A stretch of 41,621 nt of DNA. Origin: Bacteroidota bacterium. GTDB taxonomy: Bacteria; Bacteroidota; Bacteroidia; Flavobacteriales; Schleiferiaceae. The stretch is from positions 1-41,621 of the forward strand of contig PZPB01000017.1 in the NCBI GenBank assembly GCA_003045865.1, in the 5' to 3' direction. Shown piece by piece: positions 1 to 41,621 of the stretch (the first letter of the stretch is position 1; the number at the start of each line of letters is the position of its first letter). The notes under the pieces were generated by a model. The model was not told the DNA's origin. It made no database searches and was given only the letters and a program-made list of their open reading frames with translations. A program made the translations under genes and the position numbers.

Positions 1-301
1 ATTTTAATTCACCCACTGTTTCGGGTCCAGAATTACCGCAGAAGAAACAAGCAGAAAAAGGATTTTTACTTAAAGCGTAAGTATTAGCCGCCACGTCTAG
101 GGGAATAAGGTAGCCTGAAATAATAACTTCCTGCCCTTCATAGTTAGAGCTTAAAATGCTGGGGAATTTTGGACTGAATAAACCCGACACCGGATCCTGA
201 TCGTAATTAGTCATGGCTAGTACTGGCCAAACCAAATTCTTTTGGGCATTGCTACTAAAAACACTCAGACTAAAAATAATGAATAAAAACACTTTAAGCA
301 T
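1..301 (-). CDS. DUF3299-like secreted protein (3' end cut by window edge)
   Basis: Reading leftward from ATG 301, about 100 residues are visible before the window ends. Residues 1-19 form a hydrophobic signal peptide ending near SNAQ. Later come the phrase SGYLIPLD and then SACFFCGNSGPETV. A CFFCG..GPE motif after an [I/V]SGY.[I/L]P[L/M] strand recalls DUF3299 (COG3495), a small exported family of unknown function that may bind metal. The start overlaps the end of the upstream permease by 8 bases, so the gene is the third of a minus-strand ABC operon. The two Cys of CxxC could bind a metal or haem; that is inference. The stop codon and C-terminus lie outside the window. Confidence 0.6.
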   Translation of the reverse strand, partial: MLKVFLFIIFSLSVFSSNAQKNLVWPVLAMTNYDQDPVSGLFSPKFPSILSSNYEGQEVIISGYLIPLDVAANTYALSKNPFSACFFCGNSGPETVGELK

Positions 302-1493
302 CGGCTAAAGTTTTAGGGATATTAATGCGGTAGGCATGCCAGGCGGGTAATAGTGAGGCAAAGGTACCCAATATTAAAACGCTGAACAGGAGCCACAGTT
401 GCATAGGATTTTGCAAGGTTTGTAAACCTAATCCACTCGTAAGATTAGGTAGCTTCAAACTTAGAAGCTCCAAGCTAATTATAGCTAAAATTAAGGCGAA
501 GAAATAGGCAATGAAACTGAGAAAGATAGACTTCGTCCAAACTAATAGAACCACTTTATAGCGACTAATTCCTACTGCGCGTAAGAAGGCCAATTGAGGT
601 TCTTCGTCTTTTAAGCCTTGTAGTAGCGATACGAAAATACTGATACCGGCAATGAAAAGTAAAATATAAGCCAAGGCTTCGAGCAAATCTAGCGCCGACT
701 GGGCTAGGCTAAAAAGTCGGTTTACTTCAATGGCGGGCAGAGCGGCTTGCATTTTAGTCTGACTATTAATTTGTCGTGGTAAACTGAGGGTGGCCATGGG
801 ATTGCTAAATTGGATAAGGCCAGCGGTAATTTCACGTTCCACTTCTTCGTGGTCGTGATCGTGTGCTTCCTCAGCGGGATGTTCATGTGCTAACCAGATG
901 CTGGCAAGGGGCGTAAGAATTAAGTCATCGATTACGCTACCGCTTTGCGCGTAAATCCCTACCACCTTAAAATCTTGCTGGGCATGGCTTTCTCCTTCTT
1001 CGCTAAAACCGTGAGAGCCATGGAAGAGGCTGCCCATCTTGAGCTCTAAAGTCTGCGCTACATTTGCGCCAATACAAACTTCGAAGGCCTTTTGAAAAGA
1101 ACGACCATCCGCTAGCTTTACATTATATAAAGCGGCGTAATTACTATCGCTCCCTACAATACGCTTGCCTTTGTAATTATCGCCATAAGCCAAAGGGATG
1201 GCTTTTTTTACCAATCGGTTTTTAGCGAGTTTTTCAAATTCAGAAAGTGAAATATTTCCGGTGGGAGCATCAATATGGTAAACGCTGCTAAGTATTATTT
1301 GGAGGGGACTGCCTTTGGCGCCTACTACTAAGTCTATTCCTTTAATATTGCGGGTGAAGCTTTTTTCAAAACTGTCTTTTGCGGTAAAAAGAACCATGAT
1401 TAAAGCGAGGGAAAAGGATAAAAGTAAAATGCTTAAAAAGCTATGCAGTTTCTTATGACCTAAACTGGCCAAGGCGAGGCGGAAGATGTTCAC
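294..1493 (-). CDS. FtsX/MacB-type ABC transporter permease with His-rich loop
   Basis: This 399-residue inner-membrane permease has the FtsX plan. One membrane segment lies near residues 18-38, a large extracytoplasmic domain covers about 40-265, and three segments follow at about 268-293, 320-352 and 368-388. It should form a LolD/MacB-like transporter with the ATPase just upstream. Such transporters usually do mechanical work on periplasmic partners or move lipoproteins rather than import solutes. The periplasmic domain is unusual in carrying two His-rich patches, H158/H161/H170 and H203/H205/H211/H213/H215, the latter in a run of alternating His and Asp/Glu. This suggests metal (zinc) sensing or handling, which is inference. 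The start is a GTG inside the stop of the ATPase gene (GTGA), typical of translational coupling. Confidence 0.82.
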   Translation of the reverse strand: MNIFRLALASLGHKKLHSFLSILLLSFSLALIMVLFTAKDSFEKSFTRNIKGIDLVVGAKGSPLQIILSSVYHIDAPTGNISLSEFEKLAKNRLVKKAIPLAYGDNYKGKRIVGSDSNYAALYNVKLADGRSFQKAFEVCIGANVAQTLELKMGSLFHGSHGFSEEGESHAQQDFKVVGIYAQSGSVIDDLILTPLASIWLAHEHPAEEAHDHDHEEVEREITAGLIQFSNPMATLSLPRQINSQTKMQAALPAIEVNRLFSLAQSALDLLEALAYILLFIAGISIFVSLLQGLKDEEPQLAFLRAVGISRYKVVLLVWTKSIFLSFIAYFFALILAIISLELLSLKLPNLTSGLGLQTLQNPMQLWLLFSVLILGTFASLLPAWHAYRINIPKTLADA

Positions 1494-2119
1494 AGTTGAT
1501 AGGATTTAGAAATTAGCTTTTTAAGACGAGCATCGTGGGTTACCACTAATAAGGCGGTTTTTTGAGATTGACTCATTTGCAGAAGCAGTTCGCCTACTTT
1601 TTCGGCATTGGTATCATCTAGAGCAGCCGTGGGCTCATCGGCTAAAATTAAACTAGGTTTTTGCAATAGCGCTCGCGCAATGGCAGCTCGCTGTTGTTCG
1701 CCAATACTGCAAGAGGCCGCTTTTTTATGGAGAATATGGAGAATATTTAATTCTGAAAATAAGAGATCAATTTCACTTTTGTCGGCTTGGCGATTTTGGA
1801 TGGCGTAAATCATTTTCATATTATCCATCATCGTGAGATAGGGCAGGAAGAGGCTTTTTTGAAAAATTAAACCGAGGTGCTTGGCTCTAAACCTTTCTAG
1901 GCTGCGACCTTCCAAATTATGGAGGAATTGATCGCCCAATTTAACTTCTCCCGCACTAGCTTTTTGCAATCCCGCAATAAGGTTTAAAAGCGTAGTTTTC
2001 CCTGAACCAGACGGTCCAATAATTAAAGCCGCATCTGCGGAAGCGAGTTTTATATCAGGAAACTTGAACGCTTTTTCGGCGTGGTAACTAAATTGTAAAT
2101 TTGTTGTTTCTAAAGCCAT
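1490..2119 (-). CDS. LolD/MacB-type ABC transporter ATP-binding protein
   Basis: The product has about 209 residues, the normal size for LolD-type ATPases. It shows the Walker A motif GPSGSGKTT, a Q-loop region at LIFQKSLFLPYLTMMDN, and the segment CSIGEQQRAAIARAL in place of the signature LSGGQQQR. The Walker B is LILADEPTAALD and the H-loop is VVTHD. The substitution of SIGE for SGGQ is within family variation. It should power the FtsX permease encoded immediately downstream, whose start codon overlaps this stop. I prefer ATG 2119 over an in-frame TTG at 2125. A TAACTTTG element (2123-2130, minus) sits directly before the ATG. If it is a real -7 box, the transcript would be almost leaderless. 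Confidence 0.88.
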   Translation of the reverse strand: MALETTNLQFSYHAEKAFKFPDIKLASADAALIIGPSGSGKTTLLNLIAGLQKASAGEVKLGDQFLHNLEGRSLERFRAKHLGLIFQKSLFLPYLTMMDNMKMIYAIQNRQADKSEIDLLFSELNILHILHKKAASCSIGEQQRAAIARALLQKPSLILADEPTAALDDTNAEKVGELLLQMSQSQKTALLVVTHDARLKKLISKSYQL

Positions 2120-2254
2120 AGGCAAAGTTAATAAACGTGAGTTCTACTATAAATTTTGATCACAGATTTCCCTGGTAATTAGAAACCGCTTTTAATGGGT
2201 GATTCGAGATGAGATTTTACGTAAAATTGACCTTAATAAAGAAAGAACTTTAGG

Positions 2255-2611
2255 ATGAAAACATTGGTATTAGGTGCGAGCGAAAATAAGCAGCGTTATT
2301 CGAATATCGCTATGAATATGCTAAAGGATTATCAGCATGAAGTGGTTGCTGTGGGCAATCGATCAGGTGAGGTAAGTGGCATTCCTTTTTCGAAGGAAAA
2401 AAAGGACTTTCAAGATGTGGATACGGTAACGCTTTATTTGGGACCGCAAAATCAAGCTGATTATTTCGATTATGTAGATTCTTTAAATCCCCGGCGCGTT
2501 ATTTTCAATCCTGGAACCGAAAACCAGGATTGGATGAATCATCTGCAAAAGCGCGGTATTGAAACGGAAGTGGCTTGTACTTTAGTTTTACTGCGCACCA
2601 ATCAGTATTAG
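2255..2611 (+). CDS. CoA-binding domain protein (YccU-like)
   Basis: This is a 118-residue single-domain protein. It begins with a Rossmann-type nucleotide loop (TLVLGASENKQRYSN) and contains the segments VGNRSGEVSG and RRVIFNPGTENQ, which fit the CoA_binding_2 family (YccU and relatives). Members bind CoA in their structures, but no reaction is firmly assigned. It is a single gene facing the ABC operon across a gap of about 135 bases. Its end is only 14 bases from the convergent lipoprotein gene, with no obvious terminator between. The leader holds TAAATTTTG near 2148, one base longer than the TAnnTTTG -7 consensus, so the promoter is unclear. Confidence 0.8.
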   Translation: MKTLVLGASENKQRYSNIAMNMLKDYQHEVVAVGNRSGEVSGIPFSKEKKDFQDVDTVTLYLGPQNQADYFDYVDSLNPRRVIFNPGTENQDWMNHLQKRGIETEVACTLVLLRTNQY

Positions 2612-2625
2612 GGAAATTAAGAGCC

Positions 2626-3099
2626 TTAGAGATTTTTATACTCAACTATAAGATTGCCAGCGTTAAATTCAAGGCTAAGATCTTGATTAGCAGCAATATT
2701 TTGGAGGCTAAAATGTTTGCTATCACTAATCAGCATGTCGCATTCACCCGCATTTTCCAATAATAGTTCCAACTTAAGGTGTAGCGATTTTTTACCCGCT
2801 ATTTTTTCAGTCACGGCTAGATGCGCCCGACCCGGTTTACAGCCGCTGTAATTATAGCTGAGAATAATACAACTTCCTTCTTGCCTAAATTCGGTTATAG
2901 ATGCGGTATTGGTCTCATACTCCAAACGGGGGTTTTCTTCGGCCGCAAGGCAAGGACTAATAATTTGGATGGGATTTTCTTCATCATTTTCAGTGAACAC
3001 AATGGCGGATTCCGTTTTGGGGTCACTATTCTTTTTGGAACCACAGGCGCTTAGGAAAAGGCTGATAATGAGAAGAAAGCTAAATTTTAGAGTATCCAT
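2626..3099 (-). CDS. small hypothetical lipoprotein
   Basis: The 157-residue product starts with a lipoprotein signal ending in the lipobox LSAC (Cys19), followed by GSKKNS and an acidic linker, so it should be lipid-anchored. The rest looks like a compact beta domain with three later Cys (SPCLAA, GSCIIL, SGCKPG) and one more in AGECDM. I do not recognise a family. The start overlaps the end of the upstream protease gene by 13 bases, which makes it the last gene of a response regulator, protease and lipoprotein operon. It might be a partner or inhibitor of the protease, but nothing in the sequence shows this. Confidence 0.7.
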   Translation of the reverse strand: MDTLKFSFLLIISLFLSACGSKKNSDPKTESAIVFTENDEENPIQIISPCLAAEENPRLEYETNTASITEFRQEGSCIILSYNYSGCKPGRAHLAVTEKIAGKKSLHLKLELLLENAGECDMLISDSKHFSLQNIAANQDLSLEFNAGNLIVEYKNL

Positions 3100-4673
3100 A
3101 TTTTCAATGTTTTTTGCTGATCGACTTGACTAATTCGTAAGATGTATAGGCCGCTTTTAAAAGCTTCTAAATTTAAAGGAATTGTTCCGTAGGCAAAGGG
3201 TGTTGCGTAAGTTTCTTGGAGTGCTTCTCCCGCAAAGGAGAAAAGTTGTATCCGCACAGGGCTTTGTAAATTGTTAAAGCCTTTTATTTCCGCCCGCCCT
3301 TTTTTTACTGGATTGGGGAAAAGGCTAATAGTATTAAGAATTGTACGATTTAAACTATCGCCATTAGCGAGGCCTTGGAGGCGTAAGTTGCCTAATTCTA
3401 AAGGGTCTAACCAAGGGGCTAATTGTTGACTTGGAAAATCACCATTGCTATTCCAGCTAAAGGAAAAACGTCCATAAAAGTCGGAAAGCTCCGTTTGTTC
3501 ACAGCTACTGCTACCTCCGGTGAGTGTGCCGATAATTAAGCCATCACGATCGAGTAAGGCGCTGCCGCTACTGCCTCCTTCGGTAGTTCCATAACCAGAA
3601 TTGCTTTGCTGCCAGTAAACTTCTAGATGCGTATTAGGAATGCTTCCGCCATAGCTTGTGATACTTGGTTTTTCGCGGTAGATGCTTATTTTTTGCGCAT
3701 CTCCAGAAGGGTGATGGAAACAATCGCCATACGAACTAATAAACTCGCTGCGATTCCAGCCAGCAAAATAGGCTTGGAAGGAGGCGGGAATATTTTGATT
3801 GAGTTCGAGTAAGAGGAAGTCTGAGCCAAAATCGCCACCATTATCATTACTGCGGGCACGTAGTGAGGCGCCTAAAATTTGTTGCTCTAAGATGTTACTT
3901 TCTTGGTTGGGACCTTCGCAACTCGGATTAAGATAATTGAAAAAAAAGACCCAACGATTTAAGTCATTTGCAGAAACCATAGAACTGGCCAAGGCACAAT
4001 GTTCAGCGCTTAATACATAGGGTTTTGCGTCAAAAGCGGTATTATTAACTAAAGTACCAGTGCACCAACCAGCCAAGCTACCATTTATCCAAAGTATCCG
4101 GGTAGTGGCTTTGCTAAGTTCATTATTAGTTGCGACCGAGCAAATAGCATTTACCTGACAAGTTCCAGCATCGCCATAATCATCTATAACAGCGCTGCTG
4201 TCCAGTTGGTTAAATATCAGGCCATTGATGCTTACATTACTATTGTTAAAAGGAAATCGGTCTTGAAATAAAAGACTATGATGGGCGGAAAAGTTACTCA
4301 GAAGAAAAGTTTCGGCTTTAGTAGGAATGGTTTTTATGCCCTTTTCAGTAGCAAGAAATAGCTGATCTTCGGAGGCGAGATTGTTGAAATTTAGGAAGAG
4401 ATCTAATTGCAGCTTAGGCTGACTAAAAGTTAGAATCGATTTTAGTTTGGGACTTGCTTGAGGATTGTTGAGATTTAGTTCTAGTTGAACCGCTTGAAAA
4501 AGCCCACGAATGGCATAGTGCTCCCGATATGTATCGAGGTCAGATCTTAGGCTTAATTCTTTGAGCTTTTCTGGAGATATAAGAATTTCACCCTCTCCTT
4601 TAAGTTGAATTAAATCCTGCGAGAGGAGCTTAAGACAGCAAAGGAGGAAGAAAAATGTTTTGGCAAATCTCAA
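3087..4673 (-). CDS. secreted S1-family (lysyl endopeptidase-like) protease with T9SS sorting domain
   Basis: This 528-residue exported serine protease has a signal peptide at residues 1-19, an N-terminal region of about 140 residues, then a trypsin-fold domain. The catalytic triad is visible: His225 in LSAEHCA, Asp285 in GSDFLLLE, and Ser369 in GGSSGSALL. The Cys pattern (WCTGT, EHCA, PSCEG, GDCFHH, SSCEQ) resembles lysyl endopeptidases. The C-terminus from about 448 (ISLFPNPVKKG to KTLKIWIL) is a type-A T9SS sorting domain, so the enzyme should be displayed on or released from the cell surface. The start is a TTG immediately after the TAA of the response-regulator gene; no in-frame ATG suits the signal peptide. 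Substrate specificity cannot be read from the sequence. Confidence 0.85.
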   Translation of the reverse strand: MRFAKTFFFLLCCLKLLSQDLIQLKGEGEILISPEKLKELSLRSDLDTYREHYAIRGLFQAVQLELNLNNPQASPKLKSILTFSQPKLQLDLFLNFNNLASEDQLFLATEKGIKTIPTKAETFLLSNFSAHHSLLFQDRFPFNNSNVSINGLIFNQLDSSAVIDDYGDAGTCQVNAICSVATNNELSKATTRILWINGSLAGWCTGTLVNNTAFDAKPYVLSAEHCALASSMVSANDLNRWVFFFNYLNPSCEGPNQESNILEQQILGASLRARSNDNGGDFGSDFLLLELNQNIPASFQAYFAGWNRSEFISSYGDCFHHPSGDAQKISIYREKPSITSYGGSIPNTHLEVYWQQSNSGYGTTEGGSSGSALLDRDGLIIGTLTGGSSSCEQTELSDFYGRFSFSWNSNGDFPSQQLAPWLDPLELGNLRLQGLANGDSLNRTILNTISLFPNPVKKGRAEIKGFNNLQSPVRIQLFSFAGEALQETYATPFAYGTIPLNLEAFKSGLYILRISQVDQQKTLKIWIL

Positions 4674-5138
4674 TTAAGACAGAAGCTTTTGACGAAGAAG
4701 GAATTCAAGTTGGTCGTTAGCCCGGGCTAATTCATCTACTAATACTTTGTTTTGACGACGCAGGCTAAACACCTCATGCGCAGCAAGAATGGTTGCTTTT
4801 AAATCATCATAATGCCAAGGCTTATTGAAGTAGCGGTAAACTTGTCCGCGGTTAATAGCGTCGATTACGGCATTAATATCTGAGTAACCGGTAAGAAGAA
4901 TTCGCATGGGTTCTGGATTGATCTTTTGCACCTCTTCAAGAAATTCAATACCAGTCATGTTAGGCATGCGTTGATCGGTAAGAATAATGTTGAGGTCTTC
5001 TTCTTGTTTAAAAATCTCTAAACCTTCGGCACCTGAAAGTGCGGTGAATAACTTAAAGTCGCGGCGAAAATTTGCCTTAAAAGCCTGCAAGTTGTTTTCT
5101 TCGTCGTCAATATAAAGTATGCGTACAGAATCGTTCAT
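4674..5138 (-). CDS. single-domain response regulator (receiver plus coiled tail)
   Basis: The 154-residue product is a CheY-like receiver with an acidic pocket at D11/D12/E13, phospho-acceptor Asp55 (ILTDQRMP), Thr83 (LLTGYS) and Lys106 (NKPW). A short helical tail, but no output domain, follows. The DQRMPxMTG and AINRGQVYRYxxKPW signatures match receivers found before HD-GYP or kinase modules. It is closely related to the N-terminal receiver of the hybrid at 10354: both read Y[I/L]DDE[E/D]NNL then FKAxFRRD[F/Y]. It lies divergent to the E1/nitroreductase operon across 79 bases and heads an operon with a secreted protease. That placement suggests it belongs to the same signalling module. Confidence 0.9.
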   Translation of the reverse strand: MNDSVRILYIDDEENNLQAFKANFRRDFKLFTALSGAEGLEIFKQEEDLNIILTDQRMPNMTGIEFLEEVQKINPEPMRILLTGYSDINAVIDAINRGQVYRYFNKPWHYDDLKATILAAHEVFSLRRQNKVLVDELARANDQLEFLLRQKLLS

Positions 5139-5217
5139 CTGGGAGTGAAAATTTTTGGTAAAAATAAAGATTTACTGAGTACTATGATGTATTTTGGCTC
5201 AAGCTACTTAATAATTA

Positions 5218-7545
5218 ATGCTAATGATAAAATCAGATATTTTTATTGTAAAAAGCTTATTATCAGGCATTAAGAATGTAAATAAAAGTTATCACAAACC
5301 TGTTTTATATAACTTAAACCTTGAATCTGAACTTAAAGCCTTTGAGGCTTTATTAACAAGTAATAAAAATCATTTAAAAATAGCTAATAGCCTAGGTAAT
5401 CAGCTCATAGAATTATATCTAACTCGGCATCCACAGTGCCAATTTAGCAAATCTGAACGAGTTGAGTGGCTTGAAGATTGGAAAAGAAAGAACGACATTT
5501 ATAGCTATGGTACATGGGTATACTACCCATGGTCCGACATAATTAGTCATATTTTGCCCGCTAAAGAGTTCATCGAGTTAAGAACTTCTCGCAATAAGTA
5601 TAAGATTGATGAAGAAGAGCAGGCTAGTCTAGGTCAAAAAACGGTGGGCATAATCGGTTTGTCTGTGGGTCAATCTGTTGCATTAACCATGGCGATTGAA
5701 AGGATTTTTGGTACACTCCGTATCGCTGACTTTGATCATTTGGATTTAAGTAATCTCAACAGAATCCGCAGTGGCTTGAGCAATATATCGATACCCAAAA
5801 CTATTCTGGTGGCACGCGAAATTGCAGAAATTGACCCTTATTTAAAACTTGAGCTTTACAATGAAGGCATTACGAAAGAAAACATTGCTGACTTTATTGG
5901 CTCGGGGGATAGTAAGCTAGATTTATTGGTGGAAGAATGTGACTCTTTGGATATCAAAATTTTGGCGCGAGCGGAAGCAAGAAAACAAGGAGTAGCAGTT
6001 CTTATGGATACTAGTGATAGAGGGATGTTAGATATTGAACGCTTCGATCTGGAGCCCGACAGGCCTATTATGCACGGTATGGTAAGCGATGATGCGGCTG
6101 CTAATATGAATAGTTGGTCACCGAAAGAGCGACTTGCCATGGTAATGGAGATGGTGGGAGTGGAGCAAATTTCATCACGGTTGAAAGCCTCTCTCTTAGA
6201 AGTGGAACAAAGTATTAAAACCTGGCCGCAGTTGGCTTCTTCTGTAGCTTTAGGTGGCGCTATTACTACCATTACAGCCCGTCGAATTTTACTGCAAGAG
6301 CCAATTGCTTCGGGGAGGCACTATGTAGACGTCGATGAAATTTTAAATACTCCTTCTAACCAAAAGAATGATACGACCATTAGCTTTAAACCCGCAGCCT
6401 TAAGTTTTGAGACTTGCGAAGCCATAGTAGATGATTTAAAAAAGAGCAAAGCGACAGAAGCGATTATTTTAGATAAAGAGAGTATTGAGGATATCGTTTT
6501 GCAAGCCTGTTGGGCACCCAGTGGAGGAAACGTGCAGCCTTGGAAATGGATTTATAAAAATGGTATACTTAGCCTCTTTCACGATGTACATTATTCGTAT
6601 TCCTTTCTTGACTTTAAAAATAGAGGTAGCTTAATTGGTTTGGGTGCGGCTTTGGAAAATGTGGTGCAAAGAGCAGTTTATCGCGGTTACAAGGCAGAAA
6701 TTGAAATTTTGGCAAAAGATTTTGACGATAGATTTATCGCTCAAATACAATTTTTCGCAAACGAAGATAGAAGGCGAAATGAGTTTTTGGATTTAGGGGC
6801 GGATCTGAATTTAAGACTAACCAATCGTATGAAATCTAAAGGATTAAAGCCTATCGATGAAGAACTGAAAAGTAAAATTTTCTTACATTTAGAAGGAAGT
6901 GATTTTGCGGTGAAATGGCTGGAAGGAGAAAAGCTTAAAAAAATGGCTCAAATTGTTGGAGCTGTAGAGCGACAGCGTATTTTGGATCCCTGGGGTCATA
7001 AAGATTTTATTGCAGAAGCTCGTTGGACTATAGACGAGGCAGAGAGTACCTGTAATGGAGTAGATTTGAGAACCTTATATCTTAATGAGTCGGATTTGGT
7101 TGGCTTTAAATTGATAAAAGATGCTGAAGCCATTACCCATTTAAGAAACTGGGATAAAGGGAAAGCTTTGATAAAAATGAGTATTGATTCGCTTGAGAAC
7201 TCATCTGCCTTGGCGCTGGTGTATACCAATAACCATTCTGCGGAAAGCGTTCTTAATGGAGGTAGAATAGTGGAAAGACTATGGGTATACCTCAATAAAA
7301 TGGGTTTAGCCTATCAGCCCGTATCGCCCGCTACCTTTATGTTTGCCCGTCTCGGAATAGATGACCCTTCTAGTTCTCCATATTTAGTAAAGGAGTTAAG
7401 TAAATTAAGAAGAGAATATTTAGATTTATTAGAATTACCTGAAAGTGTTAACGACTTGTTCCTGGCAAGGCTTTTTTACGCCAAAGAGCCAACGATAAAG
7501 TCATTAAGGAAGCCACTTGAAAAGGTTTTTAAAATAATGCGTTGA
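5218..7545 (+). CDS. E1-like (ThiF) / nitroreductase fusion, Rv1355c (MoeY) family
   Basis: This 775-residue cytoplasmic protein has two enzyme domains. Residues about 135-380 are a ThiF/E1-type adenylation domain, with a Gly-rich loop at 144-151 (GIIGLSVG), an acidic strand end (ADFDHLDLSNLNR, Arg182), a Lys at 194, and ECD at 240-242 in place of the usual D.TD. Residues about 420-775 are an FMN nitroreductase-like domain, marked by APSGGNVQPWKW (433-444). E1 enzymes normally adenylate a C-terminal carboxylate. No CxxC zinc pair and no evident E1 catalytic Cys are seen. The fusion matches what is called the Rv1355c family; Rv1355c was named MoeY, but its molybdopterin role is unproven. It is first in a five-gene operon, 4 bases before a GNAT-fold gene. 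An ATG at 5224 is an alternative start. Confidence 0.85.
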   Translation: MLMIKSDIFIVKSLLSGIKNVNKSYHKPVLYNLNLESELKAFEALLTSNKNHLKIANSLGNQLIELYLTRHPQCQFSKSERVEWLEDWKRKNDIYSYGTWVYYPWSDIISHILPAKEFIELRTSRNKYKIDEEEQASLGQKTVGIIGLSVGQSVALTMAIERIFGTLRIADFDHLDLSNLNRIRSGLSNISIPKTILVAREIAEIDPYLKLELYNEGITKENIADFIGSGDSKLDLLVEECDSLDIKILARAEARKQGVAVLMDTSDRGMLDIERFDLEPDRPIMHGMVSDDAAANMNSWSPKERLAMVMEMVGVEQISSRLKASLLEVEQSIKTWPQLASSVALGGAITTITARRILLQEPIASGRHYVDVDEILNTPSNQKNDTTISFKPAALSFETCEAIVDDLKKSKATEAIILDKESIEDIVLQACWAPSGGNVQPWKWIYKNGILSLFHDVHYSYSFLDFKNRGSLIGLGAALENVVQRAVYRGYKAEIEILAKDFDDRFIAQIQFFANEDRRRNEFLDLGADLNLRLTNRMKSKGLKPIDEELKSKIFLHLEGSDFAVKWLEGEKLKKMAQIVGAVERQRILDPWGHKDFIAEARWTIDEAESTCNGVDLRTLYLNESDLVGFKLIKDAEAITHLRNWDKGKALIKMSIDSLENSSALALVYTNNHSAESVLNGGRIVERLWVYLNKMGLAYQPVSPATFMFARLGIDDPSSSPYLVKELSKLRREYLDLLELPESVNDLFLARLFYAKEPTIKSLRKPLEKVFKIMR

Positions 7546-7549
7546 AATT

Positions 7550-8242
7550 ATGGTGCTGAAATTAAGAGCCTTTAAAGCAATAGATGACCCAGAAAGTTGC
7601 GCTAAATTCGTGAAGGGTCACGGAGATATATTAACGAGTATAGGGGTGAACAAAGTAACTTCTAGTTCACCTACTTGGGTAGATAACCCAGGAACTTTTG
7701 TTTTAGTAGTGGAAGACTCCGAAACCAAAGCAGTGCTTGGTGGTGCTCGGGTTGACACTTCTCATGGTAATGGTAAACTACCAATTTCAGATGCTACCGC
7801 ATACATGGATCCTAAAGTTGATGATTACATTGCTCAGGAAGCGGTAAAAGGTACAGGGGAAATTTGCGGATTATGGAATAGTCGAAAAGTAGCGGGAATG
7901 GGTTTTGGTAGTTTGTTTTTAACAAGAGCCGCTGTTACTATTTCCCATGCCGTAGGTGTAAATTCACTTTTTGCACTTTGCGCTCCCTACACCGTGGCTA
8001 CCGCCGAAACCTTCGGTTACGGAATTATTAAAGATTTGGGTAATGATGGCACCTTTTATTATCCGAAACTTGACCTTTTAGCTACCGCAATGCTATTGCC
8101 CGATACTTTAATGATAGAAAATGCCGCTGATCTTGAAAAGAAGCGGGTATTTTCGCTCAGAAATGATCCAGGGCAATTTTTTGAGGAGGAATCTCGTCGC
8201 AGAAAGGTACCCATCCAATATGATCTTGCTATAAAAGCTTAG
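7550..8242 (+). CDS. GNAT-fold N-acyltransferase-like protein (autoinducer-synthase-like)
   Basis: This 230-residue protein has a GNAT-type core. A strand with VLGGARVDTS is followed by GEICGLWNSRK (E104, R112), the acyl-CoA loop KVAGMGFG (113-120), a helix, and VNSLFALCAPYTVATAETFGYG. The order [R/G].R strand, then E....R, then loop resembles both the FeeM/PEP-CTERM acyltransferase group and LuxI-type synthases, so acyl transfer from acyl-CoA or acyl-ACP is plausible. The substrate is unknown. It lies between the E1/nitroreductase fusion (4-base gap) and the sensor kinase (3-base gap), so it is surely cotranscribed. It may act with the fusion on one small molecule or peptide, which is inference. 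Confidence 0.7.
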   Translation: MVLKLRAFKAIDDPESCAKFVKGHGDILTSIGVNKVTSSSPTWVDNPGTFVLVVEDSETKAVLGGARVDTSHGNGKLPISDATAYMDPKVDDYIAQEAVKGTGEICGLWNSRKVAGMGFGSLFLTRAAVTISHAVGVNSLFALCAPYTVATAETFGYGIIKDLGNDGTFYYPKLDLLATAMLLPDTLMIENAADLEKKRVFSLRNDPGQFFEEESRRRKVPIQYDLAIKA

Positions 8243-8245
8243 GAT

Positions 8246-10354
8246 ATGCGGGGGAGTTTCTTATTTCTGATCCTACTTTCTTCCTTGTCGCTGAGCTTGC
8301 TGGGGCAAGAAGCGAAAAATTTCGAATTATATTTCTTTCAGACCAATGAAGAAGTAGCTATCCATAAAATACCCCATTTAGATTATGTTAAAAGTCAAAG
8401 TAAAGTGCCTAATTTTCCGGGCGGACAACAGGTATATGTTCGTTTAAAGGTTACACCTAAGGCGAGTGCGGTAGCAAAGAGTATTTTTTTAAGTTATTCA
8501 TTATTGGATAGCATCTCTTTATACTATGGTGATAATATGAGTTTTGGACTGCGTCAAAAAACAGGTCAAGCTTTTCAATTTGATACGCGCCTTAATGCGA
8601 ACACGGATTTTAGTTTTGATTTGCAGTCAGGTATCAAAGATTACTACTTTAAAATTAGCAGTCATAAACCTATTGTGCTGCCTTTTGAAATAATTGAAAA
8701 TAATGACCTTCTTTTTAAGGTTACGAATTACGATTTTTTCATGGGTATTTATGTAGGCATCGTTGTGGTGATGTTACTTTATAACTTGGTTATATACTTC
8801 TTAACCCGCGATAAAAGTTACCTTTTCTACATTCTCTATTTACTATTTTTAGGTTTGGCTCAGGCGGCCCTTTTTGGATATACCGACCGCTACCTCTTCG
8901 CAGACTTTCCATTTTTTAACAGCAAATTCGCTGTGCTCTCGGGAGCTTTAGTAGGAATTGCATCTGTTTTCTTTATTATAAACTTTTTGAGGCTTAAAGG
9001 AAAAGCACCTCTGTTCTACAAGCTAATGCTTGCGATAGTAGCCTTAGATGTGATTGGGATCGCTTTACTGTTTACTGGTTTTGATACAATCGCCTATAAC
9101 TGGGTAAACTTTGTAGCTTTAACGGGCTCTATTCTGGCTATTTCTGCCGCAGTAAAATTAGCCAGATCGGGATATAAACCAGCTAATTTTTTCTTGATTG
9201 CTTTGTCCATATTCTTGATTAGCGTTATCATTTTTGCCTTGAAAGACTTTGAAATTCTCCCTTATAATCCTTTATTCCGCCGTTCGATGCTCTTTGGCTC
9301 GAGTGTAGAGATTGTTTTACTTTCTGTCGCTTTAGCGGATCGTATCAATCAGTTAAGAAGAGAGAAAGAACATTCCCAAGCCACAGCTCTTGAAATGGCC
9401 AAGGAGAATGAGAAGATTATTAAAGAACAAAACATTGAGTTAGAAAGAAGAGTAGATTCTCGTACCATGGAATTGCAAGAAGCAAACAAAGAATTGCAAG
9501 TAACTTTAGATAACTTAAAAGAAACTCAATCTCAGTTAGTAGATTCTGAAAAGATGGCATCTTTAGGTCAGTTAACCGCTGGTATAGCGCATGAAATTAA
9601 TAATCCAATAAACTTTATTGCCTCTAATATTAAGCCTCTAAAGCTCGATTTATCAGAAATTTACGAAATCGTAGCTGCTTTTGAAGCCTTAGACGATAAT
9701 TGCAGTAACGAGGATCTTGCCAAGGCTAAGGCTAAATTAGAGGAGTTTGATTATTATTTCCTTAAAACAGAAATTGAAAGTTTAGTTAGAGGTATATCCG
9801 ATGGTGCGATTAGAACTTCAGAAATAGTTTTAGGATTAAGAAATTTCTCTAGGCTAGATGAGGATGTGGTTAAAAAGGCATCTCCCAACGAGGGATTAGA
9901 AAGCACCCTAGTTTTATTGCGTAATAAAACTAAAGACTTAATTGAGGTAATAGAAGACTATGACCCAAAAGTTGGTGAAATTGATTGCTATCCAGGCAAG
10001 CTAAACCAAACTTTTATGAATATCCTTAATAATGGCATCTATGCGGTTAATGAGAAGGAATATGAGGGTGATGAAAAACCTACCTTAATTATTAGAACGG
10101 AAAAGGAAAATTCGGCATGGGTTAATATTTACCTTACCGACAATGGTATTGGAATGGATGAAAATACCAAGAAGAAAATATTTGAGCCCTTCTTCACCAC
10201 CAAAGATGTGGGCGAGGGAACAGGGCTTGGTATGAGTATAGTTTTCAAAATTATTGAGAGACATGGCGGTAGCCTCACGGTAAACTCTGAGCCAAGTAAA
10301 GGCACGGAATTTAAAATTAGTTTACCAGTAATTCAACCAAATGAGTTTGCATAA
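8246..10354 (+). CDS. 7TMR-DISM sensor histidine kinase
   Basis: The 702-residue membrane kinase has a signal peptide (1-20) and an extracytoplasmic 7TMR-DISMED2-like beta domain at about 25-155, followed by seven membrane segments between about 163 and 365. A coiled coil (370-435) precedes HisKA with phospho-acceptor His449 (AHEINNP). The HATPase domain has its N box at 587-600, DNGIGM at 632-637 and GEGTGLGMS at 656-664. DISM receptors are thought to bind small extracellular ligands such as carbohydrates. It has no receiver, so it should pass phosphate to the receivers encoded next. Its stop shares one base with the start of the following gene (TAATG). The ligand might be the product of the two upstream enzymes; this is untested inference. 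Confidence 0.92.
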   Translation: MRGSFLFLILLSSLSLSLLGQEAKNFELYFFQTNEEVAIHKIPHLDYVKSQSKVPNFPGGQQVYVRLKVTPKASAVAKSIFLSYSLLDSISLYYGDNMSFGLRQKTGQAFQFDTRLNANTDFSFDLQSGIKDYYFKISSHKPIVLPFEIIENNDLLFKVTNYDFFMGIYVGIVVVMLLYNLVIYFLTRDKSYLFYILYLLFLGLAQAALFGYTDRYLFADFPFFNSKFAVLSGALVGIASVFFIINFLRLKGKAPLFYKLMLAIVALDVIGIALLFTGFDTIAYNWVNFVALTGSILAISAAVKLARSGYKPANFFLIALSIFLISVIIFALKDFEILPYNPLFRRSMLFGSSVEIVLLSVALADRINQLRREKEHSQATALEMAKENEKIIKEQNIELERRVDSRTMELQEANKELQVTLDNLKETQSQLVDSEKMASLGQLTAGIAHEINNPINFIASNIKPLKLDLSEIYEIVAAFEALDDNCSNEDLAKAKAKLEEFDYYFLKTEIESLVRGISDGAIRTSEIVLGLRNFSRLDEDVVKKASPNEGLESTLVLLRNKTKDLIEVIEDYDPKVGEIDCYPGKLNQTFMNILNNGIYAVNEKEYEGDEKPTLIIRTEKENSAWVNIYLTDNGIGMDENTKKKIFEPFFTTKDVGEGTGLGMSIVFKIIERHGGSLTVNSEPSKGTEFKISLPVIQPNEFA

Positions 10355-11472
10355 TGATTAGTTCGGCACCAAAAGAAAAAATTAGAGTTTTGTATTTGGA
10401 CGATGAAGATAACAATTTACGTTCCTTCAAAGCTGCTTTCAGAAGAGATTATCAGGTTTATACAGCCAATAATACGGAAGTTGCTTTTAGCATTATTAAG
10501 ACACAAAATCCGCATGTCATTTTTTCGGATCAAAGAATGCCAGTCACTAGCGGAGTAGACTTTTTTAATGCGGTACGACAAGTTTTTCCTGAGCCAGTTA
10601 GAATTTTAATTACCGGTTATACCGATGTGAACGATATTATTGAAGCGATTAACAAAGGCAATATTTATCGCTACATCACCAAACCTTGGGATGAGTCTGA
10701 TATTACTATAGCTATTGAAAATGCTTATGATCTATATCTTACACGGAGAGAGTTGAATGATAAAATTGGTGCTTTAGAAAAGGCGAATCAGGAGCTCAAT
10801 CGATTCGTTTATAGTGTTTCACATGATTTAAGGGCACCAATTGCAAGTGTATTAGGCTTAATTAAGGTGGCTGAGATAGAAGTTAATGATCACCCCGCAG
10901 CCGAAAGTATATTTAAACAGGTTGATCAGGCAACCTTAAAGCTAGATTTATTAATAAATAACATTATTGATTATTATAAAAACTCGAAGGCTACCGGCCA
11001 TTTAGAGCAAATAAATGTGACGGAGTTGGTAGACGACATCATTGGCAATCTGCATTTGGATGCCACAAGCTCAGGTTTTGATCTTGAAAAAGTGATAGAT
11101 CAGAGGGCTAATTTTGTTGGAGATGCCTTCAGAATACGCATAATTTTAAGTCATCTAATTTCCAACGCCGCGAAATTTAAAAAGCCCACTCAAAACAAGG
11201 CTAAAGTTAAACTTCACTTTGAAATTACAGAGTCTAAGGTGAAAATCGTAGTTTCGGACAAAGGAATGGGAATCCTTAATGAGTACATGGAACAGATTTT
11301 TAAAATGTTCTTTAAGCGTAAGGAAGAATTAGCGGGTTCAGGTTTAGGACTCTATATCGTAAAGGAGGCATTGTCAAAAATGGGTGGGCAAATAGATGTA
11401 AAGTCTTCTCCTAACGAAGGTTCTGATTTTAGAATTAGCTTTCCGAATCATATTTTGGAGGAAGATGAGTGA
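10354..11472 (+). CDS. receiver-histidine kinase hybrid (receiver first)
   Basis: In this 372-residue soluble protein the receiver comes before the kinase. The receiver (8-125) has D16/D17, phospho-acceptor Asp59 (FSDQRMP), Thr87 and Lys110 (TKPW). A short coiled coil (130-150) follows, then HisKA with His157 (SVSHDLRAP), and HATPase with SNAAKF, DKGMG and GSGLGLYIV. This arrangement suits a phosphorelay step: phosphate from the membrane kinase controls this kinase, which can then modify the next receiver. Its receiver is a near paralogue of the divergent response regulator at 4674-5138. It is translationally coupled to both neighbours, with a 1-base overlap upstream and an 8-base overlap downstream. 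Confidence 0.92.
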   Translation: MISSAPKEKIRVLYLDDEDNNLRSFKAAFRRDYQVYTANNTEVAFSIIKTQNPHVIFSDQRMPVTSGVDFFNAVRQVFPEPVRILITGYTDVNDIIEAINKGNIYRYITKPWDESDITIAIENAYDLYLTRRELNDKIGALEKANQELNRFVYSVSHDLRAPIASVLGLIKVAEIEVNDHPAAESIFKQVDQATLKLDLLINNIIDYYKNSKATGHLEQINVTELVDDIIGNLHLDATSSGFDLEKVIDQRANFVGDAFRIRIILSHLISNAAKFKKPTQNKAKVKLHFEITESKVKIVVSDKGMGILNEYMEQIFKMFFKRKEELAGSGLGLYIVKEALSKMGGQIDVKSSPNEGSDFRISFPNHILEEDE

Positions 11473-11869
11473 TTTCATTTTAAATAAGTGCTTACTAATT
11501 GATGATACCATGATTGATCGTTTCATTCATAGTAAACTTTTGGGGCACTACAAAATAGCACAAAGCATTGACGAGTGTTCTGGAGGCAAAGAAGCTCTGG
11601 TATACTTGGAGGCTGCTATTATTTCGGGCAACATACCGGATTTAATTTTATTGGATTTAATGATGCCCGAAATGGATGGATTCGAATTTTTACGTCCTTA
11701 TCACGGCCTAATTGCTAAATCACCCAAAAAGCCTTTACTCTTTATGGTTAGTTCCACAGAAGACGAGCGCGACCTTAATCGTGCGAAGGCAAATGATCAC
11801 ATTATTAAGCTTCTGCGGAAGCCTCTTCGTCCTGAGTATTTAATCGATTTGATTAAAACTCAGATTTAA
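11465..11869 (+). CDS. stand-alone response regulator (Rcp1/CheY-like)
   Basis: The 134-residue single receiver has acidic residues D13/D14, phospho-acceptor Asp64 in [13 protein letters not shown], a Ser/Thr switch in MVSSTED, and the conserved Lys in LLRKPL. There is no output domain. Short receivers of this type usually act by protein contact or carry phosphate in a relay. It is the last gene of the E1/GNAT/kinase operon and is the likely acceptor for the hybrid kinase before it. Its final 17 bases overlap the end of prfC on the other strand, so no separate terminator fits between them. Confidence 0.9.
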
Positions 11870-13436
11870 AGTGAAATTTGATTTTATCGAATTTCTGCTG
11901 TGCCATGCTCAGGCTGAAGGACGAGTCAGCTAAAAACACCAATCTATTAAATTTATCTCTCGCTAGATAGCGATACTTGAGTTTAGAAAACTCTTCTAAT
12001 TGGGCCGCATCATGGCTTTCTATCCAGCAAGCTTTGTAAGCCGAGTAGTTTTCATAACTACACTTTGCACCATATTCATGCTCTAGGCGATATTGAATTA
12101 CCTCATATTGTAGGGCTCCCACCGTTCCAATAATTTTTCTCTGATTACTTTCTAAGGTGAAAAGCTGAGCCACACCTTCATCCATTAATTGATCTACGCC
12201 TTTGTTTAGTTGCTTCGCTTTGAGTGGGTCGGCGTTATTTACAAAACGGAAATGTTCGGGTGAAAAGCTCGGGATTCCTTTAAATTCTAGCACTTCACCA
12301 CTCGTTAAAGTGTCGCCAATGCGGAAACTTCCTGTATCGTGTAAGCCAACGATATCGCCAGGGTAAGCAGTTTCTACGATACTCTTTTTGGAAGCCATAA
12401 AGGCGGTGGGGCTGCTGAACTTTATGTTTTTCCCGATGCGATGATGAATGTAATTGGTGTTTCTTTCGAATACACCCGAAACGATTTTCATAAAAGCCAA
12501 GCGATCGCGATGTTTGGGGTCCATATTGGCGTGAATTTTAAAAATAAAACCACTGAACAAATTTTCTTCTGGTCTTACTAATCGACCATCTGCATCTTTG
12601 GGCTGAGGCGGAGGAGCAATTTCAACAAAGCAATTTAAAAGTTCTTCTACACCAAAATTATTAAGAGCACTGCCAAAAAATACGGGACTGATTTCACCAT
12701 TACGATAATTTTCAGGGTCAAAGTCATCGTAAACTCCATCTAATAGTTCTACTTCTTCACGCAGAGTTTCGGCCGCTTTGTCGCCAACCAATTTATTGAT
12801 TTGTGGATCATTAACGTCTTTAATAGCGATGGCACCGGCAATTTTAACCTTGCTAACTTCAGTAAAGAGCTTTAGGTTAGATTCCCACATATTATACACC
12901 CCTTGGAAATCTTGACCCATGCCGATAGGCCAGCTCAAAGGGCTAATCTTCAGGCCAAGCTTTGTTTCAACTTCGTCTAACAAGTCAAAAGCATCGCGAC
13001 CTTCACGATCCAATTTATTAATAAACACAATGATAGGCGTATTGCGCATGCGGCAAACTTCTACCAGTTTTTCCGTTTGTGCTTCTACGCCTTTGGCCAC
13101 GTCAATAACCACGATAACACTGTCAACCGCGGTTAAGGTGCGATAGGTGTCTTCGGCAAAATCTTGGTGACCAGGTGTGTCAAGAATATTGATTTTTTTA
13201 CCTCGGTATTCGAAGCCCATTACCGAAGTGGCAACGGAAATTCCTCTTTGACGCTCAATCTCCATGAAATCGGAGGTAGCGGTTTTCTTAATTTTATTGT
13301 TTTTTACGGCACCTGCCTCCTGAATGGCTCCTCCAAAGAGAAGTAACTTTTCAGTTAAGGTAGTTTTTCCTGCATCAGGGTGGGAAACGATGCCGAATGT
13401 GCGGCGTCTTGCGATCTCTTCTTTTACTGTACTCAT
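11853..13436 (-). CDS. prfC: peptide chain release factor 3
   Basis: This 527-residue translational GTPase has the usual length of RF3. The GTP-binding motifs are G1 [13 protein letters not shown]3 DTPGHQDF and G4 NKLDREGRD, and the RF3-specific N-terminus is [17 protein letters not shown]3 releases RF1 or RF2 from the ribosome after peptide release, and in E. coli it also helps quality control. It is transcribed alone, divergent from the CarH-like regulator. A perfect TAnnTTTG element (13447-13454) lies 11 bases before the ATG. The 3' end overlaps the receiver gene by 17 bases. Confidence 0.97.
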
Positions 13437-13446
13437 AATTGGCCTG

Positions 13447-13454
13447 CAAAAATA
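13447..13454 (-). promoter_or_regulatory. -7 promoter element of prfC (TATTTTTG)
   Basis: On the minus strand the sequence TATTTTTG matches the Bacteroidota -7 consensus TAnnTTTG exactly and ends 10 bases before the prfC ATG. No clear -33 TTTG was found at the expected distance, so the call rests on one box and its position. Confidence 0.5.
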
Positions 13455-13646
13455 GCTATTTAACGTGAGCTCGACTAGGAATTAGGATCTCAGATTTTCA
13501 ATAAAAAGAAACAAGAAGGCTAGGAAAAAACAGCTGCGTGTAGATGAGCAGATAAAGCAGAGCAAGTTTCTTCAATTTTGAGGGAAGCACTTCTAAATTT
13601 TAGATCGAATTCACCTAGTTTAAGTTTCGCTAATAAATCCTGATTA

Positions 13647-13679
13647 TTGTTTAACTTTTTATTGAAAGTACCTAAACAA
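13647..13679. promoter_or_regulatory. candidate CarH-type operator, site 1 (upstream of regulator gene)
   Basis: TTGTTTAA (13647-13654) and CTAAACAA (13672-13679) form an inverted repeat with a 17-base spacer. The same arrangement occurs twice before the sigma-factor gene. The site lies just upstream of a near-consensus -7 box (TAAGTTTA, 13692-13699) and covers the expected -33 region, as expected for autorepression. Assignment to the adjacent MerR regulator is inference. Confidence 0.55.
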
Positions 13680-13717
13680 TATCGTGTAAGCTAAGTTTAT
13701 GCTTATAGAAAGCTACT

Positions 13718-14611
13718 ATGAACTCAAAATATTCCATCAAAGACCTAGAAAAGCTCTCAGGTATTAAAGCCCATACTCTGAGAGCGTGGGAGCAACGCTA
13801 TAACCTTATTGAGCCTCATCGCACCGATACAAATATTCGCTACTATATAGATGATCATCTTAAAAAAATCCTAAATATCGCAGTGCTGGTTAAGAGTGGC
13901 ATGCGTATCAGTAAGGTTGCCGAATTAAGCCCTGAAGAAATCCGCTCAGCCGTTATTGACGCTGGCCGCTATCAGGGTAATTATGAAAGTCAGATCAACG
14001 CTTTTAAAATTGCAATGATTGATTACGACGAGTATTTGTTTGACAGCGTTTTTAATAAGTGTTTGATACAGTTTGGAACCGATGAAACACTCACCAAAAT
14101 ATTAGGTGAATTTATTCGTCAGATTGGTTTACTGTGGCAAGCTGGTGCTATAAACGTTAGTAATGAGCACTTTATCAGTAGTTTAGTAAAGCAAAAGCTG
14201 TTTGCAATTATTGATCAAACCATGTTGCCACAAACTAAGGATAAGTCGAAAAGTTATGTTTTGTACTTGCCAGCAGATGAGCTTCATGAATTAGGTCTTC
14301 TCTATCTTTATTATTATCTCAAAAAAATCGGTCACCGTGTTATTTATCTCGGTCAATCTGTTCCGATAGATTATTTGAAAGAGGTTTCGGAAAAAACAGA
14401 AGTGGATCAGTTCGTGTCTATTTTCACCACCACCCCTCATTTTGATGAGATAGATCAGTACTTTGAGAAAATCGCAGAGATGTTTGACCAAGATAATTAT
14501 CGCTTTTTCTTAACAGGGATACAATTTGGCAATTACAAAAGCGATAAACTGCCTGAACAAATTGAATTAGCGGCTAATATTGAGCATCTTAAGTCCTTTT
14601 TTGCGACATAA
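13718..14611 (+). CDS. CarH/LitR-like MerR-family B12-binding photoreceptor regulator
   Basis: The 297-residue product has a MerR winged helix (5-70, with TLRAWEQRYNLIEPHR), a helical B12-cap domain (about 90-170) and a Rossmann-like B12-binding domain (about 178-297). The residues that define CarH are present. Trp140 stands nine residues before Glu150-His151 (W-x9-EH), and Glu188-x-His190-x-x-Gly193 (ELHELG) supplies the axial His. CarH proteins bind adenosylcobalamin, form dark tetramers that repress, and fall apart in light. The gene stands directly before an ECF sigma factor, carotenoid genes and a photolyase, which is typical of CarH/LitR loci. It probably controls itself and the sigma promoter through the inverted repeats described here. 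Light response itself is inferred. Confidence 0.85.
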   Translation: MNSKYSIKDLEKLSGIKAHTLRAWEQRYNLIEPHRTDTNIRYYIDDHLKKILNIAVLVKSGMRISKVAELSPEEIRSAVIDAGRYQGNYESQINAFKIAMIDYDEYLFDSVFNKCLIQFGTDETLTKILGEFIRQIGLLWQAGAINVSNEHFISSLVKQKLFAIIDQTMLPQTKDKSKSYVLYLPADELHELGLLYLYYYLKKIGHRVIYLGQSVPIDYLKEVSEKTEVDQFVSIFTTTPHFDEIDQYFEKIAEMFDQDNYRFFLTGIQFGNYKSDKLPEQIELAANIEHLKSFFAT

Positions 14612-14633
14612 GTGTTGTCTATATTACTATTTG

Positions 14634-14643
14634 TTGTTTAAAC
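14634..14643. promoter_or_regulatory. extra TTGTTTAAAC half-site/palindrome
   Basis: TTGTTTAAAC contains the operator half-site and a perfect GTTTAAAC palindrome. It lies just after the regulator's stop and 26 bases before site 2. It has no partner at the 24-25 base spacing, so it may be an accessory site or chance. Confidence 0.3.
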
Positions 14644-14668
14644 AGCGATAAATCAGTCTCTTATGTTT

Positions 14669-14700
14669 TTGTTTAACTGTTTTGGTGTTTTCTTAAACAA
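14669..14700. promoter_or_regulatory. candidate CarH-type operator, site 2 (upstream of sigma gene)
   Basis: TTGTTTAA (14669-14676) and TTAAACAA (14693-14700) are perfect inverted arms with a 16-base spacer. The site ends four bases before the putative -33 box of the sigma-factor promoter. The arms match site 1 and site 3. Confidence 0.6.
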
Positions 14701-14704
14701 AACC

Positions 14705-14736
14705 CTTGTCGGTCGATATGATTTTGTTTAAGTTTG
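14705..14736 (+). promoter_or_regulatory. promoter of the ECF sigma/carotenoid operon
   Basis: CTTG at 14705-14708 (-33) and TAAGTTTG at 14729-14736 (-7, an exact TAnnTTTG) are 20 bases apart, as in Bacteroidota vegetative promoters. The start would fall near 14742, giving a leader of about 30 bases to the ATG at 14773. The box is embedded in operator site 3, so a bound regulator should block it. Confidence 0.6.
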
Positions 14737-14756
14737 GGGTGTTAAAAGTTAAACAT
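14724..14756. promoter_or_regulatory. candidate CarH-type operator, site 3 (over the -7 box)
   Basis: TTGTTTAA (14724-14731) and TTAAACAT (14749-14756) are inverted arms with a 17-base spacer and one mismatch at the last base. The site spans the -7 element and the expected transcription start of the sigma operon, which is a repressor position. Confidence 0.58.
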
Positions 14757-14772
14757 AACAAAACACTCAGTC

Positions 14773-15276
14773 ATGTCTAATTCCGATTTTAATTCTATGA
14801 TTACTAATCACCAAGATTTCTTACATCAACTGGCAATGAAGTTGACGAAGAGTAATGAGGATAGTAATGACTTGATGCAAGAAACTTTATTCAAAGCGAT
14901 AAAGAATAAGGATAAATTTCAAGAAGGTACCAACATTAAGGGTTGGCTATATACCATCATGAAGAATACCTTCATCAATGCATACCGTAAAAAGAAAAAT
15001 CAGAATACATTTGTAGACGAAACGGAAAATAAATATTTCCTTAACATACGTGAAAGCGAGAAGTCGGCAACTACCGATAGTATCGTTGATCACAAATATA
15101 TGATGGAGCAAGTTAATTCGATTGATAAGACTTATCTTGAAACTTTCATGATGTATTACAATGGTTACAAATACGAAGAAATTTCAGAAATATTGGGTAT
15201 ACCCTTAGGTACCGTAAAGAGTCGTATATTTTTAGCACGACGGAAAATGATGGATAAACTTAAAGATTACCGCTAA
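14773..15276 (+). CDS. ECF-type sigma factor (LitS/CarQ-like by context)
   Basis: This 167-residue sigma-70-like factor has region 2 at about 10-80 (DSNDLMQETLFKAIKNKDKF and GWLYTIMKNTFINAYRK) and a region 4 helix-turn-helix near 135-165 (YEEISEILGIPLGTVKSRIF). There is no anti-sigma gene next to it. In several bacteria a CarH/LitR repressor controls an ECF sigma that then switches on carotenoid and photolyase genes, and this position fits that scheme. Here the sigma gene also leads the carotenoid operon, with crtI only 14 bases downstream. The start is ATG 14773, just after the repeat-rich promoter. The promoters it recognises cannot be derived from this window. Confidence 0.9.
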   Translation: MSNSDFNSMITNHQDFLHQLAMKLTKSNEDSNDLMQETLFKAIKNKDKFQEGTNIKGWLYTIMKNTFINAYRKKKNQNTFVDETENKYFLNIRESEKSATTDSIVDHKYMMEQVNSIDKTYLETFMMYYNGYKYEEISEILGIPLGTVKSRIFLARRKMMDKLKDYR

Positions 15277-15290
15277 CAAAGAATTAAACC

Positions 15291-16763
15291 ATGGCCAAAA
15301 AGGCACTAGTAGTGGGAGCAGGTTTTGCTGGTCTCGCTGCGGCAACATCACTAGCGGAGAAAGGTTATAAGGTGACCATTCTAGAAAAGAACAGCCAAGC
15401 AGGCGGAAGAGCAAGAAGCTTTAAGGCACAAGGGTTTGATTTCGATATGGGTCCAAGTTGGTATTGGATGCCCGACGTTTTTGATACGTACTTCGCGAAA
15501 TTCGGAAAGAAAGTAAGCGATTATTACCAATTGGAAAGATTAGACCCTTCTTACCGAGTTTATTTTGGGGAAAAGGATTTTGTGGATTTACCGGCAGGAG
15601 TAGAGGCCTGCGCCCAATTATTCAATCAGATAGAAAAAGGCTCAGGCGATAAGTTGCGAAAATTTATGCGTGAGTCGGCTTATAAATATGAGGTAGGAAT
15701 TAACGACCTGGTATATAAACCTGGACGATCCATCATGGAGTTTGCTGATATCCGTATCGCTAAAGGCTTAATTCAGCTAGATTTACTGAAGTCGATGCGC
15801 AGTTATGTGCACAGTCACTTTAAAAATCCACGACTGAGACAGTTAATGGAATTCCCCGTTTTGTTTTTAGGGGCTACTCCCAAAAATACGCCAGCCCTTT
15901 ATTCGTTAATGAATTATGCAGATGTTGATGGCGGTACTTGGTTTCCAAAGGGTGGTATGCATAAAATTGTTGAAGCTATGGTTTCTTTGGCGGAAGAGAA
16001 AGGAGTAGAAATCAAGCTGAATCACGAAGTCTTAGAACTTAAGTATAGTGGAAAGAACATAACTGGCCTTCTAACTTCTGAAGGAGATTTTCATGCTGAT
16101 GTTATTATAGCAGCGGGAGACTACAATCATTTCGAACAAAAGATATTACCTGCGCATCTACGACAGTACAGCCCAGAGTATTGGGAAAAGCGCGCTATGG
16201 CTCCATCGAGCTTATTGTTTTACATGGGTGTAGATAAGCCCGTAGAGGGCCTTTTGCATCATACCTTGTTTTTTGATGAGGATTTTGATCAACACGCGGA
16301 AGAAATTTATAATAAGCCCCAGTGGCCATCAAAACCTTTATTTTACGCATCGGCTTCATCTAAAACCGATCCGAGTTTAGCTCCGGAAGGTAAAGAAAAT
16401 TTATTTTTACTAATGCCAGTAGCTCCGCATCTTAATGATAATGAGAAAAATAGAGAGCGTTATTACGATGTTATGATGGAGCGTTTAGAACGTTTAACGG
16501 GAGGTTCGGTAAGAAGTGACGTTTCCTACAAACAGTCTTATGCACACAGCAATTTTATAGAAGATTATCACGCTTTTAAAGGTAATGCCTACGGGTTGGC
16601 GAACACTTTAAGGCAAACAGCGATATTAAAACCGGCCATGAAAAGTAAAAAGGTTGAGAACCTTTATTACACTGGTCAGTTAACTACTCCAGGTCCAGGC
16701 GTTCCACCTTCCCTTATTTCTGGAATGGTGGTGGCTGACGAAATAGAAAAAGATTTTAAATAG
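15291..16763 (+). CDS. crtI: phytoene desaturase (carotenoid)
   Basis: This 490-residue FAD enzyme has an N-terminal dinucleotide fold (VVGAGFAGLAAATSLAEKG, then GGRARSF) and the CrtI C-terminal signature ending YYTGQLTTPGPGVPPSLISG. CrtI-type desaturases introduce double bonds into phytoene at the membrane to give red or yellow carotenes. The length is normal. It is followed 8 bases later by crtB, so the pair can convert geranylgeranyl diphosphate to a desaturated carotene. No lycopene cyclase, hydroxylase or ketolase is in this stretch, so the final pigment cannot be told. Its nearest relatives include other carotenoid oxidoreductases, so the exact number of desaturations is uncertain. Confidence 0.94.
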   Translation: MAKKALVVGAGFAGLAAATSLAEKGYKVTILEKNSQAGGRARSFKAQGFDFDMGPSWYWMPDVFDTYFAKFGKKVSDYYQLERLDPSYRVYFGEKDFVDLPAGVEACAQLFNQIEKGSGDKLRKFMRESAYKYEVGINDLVYKPGRSIMEFADIRIAKGLIQLDLLKSMRSYVHSHFKNPRLRQLMEFPVLFLGATPKNTPALYSLMNYADVDGGTWFPKGGMHKIVEAMVSLAEEKGVEIKLNHEVLELKYSGKNITGLLTSEGDFHADVIIAAGDYNHFEQKILPAHLRQYSPEYWEKRAMAPSSLLFYMGVDKPVEGLLHHTLFFDEDFDQHAEEIYNKPQWPSKPLFYASASSKTDPSLAPEGKENLFLLMPVAPHLNDNEKNRERYYDVMMERLERLTGGSVRSDVSYKQSYAHSNFIEDYHAFKGNAYGLANTLRQTAILKPAMKSKKVENLYYTGQLTTPGPGVPPSLISGMVVADEIEKDFK

Positions 16764-16771
16764 TAATTTGT

Positions 16772-17611
16772 ATGAAAGAGCTTTTTGATATGGTGTCGTA
16801 TCAGACCAGTGCCATCGTTACTAAAAAATATAGTACTTCTTTTTCTCTAGGAATTTTATTTCTGGACCGTATGCTGCATAAGCACATTTATGCACTTTAT
16901 GGCTTTGTGCGTTTTGCTGATGAGATAGTAGACACGTTTCACGATTTCCCCAAAGCCGAATTACTTGCAGATTTTAAAAAGCAAACATACAAGGCCATTA
17001 AGGATGGCATTAGCCTAAACCCTATTCTGAATTCTTTCCAACATACGGTAAATGAATTTAATATTGATTTAGATTTGATCGAAACCTTCTTAAAGTCAAT
17101 GGAAATGGACCTTGAGCCAGTGGACTCTTTTGATGATTCGAAATACGAAGAATATATTCTTGGCTCGGCTGAGGTAGTGGGATTGATGTGTTTAAAGGTC
17201 TTCTGTTATGGCGATGAAGAGCAATATGAAAAATTGCATTGGAATGCTATGAAATTAGGATCGGCTTTTCAGAAAATAAATTTCTTACGAGATCTCAATG
17301 CAGATTACCATCAATTAGGTAGAGTTTATTTTCCGGGCGTAAACATGGATGTTTTTAATGATCAGGTAAAAGCGGAAATTGAGGCAGATATCGATCTAGA
17401 TTTCAAAGCTGGTTATGAAGGTATTTTAGGATTACCGAAAAAGGCTCGCTTTGGGGTATATATTGCTTATGTATATTATTTTGCGTTGTTCCGTAAAATA
17501 AAAGCTACTTCGAGCACAGAAATTCTTAGCCGAAGAGTTCGCATTCCAAATCACAATAAATACAGCTTATTATTAAGCTCTTATTTAAGACATAGTTTTA
17601 ATATACTTTAA
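16772..17611 (+). CDS. crtB: phytoene synthase (squalene/phytoene synthase family)
   Basis: The 279-residue protein carries the two Asp-rich diphosphate-binding motifs of the family: DEIVD within YGFVRFADEIVDTF, and RDLNAD within FQKINFLRDLNADYHQLGRVYFP. Phytoene synthase joins two geranylgeranyl diphosphates head to head. It is flanked by crtI (8-base gap) and idi (5-base gap), which makes the carotenoid role near certain over a squalene role. The length is typical of Flavobacteriia. No export signal or membrane segment is apparent, so it should be a peripheral cytoplasmic enzyme. Confidence 0.95.
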   Translation: MKELFDMVSYQTSAIVTKKYSTSFSLGILFLDRMLHKHIYALYGFVRFADEIVDTFHDFPKAELLADFKKQTYKAIKDGISLNPILNSFQHTVNEFNIDLDLIETFLKSMEMDLEPVDSFDDSKYEEYILGSAEVVGLMCLKVFCYGDEEQYEKLHWNAMKLGSAFQKINFLRDLNADYHQLGRVYFPGVNMDVFNDQVKAEIEADIDLDFKAGYEGILGLPKKARFGVYIAYVYYFALFRKIKATSSTEILSRRVRIPNHNKYSLLLSSYLRHSFNIL

Positions 17612-17616
17612 TAAAT

Positions 17617-18132
17617 ATGGCAGAAAATGTTATCCTAGTTGACGAGCATGACAATGCTTTGGGACTGATGGAGAAAATGGAAGCCCACCGCAAAGGTCTT
17701 TTGCATCGTGCCTTTTCCGTTTTTGTGCTTAATGAAAAAGGCGAGCTGATGTTGCAGCAAAGAGCCGTACACAAGTACCATTCTGGTAAATTATGGACCA
17801 ACACCTGTTGTTCACATCCGCGTGATGGGGAATCGGCAGAACAAGCCGCCCATAGACGTTTAGTGGAGGAAATGGGTTTTGACTGTGAAATAGAAAAATC
17901 ATTAGAATTTGTTTATCGTGCCGAGTTAGACTTAGGCATGATTGAGCATGAATATGATCATCTTTTTATTGGTCGCTATAATGGCATCCCGGCCATAAAC
18001 CCAGAAGAGGTGATGGCTTGGAAGTGGATGGATATCGATTTGCTAAGTGAGGATATTGCCGCTCATCCAGAGAATTATACCGAATGGTTTAAGATTATCT
18101 ATCAGTCCTTTTTAGCAAAGGTAAAAGCTTAA
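17617..18132 (+). CDS. idi: isopentenyl-diphosphate delta-isomerase, type I
   Basis: This 171-residue Nudix-fold enzyme interconverts isopentenyl and dimethylallyl diphosphate. The catalytic Cys lies in NTCCSHP (Cys64/65) and the metal/catalytic Glu residues lie in GMIEHEYDH (Glu110/112). A Nudix-like stretch, AAHRRLVEEMGF, is also clear. An isomerase is essential in organisms using the mevalonate route, and HMG-CoA reductase is encoded in the same window. Its place after crtB suggests that isoprenoid supply is raised together with carotenoid synthesis. It is 2 bases before the pterin synthase gene. Confidence 0.95.
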   Translation: MAENVILVDEHDNALGLMEKMEAHRKGLLHRAFSVFVLNEKGELMLQQRAVHKYHSGKLWTNTCCSHPRDGESAEQAAHRRLVEEMGFDCEIEKSLEFVYRAELDLGMIEHEYDHLFIGRYNGIPAINPEEVMAWKWMDIDLLSEDIAAHPENYTEWFKIIYQSFLAKVKA

Positions 18133-18134
18133 TA

Positions 18135-18542
18135 ATGAAAGTTACCGTAAGCCGAAAGGCACATTTTAACGCGGCTCACCGCCTGTTTAATCCCGCCTGG
18201 ACGGCAGAGAAGAACGAAGAGGTTTTTGGGAAATGCAACAATCCCGAGTTTCATGGTCACAATTACGAACTAATTGTTAGTGTGAAAGGCGAAATAGATT
18301 CCAGAACAGGATATGTGATGGATATGAAAGTGCTGAAAGACTTAATTAAGGATAAGATTGAAGATCGCTTTGATCATAAAAATCTCAATACTCAAACCGA
18401 GGAGTTTAAAAGTTTAAATCCTACGGCAGAAAATATCGCCGTAGTAATATTCGATTTACTTCGCCCACATTTAAATGAAACTTTAGATTTAAAAATCACG
18501 CTTTATGAAACTCCGAGAAACTACGTTGAATATGAAGGTTAA
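18135..18542 (+). CDS. 6-pyruvoyl-tetrahydropterin synthase (PTPS-II-like)
   Basis: The 135-residue T-fold enzyme has zinc ligands His15, His40 and His42. Its catalytic Cys34 is spaced as C-x5-HGHNY (GKCNNPEFHGHNY). This is the spacing of animal PTPS, which makes 6-pyruvoyl-tetrahydropterin from dihydroneopterin triphosphate. QueD proteins of queuosine synthesis have C-x3-HGH instead. The adjacent folE would supply the substrate, so the pair can make a tetrahydropterin. The ATG lies 2 bases after the idi stop, and the end overlaps the folE start. A QueD-like function cannot be excluded by motif alone, but no queC, queE or queF is nearby. Confidence 0.85.
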   Translation: MKVTVSRKAHFNAAHRLFNPAWTAEKNEEVFGKCNNPEFHGHNYELIVSVKGEIDSRTGYVMDMKVLKDLIKDKIEDRFDHKNLNTQTEEFKSLNPTAENIAVVIFDLLRPHLNETLDLKITLYETPRNYVEYEG

Positions 18543-19230
18543 TGGATTGGCAGAAAAGGCTTTGGAAAAGGGCTCGGATGAAATTTGGCGAGAACTAAGT
18601 GCCATTGGTGATGATCACCAGAGTGCTAATTTGGAAACTCCAATGAGAGACGGGGCCTTCGATATTAGTGCCGACGAAAAAATAGATTTAATTGAGGAGA
18701 AGTTCGCCGACATACTTACGATTCTCGGTATGGACCTGCAAGACGATAGCCTAAGAGGTACGCCACGTAGAGTGGCTAAAATGTACGTCAATGAAATCTT
18801 TCAGGGTTTAAACCCAGAAAATAAGCCTACCGCAAAATTATTTGACAATAAGTACCGCTACAATCAAATGTTGGTGGAAAAAAACATCAATGTGCATTCT
18901 TATTGTGAGCACCATTTGGTACCCATTCTGGGGAAAGCGCATGTAGCTTATATTTCTAGTGGTAAGGTAATTGGCTTAAGTAAAATCAATCGTATCGTGC
19001 GTTATTTTGCCAAGCGTCCGCAAGTACAAGAGCGTTTAACCGAGCAGATTGCTGCCGAATTAAAGAGAGTTCTAGAAACTGAACACGTGGCGGTTATTAT
19101 AGATGCCGAACACATGTGTGTGGCTACCCGTGGTATAGAAGATACAGGTTCTAGCACCATAACTACTCATTATTCGGGTAAGTTTTTGGAAGAATCGTAT
19201 CGCAATGAATATTTAAAACATATATCTTAA
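18532..19230 (+). CDS. folE: GTP cyclohydrolase I
   Basis: From ATG 18532 this is a 232-residue protein. The zinc ligands Cys125 and His128 lie in SYCEHHLVP and Cys196 in EHMCVATRG, with the typical GKAHVAYI and RPQVQERLT stretches. It opens GTP to 7,8-dihydroneopterin triphosphate, the first step of folate and tetrahydrobiopterin synthesis. A longer start at 18505 would lie further inside the PTPS gene; 18532 overlaps it by 11 bases. It sits between PTPS and an SDR, the same three activities (cyclohydrolase, PTPS, SDR reductase) that make tetrahydrobiopterin in animals. folE genes are also reported in light-induced CarH/LitR regulons. The genome may hold a second folE for folate. Confidence 0.95.
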   Translation: MKVNGLAEKALEKGSDEIWRELSAIGDDHQSANLETPMRDGAFDISADEKIDLIEEKFADILTILGMDLQDDSLRGTPRRVAKMYVNEIFQGLNPENKPTAKLFDNKYRYNQMLVEKNINVHSYCEHHLVPILGKAHVAYISSGKVIGLSKINRIVRYFAKRPQVQERLTEQIAAELKRVLETEHVAVIIDAEHMCVATRGIEDTGSSTITTHYSGKFLEESYRNEYLKHIS

Positions 19231-19236
19231 GATTTT

Positions 19237-19932
19237 ATGAATTACTTAGTTGTTGGTGGTGGAAGTGGAATAGGAGAAAAAGTAGTTGAAAATCTTGCCT
19301 TAGCAGGACATCAGGTTTATGCAGCAAGCCGAAACATAATGGAGGCAAATCTGCCCCCGAGCGCAGAGCCGATTAAATTTGATGTTAGTTTGGATGAGAC
19401 CATAGAAGGTTTGCCAGATGTTTTGGACGGCTTGGTTTATTGTCCGGGTTCTATTAGTTTAAAGCCTTTTCATCGTATAAAGCCCGCCGATTTTCAAGCC
19501 GAATGGGAGCTTAATTTTTTAGGAGCGGTAAAAGTAACACAGCAGGTTTTAGATCTTTTAAAGAAAAGTGAAAACCCAAGTGTTGTGTACTTTAGTACTG
19601 TAGCCGTGCAATTAGGTTTACCTTTTCACAGCTCAATAAGTGGAGCCAAGGGAGCCATTGAAGGTTTAACTAGAAGTTTGGCAGCGGAATATGCGCCAAA
19701 GATTCGCTTTAATGCGATTGCCCCTTCTTTAACCGACACACCCTTAGCTGCGAATTTACTATCTAACGATAAGAAGCGTGAAGCGAATGCGGAACGCAAT
19801 CCTCTAAAATTGATTGGTCAAGCTCAGGATATTGCCAATATGGTAACCTTCTTGTTAGGTAAAGATTCTCGTTGGGTAACAGGTCAAGTGATGGCTGTTG
19901 ACGGCGGGATGGGGGCAATCAAGCCAATGTAA
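19237..19932 (+). CDS. short-chain dehydrogenase/reductase lacking the catalytic Tyr
   Basis: This 231-residue Rossmann protein has the NAD(P) loop VVGGGSGIGEK, a structural/catalytic Asn93 (LNFLGAV), Ser120 (VVYFST) and Lys138. The active-site motif YxxxK is changed: the residue four before Lys138 is Ile134, in HSSISGAKGAIEG. The C-terminal SDR signatures (IAPSLTDTPLA, VTGQVMAVDGG) are intact, so the gene is not decayed. By position it could be the sepiapterin-reductase-like step of pterin synthesis. The missing Tyr argues either for another proton donor or for a binding role. I recall SDRs of this kind beside photolyase genes in other bacteria, but did not check. Confidence 0.85.
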   Translation: MNYLVVGGGSGIGEKVVENLALAGHQVYAASRNIMEANLPPSAEPIKFDVSLDETIEGLPDVLDGLVYCPGSISLKPFHRIKPADFQAEWELNFLGAVKVTQQVLDLLKKSENPSVVYFSTVAVQLGLPFHSSISGAKGAIEGLTRSLAAEYAPKIRFNAIAPSLTDTPLAANLLSNDKKREANAERNPLKLIGQAQDIANMVTFLLGKDSRWVTGQVMAVDGGMGAIKPM

Positions 19933-19933
19933 A

Positions 19934-20569
19934 ATGGAAGAGGTTTTTGAGAAATCAGACTTTGCGAAATGGGAGCGCTTTTACCGCGCCGCATTTTTTA
20001 ATAGTTTAGGAGGTTTTAAAAGTCTCAATTTACTAGCTTCTCAAAATGCCGAGGGAGAACATAATCTCGGTCTATTTTTTTCGGTTTCACATATTGGTGC
20101 CAACGAGGCTCTTTTGGGATTGATTTTTCGTCCCCACACCGTTCCTCGTCATAGTCTCGAAAATTTACGCGCCGGATATGCCACTTTAAATGCAGTCCAT
20201 CCTGATATTTTAGCGCAAGCGCATCAGGCTTCGGCTAATTACCCGGCGGAAGAATCGGAGTTTGAAGCAACAGGCTTAAGTCCCGAATTTCGAGATTTCC
20301 CAGCTCCTTATGTAGCCGAAAGTAAAATAAAAATGGGTATAAAATATCGTGAAGAGCATTTAATTAAAGCGAATAATACCATTTTAGTGGTAGCTTCTAT
20401 CGAGAAGGTAATTCTTGAGAAAGGACTCATCTTAAAAGATGGTTTAATTGATCATAGTTTAGCAAATAGTGTAGCTGTAAATGGTTTGGATTCGTATTAT
20501 ACCGCAGAGCGTTTAAAACGTTTTTCTTATCCGCGTCCCAATGAAAATATTAGCGAAAATCCATGGTAA
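19934..20569 (+). CDS. flavin reductase-like (FMN-binding split-barrel) protein
   Basis: From ATG 19934 the product has 211 residues. An N-terminal extension in frame inside the SDR gene is not needed, because ATG 19934 follows the SDR stop by one base. The segments SLGGFKSLNLLAS, FFSVSHIGANEALLGLIFRP, then TLNAV and ESKIKMGIKYRE fit the flavin reductase-like/flavoredoxin fold, which binds FMN or FAD without covalent linkage. In this operon it could keep flavin reduced for the photolyase, or reduce a pterin; both are inference. It ends 7 bases inside the photolyase gene, a strong sign of coupling. Confidence 0.75.
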   Translation: MEEVFEKSDFAKWERFYRAAFFNSLGGFKSLNLLASQNAEGEHNLGLFFSVSHIGANEALLGLIFRPHTVPRHSLENLRAGYATLNAVHPDILAQAHQASANYPAEESEFEATGLSPEFRDFPAPYVAESKIKMGIKYREEHLIKANNTILVVASIEKVILEKGLILKDGLIDHSLANSVAVNGLDSYYTAERLKRFSYPRPNENISENPW

Positions 20570-21870
20570 AGCAAGAGCTTAGCATTTTTTGGTTCCGTCG
20601 CGATTTGCGTTTGGAAGATAATCATGGTCTTCACAAAGCTCTGACTGCCGGAGACAAGGTTTTAGGTCTCTTTATTTTTGACAAAGAGATATTAGATAAG
20701 CTTCCCGCCAAGGATGCTAGAGTGCAATTTATCCATCAGGAACTTTTAAAAATTAAAGCAGATCTAGAGGAAATAGGTTCTTCCTTACTGGTACGCTATG
20801 GTAAGGTGGATGAAGTTTGGCAGGATCTGCGATCTGAGTTTACAATTACATCGGTATTCGCCAATCGCGATTACGAATCCTACGCCATTGCGCGCGATAA
20901 GAGGATTTATTACTTTCTAGAAGAACAGGGAATCCCTTTTAAGGCTTACAAAGATCACGTGATTTTTGAGAAAAGCGAGGTAGTAAAGGATGATGGCAAG
21001 CCCTATGTGGTTTACACACCTTACATGAAGCGCTACAAACAATTATTAACGGAGGCGCACTTAAAAGCCCATCTTAGCGAAAGCGAAAAAGAGAATTTTA
21101 TTAAAACGGAAGCCTTGCCTTTTCCCGGTCTAGCCGAGATGGGGTTTCAAAAATTTCCTTTTCAATACCCTGAGAGTGAGTTTCCCACTAAAATTATTCA
21201 GAATTATCACGAGCAACGTGATATTCCCGCTACAAAAGGGACTAGTCGTTTAAGTCTGCATTTGCGCTTCGGTACAATTTCCATTCGGGCCTTGGCAAAA
21301 CATGCCATGGCTGAAAACGATAAATATTTCAACGAGCTCATTTGGCGTGACTTCTACCAAAGTATAATTTATCATTTTCCGCATTCTGAAAAAGAAAGCT
21401 TTCGCCGAGAGTATGATGCGATAGAGTGGGAGAATAATAGCGATCATTTTGAAAAATGGTGCGTTGGTCAAACGGGTTATCCTTTAGTGGATGCGGGTAT
21501 GCGCGAATTAAATGAAACTGGTTTTATGCACAATAGAGTGCGCATGGTGGTGGCTAGTTTTTTAACCAAACATCTACTAATTGATTGGCGCTGGGGTGAA
21601 AATTATTTTGCCGAAAAGCTTTTAGATTATGAACTGGCCAGCAATGTAGGCGGTTGGCAATGGGCGGCTGGCAGTGGAGTAGATGCAGCTCCTTACTTCC
21701 GGGTATTCAATCCTAGCTTACAAATGGACAAGTTTGACCCTGAAAAGCGTTACATAAAAAAATGGGTTCCAGAATTTGGTACGAGCCAATATCCGAAACC
21801 CATTGTAGATCATAAAGAAGCGCGTTTACGAGCTATTGCCCGCTATAAGCAAACTTTAAAACCGGATTAA
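20563..21870 (+). CDS. phr: class I deoxyribodipyrimidine photolyase (CPD photolyase)
   Basis: The 435-residue product begins with the antenna-domain signature IFWFRRDLRLEDNHGL. It carries the FAD-binding helices GTSRLSLHLRFGTIS, ELIWRDFYQ, TGYPLVDAGMREL, HNRVRMVVASFL and ASNVGGWQWAAGSGVDAAPYFR. Conserved Trp residues for electron transfer are present. Class I photolyases split UV-made cyclobutane pyrimidine dimers using FADH- and a light-harvesting cofactor, often a folate or deazaflavin. It is the last gene of the light-response operon, next to pterin and flavin genes that could serve its cofactors. The final TTAA contains the stop codons of both this gene and the convergent mannose guanylyltransferase gene. 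Confidence 0.95.
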   Translation: MVKQELSIFWFRRDLRLEDNHGLHKALTAGDKVLGLFIFDKEILDKLPAKDARVQFIHQELLKIKADLEEIGSSLLVRYGKVDEVWQDLRSEFTITSVFANRDYESYAIARDKRIYYFLEEQGIPFKAYKDHVIFEKSEVVKDDGKPYVVYTPYMKRYKQLLTEAHLKAHLSESEKENFIKTEALPFPGLAEMGFQKFPFQYPESEFPTKIIQNYHEQRDIPATKGTSRLSLHLRFGTISIRALAKHAMAENDKYFNELIWRDFYQSIIYHFPHSEKESFRREYDAIEWENNSDHFEKWCVGQTGYPLVDAGMRELNETGFMHNRVRMVVASFLTKHLLIDWRWGENYFAEKLLDYELASNVGGWQWAAGSGVDAAPYFRVFNPSLQMDKFDPEKRYIKKWVPEFGTSQYPKPIVDHKEARLRAIARYKQTLKPD

Positions 21871-22952
21871 ATACCTGTTTTATCGCCGAAACTTAGTTTT
21901 ACGTCGCTCACAAAAGATTTTATCATCTGCTCATTTTCCATTTTACAGATCAATAAAGAATGATCTGTATCAACAATGATATAGCCATCTAAACCTTCCA
22001 CTACGGCAACTTTGTCTTTCGACATACGGATGATATTATTAGCAGAATTATGGTTCAATATTTTTGAGCCAATTAGAGCATTCTTGTTAGCATCCAATTC
22101 TTTATGCTCGTATAAACTGCCCCAAGTACCTAAGTCACTCCAACCAAAATCGGCGGGAATAACGTAAACTTTAGACGACTTTTCCATTAAACCGTAATCA
22201 ATCGATTCGTTGTCACAAGAAGGATAGACCTTATCAATAAACTCTTGTTCTTTCTCAGTACCGTAAAGGCCAATTCCTTGCTCGAAAGAGGCGTGTAAGT
22301 CGGGTTGGTGCGCGGCTAATTCGGTTTTAAAGGTTTTTAAGGACCAGATGAAAAGACCAGAGTTCCAAAGGAAATCGCCGCTTGCTAAAAATTGTTTGGC
22401 AATTTCTTCATTAGGCTTTTCGGTAAAAGTCTTAACCAATTTCACTTCCGGGTCGTTATTTTCTTGTTCTTCAAACTGAATATAACCATATCCGGTGTCG
22501 GGTCGATGCGGTTTTATACCTAAAGTAATTAGGTAGTCGCTTTCTTCCGCGGTTTTAATCGCTAGTTTGCAGATGCGCTGAAACTCAGATTCATTGGTAA
22601 TTAAGTGATCAGAGGGAGCAATAATTATGTTCGCATCTGGATCCTCGCTTTCAATTCTATAGGCTGCATAACTAATACAAGGAGCGGTATTACGGCGTGC
22701 GGGTTCACAGATAATATTTTTGCGGGGAATATCGGGAAGCTGCTCTGCTACTAGGGCTTCGTACTTTTTGTGCGTTACCACTAAGACTTTATCCTTGCCG
22801 GAGATGGCGCTTAAACGACGAAAAGTCTGTTGAATTAGAGATTCGCCTGTTCCTAATATATCGTGAAACTGCTTAGGGAAATCAGCGGTACTCATAGGCC
22901 AAAAACGGCTGCCGATACCACCGGCCATAATAACACAATAGGTTGATGCCAT
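21867..22952 (-). CDS. manC: mannose-1-phosphate guanylyltransferase
   Basis: This 361-residue nucleotidyltransferase has the signature MAGGIGSRFWPMS, followed by FPKQFHDILG and SLIQQTFRRL. Later segments are EPARRNTAPCISYAA, IIAPSDHLI, TFTEKPN and DFGWSDLGTW, all typical of GDP-mannose pyrophosphorylases. It makes GDP-mannose from mannose-1-phosphate and GTP for cell-surface polysaccharide or protein glycosylation. The isomerase domain found in long bifunctional forms is absent. It is monocistronic, with an exact -7 box (TAACTTTG, 22971-22978) 18 bases before the ATG, and lies divergent from adk. Confidence 0.93.
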   Translation of the reverse strand: MASTYCVIMAGGIGSRFWPMSTADFPKQFHDILGTGESLIQQTFRRLSAISGKDKVLVVTHKKYEALVAEQLPDIPRKNIICEPARRNTAPCISYAAYRIESEDPDANIIIAPSDHLITNESEFQRICKLAIKTAEESDYLITLGIKPHRPDTGYGYIQFEEQENNDPEVKLVKTFTEKPNEEIAKQFLASGDFLWNSGLFIWSLKTFKTELAAHQPDLHASFEQGIGLYGTEKEQEFIDKVYPSCDNESIDYGLMEKSSKVYVIPADFGWSDLGTWGSLYEHKELDANKNALIGSKILNHNSANNIIRMSKDKVAVVEGLDGYIIVDTDHSLLICKMENEQMIKSFVSDVKLSFGDKTGI

Positions 22953-22970
22953 AATTTTTCAAATTTGTTA

Positions 22971-22978
22971 CAAAGTTA
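22971..22978 (-). promoter_or_regulatory. -7 promoter element of manC (TAACTTTG)
   Basis: This is an exact TAnnTTTG match on the minus strand. It would place transcription start about 14 bases before the manC ATG. The -33 partner is not clear. Confidence 0.5.
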
Positions 22979-23025
22979 CGATTTAGAGAAAAGTAATTAA
23001 GCCCCTTACTACGTTATTAAATTCC

Positions 23026-23033
23026 TAATTTTG
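23026..23033 (+). promoter_or_regulatory. -7 promoter element of the adk-obgE operon (TAATTTTG)
   Basis: This is an exact TAnnTTTG match, 34 bases before the adk ATG. The same TAATTTTGCAG string is used before uvrA. No convincing -33 box is seen. Confidence 0.55.
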
Positions 23034-23067
23034 CAGCGCGTATATTAAACAAACAAAAGAAATCAGA

Positions 23068-23643
23068 ATGCTGAATATAGTGCTATTTGGTCCTCCCGGA
23101 GCTGGGAAAGGAACTCAATCGGAAATGTTAATCAATCAATATCAATTGGTACACTTAGCTACTGGTGATATTTTTAGATATAATATTAAGAATGGTACTG
23201 AGCTGGGTAAGCTTGCGCAGCAATATATGGATAAGGGACAGTTGGTTCCTGATGAGGTAACTATAAAAATGCTTAATGCAGAAGTGGAAAAACGCCCCGA
23301 TGCGAAAGGATTTATTTTCGATGGCTTTCCCCGCACGAATCCACAGGCAGAGGCTTTAGATGCTCTATTAGCTTCTAAAAACACCTCGATTACTTGCATG
23401 TTGGCTTTGGAAGTTCCTGAAGAAGAGCTGAAAATGCGCTTATTAAAAAGAGCAGAAGTTAGTGGTCGTGCTGATGATGCCAATATTGAAGTAATTGAAA
23501 ACCGTATTGCTGTTTATAATAAGGAAACAGCACCGGTGAAATCGTATTTCGATAAACAAGATAAATTATCGCTTATAGACGGTACAGGTAGTATCGAGAG
23601 CATAACTGAACGCCTATTTAAGGCTATTGATGCAAAATTTTAA
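23068..23643 (+). CDS. adk: adenylate kinase
   Basis: The 191-residue P-loop kinase interconverts AMP, ADP and ATP. The P-loop is [10 protein letters not shown]. The AMP-binding residues are in ATGDIFRYN and [11 protein letters not shown], and [14 protein letters not shown] marks the short LID without zinc Cys. The length is that of the short-LID bacterial form. It starts a plus-strand operon: the TAA overlaps the obgE ATG by one base. All key motifs are intact. Confidence 0.97.
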
Positions 23644-24653
23644 TGCAGAAAAATTTCGTTGATTACGTAAAAATCTATTGTAAATCTGGTAAAGGCGGCG
23701 CTGGCTCGGCTCACTTACACAGAGACTTGCTAACTTCCAAAGGTGGACCTGATGGAGGTGATGGTGGTCAGGGTGGAAACGTAGTCTTAAGAGGAAATTC
23801 TCAAAGATGGACTTTGTTGCATCTTAAGTATCGTAAGCACATTAAAGCGGCAGCTGGTGGCGATGGTAGTTCAAACCAAAGTACTGGTAAAGATGGCAAG
23901 CATGAAATTTTAGATGTGCCCTTGGGTACTGTTGCGAAAGATGCAGAAACAGGCCAGGTACTTTTTGAAATTACCGAAGACGGCGAAGAAAAGATTCTTA
24001 TGAAAGGTGGACGGGGCGGCCAAGGTAATGTGCACTTTAAGTCTTCTACTTTTCAAACGCCGCGTTTTGCCCAACCAGGTGGAGATGCGCGGGAAGGTTG
24101 GTGTATATTAGAACTTAAGGTATTAGCCGACGTTGGTTTAGTAGGTTTTCCGAATGCGGGTAAGTCAACTTTGCTTTCGGTAGTATCGGCGGCCAAACCC
24201 GAAATTGCCGATTACCCTTTTACCACCCTTACCCCTAAATTGGGTATCGTGGAGTATCGTGATTATCGCTCTTTTGTAATGGCCGATATTCCCGGAATTA
24301 TCGAAGGTGCTAGCGAGGGTAAAGGCCTCGGTCATCGCTTCTTAAAGCATATTGAGCGCAATGCAACTTTATTGTTTTTAATTGCCGCTGATGCAGATGA
24401 CATAGTAAGTGAATACCATATTTTAAAGGACGAATTGCGTAAGTTCAATCCCGAATTAATGGATAAAAAGCATGTTCTAGCTATAAGTAAAGCAGATATG
24501 CTAGATGCGGAGTTAGAGGCAGAAATGAAAGCGGATCTAGAGCAGCGTTTTAATAATGAAGTCAAGTTTCTGTTTTTTTCTGCAGTAAGCGGATATAATA
24601 TTCCCCTATTGAAAGATAAATTGTGGGAAGCGATTAACGAAGACGAAGATTAA
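23643..24653 (+). CDS. obgE: Obg family GTPase
   Basis: This 336-residue ribosome-associated GTPase has the Gly-rich Obg domain (residues 1-160, with [11 protein letters not shown] and [12 protein letters not shown]). The G domain follows with G1 [12 protein letters not shown]3 [20 protein letters not shown] and a G4 SKAD. Obg is essential for 50S assembly and the stringent response. It lacks the variable C-terminal extension seen in some species. It is translationally coupled to adk before it and to the PAP2 gene after it (one-base overlaps). Confidence 0.97.
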
Positions 24654-25228
24654 TGTTTCAGTATATCAACGATTTAGATACCACGATTTTTCTTTTCCTT
24701 AATAACTTAGGAACGGAAACTTGGGATCCCTTCTGGCTGAGAATGTCGGAAGTGTTTATATGGATTCCCTTATATTTGACTCTTATTGTTGGTTTATTTT
24801 TTCTCTTTAAAACCAAAACTGCTCTTTGGGCGGTTTTGGCCATTGCCTTAAATGTGGTTTTAACCGATCAAGGCTCAGTACGTCTTTTTAAAAATCAATT
24901 TGAGCGCTTACGGCCTTGCCACGAAGAAAGTATTCAAGATCAAATTCGCTTGGTAAAAGGGCATTGTGGCGGTAAATATGGTTTTGTATCCTCCCATGCT
25001 AGTAATTCCTTTGGAATAGCTGTTTTGGTAGGACTTTTCTATCGAAAACGTTGGCCTTGGGTTTTTTACGGAATGCTCTTTTGGGCCTCTTTAGTGGCTT
25101 ACAGCCGCATCTACCTGGGAGTACATTACCCCGCGGACATTTACTTTGGCGCACTCTACGGTTCTTTAATTGGGGGATTAGTCTATGCTGCTTTTTTGCG
25201 CTGGGCAAAGCCAGAGTTTAAAGCATAA
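24653..25228 (+). CDS. PAP2-family membrane phosphatase
   Basis: The 191-residue membrane protein has about five hydrophobic segments and the three acid-phosphatase motifs: KNQFERLRP, SSHASNSFG (in place of PSGH) and SRIYLGVHYPADI. The active-site His and Asp are in place, so it should remove phosphate from lipid phosphates such as undecaprenyl diphosphate or lipid A. The exact substrate cannot be told. The start overlaps the obgE stop by one base and crcB follows after 5 bases, so it belongs to the adk operon. Confidence 0.9.
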   Translation: MFQYINDLDTTIFLFLNNLGTETWDPFWLRMSEVFIWIPLYLTLIVGLFFLFKTKTALWAVLAIALNVVLTDQGSVRLFKNQFERLRPCHEESIQDQIRLVKGHCGGKYGFVSSHASNSFGIAVLVGLFYRKRWPWVFYGMLFWASLVAYSRIYLGVHYPADIYFGALYGSLIGGLVYAAFLRWAKPEFKA

Positions 25229-25233
25229 TTGGT

Positions 25234-25587
25234 ATGAACTGGCTTCTAGTTTTTCTGGGCGGTGGTATTGGTTCACTTTTACGATATGCCATTAGTTTGG
25301 CTTTAAATGGTAAAGCAATTATGCCTTGGGGAACAGTAGTTGCTAATTTACTAGCAACTAGTTTATTAGCCTATCTGATTTTTCATTTTGAAAATACTTT
25401 TAGCGAGGGTCAGCGACTATTTTGGATGGTAGGTTTATGCGGAGGCTTCTCTACTTTTTCCACTTTTAGCTTGGAAAACTGGCAGCTTATTCAAAGTCAG
25501 CAGTACTGGTGGTTGAGCTTAAATTTAGTAGTGAGTATTGGTTTGTCTTTGCTAATTTTCTTTTGGTGGGCCAAGGTCGCGGCCTGA
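25234..25587 (+). CDS. crcB: fluoride channel CrcB/Fluc
   Basis: This 117-residue protein has four membrane segments. It shows the CrcB signature: GGGIGSLLRY near the N-terminus, WGTVVANLLAT in helix 2, and GLCGGFSTFSTFSLE with the conserved Phe/Ser-Thr ladder in helix 3. Dimeric Fluc channels let toxic fluoride leave the cell. It is the last gene of the adk-obgE-PAP2 operon. I see no fluoride riboswitch in front of it, as it starts 5 bases after the previous stop. Confidence 0.95.
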   Translation: MNWLLVFLGGGIGSLLRYAISLALNGKAIMPWGTVVANLLATSLLAYLIFHFENTFSEGQRLFWMVGLCGGFSTFSTFSLENWQLIQSQQYWWLSLNLVVSIGLSLLIFFWWAKVAA

Positions 25588-25624
25588 TGGCTAAATAGCT
25601 TAATTTACATTAACAGCTAGTATT

Positions 25625-27814
25625 TTACCTAATTAAACTAACCTGTCCCGTTTTATAGAGGCTCGTACCATCTGCAGCAGAAACAACTCTTATTTTGTAG
25701 ATATACACTCCAGAAAGTGCGTTTTCACCCGTATTATTAATTTTTCCGTTCCAAAAATCATTTAGCATTTCTGAATGAAAAACTTGTTCACCCCAACGAT
25801 TGTAAATGAAAATCTCCATGCGATTTGCCCCTGATATACTATAGGAAAAAACTTCATTTAATCCATCTCCATTAGGGCTAAAAGCGTTGGGAATGAATAA
25901 TTTAAAGGGTTGCTCAACGTAAGTTTTGAAGAAGCTAGTATCATTACAAGAAAACTCGTTGGTACTTACGTAGATGAAGTTTTGTACCCCGGTATCTTTT
26001 GCTTCATAAGTGAAAGGTTGGGGATTATCAAGGCGAATACCACTGGGGAGAATTAGCCATGATTTTGTAGCACCAGTGCTTTCTAATTCGATAAAGAAAT
26101 AGGGATCATAAATCGTAGTTTCACTAGGGCTTACCCTTATGTTGCTACTAGGACTAGGCTTAATCTCAATTAAATGGTCGAAAATCTCTTCCAAAGTATC
26201 ACGGCAACCTTCGATGGTGATAAGCTTATGTGAAACGGTGAATGTCCCTGGGTTTTCGTAAACATAAGTAGGGCTAGCAGCGGTAGATACTCCACCATCT
26301 CCAAAATTCCAAAAGTGCAAAGCTTGACCAAAATATTCGCTACTATCGGTGAACTGCACTGTTTTAGGGGCGCAGGCATCAACCAAAGGAATAGAGTGTT
26401 TTAAGATGGGGCGCGGGTATAGACGCAGGGTATCCTTCTGTATGGAGGCACAATCGCCGTCACGTACTTCAAGAATAACAATATAAGTACCTGGAATGGA
26501 ATATTGTAGATTTTGCGGTTCTGCGATACTGGAGCTATTACCAAAATTTGTCGCCCCACCGAAATCCCAATTGTAAATGGCACTATCGCTTATATTACCG
26601 CTAACTTGAAAATTGAAATTATGGGCATCGAAGCATTGCTGCCCAGTAACGGAGAAATTTAGGTTTAGTGGATCATAGATTTTGTAAACGGAATAAGTGG
26701 TATCAGCGCAATTAGAACCCGGATTGGCAATTAAACGAATGGTGTAGGTACCCGTGTCTGGAAAGGTAAAAGTAGGATTCGCTAATCTGCTTGTATCGGT
26801 ATTTGTGCCAGCAACGCCAAAGTCCCAAGAATAACTTTGAGTATTAAAAGAATTTTGTTGGAAGGACACGGTTTTCCCAATGCACAATTCAAAAGGATCT
26901 GGATTTTGAGCAGTAATAATGGCTACGGTGTGATTGCAGTTTGAACTAACATTAAATTGGAAATCGCGTCTTAAATTACTGAGCATAAATCCATTACGCC
27001 ATTCTTCTACGCAAATTGCAAAAACGAATTGTCCCACTTGGGTAGGGGTTCCCGTTAATAATCCTGTTTGGGGATTAATAGCGAATGCTGGTCCTGCTGT
27101 AATAGGGTTAACCGACGAAAATCCGCCACGGAAGGGGACATTTTGATAAGGTGGCGCTGTTGCCGTATCAGGTCGAGGGGAATTTGGGCCGCTTTGCGTG
27201 GTTGCGCTTCCTCCACCGTGTAAGGGGGCACAAAGCTTGTAAACTACACTATCTCCGTCAGCTTCGATTGTACTCATATCTAGGGAAACCGGACGATTTA
27301 AGCATAATGCTACTGGGGGAGGGTTGCTAAATTGAGGACTGTTATTACAGCTTGTACTCTGGCTTTGCGGAGGTATTTCTATGGTATAAGTACTTCCCCA
27401 AGTGGCAGGATTAGGGATATTGGCAATACTGGTATTGCGGCAACAACGTTGGTGACTTAAGGTATAACCAGATGCGTTAAGAGGTAAGTTTATGGTATCA
27501 ATGTAAATTCCTTCTTCTGTACATGCTAAGCTAGGCAAGGCAGTACAGCTATTGGGTGCCACATTGGGCAATTGTCTTTGTGAACTTAAGGGAACAAAAT
27601 AATTGCCTTGCAAAACATTATTGCCATCGTAAACGGTAATGATTGCGGGATTATCGAAAGGAGCGCCAGTGGACCGACAATCGCGATAAATGATAAGTCT
27701 TACTTCGTAGTTACTGCCGCCTAGGCAACGATAGCTTATTTCCCCACCTACTAAATGCGCCGCATAAGACCATGAGGTCAGTAAGCTTAGCAATATGATT
27801 AGGGTTTTCCGCAT
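25625..27814 (-). CDS. large secreted PKD-repeat protein with T9SS type-B (CHU_C) sorting domain
   Basis: The 729-residue exported protein has a signal peptide (1-18) and an N-terminal Cys-containing domain (AHLVGGEISYRCLGG, about 19-290). Several PKD/Ig-like beta repeats follow, marked by SYSWDFG, YNWDFGGA and HFWNFGDGG. The last 90 residues (LFIPNAFSPNGDGLNEVF to KTGQVSLIR) are the gliding-motility-associated C-terminal domain, a type-B T9SS signal. It is therefore a surface or secreted protein, perhaps an adhesin. No enzyme motif is seen. It lies 33 bases after the GHMP kinase gene on the same strand and may be cotranscribed or have its own promoter. Confidence 0.9.
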   Translation of the reverse strand: MRKTLIILLSLLTSWSYAAHLVGGEISYRCLGGSNYEVRLIIYRDCRSTGAPFDNPAIITVYDGNNVLQGNYFVPLSSQRQLPNVAPNSCTALPSLACTEEGIYIDTINLPLNASGYTLSHQRCCRNTSIANIPNPATWGSTYTIEIPPQSQSTSCNNSPQFSNPPPVALCLNRPVSLDMSTIEADGDSVVYKLCAPLHGGGSATTQSGPNSPRPDTATAPPYQNVPFRGGFSSVNPITAGPAFAINPQTGLLTGTPTQVGQFVFAICVEEWRNGFMLSNLRRDFQFNVSSNCNHTVAIITAQNPDPFELCIGKTVSFQQNSFNTQSYSWDFGVAGTNTDTSRLANPTFTFPDTGTYTIRLIANPGSNCADTTYSVYKIYDPLNLNFSVTGQQCFDAHNFNFQVSGNISDSAIYNWDFGGATNFGNSSSIAEPQNLQYSIPGTYIVILEVRDGDCASIQKDTLRLYPRPILKHSIPLVDACAPKTVQFTDSSEYFGQALHFWNFGDGGVSTAASPTYVYENPGTFTVSHKLITIEGCRDTLEEIFDHLIEIKPSPSSNIRVSPSETTIYDPYFFIELESTGATKSWLILPSGIRLDNPQPFTYEAKDTGVQNFIYVSTNEFSCNDTSFFKTYVEQPFKLFIPNAFSPNGDGLNEVFSYSISGANRMEIFIYNRWGEQVFHSEMLNDFWNGKINNTGENALSGVYIYKIRVVSAADGTSLYKTGQVSLIR

Positions 27815-27847
27815 TTTTCATTCAAAGGAAAGCAAGATACAAAATCT

Positions 27848-28759
27848 TTAATCTCCATTTGGAGCCTTATTCTTAAAACTTAGCATCTGCTCAAAAGGGA
27901 AAATTTCAGTGTAACCTAGGCCCTTAAGATATTCTAAATCATTAGCAAGAGGCATAATCCAAACAAAGTCGCCACCCCAGGCTCCTAAAGACTTGAAGCC
28001 ACCTTGCAGTTTTGGAAAGCGTCTATTTCTATGACTTTCTTGCTGAATTAAAAGTCCAGTAATTCTTTCGTGTTCGGCCATCCAATCAATTAATTCAACG
28101 TCACTTTGAATACTTAAAAGAGCGTCGCTTAATTGAGTAATGGTATTTACCAAGGCGGGCTGCTTTTCTAATCGATCGTAACGTAATACTTCGGTACTGC
28201 TAATTTGCTTTTCTCCTAAGTATAGAAAATGCGTTTTTTTTACAATAGAAGGCAATTGCACGACCTCCCATTTGGCTTGATTGGGGGCAATTAATTGATA
28301 ACAAATCGTTTGTTTTTCTAAAGCTGTTGCAACATCATACCCACTGCCCGTTAGATGCTGAAAAAACAGTTCCATAGCATCTTTTTTGGCCCAGGCAGCA
28401 AGCAGAGCAATTAAAGTGCTACTACTACCAAGTCCCCATTCACGTTTAAAATCGAGCCGACATTCAACCCTTAGGCCACCAGGTATATTTTGGTTGAAAG
28501 CATCTAGTAACAGCGCACGAATTAATTCAGCCTTTGCTAAGTCGTTGGTTTCCAGTATTTCGCCATTGGTTGTTAGAACAATGTTCAGCCAACAGTACGC
28601 ATCTTCCGTAAGGGCTTGCCACTCAATGGTAGATGGGTTCTGAGTTTTATGGAGTTCTAAAAACTGGCCTTGATGACTGGGGCAAGAGATTGCCTTAGCA
28701 CCATCAAGCACAGCATATTCTCCGCTAAGCAAAAGTTTACCTGGGGCGAAATGACGCAA
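27848..28759 (-). CDS. GYDIA-family GHMP kinase (mevalonate pathway)
   Basis: This 303-residue GHMP-superfamily kinase has FAPGKLLLSGEYAVLDGA at the start, the ATP-binding loop EWGLGSSSTLIALLA, and the phrase GSGYDVATALEKQ. The last corresponds to the GYDIA motif that names a Bacteroidota subfamily. The family is linked to the mevalonate pathway and is taken to phosphorylate mevalonate or phosphomevalonate. Which step it performs is not certain. It follows HMG-CoA reductase by 4 bases, which supports the pathway. With idi, crtB and crtI it connects precursor supply to carotenoids, although it is in a different operon. Confidence 0.88.
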   Translation of the reverse strand: MRHFAPGKLLLSGEYAVLDGAKAISCPSHQGQFLELHKTQNPSTIEWQALTEDAYCWLNIVLTTNGEILETNDLAKAELIRALLLDAFNQNIPGGLRVECRLDFKREWGLGSSSTLIALLAAWAKKDAMELFFQHLTGSGYDVATALEKQTICYQLIAPNQAKWEVVQLPSIVKKTHFLYLGEKQISSTEVLRYDRLEKQPALVNTITQLSDALLSIQSDVELIDWMAEHERITGLLIQQESHRNRRFPKLQGGFKSLGAWGGDFVWIMPLANDLEYLKGLGYTEIFPFEQMLSFKNKAPNGD

Positions 28760-28763
28760 GATT

Positions 28764-30113
28764 TTATGATTTTTTGCTGGTCACCCGTGGTGTCGGAATA
28801 CCGCGTAATTCACAAAACTTGTTTACTGCCGCACTATGAGAAACCACTTTATCTTTAAAGAAATTTACAATAGTGTCTTTTTCGTCGGCCGTAGCTTCTA
28901 GCTGATTAAGAATATTGAGCAGGTGCATTTTCATGTGCCCTTTTTGAATTCCAGTAGTTGTTAAAGCCCGCAAAGCCGCAAAGTTTTGCGCCAGACCGCT
29001 AGAAGCAATAATAGACATCAGTTCGTCTGCATTCGGGTTTTCGAGCATTTCTAAAGCAAACTTTACCATAGGGTGTAAGCTCGTTAAACCACCAACGGTA
29101 CCGAGGGCTAGGGGAAGATCGATCCAAAATCTGAAGGTATCGCCTTCAATGCTGCAATGACTTAAACTACTGTATTGACCGTTGCGAGAGGCGTAGGTAT
29201 GACAAGCCGCTTCTACCGCTCTAAAATCGTTTCCTGTGGCAATAACTACCGCGTCAACGCCGTTCATAATCCCCTTATTGTGGGTGGTAGCGCGGTAAGG
29301 CTCTATTTCGGCAATGCGCACGGCACGCTGAAATTTACGCGCAAAATCTTCGGGGGAAATACCCGCATCGCCATCGAGTTCGGATATTTTACAGCTTACT
29401 TCAGAGCGCACTACACATTCGGGGGTGTAGTTAGAAAGTATGCACATCACCACTTCAATGGCTTGCTCCTCTGCAGTAAAGCGGGTATCCGCTTTGATTT
29501 CTCTTTGTAGGGTTTGTGAAAATTGCTCGAGACAAGAGTTAATGAAATTGGCTCCCATAGAATCGCAAGTATCAAACTGCGCTTCAAGTTGCCAATAATT
29601 GTCCATGTCGGATGTTTTATCTTTCAATACAATAGACTCAATACCACCACCGCGGGCGCGCATGTTGGCGGTAAGCGACTCGGTATCAGTGTAAAAATGC
29701 TGTTTTATATTCTTGAAAAAGTCTTTTAATTTTTGGGCGTCTCCTTCATACATGAAGTGTACATGACCAATTTTAATAGTGGAGATAATGCTGGTTATAA
29801 AACCACCTCTTTCCAACCAATAGCTGGCACTTTTAGAAGCCGCTGCCACTACCGAACTTTCTTCAATGGCCATGGGAATGGCGTAAAGCTTGCCGTCGAT
29901 TTTAAAATTAGGAGCTACCCCAAAAGGGGTATAAAAGTTAGATAAGGTATTTTCTATAAATTCATCGTGCAGCTTTTGCGTTTTTGCATCTTCATGCCAA
30001 TACTTGCGTAACAAGGCGGCAGCTTCTTCACTCTGATTAAAATACTGATCGGTAATCCACTCAATCTTAGCCTCTTTGCTAAGTTTTGAAAATCCTTTAA
30101 TGGCTTTACGCAT
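28764..30113 (-). CDS. hydroxymethylglutaryl-CoA reductase, class II
   Basis: The 449-residue enzyme reduces HMG-CoA to mevalonate. Class II features are visible: catalytic Glu in MAIEESSVVAAASKSA (Glu84/85), CDSMGANFINSCLEQ, the catalytic Lys in HNKGIMNG, the Asp in ATGNDFRAVEA, and the C-terminal flap His in QKGHMKMHLL. Class II enzymes are often labelled degradative but act in biosynthesis where they are the only copy. The partnered GHMP kinase implies biosynthesis here. An exact -7 box (TATATTTG, 30130-30137) lies 16 bases before the ATG. Cofactor preference (NADH or NADPH) cannot be read safely. Confidence 0.94.
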   Translation of the reverse strand: MRKAIKGFSKLSKEAKIEWITDQYFNQSEEAAALLRKYWHEDAKTQKLHDEFIENTLSNFYTPFGVAPNFKIDGKLYAIPMAIEESSVVAAASKSASYWLERGGFITSIISTIKIGHVHFMYEGDAQKLKDFFKNIKQHFYTDTESLTANMRARGGGIESIVLKDKTSDMDNYWQLEAQFDTCDSMGANFINSCLEQFSQTLQREIKADTRFTAEEQAIEVVMCILSNYTPECVVRSEVSCKISELDGDAGISPEDFARKFQRAVRIAEIEPYRATTHNKGIMNGVDAVVIATGNDFRAVEAACHTYASRNGQYSSLSHCSIEGDTFRFWIDLPLALGTVGGLTSLHPMVKFALEMLENPNADELMSIIASSGLAQNFAALRALTTTGIQKGHMKMHLLNILNQLEATADEKDTIVNFFKDKVVSHSAAVNKFCELRGIPTPRVTSKKS

Positions 30114-30129
30114 GTGCTAAAAATATGGT

Positions 30130-30137
30130 CAAATATA
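30130..30137 (-). promoter_or_regulatory. -7 promoter element of HMG-CoA reductase operon (TATATTTG)
   Basis: This is an exact TAnnTTTG match on the minus strand, 16 bases before the HMG-CoA reductase ATG. It overlaps the region where a longer reading of the divergent zinc-ribbon gene would begin, which argues for the shorter start of that gene. Confidence 0.55.
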
Positions 30138-30140
30138 CGA

Positions 30141-30166
30141 TTGTATTTCCCTTAACCTTACTTTTG
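30141..30166 (+). promoter_or_regulatory. promoter of zinc-ribbon/membrane protein pair
   Basis: TTG at 30141-30143 and TACTTTTG at 30159-30166 (an exact TAnnTTTG) are separated by 15 bases, a little short. A start near 30172 would leave a leader of about 30 bases to the GTG at 30203. Confidence 0.42.
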
Positions 30167-30202
30167 TCACATTGTTGTAAAAGACCTTTAAATTCTTTAA
30201 TT

Positions 30203-30472
30203 GTGAAGGAAATTCGTTGTGAACACTGCAATACTTGGACGGATGGTTATCAAGAGCACTGTGGGCATTGTGGTGGTAAATTGCATGAAAAGCATCTCAA
30301 TGAAATTAAGGAACGCGAGGCGATTGAGTTAAGAGGCATTCCCTTGGTAAAGCTAAACCCAGAAGCCCCTTTTTTTACCAGAGGACTTTTACAGGTTATC
30401 CGCTTTATTCAGTTGATATTTTTAACGATCATAAGCTTAATTGCTTCCATGGCTAGCTCAACTGTGCACTAA
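30203..30472 (+). CDS. small zinc-ribbon membrane protein
   Basis: With a GTG start at 30203 the product is about 89 residues. It has a treble-clef/zinc-ribbon of two CxxC knuckles (RCEHCNTW and EHCGHCGGKL), an acidic linker, and one membrane helix near the C-terminus (VIRFIQLIFLTIISLIASMA). An upstream ATG at 30125 would add 26 residues, but they are encoded by DNA that carries the likely promoter, so I prefer the shorter form. No function is known. It is coupled to the next membrane-protein gene by a one-base overlap. The two may form a small envelope unit, which is a guess. Confidence 0.6.
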   Translation: MKEIRCEHCNTWTDGYQEHCGHCGGKLHEKHLNEIKEREAIELRGIPLVKLNPEAPFFTRGLLQVIRFIQLIFLTIISLIASMASSTVH

Positions 30473-30834
30473 TGATTCGCTGGTTTTCGCCTTATTTTTG
30501 GATGAGCTTTTTAATTTTTTCAGCGAACCAATTATTGGAACGATTTTATAAAATCCCTTTGCTTTATTCTTATTTAGACGATCTTCTGGCGCCTGGTATC
30601 GTTCTGGGCTTTACCCTTTTCTTTTTCCAAAAAGTTTTCCCGGCCGATGAAAGCTTCGTTTTAGAGACCAAGCTACTGCTGCTTTTTGTAGTGGTTTACA
30701 GTTTCTTATTTGAATTTGTATACCCGTGGACTGATGCGCGTCACACCTCCGATTATTGGGATATTCTAGCTTATGCAACGGGAACTGTCGCTTTTCGCAT
30801 CTGGGGAAACCGCCCTTTAAGTGAGCTTACTTAG
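30472..30834 (+). CDS. small four-helix membrane protein (VanZ-like topology)
   Basis: This 120-residue protein is almost wholly hydrophobic with about four membrane segments. It includes the polar motif YLDDLLAPGIVLG and the C-terminal region VYPWTDARHTSDYWDILAYATGTVAF. The PxxD..D.xxDxxAYxxG pattern recalls VanZ-like and related small membrane proteins of Bacteroidota. I do not assign a function. Its first codon overlaps the stop of the zinc-ribbon gene, and its last 8 bases overlap the convergent secreted-protein gene. Confidence 0.65.
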   Translation: MIRWFSPYFWMSFLIFSANQLLERFYKIPLLYSYLDDLLAPGIVLGFTLFFFQKVFPADESFVLETKLLLLFVVVYSFLFEFVYPWTDARHTSDYWDILAYATGTVAFRIWGNRPLSELT

Positions 30835-31453
30835 CTTTTTTCTTAGACTGATAAAAGTTGAAATATTCATGCATTCGCGCATTGTAGGCTTCTACAATTT
30901 CGGCCTTCGAACGCTCTTTTAAATTGAAAAAGACAAAGCGCCGCTCAAAAAAGGGCAGACTATTGTCTAAACTAAGCAGGCGCTGATCCATTACTATAAG
31001 ACCATCGATTCCTAAATCGGGGGTTTCGGCAAACTCGGCGGTGTAGTATTTATCCAATTTTACGGGAACTAATTCTAGGTTAGCATTGAAGAGTATTCCT
31101 TGCAAATCTCCACTACGAATGGCTTCCGAGTCTTTAGCATAAAAGAAATAAACAGGGCAAAAATCGAAGGTTTGGGTAAAAGAAAGGAGCGTTTCTTTGT
31201 TTTCTAAACGTTGCTGCTGCGCCAATTTTTCCGCTTCATTAATCAAACCTTTCTCCTTTAAAATAGCAAGGGTATTGGTACGATCTTGCAAACGCACGAG
31301 TAGGGCAGAGTTTTTTAGTTCCTGCACAAATTCTTCACGGCTAAGAGTTTTGCGCTCGGTATTATTTTCTTGGGCCATTAAGCTGAGCCCCGATGTTTCT
31401 AGAAGAATAATTAAGCAGGTGAAAATAATTCGGGTAAGGCTTAAATTCTTCAT
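30827..31453 (-). CDS. hypothetical secreted protein
   Basis: The 208-residue product has a signal peptide that ends near SLMAQ (residue 27), so it is exported. The mature part is mixed helix and strand, with NSALLVRLQDRTNTLAILKEKG and a Lys-rich end (YQSKKKAK). No family is recognised. I have the impression that similar proteins occur widely in Flavobacteriales. An exact -7 box (TAGATTTG, 31515-31522 minus) lies 61 bases upstream. It is divergent from fhs and overlaps the end of the membrane-protein gene by 8 bases. Confidence 0.68.
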   Translation of the reverse strand: MKNLSLTRIIFTCLIILLETSGLSLMAQENNTERKTLSREEFVQELKNSALLVRLQDRTNTLAILKEKGLINEAEKLAQQQRLENKETLLSFTQTFDFCPVYFFYAKDSEAIRSGDLQGILFNANLELVPVKLDKYYTAEFAETPDLGIDGLIVMDQRLLSLDNSLPFFERRFVFFNLKERSKAEIVEAYNARMHEYFNFYQSKKKAK

Positions 31454-31514
31454 GTTTTAATAGTCTTTATTGGTGATGGGTAGTAACTTGCAGGGGCATT
31501 TAGCCTTGTGCTAA

Positions 31515-31522
31515 CAAATCTA
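31515..31522 (-). promoter_or_regulatory. -7 promoter element of the 30827-31453 gene (TAGATTTG)
   Basis: This is an exact TAnnTTTG match on the minus strand between two divergent genes. A TTTG lies 15 bases further upstream as a possible -33 box, with a short spacing. Confidence 0.4.
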
Positions 31523-31541
31523 ATAATTCCAAACCTACAAA

Positions 31542-33200
31542 ATGTCCGACTTAGATATTACCCGTCAGTATAGACCACTTCCCATCCAAGAGGTTGCTCA
31601 GAAGCTCAATATTCCTGGAGATCAGCTTGAGCTTTATGGGAACTTTAAAGCTAAAGTAGCTTTACACACAGCCAAAGATAAGGAAGATGGCCACCTAATT
31701 TTGGTTTCAGCCATTTCGCCAACCCCGGCGGGAGAAGGTAAAACTACGGTTTCTATTGGCTTACATGATGGTCTCTCTAAATTAGGTCATAAATCAATTG
31801 CCGTTTTACGCGAGCCTTCTTTGGGGCCAGTTTTTGGCATTAAGGGCGGTGCTACTGGTGGTGGTCATTCGCAGGTGGTTCCTATGGAAGATATTAACCT
31901 CAATTTCACCGGCGATTTCGGGATGATCGAAAAAGCGCATAATCTACTATCGGCACTTTTAGATAATCATATTCATTTTCAATTAGAACCAGTGATTGAT
32001 CCTCGCACCATTTTGTGGAAGCGTGTAGTGGATTTAAACGATCGCTCCTTGCGTTTTGTGAATGTCGGTTTGGGTGGAAAAGCCCATGGTATTCCACGCG
32101 AAAGTGGTTTTGATATAACGGCAGCATCGGAAGTAATGGCTATTTTATGTATGTCACTCGATTTGATGGATTTAAAGCGTCGTTTAGGAAATATATTGGT
32201 GGCTTATACCTTTGATAAAAAGCCTGTATATGCCCGCGATTTAAAGGCAGAGGGCGCCATGGCAACGCTTTTAAAAGATGTGGTAAAACCCAATCTTGTG
32301 CAAACATTAGAAGGCAATCCTGTTTTATTACACGGTGGACCCTTTGCTAACATTGCCCAAGGAACCAATACCATTATTGCGACCCAAATGGGCTTGAAGT
32401 TAGCCGATTACACAGTAACAGAAGCGGGTTTCGGTTTTGATTTAGGGGGAGAGAAATTTCTTGATATTAAATGTAGAGCTGCAGGCTTCAAACCTGCCAT
32501 AGTGGTTATTGTTGCCACCATAAGAGCTTTAAAGTATCATGGCGCCAAAGGCTTAGATAATTTACAAGAAGTTGATGTAGCTGCGGTAAAGGCAGGTATG
32601 GTAAACTTAGAAAAGCATTTGGAAAATGCTAAAAAGTTTGGTCTTAAAGCAGTGGTAGCGATTAATGAATTTAGTGGTGATGCTGCCGAGGAAATTGAGG
32701 CTGTTGTAGAAGGATGCGCAAAAATGAGCGTTAAAGCAATCTCTAGTACCGCCTGGACCAATGGAGGAAATGGCGCTAAAAATTTAGCGGCTACGGTAGT
32801 TAGTGAAATTGAAAATGGTGTGAGCAATTTTAAAGTTCTGTACGATTTGAATTTAAGTATGCGTGCTAAAATTGAAACCATTGCCACCGAAATTTATGGT
32901 GCAGCTAGAGTAGAGTACAGTAGCAAAGCTCTACGCGATTTAAAAAACATTACTGATCTTGGCCTAGAATCCCTGCCCGTTTGTATGGCAAAAACACAAA
33001 AGTCACTGAGCGATAACCCTAAGTTAATTGGGCGACCTAGTGGTTTTGTTTTCGCGATACGAGGAATTGAAATCGCAGCCGGAGCAGGTTTTGTAGTGCC
33101 CTTGGCGGGAGATATTATGCGCATGCCAGGATTACCAAGAGTGCCAGCCGCTCATAAAATTGACATAGACGCAGAAGGAAATATTTCTGGACTCTTTTAG
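31542..33200 (+). CDS. fhs: formate-tetrahydrofolate ligase
   Basis: This 552-residue enzyme makes 10-formyl-tetrahydrofolate from formate, ATP and tetrahydrofolate. The P-loop is PTPAGEGKTTVSIGL, followed by the family segments REPSLGPVFGIKGGATGGGHSQ, FTGDFGMIEKAHNLL and GGPFANIAQGTN. The C-terminal LPRVPAAHKIDIDAEGNISGLF is typical of the end of the family. Its length is normal. It is a single-gene unit closed by a strong hairpin terminator (33224-33260). The ATG at 31542 is preceded by a possible weak -7 box (TAGCCTTG at 31501). Confidence 0.97.
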   Translation: MSDLDITRQYRPLPIQEVAQKLNIPGDQLELYGNFKAKVALHTAKDKEDGHLILVSAISPTPAGEGKTTVSIGLHDGLSKLGHKSIAVLREPSLGPVFGIKGGATGGGHSQVVPMEDINLNFTGDFGMIEKAHNLLSALLDNHIHFQLEPVIDPRTILWKRVVDLNDRSLRFVNVGLGGKAHGIPRESGFDITAASEVMAILCMSLDLMDLKRRLGNILVAYTFDKKPVYARDLKAEGAMATLLKDVVKPNLVQTLEGNPVLLHGGPFANIAQGTNTIIATQMGLKLADYTVTEAGFGFDLGGEKFLDIKCRAAGFKPAIVVIVATIRALKYHGAKGLDNLQEVDVAAVKAGMVNLEKHLENAKKFGLKAVVAINEFSGDAAEEIEAVVEGCAKMSVKAISSTAWTNGGNGAKNLAATVVSEIENGVSNFKVLYDLNLSMRAKIETIATEIYGAARVEYSSKALRDLKNITDLGLESLPVCMAKTQKSLSDNPKLIGRPSGFVFAIRGIEIAAGAGFVVPLAGDIMRMPGLPRVPAAHKIDIDAEGNISGLF

Positions 33201-33223
33201 TAATTTAAGGTCTAATTCAAGGT

Positions 33224-33260
33224 AAATAAGAGCGCAGAAAAAAACTGTGCTCTTATTTTT
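33224..33260 (+). terminator. rho-independent terminator of fhs
   Basis: A 14-bp stem (33224-33237 with 33245-33258, one G-U pair) closes a seven-A loop and is followed by a T-rich tract. The A-rich 5' flank also gives some terminator activity to the other strand. Confidence 0.85.
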
Positions 33261-33319
33261 GTTTTTTTGGCAAGGAAGAAGCCAAAGGAATTGATTAATT
33301 GAAAAAGAGATTAAGAAAT

Positions 33320-33676
33320 ATGATCGACAAAGTTTTTTACCTTTCTACTTGTTCAACTTGCAAGACGATAATGAAAACTTGGGACTTGATTGGAATTGAA
33401 GAGCAGGATCTTAAGAAAGAAAACATCAACGAAAGTGAACTCGAATTTTTGCGAGCCAGAGTTAACAGCTATGAGGAATTGCTAAATAAAAGAGCACGCT
33501 TACTTAAGGATCATGACTTAAGCGATGGCCCGCAGCGCGAAGAGCAAATCCGACAATTAATCCTTTTTCATTATAGTTTTTTGAAACGGCCTATTTTGGT
33601 CTTGAAAAATGAAATATTTGTTGGAAATTCCACCAAAATTACTGAAGCAGCTAAGCTTGCACTTGAAAACCGTTAA
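33320..33676 (+). CDS. ArsC/Spx-family thioredoxin-fold protein
   Basis: From ATG 33320 the product has 118 residues; a TTG start at 33299 would add seven. It has the ArsC/Spx fold with the CxxC STCSTCKTI in place of the single ArsC Cys, the phrase RARVNSYEELLNKRARLLKD, and FLKRPILVLKNEIFVGN with the conserved Arg-Pro. It could be an arsenate reductase-like thiol enzyme or an Spx/YffB-like protein. There is no ars operon nearby, so an arsenic role is not supported. It follows the fhs terminator and precedes the DUF389 gene by 18 bases on the same strand. Confidence 0.83.
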   Translation: MIDKVFYLSTCSTCKTIMKTWDLIGIEEQDLKKENINESELEFLRARVNSYEELLNKRARLLKDHDLSDGPQREEQIRQLILFHYSFLKRPILVLKNEIFVGNSTKITEAAKLALENR

Positions 33677-33694
33677 ATTAGTTTAGAATTTTAA

Positions 33695-35164
33695 ATGGCA
33701 GATAATACTCCTCAAAACAGTATCCCCGAAAATAAAGAAGAACATAGTTCCTCGACCTATTTAGCCATAGCTTTTCGCTCGCTGCGGATGTTGGTTTACC
33801 GCACTTTGCGCATTCAAGATAATGCTGATCCTAGTGACACTATCGAGTCGATTAAAGTGGATATCGACTTTAAAGGTTATAATGTTTGGATTCTCATCTT
33901 TAGTATTCTTATCGCCTCTATTGGCCTAAATGTTAATTCGGGCGCCGTAGTAATTGGTGCGATGTTAATCTCCCCTTTAATGGGACCAATTCTCGGAGTA
34001 GGATTAAGTTTGGGTATTAACGATTGGTCCACCATGAAACGTTCGTTGCAAAATTTTGCGGTAATGTTTACGGTAAGTATTATTACGAGTACGGTTTACT
34101 TTTTACTCACTCCATTGGTAGATGCGCAATCGGAATTACTGGCTCGTACTCGGCCCACTTTATTAGATGTAATTGTAGCTTTTATTGGTGGTTTAGCGGG
34201 GATTTTGGCTGCTAATCGTAAGATTAAAAACAATGTAGTGCCAGGGGTAGCCATTGCCACGGCATTAATGCCACCTCTATGTACAGCGGGTTATGGAATA
34301 GCCACCGGGCAATGGGCTTTCTTTTTTGGTGCTTTTTACCTTTTCTTAATCAATAGTATTTTCATCTCTTTAGCTACTTTTTTAACGGTACGCTTTCTCG
34401 CTTTCCCCGTTAAAGATTTTGTAGATCCAGAGAGAGCTAAACGAGCAAGGCGTTATGTTTTTGCGGTTTTACTTTTAATCATCGTGCCTAGTGGCTTTAC
34501 TTTTTACCAAGTGGTTTCCGAATCGTATTTAACGAGGAGGGTAGATCAGTTTGTTCAGGAAAATATATTTTACGATGGGGCTGAGTTGGTAAAGAAAGAC
34601 TTCATTAATAACGAAGATGAAACCCATTCTTTAAACCTAGTTTTCTTTGGCGAAAATATTCCACTTAAGGTAGTTGATTCTTGGCGTCAGAAGCTGGGAA
34701 ATTACAATTTGGAAAATATCGAGATCAAGGTAGTACAGCCCCAAAGTATGGAGGAAATGAATTCTACCGAAGTAAATAAACTGGTAGATGTATTCAGCAA
34801 GAGTCAGATCGAGCTGCAAACCAAAGAGCAAACCATTACGCAGTTGCGTTTAGCCTTGAATCAAGAAATGAATTTGCGTTTACCGATAGACCAATTAATG
34901 GCCGAGTTGAAGGTTAACCATCCTCGTTTGTACACCATCGGTATGGCGCGAATGATTGAGCTAAACGAAGGGGGAAAGGATACTTTAATAACCACCAATT
35001 TATACTGGAGCTTGCAGGATACCCTTGGTCTAAAGCCAGAATCAGAGCAGATTAGAGAATGGTTAAAAGTGCGCTTAAATCTAGATACAGTGGTGCTGTA
35101 CAATCACATCCGCCTTCCTAAAGAAGAAGTAAATAAGCCCAAAGCTTTAGGAAGGGTGAATTAA
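33695..35164 (+). CDS. DUF389 (TIGR00341-type) membrane protein
   Basis: The 489-residue protein has a hydrophilic N-terminus of about 65 residues and then six or more membrane segments between about 65 and 275. These include the family-defining GLNVNSGAVVIGAMLISPLMGPILGVGLSLG and NNVVPGVAIATALMPPLCTAGYG. A cytoplasmic or periplasmic C-terminal domain of about 200 residues follows, with a short coiled coil (KSQIELQTKEQTITQLRLAL). The transported solute of this family is not known. It is the second gene after fhs, and its stop shares a TTAA with the convergent YopX-like gene. Confidence 0.88.
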   Translation: MADNTPQNSIPENKEEHSSSTYLAIAFRSLRMLVYRTLRIQDNADPSDTIESIKVDIDFKGYNVWILIFSILIASIGLNVNSGAVVIGAMLISPLMGPILGVGLSLGINDWSTMKRSLQNFAVMFTVSIITSTVYFLLTPLVDAQSELLARTRPTLLDVIVAFIGGLAGILAANRKIKNNVVPGVAIATALMPPLCTAGYGIATGQWAFFFGAFYLFLINSIFISLATFLTVRFLAFPVKDFVDPERAKRARRYVFAVLLLIIVPSGFTFYQVVSESYLTRRVDQFVQENIFYDGAELVKKDFINNEDETHSLNLVFFGENIPLKVVDSWRQKLGNYNLENIEIKVVQPQSMEEMNSTEVNKLVDVFSKSQIELQTKEQTITQLRLALNQEMNLRLPIDQLMAELKVNHPRLYTIGMARMIELNEGGKDTLITTNLYWSLQDTLGLKPESEQIREWLKVRLNLDTVVLYNHIRLPKEEVNKPKALGRVN

Positions 35165-35574
35165 TCTTTGACCTTCAGTTCTGCCTTTAGTTCAGGGTTG
35201 AGAAAAAGATGCGAGTACACTTTCAGTTCACGCGGATTGAACATAGGAATATCATCAATGAAAAGAGGGATAAAGCTTCCTTCTACAATAGCTTTGATGC
35301 CAAATATTTCCTCTTTCGCTTCCCATAAAATTACACCCTGACTGTAATCCCCGTCAGGGTCAATTTTAAATTCTAGGATATCCCATTCGTAAATGTAACG
35401 GTTATTACGATCGCGGAAACCAATGTACTCGTCAAGTTCATCATATTCGATAGCAAAGCCTCGCCACCAAAAACCATCACGAGAATATAGAATCATAGTA
35501 GGACTAACCTTGCGCATATAGCCCACAATTTGCTCTCCTTTTCTTAGCCTAAAGCGTTTCTCGGGATTTGACAT
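35161..35574 (-). CDS. YopX-like small protein of unknown role
   Basis: This 137-residue protein is rich in aromatic and charged residues. The segment YIGFRDRNNRYIYEWDILEF, then DYSQGVILWEAKEEIFGIKA, resembles the YopX family pattern (Y.G..D.NG..IYE.DI..F then G.V.W). YopX proteins are usually found in phages, yet no phage gene is near. It sits between uvrA and the DUF389 gene, both core genes. The similarity is weak and read by eye. It has no signal peptide or membrane segment. It ends in a TTAA shared with its neighbour. Confidence 0.6.
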   Translation of the reverse strand: MSNPEKRFRLRKGEQIVGYMRKVSPTMILYSRDGFWWRGFAIEYDELDEYIGFRDRNNRYIYEWDILEFKIDPDGDYSQGVILWEAKEEIFGIKAIVEGSFIPLFIDDIPMFNPRELKVYSHLFLNPELKAELKVKD

Positions 35575-35595
35575 TTTATCACTTTTAGACCTAAC

Positions 35596-38400
35596 TTATT
35601 TTTGCGCTAAAAGTTTATCCTTTAAATAAGGAGCGGTAACAGATTCTTTGCAGTGAATCATATCTTCGGGTCGGCCTTCAAAAATAAGGGCACCCCCTTT
35701 CTCGCCTCCTTCAGGTCCTAAATCGATTATCCAATCGGCACATTTCATAACATCAGGATGGTGTTCAATAACCACGATGCTATGCCCGTTTTTTAATAGG
35801 GCATAAAGGCTTTGTAGTAATTTTTGAATATCATGGAAGTGTAAGCCAGTGGTGGGCTCATCGAAAATAAAAAGCACCGGATCTTTAGCACTTCCTTTCG
35901 ATAAGAAGGTGGCTAATTTTATACGTTGCGCTTCACCACCCGAAAGGGTAGAAGAGCTTTGTCCGAGGCTAACATATCCTAAACCCACATCCTGCAAGGG
36001 TTGCAGTTTCGCAGCAATTTTACTTTGCCCTTCTTTTTGAAAAAATTCAATGGCCTCATCAACGGTAAGTTCTAAAATATCGAAGATGGATTTATCGGCC
36101 AGTTTTACGTCTAATATTTCTTTGCGGAAGCGTTTACCGTGGCACACATCACACTTTAAGTGCACGTCTGCCATAAACTGCATCTCTATGGTAATTTCCC
36201 CTTCGCCTTGGCATTTATCGCATCTGCCGCCATCTATGTTAAATGAGAAATAGCCCGCTTTATACTTTCTTGCTTTAGCTAAAGGCAAAGTGGTGTAGAG
36301 CTGACGAATATCGTCGTAGGCCTTGATGTAGGTTACAGGATTACTGCGGCTACTTTTACCAATAGGGTTTTGATCGATAAACTCTACATCGCTTATATCT
36401 TGCCAAGCACCTTCGAAGCTGCTGTGTTTACCTGTTTTCTCACCATAGCCACCCAAACGCTTTTTAAGGGCGGGGTATAATATCTTCTTAATCAAGCTAC
36501 TTTTTCCTGAACCGCTCATGCCTGTTACGACGGTAAAGCAATGCAGGGGAAATTTCACATCTATATTTTTGAGGTTGTTTTCACGCGCTCCTTTTAGTTC
36601 GATAAATTTGCGAGGCTCTTTTTTTATTGGAACTTTTATTTGATCAATGCCGCGTAAATAATCGGCGGTATGGCTCTTTTTCGCTTTAAGCAGATCTTCA
36701 TAAACTCCTTCAAAAATAACTTCCCCGCCATGGGTACCCGCTTCTGGGCCGATGTCAATAATATAATCTGCGGCGAGCATCATTTCTTCATCGTGTTCTA
36801 CCACCACCACGGTATTGCCAAGGTCGCGCAGCTCTTTTACCACTTCAATTAATTTGGCGGTATCTTTAGGATGCAAACCAATACTAGGCTCATCTAGAAT
36901 ATATGTAGATCCTACCAGGGCACTACCTAAACTAGTGGCGAGATTGATTCTTTGCGATTCACCCCCTGATAAGGTACTAGATAGGCGATTTAAATTAAGA
37001 TAGGGTAATCCCACTTTACAGAGATAAGAAAGGCGATTTTCGATTTCCAATAAAAGCCTTTTGGCAATGGCATGTTCTTGCTCGGAAAGTTTTAATTCTT
37101 GAAAATGAGTGAGCAGTTGATCGATTGGCCAAGAAACCAATTCTGAAATAGAATAGCCGCCAATTTTAACATAACTCGCCTCTTTGCGCAAGCGAGCTCC
37201 TTTACAGGATGTGCATTTAGTTTTGCCACGGTAACGCGAAAGCATTACTCGGAACTGAATTTTATAACTTTTAGTTTCAAGGTAACTAAAGAACTCATCT
37301 AGGCCACGAAAGTAGGCACTGCCTTCCCAAAGCATGGCTTTTTCGGTTTCGTTTAGCTCGAATATGGGACGGTGAATAGGGAATTTCGCTTTTTCTGCAC
37401 CCGCAATAAACTGGTCTTTCCACTCGCTCATTTTTTCACCGCGCCAGGGTACAATCGCATCTTGGTAAACCGAAAGAGAATTATCGGGAATCACCAAATC
37501 TTCATCGATGCCCATAATATTGCCAAAGCCTTCGCATTTAGGGCAAGCTCCAAAAGGATTATTAAAACTAAAGAGATGAATGCTGGGCTCTTCGAATTCC
37601 ATGCCGTCAATCTCAAATTTATTTGAAAATTGATGCGCTTCTTCTTCGCCATTTAGTTGAATAAAGCAGATTCCTCTACCTTCAAAAAAGGCGGTTTGCA
37701 CTGAGTCTGCCAAACGGTTGAGGTTTTCCTCGGTACTCCAATCGGCCACTAAGCGGTCAACTACAATTTCTAATTTGTCGTTTTTTTTATGGGTTTTGGG
37801 GTTGAAATCACTGATACGTAGAAGCTCCCCATTTTGCGCCATACGGGAAAAACCTTGCTGAGAAAGGATTTCCAGTTGATCCTCCAATTTCCGATCGTGG
37901 AGAATAAGTGGGCATTTAATTAAAAACTTGGTATTAGCCGGGAGGGCTTTTACATAGTTAAGCACATCTTCGAGCTGATGTTTTTTAACTTTCTGTCCAC
38001 TAATAGGGGAGTAGGTGGTTCCTACCCGAGCGTATAGTACTTTTAGATAATCGTAAATTTCGGTTACGGTTCCCACGGTGGAGCGGGGATTTCGAGAAAT
38101 CACCTTTTGCTCGATCGCTACCGCAGGAGAGAGTCCTTTAATGCTATCTACTTCTGGCTTATCGAGGCGACCTAAAAACTGACGCGCGTAAGAACTCAGG
38201 CTTTCAACATAGCGGCGCTGACCTTCCGCATACAAAGTATCGAAGGCTAAAGATGATTTTCCAGAGCCTGAAAGTCCAGTTATTACCGTTAAGCTCTGAT
38301 GTGGAATGCTAATATTAACATTTTTTAGATTGTGAACTTTAGCCCCTTTTATCTCTATTTTTCCTTGCTGGCGCTCTATTGTAGCGGTATTTTTGGTCAT
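35596..38400 (-). CDS. uvrA: excinuclease ABC subunit A
   Basis: The 934-residue protein has the normal UvrA length and two ABC ATPase halves. The first Walker A is GLSGSGKSSLAFDTLYAEGQRR and the second GMSGSGKSSLI. The signatures are LSGGESQRINLA and LSGGEAQRIKLA. Zinc-finger Cys pairs are CPKCEGFG, CTSCKGARL, CDKCQGEGEI and CDVCHGKRF. UvrA finds bulky DNA lesions and loads UvrB in nucleotide excision repair. It has an exact -7 box (TAATTTTG, 38425-38432), divergent from the ECF sigma gene. Many Bacteroidota carry a second uvrA, so this could be one of two. Confidence 0.97.
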   Translation of the reverse strand: MTKNTATIERQQGKIEIKGAKVHNLKNVNISIPHQSLTVITGLSGSGKSSLAFDTLYAEGQRRYVESLSSYARQFLGRLDKPEVDSIKGLSPAVAIEQKVISRNPRSTVGTVTEIYDYLKVLYARVGTTYSPISGQKVKKHQLEDVLNYVKALPANTKFLIKCPLILHDRKLEDQLEILSQQGFSRMAQNGELLRISDFNPKTHKKNDKLEIVVDRLVADWSTEENLNRLADSVQTAFFEGRGICFIQLNGEEEAHQFSNKFEIDGMEFEEPSIHLFSFNNPFGACPKCEGFGNIMGIDEDLVIPDNSLSVYQDAIVPWRGEKMSEWKDQFIAGAEKAKFPIHRPIFELNETEKAMLWEGSAYFRGLDEFFSYLETKSYKIQFRVMLSRYRGKTKCTSCKGARLRKEASYVKIGGYSISELVSWPIDQLLTHFQELKLSEQEHAIAKRLLLEIENRLSYLCKVGLPYLNLNRLSSTLSGGESQRINLATSLGSALVGSTYILDEPSIGLHPKDTAKLIEVVKELRDLGNTVVVVEHDEEMMLAADYIIDIGPEAGTHGGEVIFEGVYEDLLKAKKSHTADYLRGIDQIKVPIKKEPRKFIELKGARENNLKNIDVKFPLHCFTVVTGMSGSGKSSLIKKILYPALKKRLGGYGEKTGKHSSFEGAWQDISDVEFIDQNPIGKSSRSNPVTYIKAYDDIRQLYTTLPLAKARKYKAGYFSFNIDGGRCDKCQGEGEITIEMQFMADVHLKCDVCHGKRFRKEILDVKLADKSIFDILELTVDEAIEFFQKEGQSKIAAKLQPLQDVGLGYVSLGQSSSTLSGGEAQRIKLATFLSKGSAKDPVLFIFDEPTTGLHFHDIQKLLQSLYALLKNGHSIVVIEHHPDVMKCADWIIDLGPEGGEKGGALIFEGRPEDMIHCKESVTAPYLKDKLLAQK

Positions 38401-38424
38401 ATTTTTTCGGCTCTATCGAGTCTG

Positions 38425-38432
38425 CAAAATTA
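38425..38432 (-). promoter_or_regulatory. -7 promoter element of uvrA (TAATTTTG)
   Basis: This is an exact TAnnTTTG match on the minus strand, 25 bases before the uvrA ATG, in the same TAATTTTGCAG context as before adk. No clear -33 box is present. Confidence 0.5.
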
Positions 38433-38447
38433 TCATTCTCATATTGC

Positions 38448-38480
38448 TTTGTTGGATTGACAACAAAAATTATATATTTG
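38448..38480 (+). promoter_or_regulatory. promoter of ECF sigma gene at 38589
   Basis: TTTG (38448-38451) and TATATTTG (38473-38480) are 21 bases apart and match both Bacteroidota promoter boxes. The start would lie near 38486, giving a leader of about 100 bases with a GGCGA/TCGCC hairpin near 38492-38506. Confidence 0.62.
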
Positions 38481-38588
38481 TTTTCAGCAAGGGCGAATAT
38501 CTCGCCTTCCTCAAAAAAAATATTGCCTATAGTAACATAGTTATTTTACTGATTTACGGACCTATTATTAACCCAATCAGAATTGACT

Positions 38589-39173
38589 ATGGATTACAAA
38601 GCAATGACAGATGCCGAGCTGGTTAAGCTCTACATCAATGGAAAGGAGCAAGCCTTATCTTTTCTTATCGCAAAACACGAACAACGCATTTTTTCTTACA
38701 TTTTAAGTAAGATTCAAAATCGCGATCTGGCTAATGATGTATTCCAAGATACTTTTGTGAAGATCATCAAAACTCTGAGAAAAGGAAATTACAACGAAGA
38801 AGGAAAGTTTTTACAATGGTCACTTCGCATTGCCCATAATTTGGTAATCGATCACTTTCGTAGACAGAAACGTATCCCTACTATCGCACCTAATGATGAG
38901 TACGATATTTTTAAGATACTAAAGGATGAAACTCCTACAGCTGAAAACGAAATGATTAAGGTGCAAATTGAAAAAGATCTTCATAAATTGATTCTTTTAT
39001 TACCTGAAGAGCAGTTGGAGGTTTTAAAACTGCGCCATTTCTCGGGTTTAAGCTTTAAAGATATTGCCGAACAAACTGGCGTATCTATTAACACAGCCCT
39101 AGGGAGAATGCGTTATGCCCTTATTAATTTAAGAAAGTTGATGTTGGATAATAAAGTAACTTTAAGTATGTAA
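38589..39173 (+). CDS. ECF-type RNA polymerase sigma factor
   Basis: From ATG 38589 the protein has 194 residues; a TTG two codons earlier is less likely. Region 2 contains EQRIFSYILSKIQNRDLANDVFQDTFVKI and RIAHNLVIDHFRRQKRIP. Region 4 contains LPEEQLEVLKLRHFSGLSFKDIAEQTGVSINTALGRMRYAL. It is distinct from the light-locus sigma factor. There is no anti-sigma gene next to it; instead, a 48-codon gene follows 51 bases later. Targets are unknown. The leader of about 100 bases could allow post-transcriptional control. Confidence 0.92.
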   Translation: MDYKAMTDAELVKLYINGKEQALSFLIAKHEQRIFSYILSKIQNRDLANDVFQDTFVKIIKTLRKGNYNEEGKFLQWSLRIAHNLVIDHFRRQKRIPTIAPNDEYDIFKILKDETPTAENEMIKVQIEKDLHKLILLLPEEQLEVLKLRHFSGLSFKDIAEQTGVSINTALGRMRYALINLRKLMLDNKVTLSM

Positions 39174-39224
39174 CAATAAGTTACATAGTGGTCCGTTTAC
39201 CTTTTGTCTAACTAATATAGGTAT

Positions 39225-39371
39225 ATGGATAAAACCACTACTCTTAAAGATGGCTATGCAACTAATGCAAGACCAGATGCACAAACCATTCAAAACATCT
39301 TAAATTTTTCCAGGTCTTACGAAACCCAGAAAATCTCAAACAATTTTCAGTTTGAGATGATTAAAAATTGA
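39225..39371 (+). CDS. 48-residue conserved-looking small protein
   Basis: ATG 39225 opens a 48-codon frame starting MDKTTTLKDGYATNARPDA, followed by TIQNILNFSRSYETQK and ending NNFQFEMIKN. It is soluble, with a helix in the middle and no Cys. Support for it being real comes from its codon use, its position 51 bases after the sigma-factor stop, and a perfect terminator that begins 3 bases after its stop. I recall small proteins with an ATNxRP...TI..IL.FS(R/K)S pattern in Bacteroidota, but I cannot check this. It might modulate the sigma factor; that is only a guess from position. Confidence 0.6.
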   Translation: MDKTTTLKDGYATNARPDAQTIQNILNFSRSYETQKISNNFQFEMIKN

Positions 39372-39373
39372 AC

Positions 39374-39398
39374 AAAAAGCCTCTTCGGAGGCTTTTTT
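39374..39398 (+). terminator. rho-independent terminator with UUCG tetraloop
   Basis: AAAAAGCCTC (39374-39383) pairs perfectly with GAGGCTTTTT (39388-39397) around a C(UUCG)G tetraloop, followed by one more T. It ends the sigma factor/small-protein transcript. Confidence 0.93.
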
Positions 39399-39413
39399 AA
39401 TGAAACACATTTA

Positions 39414-39695
39414 ATGAAAGCAATTTGGAATAATCAAGTAATCGCCCAAAGCGACGAAACTATTGTAGTAGAAAGGAATCATTACTTCCCCGCCGAAAGT
39501 GTAAAGAAGGAGTTTATAAAGGAATCAGCAAGCCACACTACTTGTCCGTGGAAAGGAGAAGCAAGCTATTATACCTTAACGGTAGATGGGCAGGAAAATA
39601 AAGATGCCGCATGGTATTATCCACAAACAAAACCTTTGGCAAATAATATTCGCAATTATATCGCCTTTTGGAAGGGTGTTGAAATAAGCGAATAA
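39414..39695 (+). CDS. DUF427 domain protein
   Basis: This 93-residue single-domain protein starts MKAIWNNQVIAQSDETIVVERNHYFP. It continues with HTTCPWKGEASYYTL and AAWYYPQTKPLANNIRNYIAFWKGVEI, the DUF427 pattern with its CPWKG[E/T] and AWYYP phrases. The family is cytoplasmic and its biochemical role is not established. It starts 15 bases after the terminator, so its promoter must lie within or before the hairpin, or weak read-through occurs. It is convergent with rodA after a 16-base gap. Confidence 0.9.
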   Translation: MKAIWNNQVIAQSDETIVVERNHYFPAESVKKEFIKESASHTTCPWKGEASYYTLTVDGQENKDAAWYYPQTKPLANNIRNYIAFWKGVEISE

Positions 39696-39711
39696 TCGTT
39701 TCTAAAAAAGC

Positions 39712-40971
39712 TTAAAGCGTTTCCCAGCGAAAGGAATCCAACTTTAAAAAGATAAATAGTAAAAGGGTAAATCCCCACAGTGAGGAACCGCCATAACTAA
39801 AGAATGGCAGAGGGATGCCAATTACTGGTGCGAGTCCAATAGTCATGGCTATGTTAATGGTGAAGTGAAAGAATAAGATACTCACTACGGCATAGCCATA
39901 GGCACGGGCGAAGGTACTTTTTTGCCTTTCGGCTAATTGTACTAGCCTAAAAAAGAGCAACATAAATAAAATGATTAATACGGCGCTTCCGGTAAAACCC
40001 CATTCTTCGCCAACGGTACAGAAAATAAAGTCGGTACTTTGTTCTGGTACAAAATCAAATTTAGTTTGTGTTCCATTCAAATAGCCTTTGCCAGCCACTC
40101 CACCAGATCCAATGGCAATCATAGATTGAGCGGTGTTATAACCAATCCCTTTCGGGTCGTGGGCTTTGCCAAGCAGAATGTTAATACGGTTGCGGTGGCG
40201 ATCTTCTAAAATATTATTGAAAGCGTAATCAACAGTATTTACCAACACTGCAGAGAGAAGCCACATTCCTACCACTTTTATCCAAAACCCTTTAGAGCGC
40301 CTTGTTGCAACTATTATTAAAGTAGCGAGTAGGGCTAAAGCAATTTGTAAGCTTAAAAGTGGTACCAATAAACTCATTAGGAATAAAACAGCCAAAGCCA
40401 AACCGATAAAAATATAAGCTCCCGAAAGTCCTTCGCGGTACATTACTAATAATAGAGAACTATACACCAAGGCCGAACCAGGATCTGGCTGAGGGATGAT
40501 TAAGGCCGCGGGAATAATGATAATGATAAAGCCAATTATTTTATCACGCAGCCCTCTAAGATTTCTTTCTTTTTTGCTAAGAAAACTAGCTAGAGCTAAG
40601 GCAGTTGCAAATTTGGCAAACTCCGAAGGTTGAATACTAAAGCCTCCAATAACGAACCATGAACGAGCACCAGCAATTTCCTTTCCCTCAAAAAGTACCA
40701 ATAGGAGGGCGAGCATGGTAGCAATGTAAATAGGGATGGCAAGGGTTTGATAGATGCTTCCGTCTAAGATGAAAATAACTGCAATAATGGCTATAGAGGT
40801 GCCAATCCACATTAATTGTTTTCCGTAACGCTGGCTAAGATCGAAGATATTAGCATGTTCTTCATCGTAAACAGCGGCATAAATATTTGCCCAACCCATC
40901 AAAACCAAAAGGAGGAATAAAACAACGGTTAGCCAATCGATATTGTAAATACTGCTATTACTTCTCCGCAT
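39712..40971 (-). CDS. rodA: rod shape-determining protein RodA (SEDS glycosyltransferase)
   Basis: The 419-residue integral membrane protein has about ten membrane segments and SEDS motifs. These include GARSWFVIGGFSIQPSEFAK, PDPGSALVY (with the catalytic Asp of the family), GKGYLNGTQTKFDFVPEQSTDFIF, GEEWGF and a closing LPFFSYGGSSLWGF. RodA polymerises glycan strands during cell elongation with the class B transpeptidase PBP2. Its ATG overlaps the end of mrdA by 14 bases, so the two are coupled. The length is close to other Bacteroidota RodA proteins. Confidence 0.96.
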   Translation of the reverse strand: MRRSNSSIYNIDWLTVVLFLLLVLMGWANIYAAVYDEEHANIFDLSQRYGKQLMWIGTSIAIIAVIFILDGSIYQTLAIPIYIATMLALLLVLFEGKEIAGARSWFVIGGFSIQPSEFAKFATALALASFLSKKERNLRGLRDKIIGFIIIIIPAALIIPQPDPGSALVYSSLLLVMYREGLSGAYIFIGLALAVLFLMSLLVPLLSLQIALALLATLIIVATRRSKGFWIKVVGMWLLSAVLVNTVDYAFNNILEDRHRNRINILLGKAHDPKGIGYNTAQSMIAIGSGGVAGKGYLNGTQTKFDFVPEQSTDFIFCTVGEEWGFTGSAVLIILFMLLFFRLVQLAERQKSTFARAYGYAVVSILFFHFTINIAMTIGLAPVIGIPLPFFSYGGSSLWGFTLLLFIFLKLDSFRWETL

Positions 40972-41621
40972 CGCTTAGTTTAATGGGCTTTTTGTAGATA
41001 CTTAGTAATTGCTTTTCGTATTCTTCGCTTAAATCTCCTGCAAGCATTCGGTCTTTCATTGTTGGCCGATTAATTTCACCGGTAAGATATTGTTCTATAA
41101 GAAGGCTGGCGATAGGCGCAGCCCAGCGACTACCCCAATAGCCATTTTCTACAATAATGGCTACTGCAATCTTGGGATCGTCTTTCGGTGCAAAGGCCAC
41201 GAAAATACTGTGATCTTGTCCGTGAGGATTTTCCGCAGTACCTGTTTTCCCGCACATCTTAATTGTATCATGGCGACTTCCACGAGCGGTTCCCGTTTCG
41301 AAAACATCGAACATCCCATTAATTACCACCGGGAAGTGAACGCTGTCTATGGTGGTATATTTTCGCTCGACAAAATTAGGGTCGGCAATGGGTTTATTGT
41401 CAATGGCTTTTACAATATGAGGGGTATAATAATAACCATGATTGGCTATAGCCGCCGTCATATTTGCCATTTGAATGGGGGTAAGCAAAAGTTCACCCTG
41501 GCCAATCCCTAATGAAATAGCACTTACCGCTCTCCATCCGGTATAACCAAAAGCCTTGTCGTAATAGTCGGCATTGGGCACTAAACCCTTTCTGCCGGTA
41601 GGTAAATCGTTATTTAAGAAA
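40958..41621 (-). CDS. mrdA: penicillin-binding protein 2, C-terminal part (5' end cut by window edge)
   Basis: About 220 C-terminal residues are visible and the frame stays open to the window edge (FLNNDLPTGRKGLVPNADYYDKAFG comes first). A GTG at 41581 is internal, not the start. The transpeptidase features are LGIGQGELLLTPIQMAN, the KTGTAENPHG motif, and SIFVAFAPKDDPKIAVAIIVENG. The SxxK and SxN motifs lie outside the window. PBP2 cross-links peptidoglycan during elongation as the partner of RodA. The C-terminal tail (MKDRMLAGDLSEEYEKQL) is hydrophilic. Confidence 0.94.
   Translation of the reverse strand, partial: FLNNDLPTGRKGLVPNADYYDKAFGYTGWRAVSAISLGIGQGELLLTPIQMANMTAAIANHGYYYTPHIVKAIDNKPIADPNFVERKYTTIDSVHFPVVINGMFDVFETGTARGSRHDTIKMCGKTGTAENPHGQDHSIFVAFAPKDDPKIAVAIIVENGYWGSRWAAPIASLLIEQYLTGEINRPTMKDRMLAGDLSEEYEKQLLSIYKKPIKLSDAEK

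Follow-up and report, generated by a model that had tools for sequence, protein, structure and literature searches.

The question raised by this locus is which factor acts on a long inverted repeat that occurs three times around a putative CarH/LitR-type regulator gene and an adjoining carotenoid operon in a bacterium of the Schleiferiaceae (Bacteroidota). Hereafter, the window denotes the whole stretch of 41,621 nucleotides that was analysed. The first-pass annotation had located three repeats with an arm-to-arm distance of 24-25 bases, and these coordinates, arms and distances proved to be correct, with all three sites, here called O1 to O3, confirmed in the sequence (Table 1). The single mismatch of O1 and that of O3 are both in the right arm. 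When spacings from 6 to 26 were searched, O1, O2 and O3 were the sole sites in the window (41.6 kb) with one mismatch or less, versus a chance expectation of 0.02 sites per window on average and 1 at most in 150 first-order Markov simulations. For the lone half-site upstream of O2, no partner at N16/17 was found. The genomes concerned are AT-rich, and runs of A or T lie beside the arms, as would be expected if these were chance AT-rich repeats, but this explanation has a negligible probability, as it is refuted by reversed-pattern, spacing and shuffle controls and by the Markov simulations. The repeats were conserved and rare, rather than unconserved or present in many random copies, two of the outcomes that had been named as speaking against the proposal.

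Table 1. Coordinates of operators, promoter elements and genes at the locus, numbered from the first nucleotide of the window.
Feature	Position	Strand	Sequence or basis	Remark
Operator O1	13647-13679	.	TTGTTTAA-N17-CTAAACAA, 33 bp, 1 mismatch	Upstream of regulator gene
Putative regulator -7 box	13692-13699	+	TAAGTTTA; predicted from sequence, Bacteroidota consensus	
CarH/LitR-type regulator	13718-14611	+	MerR DNA-binding, B12-binding_2 four-helix and B12-binding Rossmann-like domains (Pfam)	
Lone half-site	14634-14645	.	TTGTTTAAACAG (TTGTTTAA at 14634-14641, then ACAG)	Upstream of O2
Operator O2	14669-14700	.	TTGTTTAA-N16-TTAAACAA, perfect	Distal member of conserved tandem operator pair
Sigma-operon promoter	14706-14736	+	-33 TTG 14706-14708, N20, -7 TAAGTTTG 14729-14736	Consensus from PMC3587595
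Operator O3	14724-14756	.	TTGTTTAA-N17-TTAAACAT, 1 mismatch	Conserved in most orthologous loci
ECF sigma factor	14773-15276	+	Pfam	First gene of predicted light operon
crtI/crtD-type phytoene desaturase	15291-16763	+	NCBIfam NF058655, 745.6 bits (cut-off 640)	
crtB phytoene synthase	16772-17611	+	Pfam	
idi-like NUDIX (isopentenyl diphosphate isomerase)	17617-18132	+	Pfam NUDIX	Gene name by context
6-pyruvoyl-tetrahydropterin synthase family (PTPS) and GTP cyclohydrolase I (folE) genes	18135-19230	+	Pfam	Overlapping reading frames
Short-chain dehydrogenase (SDR)	19237-19932	+	Pfam	Homologues behind operators in Flavobacteriaceae
Flavin-reductase-like protein	19898-20569	+	40-42% identity to operator-preceded Flavobacteriaceae genes, one of them PF01613	True start may be downstream of 19898
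DNA photolyase/cryptochrome	20563-21870	+	NCBIfam photolyase models	Last gene of co-directional run

Like the B12-dependent photoreceptor repressors of the CarH/LitR type, such as CarH of Thermus thermophilus, Bacillus megaterium and Myxococcus/Cystobacter, the regulator combines a MerR DNA-binding domain with a B12 domain, and contains the Wx9EH motif and the cobalt-ligating histidine. The N-terminal domain (MerR_1, E=5e-16, Pfam) carries the RxWE[RQK]RY recognition helix, of which R22, W24, E25 and R27 were invariant and Y28 was present in 58 of the 59 regulators compared. The adenosyl-contacting Wx9EH motif (W140, E150, H151) was found in 59/59, and in the D/ExHxxG motif, which here reads ExHxxG, E188 and the cobalt ligand H190 were present in 59/59 and G193 in 52/59. 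Homology to Thermus CarH (5c8d) extended over residues 4-226 (phmmer, E=4.6e-17). The score with the NCBIfam CarH equivalog model was 86 bits, below the cut-off of 400, the Pfam Rossmann B12-binding domain remained below its own cut-off, and a single-sequence AlphaFold model was discarded (pLDDT 45). Two features are unlike CarH. The x41-SxT/V-x22-27-GG stretch of the classic B12 motif reads S234xxT237 with one invariant glycine, G267, and no GG, and a glutamine replaces the histidine after the tryptophan, which in Thermus CarH ligates cobalt after photolysis. Given this glutamine, the lit state of the regulator may differ from that of Thermus CarH.

Judged by published criteria (PMC9304148), the incomplete C-terminal B12 motif and the missing histidine could mean that the regulator, although it binds the sites, has lost the ability to sense light or B12, either because it resembles CarA and responds to a redox or other signal, or because it acts with a separate photoreceptor, like the class II LitR proteins, which are effectors of LOV photoreceptors (PMC9758184). 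The resemblance to Myxococcus xanthus CarA extends to the DNA, since CarA is also a MerR/B12-type protein, and its operator, which spans about 55 bp over the -35 box, has been described as containing an inverted repeat. However, CarA is B12-independent and lacks the tryptophan of Wx9EH, whereas the flavobacterial protein keeps it, and an intact Wx9EH motif separates B12-dependent CarH from B12-independent CarA (PMC9304148). Loss of sensing is also doubtful because both Wx9EH and the cobalt-ligating histidine are invariant, and because the targets described below are photoprotection and photoenergy genes. A cobalamin adenosyltransferase gene was present in 7/7 genomes of the genus, thus adenosylcobalamin (AdoCbl) can be made.

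Across genomes, the conserved operator of 32-33 bp reads TTTTGTTTAAY-N14/15-RTTAAACAAAA, and the logo of the 156 unique perfect N16 sites TTTTGTTTAAY-N14-RTTAAACAAAA. No further half-site was visible in the spacer of this logo, thus a division into three 11-bp units (33 = 3 x 11) is unsupported. Spacers of 15, 16, 17 and 18 bases occurred in 2, 156, 26 and 3 of the 187 unique sites, respectively, and only one of 132 sites was intragenic. Some open reading frames start within a site, for example that of the fasciclin gene at position 1580 of locus L001, and this was attributed to over-extension of the reading frame and not to coding overlap. The first-pass annotation held that the motif differs from known CarH operators, which is true for the arrangement but not for the half-site. 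Every arm contains TAAACA, conserved across sites and matching the published CarH half-site TnnACA (PMC9304148), and TTAAACAA is a perfect TnnACA half-site. The half-sites form an inverted pair with N16/17, 24-25 bp apart, whereas CarH operators consist of tandem 11-bp direct repeats. Since the design of CarH operators has been described as plastic (PMC9304148), we treated this geometry as a variant feature and not as one that defines the family.

Both a genome scan for the regulon and a comparison of orthologous promoters, which had been proposed as checks, showed that the sites track the regulator and adjoin it in many families and also in other orders. Among 196 Flavobacteriales genomes, the 90 with the regulator contained 111 perfect sites versus 8 for the reversed pattern used as control, and the 106 without it contained 6 versus 5 (Fisher p 7e-15 for the link), while among 200 Flavobacteriaceae genomes the numbers were 311 versus 14 in the 162 with the regulator and 7 versus 0 in the 38 without it (p 5e-18), the two samples sharing some genomes and the tests ignoring relatedness. 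The latter 7 sites are located in three incomplete genomes (73-87% complete), and 29 of the regulator-containing Flavobacteriaceae genomes had no perfect site. Within the proteorhodopsin-bearing genomes the link between site and regulator was not significant (27/37 versus 4/9, p 0.13). When up to 2 mismatches were allowed, a site was found upstream of the regulator gene in 18 and downstream in 41 of 58 orthologous loci, versus 0 for the control in either case. Sites again adjoined the regulator in five genomes from other orders of the Bacteroidia, and none was seen in roughly 150 genomes from other classes of the phylum. One whole family of the order, f6 (G005 and 27 others), contained no regulator in any of its 28 genomes and no sites above the control level (1 versus 3). 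If f6 corresponds to the Weeksellaceae, the carotenoids of Chryseobacterium lacus, which are light-induced (PMC7064467), must depend on another sensor.

The position of the sites relative to the promoters was assessed with the Bacteroidota consensus TTG...TAnnTTTG (PMC3587595). The sigma-operon promoter is well formed, and the placement described in the first-pass annotation holds here: 5 bp lie between the end of O2 and the -33 TTG, and O3 covers the -7 box TAAGTTTG together with the expected transcription start, its centre being 55.5 bp from that of O2. The placement of O1 over the -33 region of the regulator promoter is weaker, since O1 does cover the expected position but a TTG at normal spacing from the putative -7 box was absent, the nearest gap being 27. 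Of the -7 box that both promoters were said to share, the sigma copy TAAGTTTG is part of a well-formed promoter, and the regulator copy TAAGTTTA is plausible. A tandem operator pair with 53-56 bp between centres was found in most sigma promoters of the family to which the window belongs (46 in one genus), and as this distance is about five helical turns, it suggests cooperation between the paired operators. Sites at promoters, and especially O2, which lies just upstream of -33 in a possible activator position, might also be activator sites or promoter elements for the ECF sigma factor instead of repressor operators. This is very unlikely, because a true inverted repeat with fixed spacing lies over the -7 box of housekeeping-type promoters, and because the operator is present at the crtI promoters of two loci in which regulator and crtI are not separated by a sigma gene. 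Classical MerR regulators also place a winged-helix DNA-binding domain on an inverted repeat in the promoter. Their sites occupy the stretch from -35 to -10, have more closely spaced arms and serve activation through DNA distortion, whereas the flavobacterial sites have 16-17 bp between their arms and extend over -7.

Downstream of O3, the genes from sigma factor to photolyase share one strand, and neighbours are either fewer than 20 bases apart or overlap slightly, thus this run is very likely a single transcript. The pterin genes within this carotenoid and photolyase operon perhaps supply a pterin/folate antenna for the photolyase; folE is also found behind an operator in another genome (G128). 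One further perfect copy in the genome that contains the window (C51:44630-44661) lies between a fasciclin lipoprotein gene, which it closely precedes, and a ketoacyl-ACP synthase III gene. At two loci of genus-mates, this fasciclin gene is likewise accompanied by a perfect copy. With 2 mismatches allowed, the search of this genome returned 10 sites versus 6 for the control, which is noise level, and no extra targets are claimed. According to Pfam, the 124 site-adjoining proteins, which include both flanks of divergent sites and thus some neighbours that are not targets, comprised fasciclin (25), crtI-like desaturase (14), TetR (5), methionine sulfoxide reductase (4), SDR (4), flavin reductase (4), photolyase (3), proteorhodopsin (3) and blh (2) proteins, and others. 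Sites also precede the ECF sigma gene and the regulator gene itself. In the order as a whole, fasciclin genes are the most frequent predicted targets.

TetR-type regulator genes (PF17931) repeatedly carry the operator in Flavobacteriaceae (four loci), two of them divergent from an NAD-dependent epimerase (DUF1731) gene. Their products may form a second regulatory layer or be rival binders. TetR dimers bind inverted repeats, and with TetR_C_23 proteins making up 5 of the 124 counted neighbours, the palindrome could be the operator of such a factor, with the CarH-like gene as merely one of its targets. We regard this as improbable, since the sigma-crt run in the window contains no TetR gene, the presence of sites follows the CarH-like regulator, the CarH half-site TnnACA is part of the arm, and 16 bp between the arms would be a long gap for a TetR dimer.

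The proteorhodopsin genes provided a test set, as these loci were chosen independently of the motif. In the 200 Flavobacteriaceae genomes, 31 of 46 proteorhodopsin upstream regions had a site with up to 2 mismatches, versus 0 for the control, and only the 16-base spacer stood out. The same threshold gave 70 of 79 promoters, all N16, versus 0/79 for the control, in a set of named loci from Polaribacter, Winogradskyella, Robiginitalea, Nonlabens, Tenacibaculum, Aquimarina, Kordia, Leeuwenhoekiella nanhaiensis and others. A TAnnTTT[GA] box begins at operator offset 15 in 62 of 92 proteorhodopsin promoters. In the family of the window, 16/46 promoters had a site with up to 2 mismatches (control 0). 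The proteorhodopsin gene of the window genome itself (C35:45226-45897) has degenerate sites only, N15 and N14 with 2 mismatches each, and the site of a genus-mate (G033) is perfect, with N17. Because the link is partial in this family, we claim proteorhodopsin control mainly for the Flavobacteriaceae. Two genomes encode a second, divergent rhodopsin with 24-25% identity to the proteorhodopsin query (G412:C10:254276-254998 and G427:C3:1036122-1036841); the promoters of these genes lack the operator, and the proteorhodopsin promoters of the same genomes have it. Light induces the rhodopsin genes of Nonlabens sp. YIK11 (PMC4831467), and a perfect operator is found at the proteorhodopsin gene of Nonlabens tegetincola, which together give independent support for the mechanism proposed below. 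In Dokdonia PRO95, proteorhodopsin expression was reported to be constitutive, and the same paper called for more work on how proteorhodopsin expression is regulated (PMC3587595).

Taken together, we consider it likely that the repeats are dark-repressor operators of the adjacent CarH/LitR-type B12 photoreceptor, where the conservation, fixed spacing, promoter position and target genes of the operator and its co-occurrence with the regulator are established by computation, and binding, repression, dependence on AdoCbl and release by light are inferred. Repression by the adjacent CarH-like protein, as proposed in the first-pass annotation, is supported by co-occurrence, adjacency, overlap with -7 and the light-related regulon, and at the sequence level the predicted binding fits every available test. 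By analogy with CarH biochemistry, the AdoCbl-loaded regulator would bind in the dark, as a tetramer or a pair of dimers, to two TnnACA half-sites in inverted orientation at a distance of 24-25 bp, where it would cover the -7 box or the -33 edge and block the housekeeping RNA polymerase. Cooperative binding would be possible at the sigma promoter, where two operators lie 53-56 bp apart. Light would break the Co-C bond, or lack of B12 would leave the protein without cofactor, and the oligomer would disassemble, so that the sigma-crtI-crtB-idi-pterin-SDR-flavin reductase-photolyase operon, the regulator and the fasciclin gene would be expressed. In Flavobacteriaceae, the same switch would act on proteorhodopsin, blh, photolyase, methionine sulfoxide reductase, crtI and fasciclin genes. 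With somewhat less assurance, we favour the view that in most proteorhodopsin-bearing Flavobacteriaceae the B12 photoreceptor directly represses proteorhodopsin and blh, the gene for making its retinal, in the dark through the inverted CarH operator, and that in the class Bacteroidia a single light regulon, gated by B12, unites light harvesting with carotenoids, photorepair and a fasciclin surface protein.

As with CarH/LitR, the regulator appears to be autoregulated, adjoins carotenoid genes and has operators over promoter elements with the half-site TnnACA. Unlike CarH, its predicted regulon reaches proteorhodopsin/blh, fasciclin and msrA. MerR genes that stand before crtI, described as putative crt regulators, have been noted in the proteorhodopsin-bearing flavobacteria Sediminicola sp. 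YIK13 (PMC4732338), Flavobacterium sp. TH167 (PMC5887021) and Nonlabens spongiae (PMC11855829). These genes probably encode the same regulator, and the passages that describe them give no operator, no assignment to B12 or light and no link to proteorhodopsin promoters. In the open-access literature, we found no paper on this operator or one linking such a regulator to proteorhodopsin. The best reading is therefore that the operator geometry and the regulon are new for a CarH-type photoreceptor. A second CarH operator geometry would be useful for structural work and for green-light optogenetic tools. For the flavobacteria themselves, the operator and the candidate B12 photoreceptor offer a testable answer to how they switch on their light-driven proton pump. 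Many flavobacteria take B12 from others, and if the proposed switch is true, the supply of B12 would be tied to both the use of light energy and photoprotection.
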